Below the pieces are notes generated by a model that saw only the letters and a program-made list of their open reading frames with translations, searched no databases and had not been told where the DNA came from. From contig CAKUHP010000041.1 in assembly GCA_934658705.1 (NCBI GenBank), positions 1 to 10,028 of the forward strand: 10,028 nucleotides of DNA. Direction: 5' to 3'. This stretch comes from an uncultured Collinsella sp. (GTDB lineage: Bacteria; Actinomycetota; Coriobacteriia; Coriobacteriales; Coriobacteriaceae). Positions 1 through 10,028 of this stretch are shown here, piece after piece (the first letter of the stretch is position 1; each line of letters opens with the position of its first letter). The translations under genes and the position numbers were made by a program.

Positions 1-1921
1 ACGTAAAGGTGACGTTGTCGGTCATGATCGGCAGCGTCGAGGTCACGGTCACGTTGGAGTCCTTGGCCGCGCTGCGCTCGTCCAGCGCCGCGCACGTCTG
101 CGTAAAGTCATCGGGGTTGGCGACCGCCAGCAGGTCATAGCGCGTAATGTGCCCGTACTGCTTGGGCGAAAGCGCCACCGATGTGTCGCGAATACCCATA
201 CCGCAGATCACGAGCGCCGTACAGCCCGCAATACCGAAGATAGTCATAAAGGCACGTTTTTTGTACCGGAACAAATTGCGCGCGGCCACCTTGTTCAAAA
301 AGCCCATGCGGCGCCAAATAAAGCCGATGCGCTCGAGGAAAATGCGCGAGCCGGCGCGCGGGGCCTTGGGGCGCATGAGCGAGGCCGGAGTCTCGGCCAT
401 CTCGTGGCGGCAGGCGATAATCGTGGCGCCCACCACGCCCACGGCAAACAGCGCCACCGAAACGATCGAGGACACGATGTCGTACGAAAGCAGCATCTGG
501 GGCAGAGAGTACATGTCGTCGAACACCGTAAACAGGAACAGCGGCAGGCCCACAAAGCCAAAGATATTGCCAAGCACGCCACCGATTAGACAGGCCCACA
601 GCGAGTAGTCCACGTATTTGGACAGAATGCGCCCGCGCGAATAGCCAAGCGCCTTGTACAGGCCGATGAGCGTGCGCTCCTCCTCGACCATGCGCGTGGC
701 GGTGGTGAGGCTGATGAGCACGGCGACGATAAAGAAGATGAACGGGAATACGGTGGCAATGGCCTCGATTGAGGAGCTATCGCTCTCGACGCTCGAGTAG
801 CTTGCGATGTTATTGCGATTCTGGATATACCAGGTGCATTCGCCCAGGTCGGAGAGCTCGGCGCGGGCATCGGCGAACTGTTGGTCGGCGGCGGCGCGAC
901 GCTGGTCCAGGTCGGCCTGCGCCTGCGCACGCTCCTCGCTGCCTTCGGCCATGCGGTTGATGTTGTCCTGCTCGATCCCAAAGACCATGGCGGCCTGGCG
1001 CTCGGCTGCATCCAAGCTTGCCGGCGTATCAACCGTCAGCTCCTTGGCACGCACCTTCTCGCGCTCGTCGCGAATCTTATCAATATTGGCTTTGACCTCG
1101 TCAATCTTTGTCGTATAGGCATCGGAATAGGAGTTGAGGTTCTTAGCCCCCTCGACGACCACGTGAATCGCAGAATAGGACGACGACGTCGCGGCATCCT
1201 CGCTTACGTAGAACTTGTAGTCCGCGGCCGAGGAAGCACGAAAGGCATTGACCGTCGAGTCGGAACTCACGTCGGTGGGGTCGAGAACCTCAGCCGTAAT
1301 GGTGTAATCGCCCGCGGCAAACTGGTCCTTGGCGCTTTGGTTCGACGAGCTCGCATCGTTGGCGGCAAAACTCACCGTATCGCCGAGCTTTTTGCCCGAT
1401 GCCTTCAAAAAGCGCGAAGTCACCGCCACCTCACCCGAAGTCTCGGGCAAGTCGCCGCGCACCAACACCGGCTGGTCAATATTCTCTTTAGAGAGGCTCT
1501 GCACGACCACGCGCTCGCGCGCCGTGCCCACGGCGGTGTAGGCGGTCTCGGTATAGATGCCCTCGGCCGTCTCGACGCCATCGACCTCTTGAATCGCAGC
1601 AAGGTCATCATCGGTCAGACCATAGGTCGATTGAACGTTGATGTCGTAGATATTCTGCTGGTCAAAGTAGGCATCGACCGAGTCGCACAGGTCCTCGCAA
1701 CCCGCCTTGAGGCCGCACATCACGCTCACGCCGAGCGCCGTGATGACCACGATGGACAGGAAGCGTTTAAGGCTGCCGCGAATCGTGCGGTAGATGCCAC
1801 GGCGAAACACCGTCGGCACCATGTCGTTTGAGCTTTGGGCAGTGCGGTAAGTCGCAGAATCCCGGTCGCGCTCCACGTGCTCCGCGTCGTAGTTTTGGCT
1901 GTTTTGGCGGTCCTGATCCAT
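1..1921 (-). CDS. FtsX-like ABC transporter permease, MacB-type (partial, C-terminus off the left edge)
   Basis: The minus-strand frame is open from an ATG at 1921 to the window edge (640 codons, no stop). This is a membrane subunit of a MacB/FtsX-type ABC transporter, a family that drives extracytoplasmic work such as peptide, lipid or drug export. Seen in order: a hydrophilic N-terminus; TM1 around residues 51-70; an extracytoplasmic domain around 70-300; a charged, Ala/Glu/Arg-rich likely coiled coil around 260-370; three TM helices around 385-405, 440-468 and 483-503, with the FtsX-typical segment RTLIGLYKALGYSRGRIL after the first; then a fifth TM near 555-573, preceded by NLFRYKKRAFMT, which opens a second FtsX repeat. 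The length so far and the second repeat suggest a protein of about 1,000 residues or more. It starts 5 nt after the ATPase stop codon, so the two are probably co-translated. The substrate cannot be told from sequence. Confidence 0.93.
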   Translation of the reverse strand, partial: MDQDRQNSQNYDAEHVERDRDSATYRTAQSSNDMVPTVFRRGIYRTIRGSLKRFLSIVVITALGVSVMCGLKAGCEDLCDSVDAYFDQQNIYDINVQSTYGLTDDDLAAIQEVDGVETAEGIYTETAYTAVGTARERVVVQSLSKENIDQPVLVRGDLPETSGEVAVTSRFLKASGKKLGDTVSFAANDASSSNQSAKDQFAAGDYTITAEVLDPTDVSSDSTVNAFRASSAADYKFYVSEDAATSSSYSAIHVVVEGAKNLNSYSDAYTTKIDEVKANIDKIRDEREKVRAKELTVDTPASLDAAERQAAMVFGIEQDNINRMAEGSEERAQAQADLDQRRAAADQQFADARAELSDLGECTWYIQNRNNIASYSSVESDSSSIEAIATVFPFIFFIVAVLISLTTATRMVEEERTLIGLYKALGYSRGRILSKYVDYSLWACLIGGVLGNIFGFVGLPLFLFTVFDDMYSLPQMLLSYDIVSSIVSVALFAVGVVGATIIACRHEMAETPASLMRPKAPRAGSRIFLERIGFIWRRMGFLNKVAARNLFRYKKRAFMTIFGIAGCTALVICGMGIRDTSVALSPKQYGHITRYDLLAVANPDDFTQTCAALDERSAAKDSNVTVTSTLPIMTDNVTFT

Positions 1922-1926
1922 GGGCG

Positions 1927-2628
1927 CTACCACTCGATCGTCTCGATAGGCACGGGATTTTGCTGGACCGTCTCGCTCTCCACGCGACCGCTCTTAAAGC
2001 GGATCAGGCGGTCGGCCATAGGTGCGAGCGCGGAGTTGTGCGTAATGATGATGACCGTGATGCCATGCTTGCGGCAGGTGTCCTGCAGCAGTTGCAAAAT
2101 CTGCTTGCCGGTTTTGTAGTCGAGTGCACCCGTGGGCTCGTCGCACAGGAGCAGTTTGGGATTCTTGGCCAGCGCGCGGGCGATGGACACGCGCTGCTGC
2201 TCGCCGCCCGAAAGCTGCGCGGGAAAGTTGGCGAGGCGCTCGCCCAGGCCAACCTGGCGAAGCGTTTGCTCGGCATCGAGCGAATCGGGGCAGATCTGTG
2301 CTGCGAGCTCGACGTTTTCGAGCGCCGTCAGATTGGGAACCAGATTGTAGAACTGAAAGACAAAGCCCACGTCGGCGCGACGGTATTCCACGAGCTGCGC
2401 TTCGTTGGCGAAGCTCACGTCGCGTCCGTCCACCGTCACAGTGCCGGAGGTCGCCGTGTCCATGCCGCCCAGAATGTTGAGCGCCGTGGTCTTACCGGCG
2501 CCCGAAGCGCCCAGAATAATAGCGAGCTCGCCGCGCTCAACGGTAAAGCTCGCACCATCGAGCGCATGAATGCGGGCATCGCCCTCGCCGTATGCCTTGA
2601 TGACGTCTTTGAATTCGATATAGGCCAT
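1927..2628 (-). CDS. ABC transporter ATP-binding protein (MacB/LolD family)
   Basis: This 233-residue cytoplasmic ATPase is the usual length for MacB/LolD-type nucleotide-binding subunits. All motifs are intact: Walker [10 protein letters not shown] (40-48), Q-loop Gln92 in [18 protein letters not shown], signature LSGGEQQR (139-146), Walker B LLLCDEP (159-165), D-loop GALD (167-170) and H-loop His197 in IITHN. The segment after the Q-loop ([12 protein letters not shown]) is typical of ATPases that pair with FtsX-like permeases, and that permease follows 5 nt downstream. The ATG at 2628 gives the canonical [14 protein letters not shown] start. The ribosome binding site is weak (GGGAA about 9 nt upstream). 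A structured dispersed repeat lies about 50 bp upstream and could fall in the leader. It presumably powers export or membrane extraction by the partner permease. Confidence 0.97.
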
Positions 2629-2677
2629 CGATCGGTTCCCATCTGGTCGGATAACTCTTAAGTATTACCCATTTCGC

Positions 2678-2712
2678 ACCTACCAAAAAGGGACAGGTTT
2701 ATTTTGGCAGGT
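2678..2712 (-). repeat. Dispersed hairpin repeat, copy 1
   Basis: Arms ACCTACCAAAA (2678-2688) and TTTTGGCAGGT (2702-2712) flank a 13-nt loop. Read on the minus strand, all 11 pairs form with one G-U wobble; on the plus strand one pair becomes A-C. A second copy at 6465-6500 on the plus strand shares the loop core AAAC(C/A)TGTCCC and keeps the stem through wobble changes. It lies upstream of the ABC ATPase in the sense direction. The short T-rich tail after the plus-strand arm also allows a terminator reading, but no gene ends there. Confidence 0.7.
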
Positions 2713-2830
2713 TTTATATGGGAGAATGGCGGGTGCGGGCGGGACGACAGCGCGGTAGATGGGTTATCGGCGGAATCGGGGTGGCCTGTTAAATGGCGAG
2801 CGCGCAGCTCAATCTATCAATCAAATTATT

Positions 2831-2844
2831 CGAACAGCTGTTCG
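2831..2844. promoter_or_regulatory. Probable LexA-binding SOS box
   Basis: CGAACAGCTGTTCG is a perfect 14-bp palindrome of the form CGAAC-N4-GTTCG, the LexA operator form known from Bacillus and mycobacteria; the left flank (TT) extends it to near TCGAAC-N4-GTTCG. It sits 58 bp before the ATG of the GyrI-like gene and just upstream of two overlapping -10-like hexamers (TATGAT at 2850 and 2855), so a bound repressor would cover the -35 region. No lexA gene is in the window. Confidence 0.72.
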
Positions 2845-2849
2845 TTTTC

Positions 2850-2860
2850 TATGATATGAT
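2850..2860 (+). promoter_or_regulatory. Putative -10 element for the GyrI-like gene
   Basis: Two overlapping TATGAT hexamers (2850-2855 and 2855-2860) lie 6-11 bp after the SOS-like palindrome and about 40 bp before the start codon. There is no good TTGACA; the -35 position falls inside the palindrome, as expected for a repressible promoter. The assignment is by pattern only. Confidence 0.5.
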
Positions 2861-2901
2861 GCTGGCAACTACACAGGCACATGCGCAGAAAGGCGACCAC
2901 C

Positions 2902-3540
2902 ATGGCGTACGATTTCAAGAAGGAATGCAAGGAGCTCTACAAGCCCACAGGCAAACCGAGCATCGTAACCGTCCCGCCCATGAGCTACGTCGCCGTGCGC
3001 GGCAAGGGTGACCCAAATACCGAGGGCGGCGAGTATCAAAGCGCCCTACCATTACTTTACGGCATCGCCTATACCGTCAAGATGTCGAAGAAAGGTTCAA
3101 GGAGTATCGAGGGCTATTTCGACTTTGTGGTACCGCCGCTCGAGGGTTTCTGGTGGCAAGACTCCCCTAGCAGCGACATCGACTATGTGCGCAAGGACGA
3201 TTTCAACTTCATCTCTTGCATCCGCCTGCCCGATTTCGTCACCCAGGCAGACTTTGACTGGGCCGTCGCGGAGGCTACCGCCAAAAAGAAGCTGGACTTT
3301 TCCGCAGTCGAGCTGCTTAAGGTTGACGAGGGCCTCTGCGTGCAGTGCATGCATACCGGGCCCTACGACAACGAACCGGCGACCGTAGACGCTATGCATG
3401 AGTTTGCGGCAAAACAAGGCTACGTCCTCGACTTCTCCGACACCCGCCTGCACCACGAGATCTATCTCTCCGACCCACGCAAATGCGCACCGGAGAAGCT
3501 CAAGACCGTGGTTCGTCATCCCGTCAAACGCGCTGAGTAG
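2902..3540 (+). CDS. GyrI-like small-molecule-binding domain protein
   Basis: This 212-residue soluble protein resembles the stand-alone GyrI-like family (COG4832 type), related to the SbmC/GyrI fold and to the effector-binding domains of MerR/AraC regulators. Supporting segments are TVPPMSYVAVRGKGDPN near the N-terminus, ALPLLYGIAYTVKMSKK, the aromatic PLEGFWWQD, VQCMHTGPYDNEPATVDAMHEF and the C-terminal HHEIYLSDPRKCAPEKLKTV. There is no DNA-binding domain, signal peptide or TM helix. The ATG at 2902 is preferred over the ATG at 2881 because the family-like start MAYDFKKECKELY begins there and an AAGG-type site precedes it, while 2881 has none. An SOS-like operator lies upstream. E. coli sbmC (gyrI) is itself DNA-damage inducible, so a DNA-stress or drug-protection role is plausible but inferred. 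The ligand is unknown. Confidence 0.88.
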   Translation: MAYDFKKECKELYKPTGKPSIVTVPPMSYVAVRGKGDPNTEGGEYQSALPLLYGIAYTVKMSKKGSRSIEGYFDFVVPPLEGFWWQDSPSSDIDYVRKDDFNFISCIRLPDFVTQADFDWAVAEATAKKKLDFSAVELLKVDEGLCVQCMHTGPYDNEPATVDAMHEFAAKQGYVLDFSDTRLHHEIYLSDPRKCAPEKLKTVVRHPVKRAE

Positions 3541-3586
3541 CGTAGGGTTCTGTCTGTGTGGCAAGTTTGAGGCTACCCGGCCGACA

Positions 3587-3618
3587 GCTTCAAGGACATC
3601 CGGCAGTTTCCTTGACGC
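3587..3618 (+). other. Hairpin downstream of the GyrI-like gene
   Basis: TCAAGGA (3590-3596) pairs perfectly with TCCTTGA (3609-3615) around a 12-nt loop, and GC/GC extends it past one mismatch (3587-3618). No T-run follows, so it is not a standard intrinsic terminator. It may close the GyrI-like transcript or be part of a structured region ahead of the abi gene. Confidence 0.4.
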
Positions 3619-3638
3619 AATTGGTCGCATCCTATAAG
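3612..3638 (+). promoter_or_regulatory. Possible promoter for the abi leader
   Basis: TTGACG (3612-3617) and TATAAG (3633-3638) are separated by 15 bp, shorter than the ideal 17. If used, transcription would start near 3645, just ahead of the hairpin at 3652-3687. Confidence 0.35.
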
Positions 3639-3644
3639 TTTGTT

Positions 3645-3693
3645 TTGCTAAAGCTGGAAAGCCTCTCAACGATGCGCAACTCCAGCTCTTTTT
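3645..3693 (+). ncRNA. Candidate small RNA/leader with terminator ahead of the abi gene
   Basis: Between the possible promoter and the abi start is a hairpin with arms AGCTGGA (3652-3658) and TCCAGCT (3681-3687) and a 22-nt loop, followed by CTTTTT (3688-3693). It ends only 16 nt before the abi ATG. Most transcripts would stop here, giving a short RNA of about 49 nt with occasional read-through into the abi gene. Some Abi-family HEPN genes have been described as paired with a small RNA, which makes this worth noting. The exact RNA ends and any function are inferred. Confidence 0.35.
3652..3693 (+). terminator. Intrinsic terminator-like hairpin in the abi leader
   Basis: A perfect 7-bp stem (3652-3658 with 3681-3687), a 22-nt loop and a following CTTTTT resemble an intrinsic terminator. 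It could end read-through from the GyrI-like gene or attenuate abi expression. Confidence 0.5.
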
Positions 3694-3709
3694 ATATCAA
3701 GAGGACAAA

Positions 3710-4566
3710 ATGAAATATCAGAAGTCGTGGAAATCCATCAGCGAACAGGTAACGCTACTGATAGAAAACAAGGGCCTTGAGTGCGCCAACCAAAGCGAGC
3801 TCGAGCGCGCTTTGGTCGAAATCGGCTACTACAGACTGTCCGCCTACTGGTTTCCCTACAAAATCAAAAGCAAGTCCGGGAACACCATCTTTCGTGAGGG
3901 CACACATTCGAAACCATCATCCGCGCGTATGAATTTGACCGAGGCCTCCGACAGTTAACGTTTGACGCGGTCGGTAGAATTGAGATTTATCTCAGAAGCA
4001 GGATTGCCTATCTTGCCTCTGAGGAATCCGGACCTTTCTGTTACCCTGGCGCAGCAGTAGCGAGGCTCAAACGGGAGTTCTCCACAGCGAAGAAAAACGA
4101 GCAGTACATTAAGCACTTCGTGGCTAAATACGGTGACGAACAGGAGCAGCCGCCCTATTGGATGATGATGGAGTGCGTCACGATGGACACGATTGAGCTA
4201 CTCTATTCTGAAATGTCGCCGCAAACGAAAGCAACAATTGCAGGCAAATTCAGCGTGAAAGTACCCGTCCTCAAGAATTGGATTTCTGTACTCCGCGTCT
4301 CCAGAAATGTTTGCTGTCATCACTCTAGAGTTTGGAACAGAACATGGGGCGTAAAGCCCATGATCCCCAAAGCGTGGAAAGGATTTCAAGGCTCTAACGA
4401 CAAGACCTTTGCCGTCTTAGCCGTTCTTTACTACATGCTAGAGAGCATTGGCGAATCGGCACAATGGCGGCACGACCTTGAAGAGTTAATCACGAAGTTC
4501 AGCGACATTCCGCTAGAAAAAGTCGGCTTTTGCAAAAACTGGCGCGAGACGGTTCCGTGGGCGTAA
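3710..4566 (+). pseudogene. Abi_2 family (AbiD/AbiF-like) HEPN abortive-infection protein, frameshifted
   Basis: The reading frame from ATG 3710 matches the Abi_2 family start (LLIENKGLECAN, IGYYRLSAYWFPY, FREGT), then leaves frame and stops at 3956-3958. The family continues without a break in another frame from 3907 to the TAA at 4564-4566: FETIIRAYEFDRGLRQL, RIEIYLRSRIAYL, PPYWMMMECVTMDTIELLY, and a HEPN RX4H motif RNVCCHH (Arg199 and His204 in the restored protein) followed by SRVWNR. Restoring one T in CATTC near 3905-3909 would give a normal 285-residue protein with FREGTHFETI. The family acts as phage-triggered RNA-targeting toxins. A ribosome binding site (AGAGGA) precedes the ATG. 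The gene is visibly more A/T-rich than its neighbours, which suggests transfer. The downstream part could start at GTG 4120, but without the N-terminal half. A sequencing error cannot be excluded. Confidence 0.88.
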
Positions 4567-4620
4567 CTCACGTTGCCACTCCAAGCACCGCAACCGTTCT
4601 CACCCGTCTCAAAAGTCAAG

Positions 4621-4649
4621 TTGACCCAGATCTCGTCCACCGCTATGAT
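4621..4649 (+). promoter_or_regulatory. Sigma-70-type promoter of the fluoride exporter transcript
   Basis: TTGACC (4621-4626) and TATGAT (4644-4649) are separated by exactly 17 bp, each one base from consensus. The predicted start near 4656 coincides with the first base of the riboswitch aptamer. This is the best promoter match in the window. Confidence 0.7.
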
Positions 4650-4656
4650 GCCGTCA

Positions 4657-4734
4657 CGGAATGAATGTCTCCGCTGGGTGTGTCAATCAAGTTGCCGCTA
4701 CCCTAAACCGCCTTGTTGCTGATGACTTCTGCTG
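4657..4734 (+). promoter_or_regulatory. Probable fluoride riboswitch (crcB motif)
   Basis: The parts of the crcB aptamer appear in order. CGGA (4657-4660) and TCCG (4670-4673) enclose a loop starting with the conserved ATG (4661-4669). AAAC follows at 4705-4708, then CTGATGACTTCTGCTG (4719-4734), which agrees at 13 of 16 positions with the Thermotoga aptamer 3' strand as I recall it. The loop bases GAA(T)GTC (4663-4669) can pair with GACTTC (4724-4729) with one bulged T. A roughly 30-nt insertion lies before AAAC (GGGT/ACCC possible), and the third helix is short, so it is a diverged member. The same 3' strand forms the 5' arm of the terminator that follows, the expected ON-switch layout, and the regulated gene is a CLC-F exporter. 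Confidence 0.68.
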
Positions 4735-4780
4735 TTACGTGGCGCCTCCTGGGCACCATGCCGCAGCAGGAGTCTTTTTT
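4724..4780 (+). terminator. Riboswitch expression-platform terminator
   Basis: GACTTCTGCTG (4724-4734) pairs with CAGCAGGAGTC (4764-4774) over 11 pairs with one G-U. An inner stem TGGCGCC/GGGCACCA has one mismatch, and six T follow (4775-4780). The 5' arm overlaps the aptamer 3' strand, so aptamer and terminator are mutually exclusive. It ends 14 nt before the GTG start. Confidence 0.82.
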
Positions 4781-4794
4781 GTTTTGGAGGAGAA

Positions 4795-6030
4795 GTGTCG
4801 GGAAGCGCTACGTCAACTAGGGCCAAACACCTACTCAACACCTATAGCGGCCTCATGCTTATGGGTGCCGTCGGAATCCCTATCGGCATCATCGTTGGCG
4901 CCATTTGCGCCCTCTTTGGTCGCGTGCTTCTGGCGATCGGCGCCTTCCGCGACGAGCACGTCTCGCTGCTTCTCCCCCTCCTCGCCCTCATGGGCTTGGC
5001 CATCGTATTTGCCTACCGCACCTGGGGCAAAGGCACCGATCGCGGCATGAGCTTGGTGTTCGAAGTGGGCCACGGGCGCGAGGATGCTATCTCCCCGCGC
5101 TTGGTGCCGCTCATTATGCTGAGCACGTGGGGGACGCACCTCTTTGGCGGCAGCGCGGGACGTGAGGGCGTGGCCGTGCAGATTGGCGCGACCGTCTCCC
5201 ATTGGATCGGCCAGCGTTTGCCCTTCCGCGACCCCGACAACACGTTTTTGCTCATTGGCATGGCCGCTGGCTTTGCCGGGCTCTTCCGAACGCCCCTCGC
5301 CGCCACGGTCTTTGCCATTGAGGTACTGGTCGCCGGACGCATGGAATACCGCGCGCTGTTCCCCGCACTTACCGCCTCGCTCACCGCGAGCATGACCTCC
5401 GGTGCCCTGGGCCTCGAGAAGTTCGAGGTTGCCGTCGTCGCCTCGTACGCCCTTGATCTTCCCGGCCTTGGGCGACTTGCGGTGCTGGGCATTATGTTTG
5501 GCATGGTAGGAGGCGCCTTTGCCTGGTGCCTTGCCCATGCCAAGACCCTTGCGGCGCGTCTTCTCCTAAATCCCTATACGCGCATTGCCGTCATGGGCCT
5601 GCTACTATCGGCAGTTCTGTTCGCACTGTGGCAGGGGCGATACTGCGGACTTGGCACCAATCTGATTTCGGCCGCGTTGAGCGAAGAGGGCACGGCGGCC
5701 ATCATGCCTTGGGATTGGGCACTCAAGTTTATGCTCACCATTGTCACGCTCGCCGCCGGATATCAGGGTGGCGAGGTGACGCCACTGTTCTCCATCGGCG
5801 CCAGCCTGGGTGTCGTGCTCGCCGGGATGCTCGGCATGCCCGTCGAGCTCTGCGCCGCGCTCGGCTACGCCGCCGTCTTTGGCAGCGCCACCAATACGCT
5901 ACTTGCGCCCATCCTTATCGGTTGCGAGGTCTTTGGGTTTGGCAACTTGCCGCTGTTCTTCATCGTCTGCGTCGTGGCCTACCTGTTCAACATGGACAAG
6001 TCGATCTACGCCCTGCAGGAGCGAGCGTAA
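4795..6030 (+). CDS. CLC-F type fluoride/proton antiporter (voltage-gated ClC family)
   Basis: A 411-residue polytopic membrane protein, hydrophobic almost throughout, of the CLC family. CLC-F members export fluoride in exchange for protons. Seen: the segment at the usual GSGIP position reads GMSLVF (84-89), with Met85 in place of the chloride-coordinating Ser, as known for CLC-F proteins; HLFGGSAGREGVAVQIG (115-131) carries the external gating Glu124; GLFRTPLAATVFAIEVL (162-178); GYQGGEVTPLFSIGASLG (322-339); and Tyr396 near the end as a candidate anion-coordinating Tyr. The GTG at 4795 is chosen because GGAGG stands 4 nt upstream, directly after the terminator; a later ATG at 4855 lacks such a site and would cut into the first helix. 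Expression is probably switched on by fluoride through the upstream riboswitch. It stands alone in its transcript. Fluoride specificity is inferred from motifs and context. Confidence 0.93.
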   Translation: MSGSATSTRAKHLLNTYSGLMLMGAVGIPIGIIVGAICALFGRVLLAIGAFRDEHVSLLLPLLALMGLAIVFAYRTWGKGTDRGMSLVFEVGHGREDAISPRLVPLIMLSTWGTHLFGGSAGREGVAVQIGATVSHWIGQRLPFRDPDNTFLLIGMAAGFAGLFRTPLAATVFAIEVLVAGRMEYRALFPALTASLTASMTSGALGLEKFEVAVVASYALDLPGLGRLAVLGIMFGMVGGAFAWCLAHAKTLAARLLLNPYTRIAVMGLLLSAVLFALWQGRYCGLGTNLISAALSEEGTAAIMPWDWALKFMLTIVTLAAGYQGGEVTPLFSIGASLGVVLAGMLGMPVELCAALGYAAVFGSATNTLLAPILIGCEVFGFGNLPLFFIVCVVAYLFNMDKSIYALQERA

Positions 6031-6103
6031 AAAGCCGCCCTGTCGAAATTTCGGCACCAAGAACAGCAGCGCGGAGAACCTGGCTCACGAACCCGCCTCA
6101 GAA

Positions 6104-6413
6104 TGGAGCGCAGTTTCCGAATGATGCTACCCGCGGAAAGCACATCCCGTTCTGAGTTGATGTATTGGGACACAGCTTCCGCCGATAGTCTCATCCGGAA
6201 AGAGCATCCCATTCCAAGGCGTCAAACTGGGATGCAGTTTCCGCTGAAGGCTTCATCCGGAAAGCGAGTCCCATTCCGCGGCGATATTCTGGGATGCAGT
6301 TTCCGGAACGATCTCCCAAGGGAAAGCGTGTCCCGTTCTGGGGCTTCAAACTGGGATGCCGTTTCCGCTTGGCGCCCCAAGGGGAAACGGCATCCCATTT
6401 CGCGCGCAGCACC
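6104..6413. repeat. Five tandem 62-bp palindromic units (BIME-like array)
   Basis: Units start at 6104, 6166, 6228, 6290 and 6352, an exact 62-bp step. Each has a 5' arm like TGGGATGCAGTTTCCG, a variable middle of about 14 bp, a 3' arm like CGGAAAGCGAGTCCCATTC at fixed offset (6134, 6196, 6258, 6320, 6382), and a variable spacer. The two arms are inverted forms of the same core, GGGAYNNNSTTTCC, so the array is ten half-sites in alternating orientation. Unit 5 is the best palindrome: TGGGATGCCGTTTCC (6352-6366) pairs perfectly with 6383-6397, and CTTGG/CCAAG continue the stem inside. Since 62 is not a multiple of three and the frame changes each unit, it does not encode a repeat protein. It lies between the convergent CLC and kinase genes. 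Confidence 0.9.
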
Positions 6414-6464
6414 GAGACGCTGCCTCCGCCCATGGCCTCCCCCACCGGCATTTCCCCAGATAAA

Positions 6465-6500
6465 ACTTGTCAAAACAAACATGTCCCTTTTTTGGCAGGT
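6465..6500 (+). repeat. Dispersed hairpin repeat, copy 2, at the kinase 3' end
   Basis: ACTTGTCAAAA (6465-6475) and TTTTGGCAGGT (6490-6500) form 11 pairs with two G-U wobbles on the plus strand, around a loop containing AAACATGTCCC. It is the counterpart of the element at 2678-2712 in opposite orientation. It ends one base before the kinase stop codon (6502-6504), so on the kinase transcript it forms the immediate 3' end; there the stem has mismatches and ends in a TTTT, so it may also serve as a terminator. Confidence 0.68.
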
Positions 6501-6501
6501 T

Positions 6502-7881
6502 TTAGAGGCGAACGGTAAAGGTAATCTGATGGTCGTGACCGGATACGGCAGCGGAGCCTCCGTGGGCCTCGGCAATGGCGCGCACCACGGATAGGCCCAC
6601 GTCCGAGCCGCCCGTCTTGGAACTGCGCGAAACATCTGCGCGATAGAAGCGATCGAACAGCCGGTCCAGGTCGCCCTCGGGCAGCTCGTCAACGACATTC
6701 GATACGACAAGCTCGGCCGAGGCTTTATCCGCACCGCGCGAAACGGCGCGCAGGCTCAGCTCAATCACGCTGTCCTCGCTCGCGTATCGCGTGGCGTTGT
6801 CCAGCAGCAGCTCAACCACCTGCGCCACCGCCGCGGCGTCGGCGTGGGCCCGCACGCCGCTCGCAATCGACGTCGACAGGCGCTTGCCGCGCGAAACCGC
6901 CACCGATTCAAACGGCGCCGCCACCTTGTCCACCGCTTCCGAAAGATCGATTGCCGCTATGGTAAAGCCGGCCGACCCCTCGTCCATGCGCGCCAAAAAC
7001 ACCAGACGCTCCGTGAGCGCCGTCAGTCGCGCGACCTGCTCGTGAATGCTCTGCGTCCACTCGCTCTCGCCGCTCTCGATCTCTTGCACCTCGTTGGCGG
7101 CATCGATCACTGCCAGCGGCGTCTTGATCTCGTGGCTCGCGTCGGTAATGAAGCGCTTCTGCTTGCTATAACTCTCGACCATCGGCCGAATCACCGCGCC
7201 CGAGGCAACCGTCACAATCGCCAATACCGCCAGCCAGCCAATGCAGCTGATGGCCACGCTGGCACTTAAAAACGAATGGAAGCTCGAAAGCTCACGTGAA
7301 CAGTCGACGAACACGTAGGTGGTCTCGTCATCCTGAACCGTAACCGTATAGCGGTAGTTACCAGAAAAGCCCGAGGTCCAGCCCTTGGAATATAGTCCAG
7401 CAGCGATACGGGCGGCACGCTTGGCACCCACCGCGGCAATGCGGGCCGTGTTGACATCGGTCACCTGCCCACCGGCAATCGACACTGTAAAGTAACGCGT
7501 GTCGAAGGGAGACTCCGCCGTCATGCCTTCAAAATGCCCGTCGCGAACAGCCGCCCGGTTATCGGTAGTGACCTTGCCGGCAGCCGCATCCTGACCGGGG
7601 TCGGTCTTAGGCTCGTTCTCCCAATCAATGCCGTCCTTGCCCGCCAAGATATAGTCCAGGCGAGCGTCGGCCATCTTGCAGACATGCGAGTAGTTGACGA
7701 CGTTGATGCCGGCAATGATGAGCGCGAGCACGGCGGTCACGGCACCCATGGCAACCAGGATGAACTTGCGGCGCAGGCGACGACCCATTGCGCTAGCGGC
7801 ATCGGCGCGCCCCGGATTACCCGAGTCCACACCCATGCCGAGCTTTGCTGCCATGCGCTTCCACCACGCGCTCGCGCTCAC
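6502..7881 (-). CDS. Two-component sensor histidine kinase
   Basis: A 459-residue membrane kinase that should phosphorylate the OmpR-type regulator encoded just upstream. Order: basic cytoplasmic start; TM1 around 40-61; extracytoplasmic sensor around 65-205; TM2 around 208-230; HisKA with H-box FITDASHEIKTPL (phospho-acceptor His250); HATPase with N-box LLLDNATRYA (Asn362), F-box LFDRFYRAD (408-416) and G2-box GGSDVGLSVV (424-433). The G1 box lacks the usual DxGxG (here VSNVVDELPEGD), as in many EnvZ/PhoR-like kinases. The G2 box has Asp where Gly is usual (GGSGLGL), which might affect the ATP lid. The start is GTG at 7881, two bases after the regulator stop, with GAGGAGGG inside the regulator's last codons; ATG 7854 is an alternative. 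The stimulus is unknown. Confidence 0.95.
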   Translation of the reverse strand: MSASAWWKRMAAKLGMGVDSGNPGRADAASAMGRRLRRKFILVAMGAVTAVLALIIAGINVVNYSHVCKMADARLDYILAGKDGIDWENEPKTDPGQDAAAGKVTTDNRAAVRDGHFEGMTAESPFDTRYFTVSIAGGQVTDVNTARIAAVGAKRAARIAAGLYSKGWTSGFSGNYRYTVTVQDDETTYVFVDCSRELSSFHSFLSASVAISCIGWLAVLAIVTVASGAVIRPMVESYSKQKRFITDASHEIKTPLAVIDAANEVQEIESGESEWTQSIHEQVARLTALTERLVFLARMDEGSAGFTIAAIDLSEAVDKVAAPFESVAVSRGKRLSTSIASGVRAHADAAAVAQVVELLLDNATRYASEDSVIELSLRAVSRGADKASAELVVSNVVDELPEGDLDRLFDRFYRADVSRSSKTGGSDVGLSVVRAIAEAHGGSAAVSGHDHQITFTVRL

Positions 7882-7883
7882 GC

Positions 7884-8567
7884 TTATTCGCCCTCCTCAA
7901 CAACCTCGAGCGAATAACCCTGGTTGCGCGATGCGCGAATGGCCACGTCGGCACCAAGTGCCGTCAGCTTTTTGCGCAGATACGAGATGTAGACCCACAC
8001 CACGTTGGCCCCCTCGGGCGCATCTTCGCCCCAGACCTCGAGCATCAAACGCTCGGTAGGCATGCGGGTACCGGCATTGCGCATAAAGAGTTCCATAAGC
8101 TGAAACTCGCGATTTGCCAGATGCTCCTCGCCCAAGGGACCCACCAGCGTGCACGCCGCCGTGTCGAGGCGTACGTTGCCCACGCTGAGCGTCGTGGCGT
8201 CGATAGCCGTGGCGGCACGCGTCATGGCGCGAATGCGCGCGAGCAGCTCCTTGGCGGCAAACGGCTTGGTCAGGTAGTCGTTGGCGCCGGCGTCCAGGCC
8301 CTCGACCTTATCGGACACCTCACTTTTGGCCGTGAGCATAATGATGGGCAGACGCTTACCGGCGGCACGCGTGCGTTTGAGCACCTCGATGCCATCCATG
8401 CCGGGCATCATAATGTCCAGAATTGCGGCGTCGTAATCGTTGGCGAGCAGATACTCGAGCGCCGTTAGGCCGTCGAGTGCCGTATCGACCTCGTAGTCGC
8501 TATGTTGAAGAATTGCGGTAAGGGCGCGGGAGAGGCCGGGTTCGTCCTCGGCAAGCATCAGCTTCAT
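7884..8567 (-). CDS. OmpR/PhoB-family response regulator
   Basis: A 227-residue transcription regulator of standard family length. Receiver domain (about 1-118): acidic Glu7/Asp8, phospho-acceptor Asp51 in AAILDIMMPGMDGIEVL, Thr79 in IIMLTAKSE, Lys101 in DYLTKPFAAKELLARIRA. Winged-helix DNA-binding domain (about 128-222): LANREFQLMELFMRNAG, RLMLEVWGEDAPEG, VWVYISYLRKKL, and the wing RNQGYSLE. The ATG at 8567 has AAAGGAG six nt upstream. It is the first gene of a two-gene operon with the kinase. An 11-bp direct repeat in its promoter region suggests that it controls its own transcription. Target genes are not evident; the ABC exporter pair in this window is far away, so a link would be speculation. 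Confidence 0.97.
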   Translation of the reverse strand: MKLMLAEDEPGLSRALTAILQHSDYEVDTALDGLTALEYLLANDYDAAILDIMMPGMDGIEVLKRTRAAGKRLPIIMLTAKSEVSDKVEGLDAGANDYLTKPFAAKELLARIRAMTRAATAIDATTLSVGNVRLDTAACTLVGPLGEEHLANREFQLMELFMRNAGTRMPTERLMLEVWGEDAPEGANVVWVYISYLRKKLTALGADVAIRASRNQGYSLEVVEEGE

Positions 8568-8611
8568 AGTTGCTCCTTTGGCGCATGGAAATACAGGTTT
8601 CGATACTGCCG

Positions 8612-8617
8612 ATAATA
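8612..8617 (-). promoter_or_regulatory. Putative -10 box of the regulator-kinase operon
   Basis: TATTAT on the minus strand, 45 bp before the ATG at 8567. The matching -35 position falls within the 11-bp direct repeats at 8630-8651 rather than on a TTGACA-like sequence, as expected for an activator-dependent promoter. Confidence 0.45.
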
Positions 8618-8629
8618 GCGCAGCGAAAG

Positions 8630-8651
8630 CTGCCTTAGCGCAGCCTTAGCG
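8630..8651 (-). promoter_or_regulatory. Tandem 11-bp direct repeat, likely OmpR-type operator
   Basis: On the minus strand CGCTAAGGCTG is followed at once by CGCTAAGGCAG: two 11-bp copies with one difference. OmpR/PhoB-type regulators bind as head-to-tail dimers to direct repeats with 11-bp spacing. The site overlaps the expected -35 of the regulator's own promoter, so autoregulation is likely. Confidence 0.6.
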
Positions 8652-8734
8652 GCTCAACCTGCATGTTTTTAAAAACGCTGGATAGGGCTTAGCCAAACTT
8701 AAGGCGCATATGCCGAGCGCCTGCCCGCGCGTCA

Positions 8735-8768
8735 GCCGCGAGAGGACAGCGACTCGTCCCTTCGCGGC
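8735..8768. other. Hairpin between the alkyltransferase and regulator genes
   Basis: GCCGCGA (8735-8741) pairs with TCGCGGC (8762-8768), and inside it GGAC (8744-8747) pairs with GTCC (8756-8759), separated by a 2x2 internal loop. It lies about 28 bp after the alkyltransferase stop codon. There is no T-run on the minus strand, so if it ends transcription it does so without a U-tract. Confidence 0.4.
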
Positions 8769-8795
8769 GCCTTATCCATGCAAAGCGTTCGAGCG

Positions 8796-9374
8796 TTATT
8801 CCTCGTACGCGCCCTCAAGCCGAAGCAGCCACTCCTTGCGATCAAGCCCGCCGGCATATCCGTTGAGTGAACCGTCGGCCGCAACCACACGATGGCACGG
8901 CACGACAATCGAAATGGGATTACGCGCAACCGCAGCGCCCACAGCACGGGGAGACACAACGGGGGCCTCATTACCCGGCACACGATGCCGTGCCGCGATA
9001 CGCTGGGCAATCTCGCCATACGTAGCAACTTCGCCACGCGGAATAGAAAGCAGCTCGAACCAAACCTCACGCTGAAACGCCGTGCCGATCATATGCAACG
9101 GCGGTGTAAACCGAGGCTCCTGACCAGCAAAATAAGCATTCAACCAAGCCCAAGAACGCTCAAGCACCGACGAGGCCGCACCATTTGCCGGATTCACCGA
9201 AGACATTCCCCCGGCACCAGAAACCGCATCGGCACCCTCGACATGCTCCGCATCTTCTTTAAGGAGCGTCGAGCCAAAATGCTCCTGCCCCTCAAACCAA
9301 AGCCCCGTCAAACCGCGGCCATCAGCGGCAAGCAGGATATCACCCAAAGGCGAAGCAAACGTCGTCGTGACCAC
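8796..9374 (-). CDS. ogt: Methylated-DNA--[protein]-cysteine S-methyltransferase
   Basis: A 192-residue suicide repair enzyme that transfers the alkyl group from O6-alkylguanine in DNA to its own cysteine. The C-terminal domain is complete: FQREVWFELLSIPRGEVATYGEIA (100-123, with Tyr119 in the helix-turn-helix), the Arg finger in SPRAVGAAVARNP (Arg143), the active site IVVPCHRVV with Cys160, and the closing NGYAGGLDRKEWLLRLE. The N-terminal domain is FASPLGDILLAADGRGLTGLWFEGQ, followed by an acidic and Gly/Ala-rich insertion (about 40-68) that is not part of the core fold. The GTG at 9374 is chosen for its AAAGGAG six nt upstream. A TATTAT (9402-9407, minus) may be its -10. There is no AdaA-like domain. 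It stands alone, so inducibility cannot be judged. The symbol reflects the Ogt/MGMT class. Confidence 0.95.
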   Translation of the reverse strand: MVTTTFASPLGDILLAADGRGLTGLWFEGQEHFGSTLLKEDAEHVEGADAVSGAGGMSSVNPANGAASSVLERSWAWLNAYFAGQEPRFTPPLHMIGTAFQREVWFELLSIPRGEVATYGEIAQRIAARHRVPGNEAPVVSPRAVGAAVARNPISIVVPCHRVVAADGSLNGYAGGLDRKEWLLRLEGAYEE

Positions 9375-9401
9375 CAGCGGCTCCTTTCAAAACTCCGCAA
9401 C

Positions 9402-9407
9402 ATAATA
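9402..9407 (-). promoter_or_regulatory. Possible -10 box of the alkyltransferase gene
   Basis: TATTAT on the minus strand, 27 bp before the GTG start. The nearest -35-like TTGTCT is only 13 bp away, which is too close, so the assignment is weak. Confidence 0.3.
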
Positions 9408-9468
9408 CCGCGAATTGTGCAGACAACCCCGCAGATACGCCCGAGCAGGTCCGCAACTGTCCAAGGGA

Positions 9469-9514
9469 GGGCGTTTTCTTTCTCGATATCGGCCGATACC
9501 GAGTCGCAACGCCC
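9469..9514. repeat. 46-bp hairpin with an inner 22-bp palindrome
   Basis: GGGCGTT (9469-9475) pairs with AACGCCC (9508-9514). The interior contains CTCG and CGAG around the perfect palindrome TATCGGCCGATA (inner span 9482-9503, with one mismatched A/C position pair). It lies upstream of the alkyltransferase gene. No T-run follows on either strand, so a terminator role is unlikely. Confidence 0.6.
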
Positions 9515-9533
9515 AAAACGCTGTCCGGTAAAA

Positions 9534-9717
9534 CGAAGGTGAATGGTTTTCCCGAGAAGTGAACGAGCAAAAACAAAGCCACGGAGCATCCGCATTTTTT
9601 GATAGCAAAACCGCAGGATTCATGCGATAAAACCGCAGGAAATGACTACCAGAAAATGCCGATGCTTCGAGAGTCCAAAATAGGTCGTTCACTTCTCAGG
9701 AAAACCATTCACCTTCG
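9534..9717. mobile_element. 184-bp MITE-like inverted-repeat element
   Basis: The ends form a 33-bp inverted repeat, 9534-9566 with 9685-9717, with a single mismatch (9553/9698); it begins CGAAGGTGAATGGTTTTCC. In the same register a second block pairs: AGCATCCGCATTTT (from 9585) with AAAATGCCGATGCT (to 9666), with one mismatch, separated from the ends by an unpaired stretch. The interior has two direct copies of AAAACCGCAGGA (around 9607-9618 and 9629-9640). There is no gene inside. I see no clear target-site duplication (AAAA on the left, ATTC on the right). A non-autonomous transposable element fits, but a structured non-mobile repeat is possible. Confidence 0.6.
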
Positions 9718-9744
9718 ATTCACATCAAGCCCGCAGTCACCTTA

Positions 9745-9773
9745 GGCAGCAGGCGCGAAGCGCCGCAGCTGCC
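9745..9773. repeat. GC-rich hairpin A of a pair
   Basis: Outer stem GGCAGC (9745-9750) with GCTGCC (9768-9773), inner stem GGCGC with GCGCC (9752-9764), GAA loop. The core GCGAAGC is known as an unusually stable DNA mini-hairpin. The same architecture recurs 52 bp downstream. Confidence 0.65.
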
Positions 9774-9796
9774 GGCCGCGCCCCACAGTCCCCCAA

Positions 9797-9825
9797 GGCG
9801 GCAGGCGCGAAGCGCCGAGGCCGCC
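9797..9825. repeat. GC-rich hairpin B of a pair
   Basis: The same layout as the hairpin at 9745, with inner stem and GAA loop identical (9804-9816). The outer stem is GGCGGC (9797-9802) with GCCGCC (9820-9825), so the differing base changed on both sides and pairing is kept. Confidence 0.65.
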
Positions 9826-9973
9826 GCCGGAACCAGGGCCCGCAACAGCCACGTGCCCCCACATCAGCCCAGCGGCCCCAACCAACAACGGCCCCATCGC
9901 AGGCCGCTCGCAGCAGCGTCACCCCAGGCGGGGGCCGGGCTTAGTTTTCAGAACACTCCGCACTGATATCTTC
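9826..9973. other. C-rich non-coding stretch
   Basis: Very C-rich on the plus strand, with many CCC and GCC runs. I see no convincing gene, promoter or RNA in it. With the elements at 9469, 9534, 9745 and 9797 it completes a gene-free interval from the alkyltransferase start to near the right edge. Confidence 0.5.
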
Positions 9974-9982
9974 TTAATTGAA

Positions 9983-10016
9983 GACGCCGATGGCGCATCC
10001 GTATACCATTGGCGTC
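9983..10016 (+). other. Hairpin at the right edge
   Basis: GACGCCGATGG (9983-9993) pairs with CCATTGGCGTC (10006-10016): 11 pairs with one G-U on the plus strand, loop of 12 nt. On the minus strand that pair becomes A-C. No T-run follows within the window. It may be a transcript-end structure or a further palindromic repeat; the gene beyond the edge is not visible. Confidence 0.5.
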
Positions 10017-10028
10017 GACACCATCAGA

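Follow-up and report, generated by a model that had tools for sequence, protein, structure and literature searches.

The window, by which we mean the whole stretch of 10,028 nucleotides from an uncultured Collinsella sp. that was analysed, carries an array of ten 16-bp half-sites (YGGGAYRYNSTTTCCG) on strictly alternating strands with neighbours alternately 30 and 32 bp apart. The array is extragenic and is bounded on either side by the stop codon of a gene with a family match, a ClC-type chloride channel gene and a sensor histidine kinase gene:

4795..6030, + strand: ClC-type chloride channel gene, left neighbour (Pfam PF00654, E 1.5e-67), its stop 73 bp before the array
6104..6397, no strand: whole array, five 62-bp units with ten alternating half-sites (autocorrelation, pattern search, simulation)
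6104..6119, + strand: half-site 1, with GGAGC replacing GGGAY (pattern/register, as for all half-sites)
6134..6149, - strand: half-site 2
6166..6181, + strand: half-site 3
6196..6211, - strand: half-site 4
6228..6243, + strand: half-site 5
6258..6273, - strand: half-site 6
6290..6305, + strand: half-site 7
6320..6335, - strand: half-site 8
6352..6367, + strand: half-site 9
6382..6397, - strand: half-site 10, a near-perfect inversion of half-site 9 (also arm comparison)
6502..7881, - strand: sensor histidine kinase gene, right neighbour, convergent (Pfam PF00512, PF02518), 104 bp beyond the array

A sequence-only reading had proposed five units in a 62-bp register with the 3' arms at a fixed offset, and indeed the half-site series of each strand steps by exactly 62 bp. 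The ten alternating half-sites of that reading were also found, but not its even spacing of about 31 bp, which is in truth the alternation of 30 and 32, and the array that it extended to 6413 stops at 6397. In the autocorrelation of 6101-6413 the highest values are those at 62, 124 and 186 (0.63, 0.62 and 0.57; next highest 0.37). The pattern GG[GA]N6[TC]TTCC, searched on both strands, gave 10 matches in the whole window, all within the array and none elsewhere, compared to a mean of 1.35 and a maximum of 5 matches, with no more than 2 in any stretch of 310 bp, in 400 first-order Markov simulations of the window. TRF run on the window did not report the array. Its copies are merely 60–73% alike and every unit contains inverted arms, in line with the earlier view that this is not a CRISPR. 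As had also been noticed, unit 5 and unit 5 alone is nearly palindromic, with 15 of 16 arm positions equal compared to 9, 11, 12 and 10 of 16 in the remaining units. About 48 bp to the right lies one copy of a second, unrelated dispersed palindromic repeat (6445-6501 and, inverted, 2678-2722), which folds with a 15-pair stem and recurs in 8 further loci examined.

The ClC gene of the window is 90–92% identical over most or all of its length to five contigs of C. aerofaciens or Collinsella sp. (L001-L005; G numbers denote genomes and L numbers loci fetched from Collinsella genomes), and by this similarity we assign the window to the Collinsella aerofaciens group. An Abi_2-family gene (Pfam PF07751) is present in two pieces in the window, at 3710-3958 (N-part, E 0.00079, below cut-off) and 4120-4566 (C-part, E 6.5e-18), in a stretch that is absent from L001-L004. 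Strict full units were found in 7 of the 10 genomes reached via the examined loci and in 22 of 43 Collinsella genomes, with 2–18 units each and none for the reversed-pattern control in all 43. Family-wide this amounts to 22 of 65 genomes: the 22 family genomes outside the genus set, which are other genera by inference as the genus search returned 43 of the 65, contain no strict full unit, and the reversed pattern was absent throughout. The three complete genomes G011, G012 and G027 hold 38, 27 and 53 strict half-sites (control 1, 2 and 0). Including weak ones the numbers are 72, 55 and 88, counted solely at loci seeded by a strict site; for BIMEs and REPs more than 100 copies per genome are usual. 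The C. aerofaciens group carries dozens of half-site copies per genome, intergenic, head-to-head and in 62-bp steps. Grouped by the similarity of their flanks, the 129 arrays of at least two sites (a number that includes redundant fetches) form 18 clusters, and at least two of these clusters hold multiple arrays. Their geometry is that of the window, with 413 of 468 neighbouring pairs less than 130 bp apart (redundant loci included) spaced by 32 bp from minus to plus (231) or by 30 bp from plus to minus (182); the others are plus-to-minus pairs at 29 bp (29), same-strand pairs at 61–62 bp (19) and 7 further pairs. The stretch around aspS is 93–100% identical among array genomes and at most 87% identical to genomes outside, by which the array genomes look like one clade.

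The number of sites at a given locus is variable. At the ClC locus 3, 5 or 10 half-sites were seen depending on the strain, with a remnant in L016; the gap after ClC holds no half-sites in L003 and L005, and L003 has a gene for 224 amino acids there instead. In L013-L017 DNA matching window positions 1-4070 joins directly to DNA matching 5830 onward, and the ClC gene is cut to about its last 66 codons beside an Abi_2 remnant. Inspection of the aspS locus by eye in the 22 array genomes showed an array in 14 (broken off in two), a remnant in one and no array in seven, and the genes beside the array differ from strain to strain. The arrays at this locus in G014 and G007 (L183 and L188) break mid-site into a common unrelated sequence, perhaps an insertion element; REPs are reported as IS targets (PMC1525189). 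The earlier reading had asked for further copies and length variation and had named the lack of both as an argument against an expandable repeat family; as copies occur genome-wide in relatives and copy number changes at this very locus, the comparison speaks the other way and also agrees with its suggestion of a multi-site protein-binding platform. The genes flanking the arrays look functionally unrelated (by eye, with a family search for the neighbours in the window alone). In practical terms, the array locus offers a means of strain typing.

Among 312 half-sites collected by relaxed detection GGG at columns 2–4 and TTTCC at columns 11–15 are nearly fixed, which is partly built in as the detection tolerated one mismatch among these eight core letters. 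The same sites have A at column 5 in 259 cases and mostly Y, R, Y and R at columns 6–9. For an orthology test the arrays of one genome were compared with their BLAST counterparts in another, and sites were not required in the counterpart; reference arrays, here and in the transition/transversion test, were picked by the site model and counterparts were not. In 182 orthologous array pairs, limited to an identity of 75–98.5% and non-independent as reciprocal pairs were retained, core columns 2–5 and 11–15 mismatched at 317 of 10281 positions, compared to 1576/9062 in the spacer, 1338/7849 in the middle, 1347/5720 at arm columns 6–10 and 2870/34571 outside the arrays. The core letters GGG and TTTCC mismatch in 0.2–5% compared to 17% for the spacer. 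Core columns change 5–6 times less than spacer columns, and this difference between orthologous arrays indicates that purifying selection acts on the half-site core. Changes at the variable columns are strongly biased, with transition to transversion ratios of 169:0 at column 1 and 223:1 at column 6 (together 392:1) and 733:116 at columns 7–9 together, compared to 731:845 in the spacer; column 10 prefers transversions (68:206). Flexible YR steps are read indirectly by proteins such as Fis and CAP, and the transition bias at columns 1 and 6 would fit such an indirect readout.

We then considered whether this selection concerns a hairpin or a double-stranded site. Arm letters within a unit match no better than those of shuffled partners (114 pairs, z 0.4; relaxed 156 pairs, z 0.7), and folding energies are no different from those of column-shuffled controls, be it for half-sites of 31 nt (z -1.0) or for units of 46 nt (z 1.0). 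Pairing inside a half-site did not exceed z 1.7 at any of the ten offsets tried. As single strands the units do fold strongly (-22.1 kcal/mol compared to -11.9 for mononucleotide shuffles), as expected of any inverted sites. The pooled consensus had suggested a REP hairpin of 31 nt, which was rejected for the lack of pairing and for folding like that of the column shuffles; the consensus looks palindromic because both orientations of alternating sites were pooled. The lack of overall arm covariation thus favours a double-stranded protein site over a hairpin. A residual pairing signal is nevertheless present: arms are identical at columns 5–10 in 11 of 156 units (4.3 expected; maximum of 2000 shuffles 11), and mismatches that break pairing on one strand are concordant between the units of an array to a degree reached in 18 of 5000 permutations. 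A per-column version of the latter test (6/5000) was set aside, being inflated by within-unit correlation. Duplicated units or arm-to-arm conversion could be behind both the identical arms and the strand concordance, and some units of the aspS locus show matched unusual arms by eye. The spacers have a direction of their own, which is mostly yet not always constant along an array: 697 of 790 informative sites (redundant loci included) agree with their array, and flips occur inside arrays.

From these data we consider it rather probable that the arrays are a lineage-specific, BIME-like intergenic family of duplex half-sites for a sequence-specific protein, bound cooperatively along the array. 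The half-sites look like docking places for a putative protein, each being a 16-bp double-stranded site in which the protein would touch GGG and TTTCC on the same face of the DNA, the two contacts being separated by about one helical turn with a deformable pyrimidine-purine hinge (YRYR) in between. The alternating sites at 30 and 32 bp, i.e. three turns, would then all face the same side, and the protein could bind cooperatively along the array. The arrays might act in chromosome organisation or local insulation and not in the control of single genes.

A different origin, which we regard as unlikely but take seriously, is that of true REP/BIME-type non-autonomous mobile repeats, spread as folded single strands by a transposase (RAYT) with a helix-turn-helix (HTH) domain. 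The layout is that of BIMEs, the presence and copy number of the arrays vary, and several arrays have neighbours that by eye resemble transposases or a recombinase, which fits mobile DNA. RAYT-type genes, proposed earlier as something to look for, are present in the Collinsella genomes searched, with matches to the IS200-like transposase domain (PF01797, IS200-type included) in 37 of 43. Of the 22 array genomes, 21 have a member of one subfamily, here called L128-type after its locus, at 71–100% identity, compared to none of the 21 array-less Collinsella genomes, where the best near-full-length match has 43% identity and one fragment of 47 residues 53%. This co-occurrence is confounded, as the array genomes appear to be one clade, and no L128-type RAYT was found in the array-bearing G033, whose assembly may be incomplete. 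The L128-type protein scores 55.2 bits with the NCBIfam model for REP-associated transposases (cut-off 80), 43.6 bits with Y1_Tnp and 24.8 bits with a C-terminal HTH (HTH_23, cut-off 24.6). Inverted palindromic repeats of their own, with different stems, flank eight of the nine further RAYT loci examined in Collinsella (L037, L125, L116, L117, L119, L123, L127 and L134; the exception is L130). GGGAC occurs in four of the five RAYT-flanking repeat families (6 of 7 strings compared) and the half-site has GGGAY, a possible family likeness that is worth following and not a proof; otherwise the RAYT-linked repeats examined are different sequences from the half-site. Against mobility, none of 25 PF01797 loci scanned (most IS200-type loci left out) contains a half-site, and six of the 21 L128-type loci that were read closely have just one or two partial matches each. 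A single inverted pair was seen at L128-type loci (two examined); its first arm covers the start codon, its second lies about 500 bp past the stop, and it is unlike the half-site. The arms do not covary overall, and mobility alone does not explain why the core is conserved in place among orthologs. All six loci read (L128, L131, L132, L126, L038 and L039) show a partial half-site with one core mismatch on the reverse strand about 14 bp upstream of the RAYT start codon, which could be due to chance or an autoregulatory site.

A further reading, which we consider a long shot, is that the arrays organise the chromosome as sites of a domesticated RAYT or of a different protein specific to the clade. 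Such a protein would have given up the cutting of folded single strands and would bind duplex half-sites via its C-terminal helix-turn-helix, the sites being kept on the origin side and depleted near the terminus for nucleoid layout or division timing. For the position on the chromosome we used the three complete genomes, taking as origin the region of rsmG, rnpA and dnaA, genes that were named by eye (dnaA was observed in G011 and G027). All arrays on the main contig with at least two sites including a strict one, 12 in G011, 9 in G012 and 13 in G027, lie no farther from the origin than 0.74, 0.61 and 0.59 of the half-chromosome. Uniform placement would give such a terminus gap with P 0.028, 0.012 and 0.001, values that are post hoc and from non-independent genomes; as the loci are common to the three genomes, the gap is one observation and not three, and is suggestive only of arrays avoiding the terminus. 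Array polarity, which runs against the replication fork in 9/12 (G011), 7/9 (G012) and 10/13 (G027), was set aside, because this direction is a property of the single spacer and can change within an array, and because the three genomes have loci in common.

It appears very doubtful that the arrays are RNA elements, transcribed from adjacent 3' ends and forming hairpins for mRNA stability or termination, even if the array in the window is located between convergent genes, variation restricted to Y and R would suit G-U pairs and a weak strand concordance exists. The arms lack overall covariation, Rfam gave nothing at the gathering threshold within the window, and no terminator-like site (GC-rich stem and T run) was found in 5950-6560, where shuffles average 0.9. 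The idea that the array ends the two convergent transcripts thus found no support here, as in addition just 6 of the 17 mapped loci whose neighbours could be called have a convergent arrangement, 9 being co-directional and 2 divergent. At face value, these numbers are close to the 1:2:1 that random placement would give. The gene caller used at these loci dropped frames largely covered by the array and allowed 60 bp of overlap (one call overlaps by 58 bp), so that their extragenic position is not an independent test. PMC8040213 describes 20 palindromic candidate RNAs without a predicted terminator from human microbiomes, and the Collinsella element may be among them. A functionless, neutral tandem duplication of an intergenic segment would account for changing copy number and diverging units but is highly improbable, given a core that changes 5–6 times less than the spacer in orthologous arrays and variation nearly confined to transitions at fixed columns.

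Arrays of the BIME type have been known for decades, mainly via REP hairpins and their transposases. According to PMC2817692, BIME-2 arrays of REPs in E. coli and others are likewise regular, alternating short repeats at many extragenic loci with a length that varies between strains, and IHF, gyrase and Pol I are proteins bound by BIMEs and REPs. In contrast to BIME-2, the Collinsella repeat has neither a tag nor a palindrome preserved by complementary changes, its conserved part is a split GGG-N6-TTTCC, and it is found in one Collinsella clade only. REPINs and REPtrons with GTAG- or CGTC-tagged repeats, as presented in PMC3733652 and PMC8266576, also combine inverted pairs of short repeats with a RAYT in the genome, but the Collinsella half-site has neither GTAG nor CGTC and its arms vary independently overall. 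By eye no such tag is visible in the column frequencies around 183 + 197 non-redundant half-sites. Of the resemblance to BIME/REP arrays suggested before, the BIME-like layout thus stood and the hallmarks of REPs (tag, covarying palindrome, half-site at transposase loci) did not. The element works like a BIME and is not the tagged, hairpin-forming, RAYT-flanked element by which REPs and BIMEs are defined; it is best filed as a new, lineage-specific variant of BIME-type arrays. In the open-access literature, as far as it could be searched, no paper had both Collinsella and RAYT and no title or abstract concerned such Collinsella arrays. Sites of the nucleoid-occlusion proteins SlmA and Noc are single short palindromes excluded from the terminus. 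Similar to them the Collinsella arrays are spread over the chromosome at many places and seem missing near the terminus, but they keep a 62-bp register and their terminus gap is merely suggestive. In the Collinsella family the site itself allows selection to be measured, and what is selected looks like a duplex recognition motif and not like a hairpin. The old question of a benefit of such arrays to the cell thereby becomes open to direct testing, and this in a common bacterium of the human gut.

A protein of 332 amino acids encoded between twin arrays at the four loci inspected (L060-L063) was also considered as a driver and is treated as a passenger. Close orthologs (92–100%) are present in 10 of 43 genomes, all of them array-bearing, 12 array genomes are without one, and some match, mostly a distant paralog, exists in 39 of 43. 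Searches of Pfam and NCBIfam gave nothing above cut-off for this protein (best E 0.086 and 0.076), nor did it match any PDB entry; it presumably resembles AbiEi/Vsr-type nucleases. Finally, each of the three complete genomes has a lone half-site close to the origin, located in the short gap next to rsmG (G011:C1:1729505, L069, rsmG named by eye; L156 in G012 and L140 in G027).
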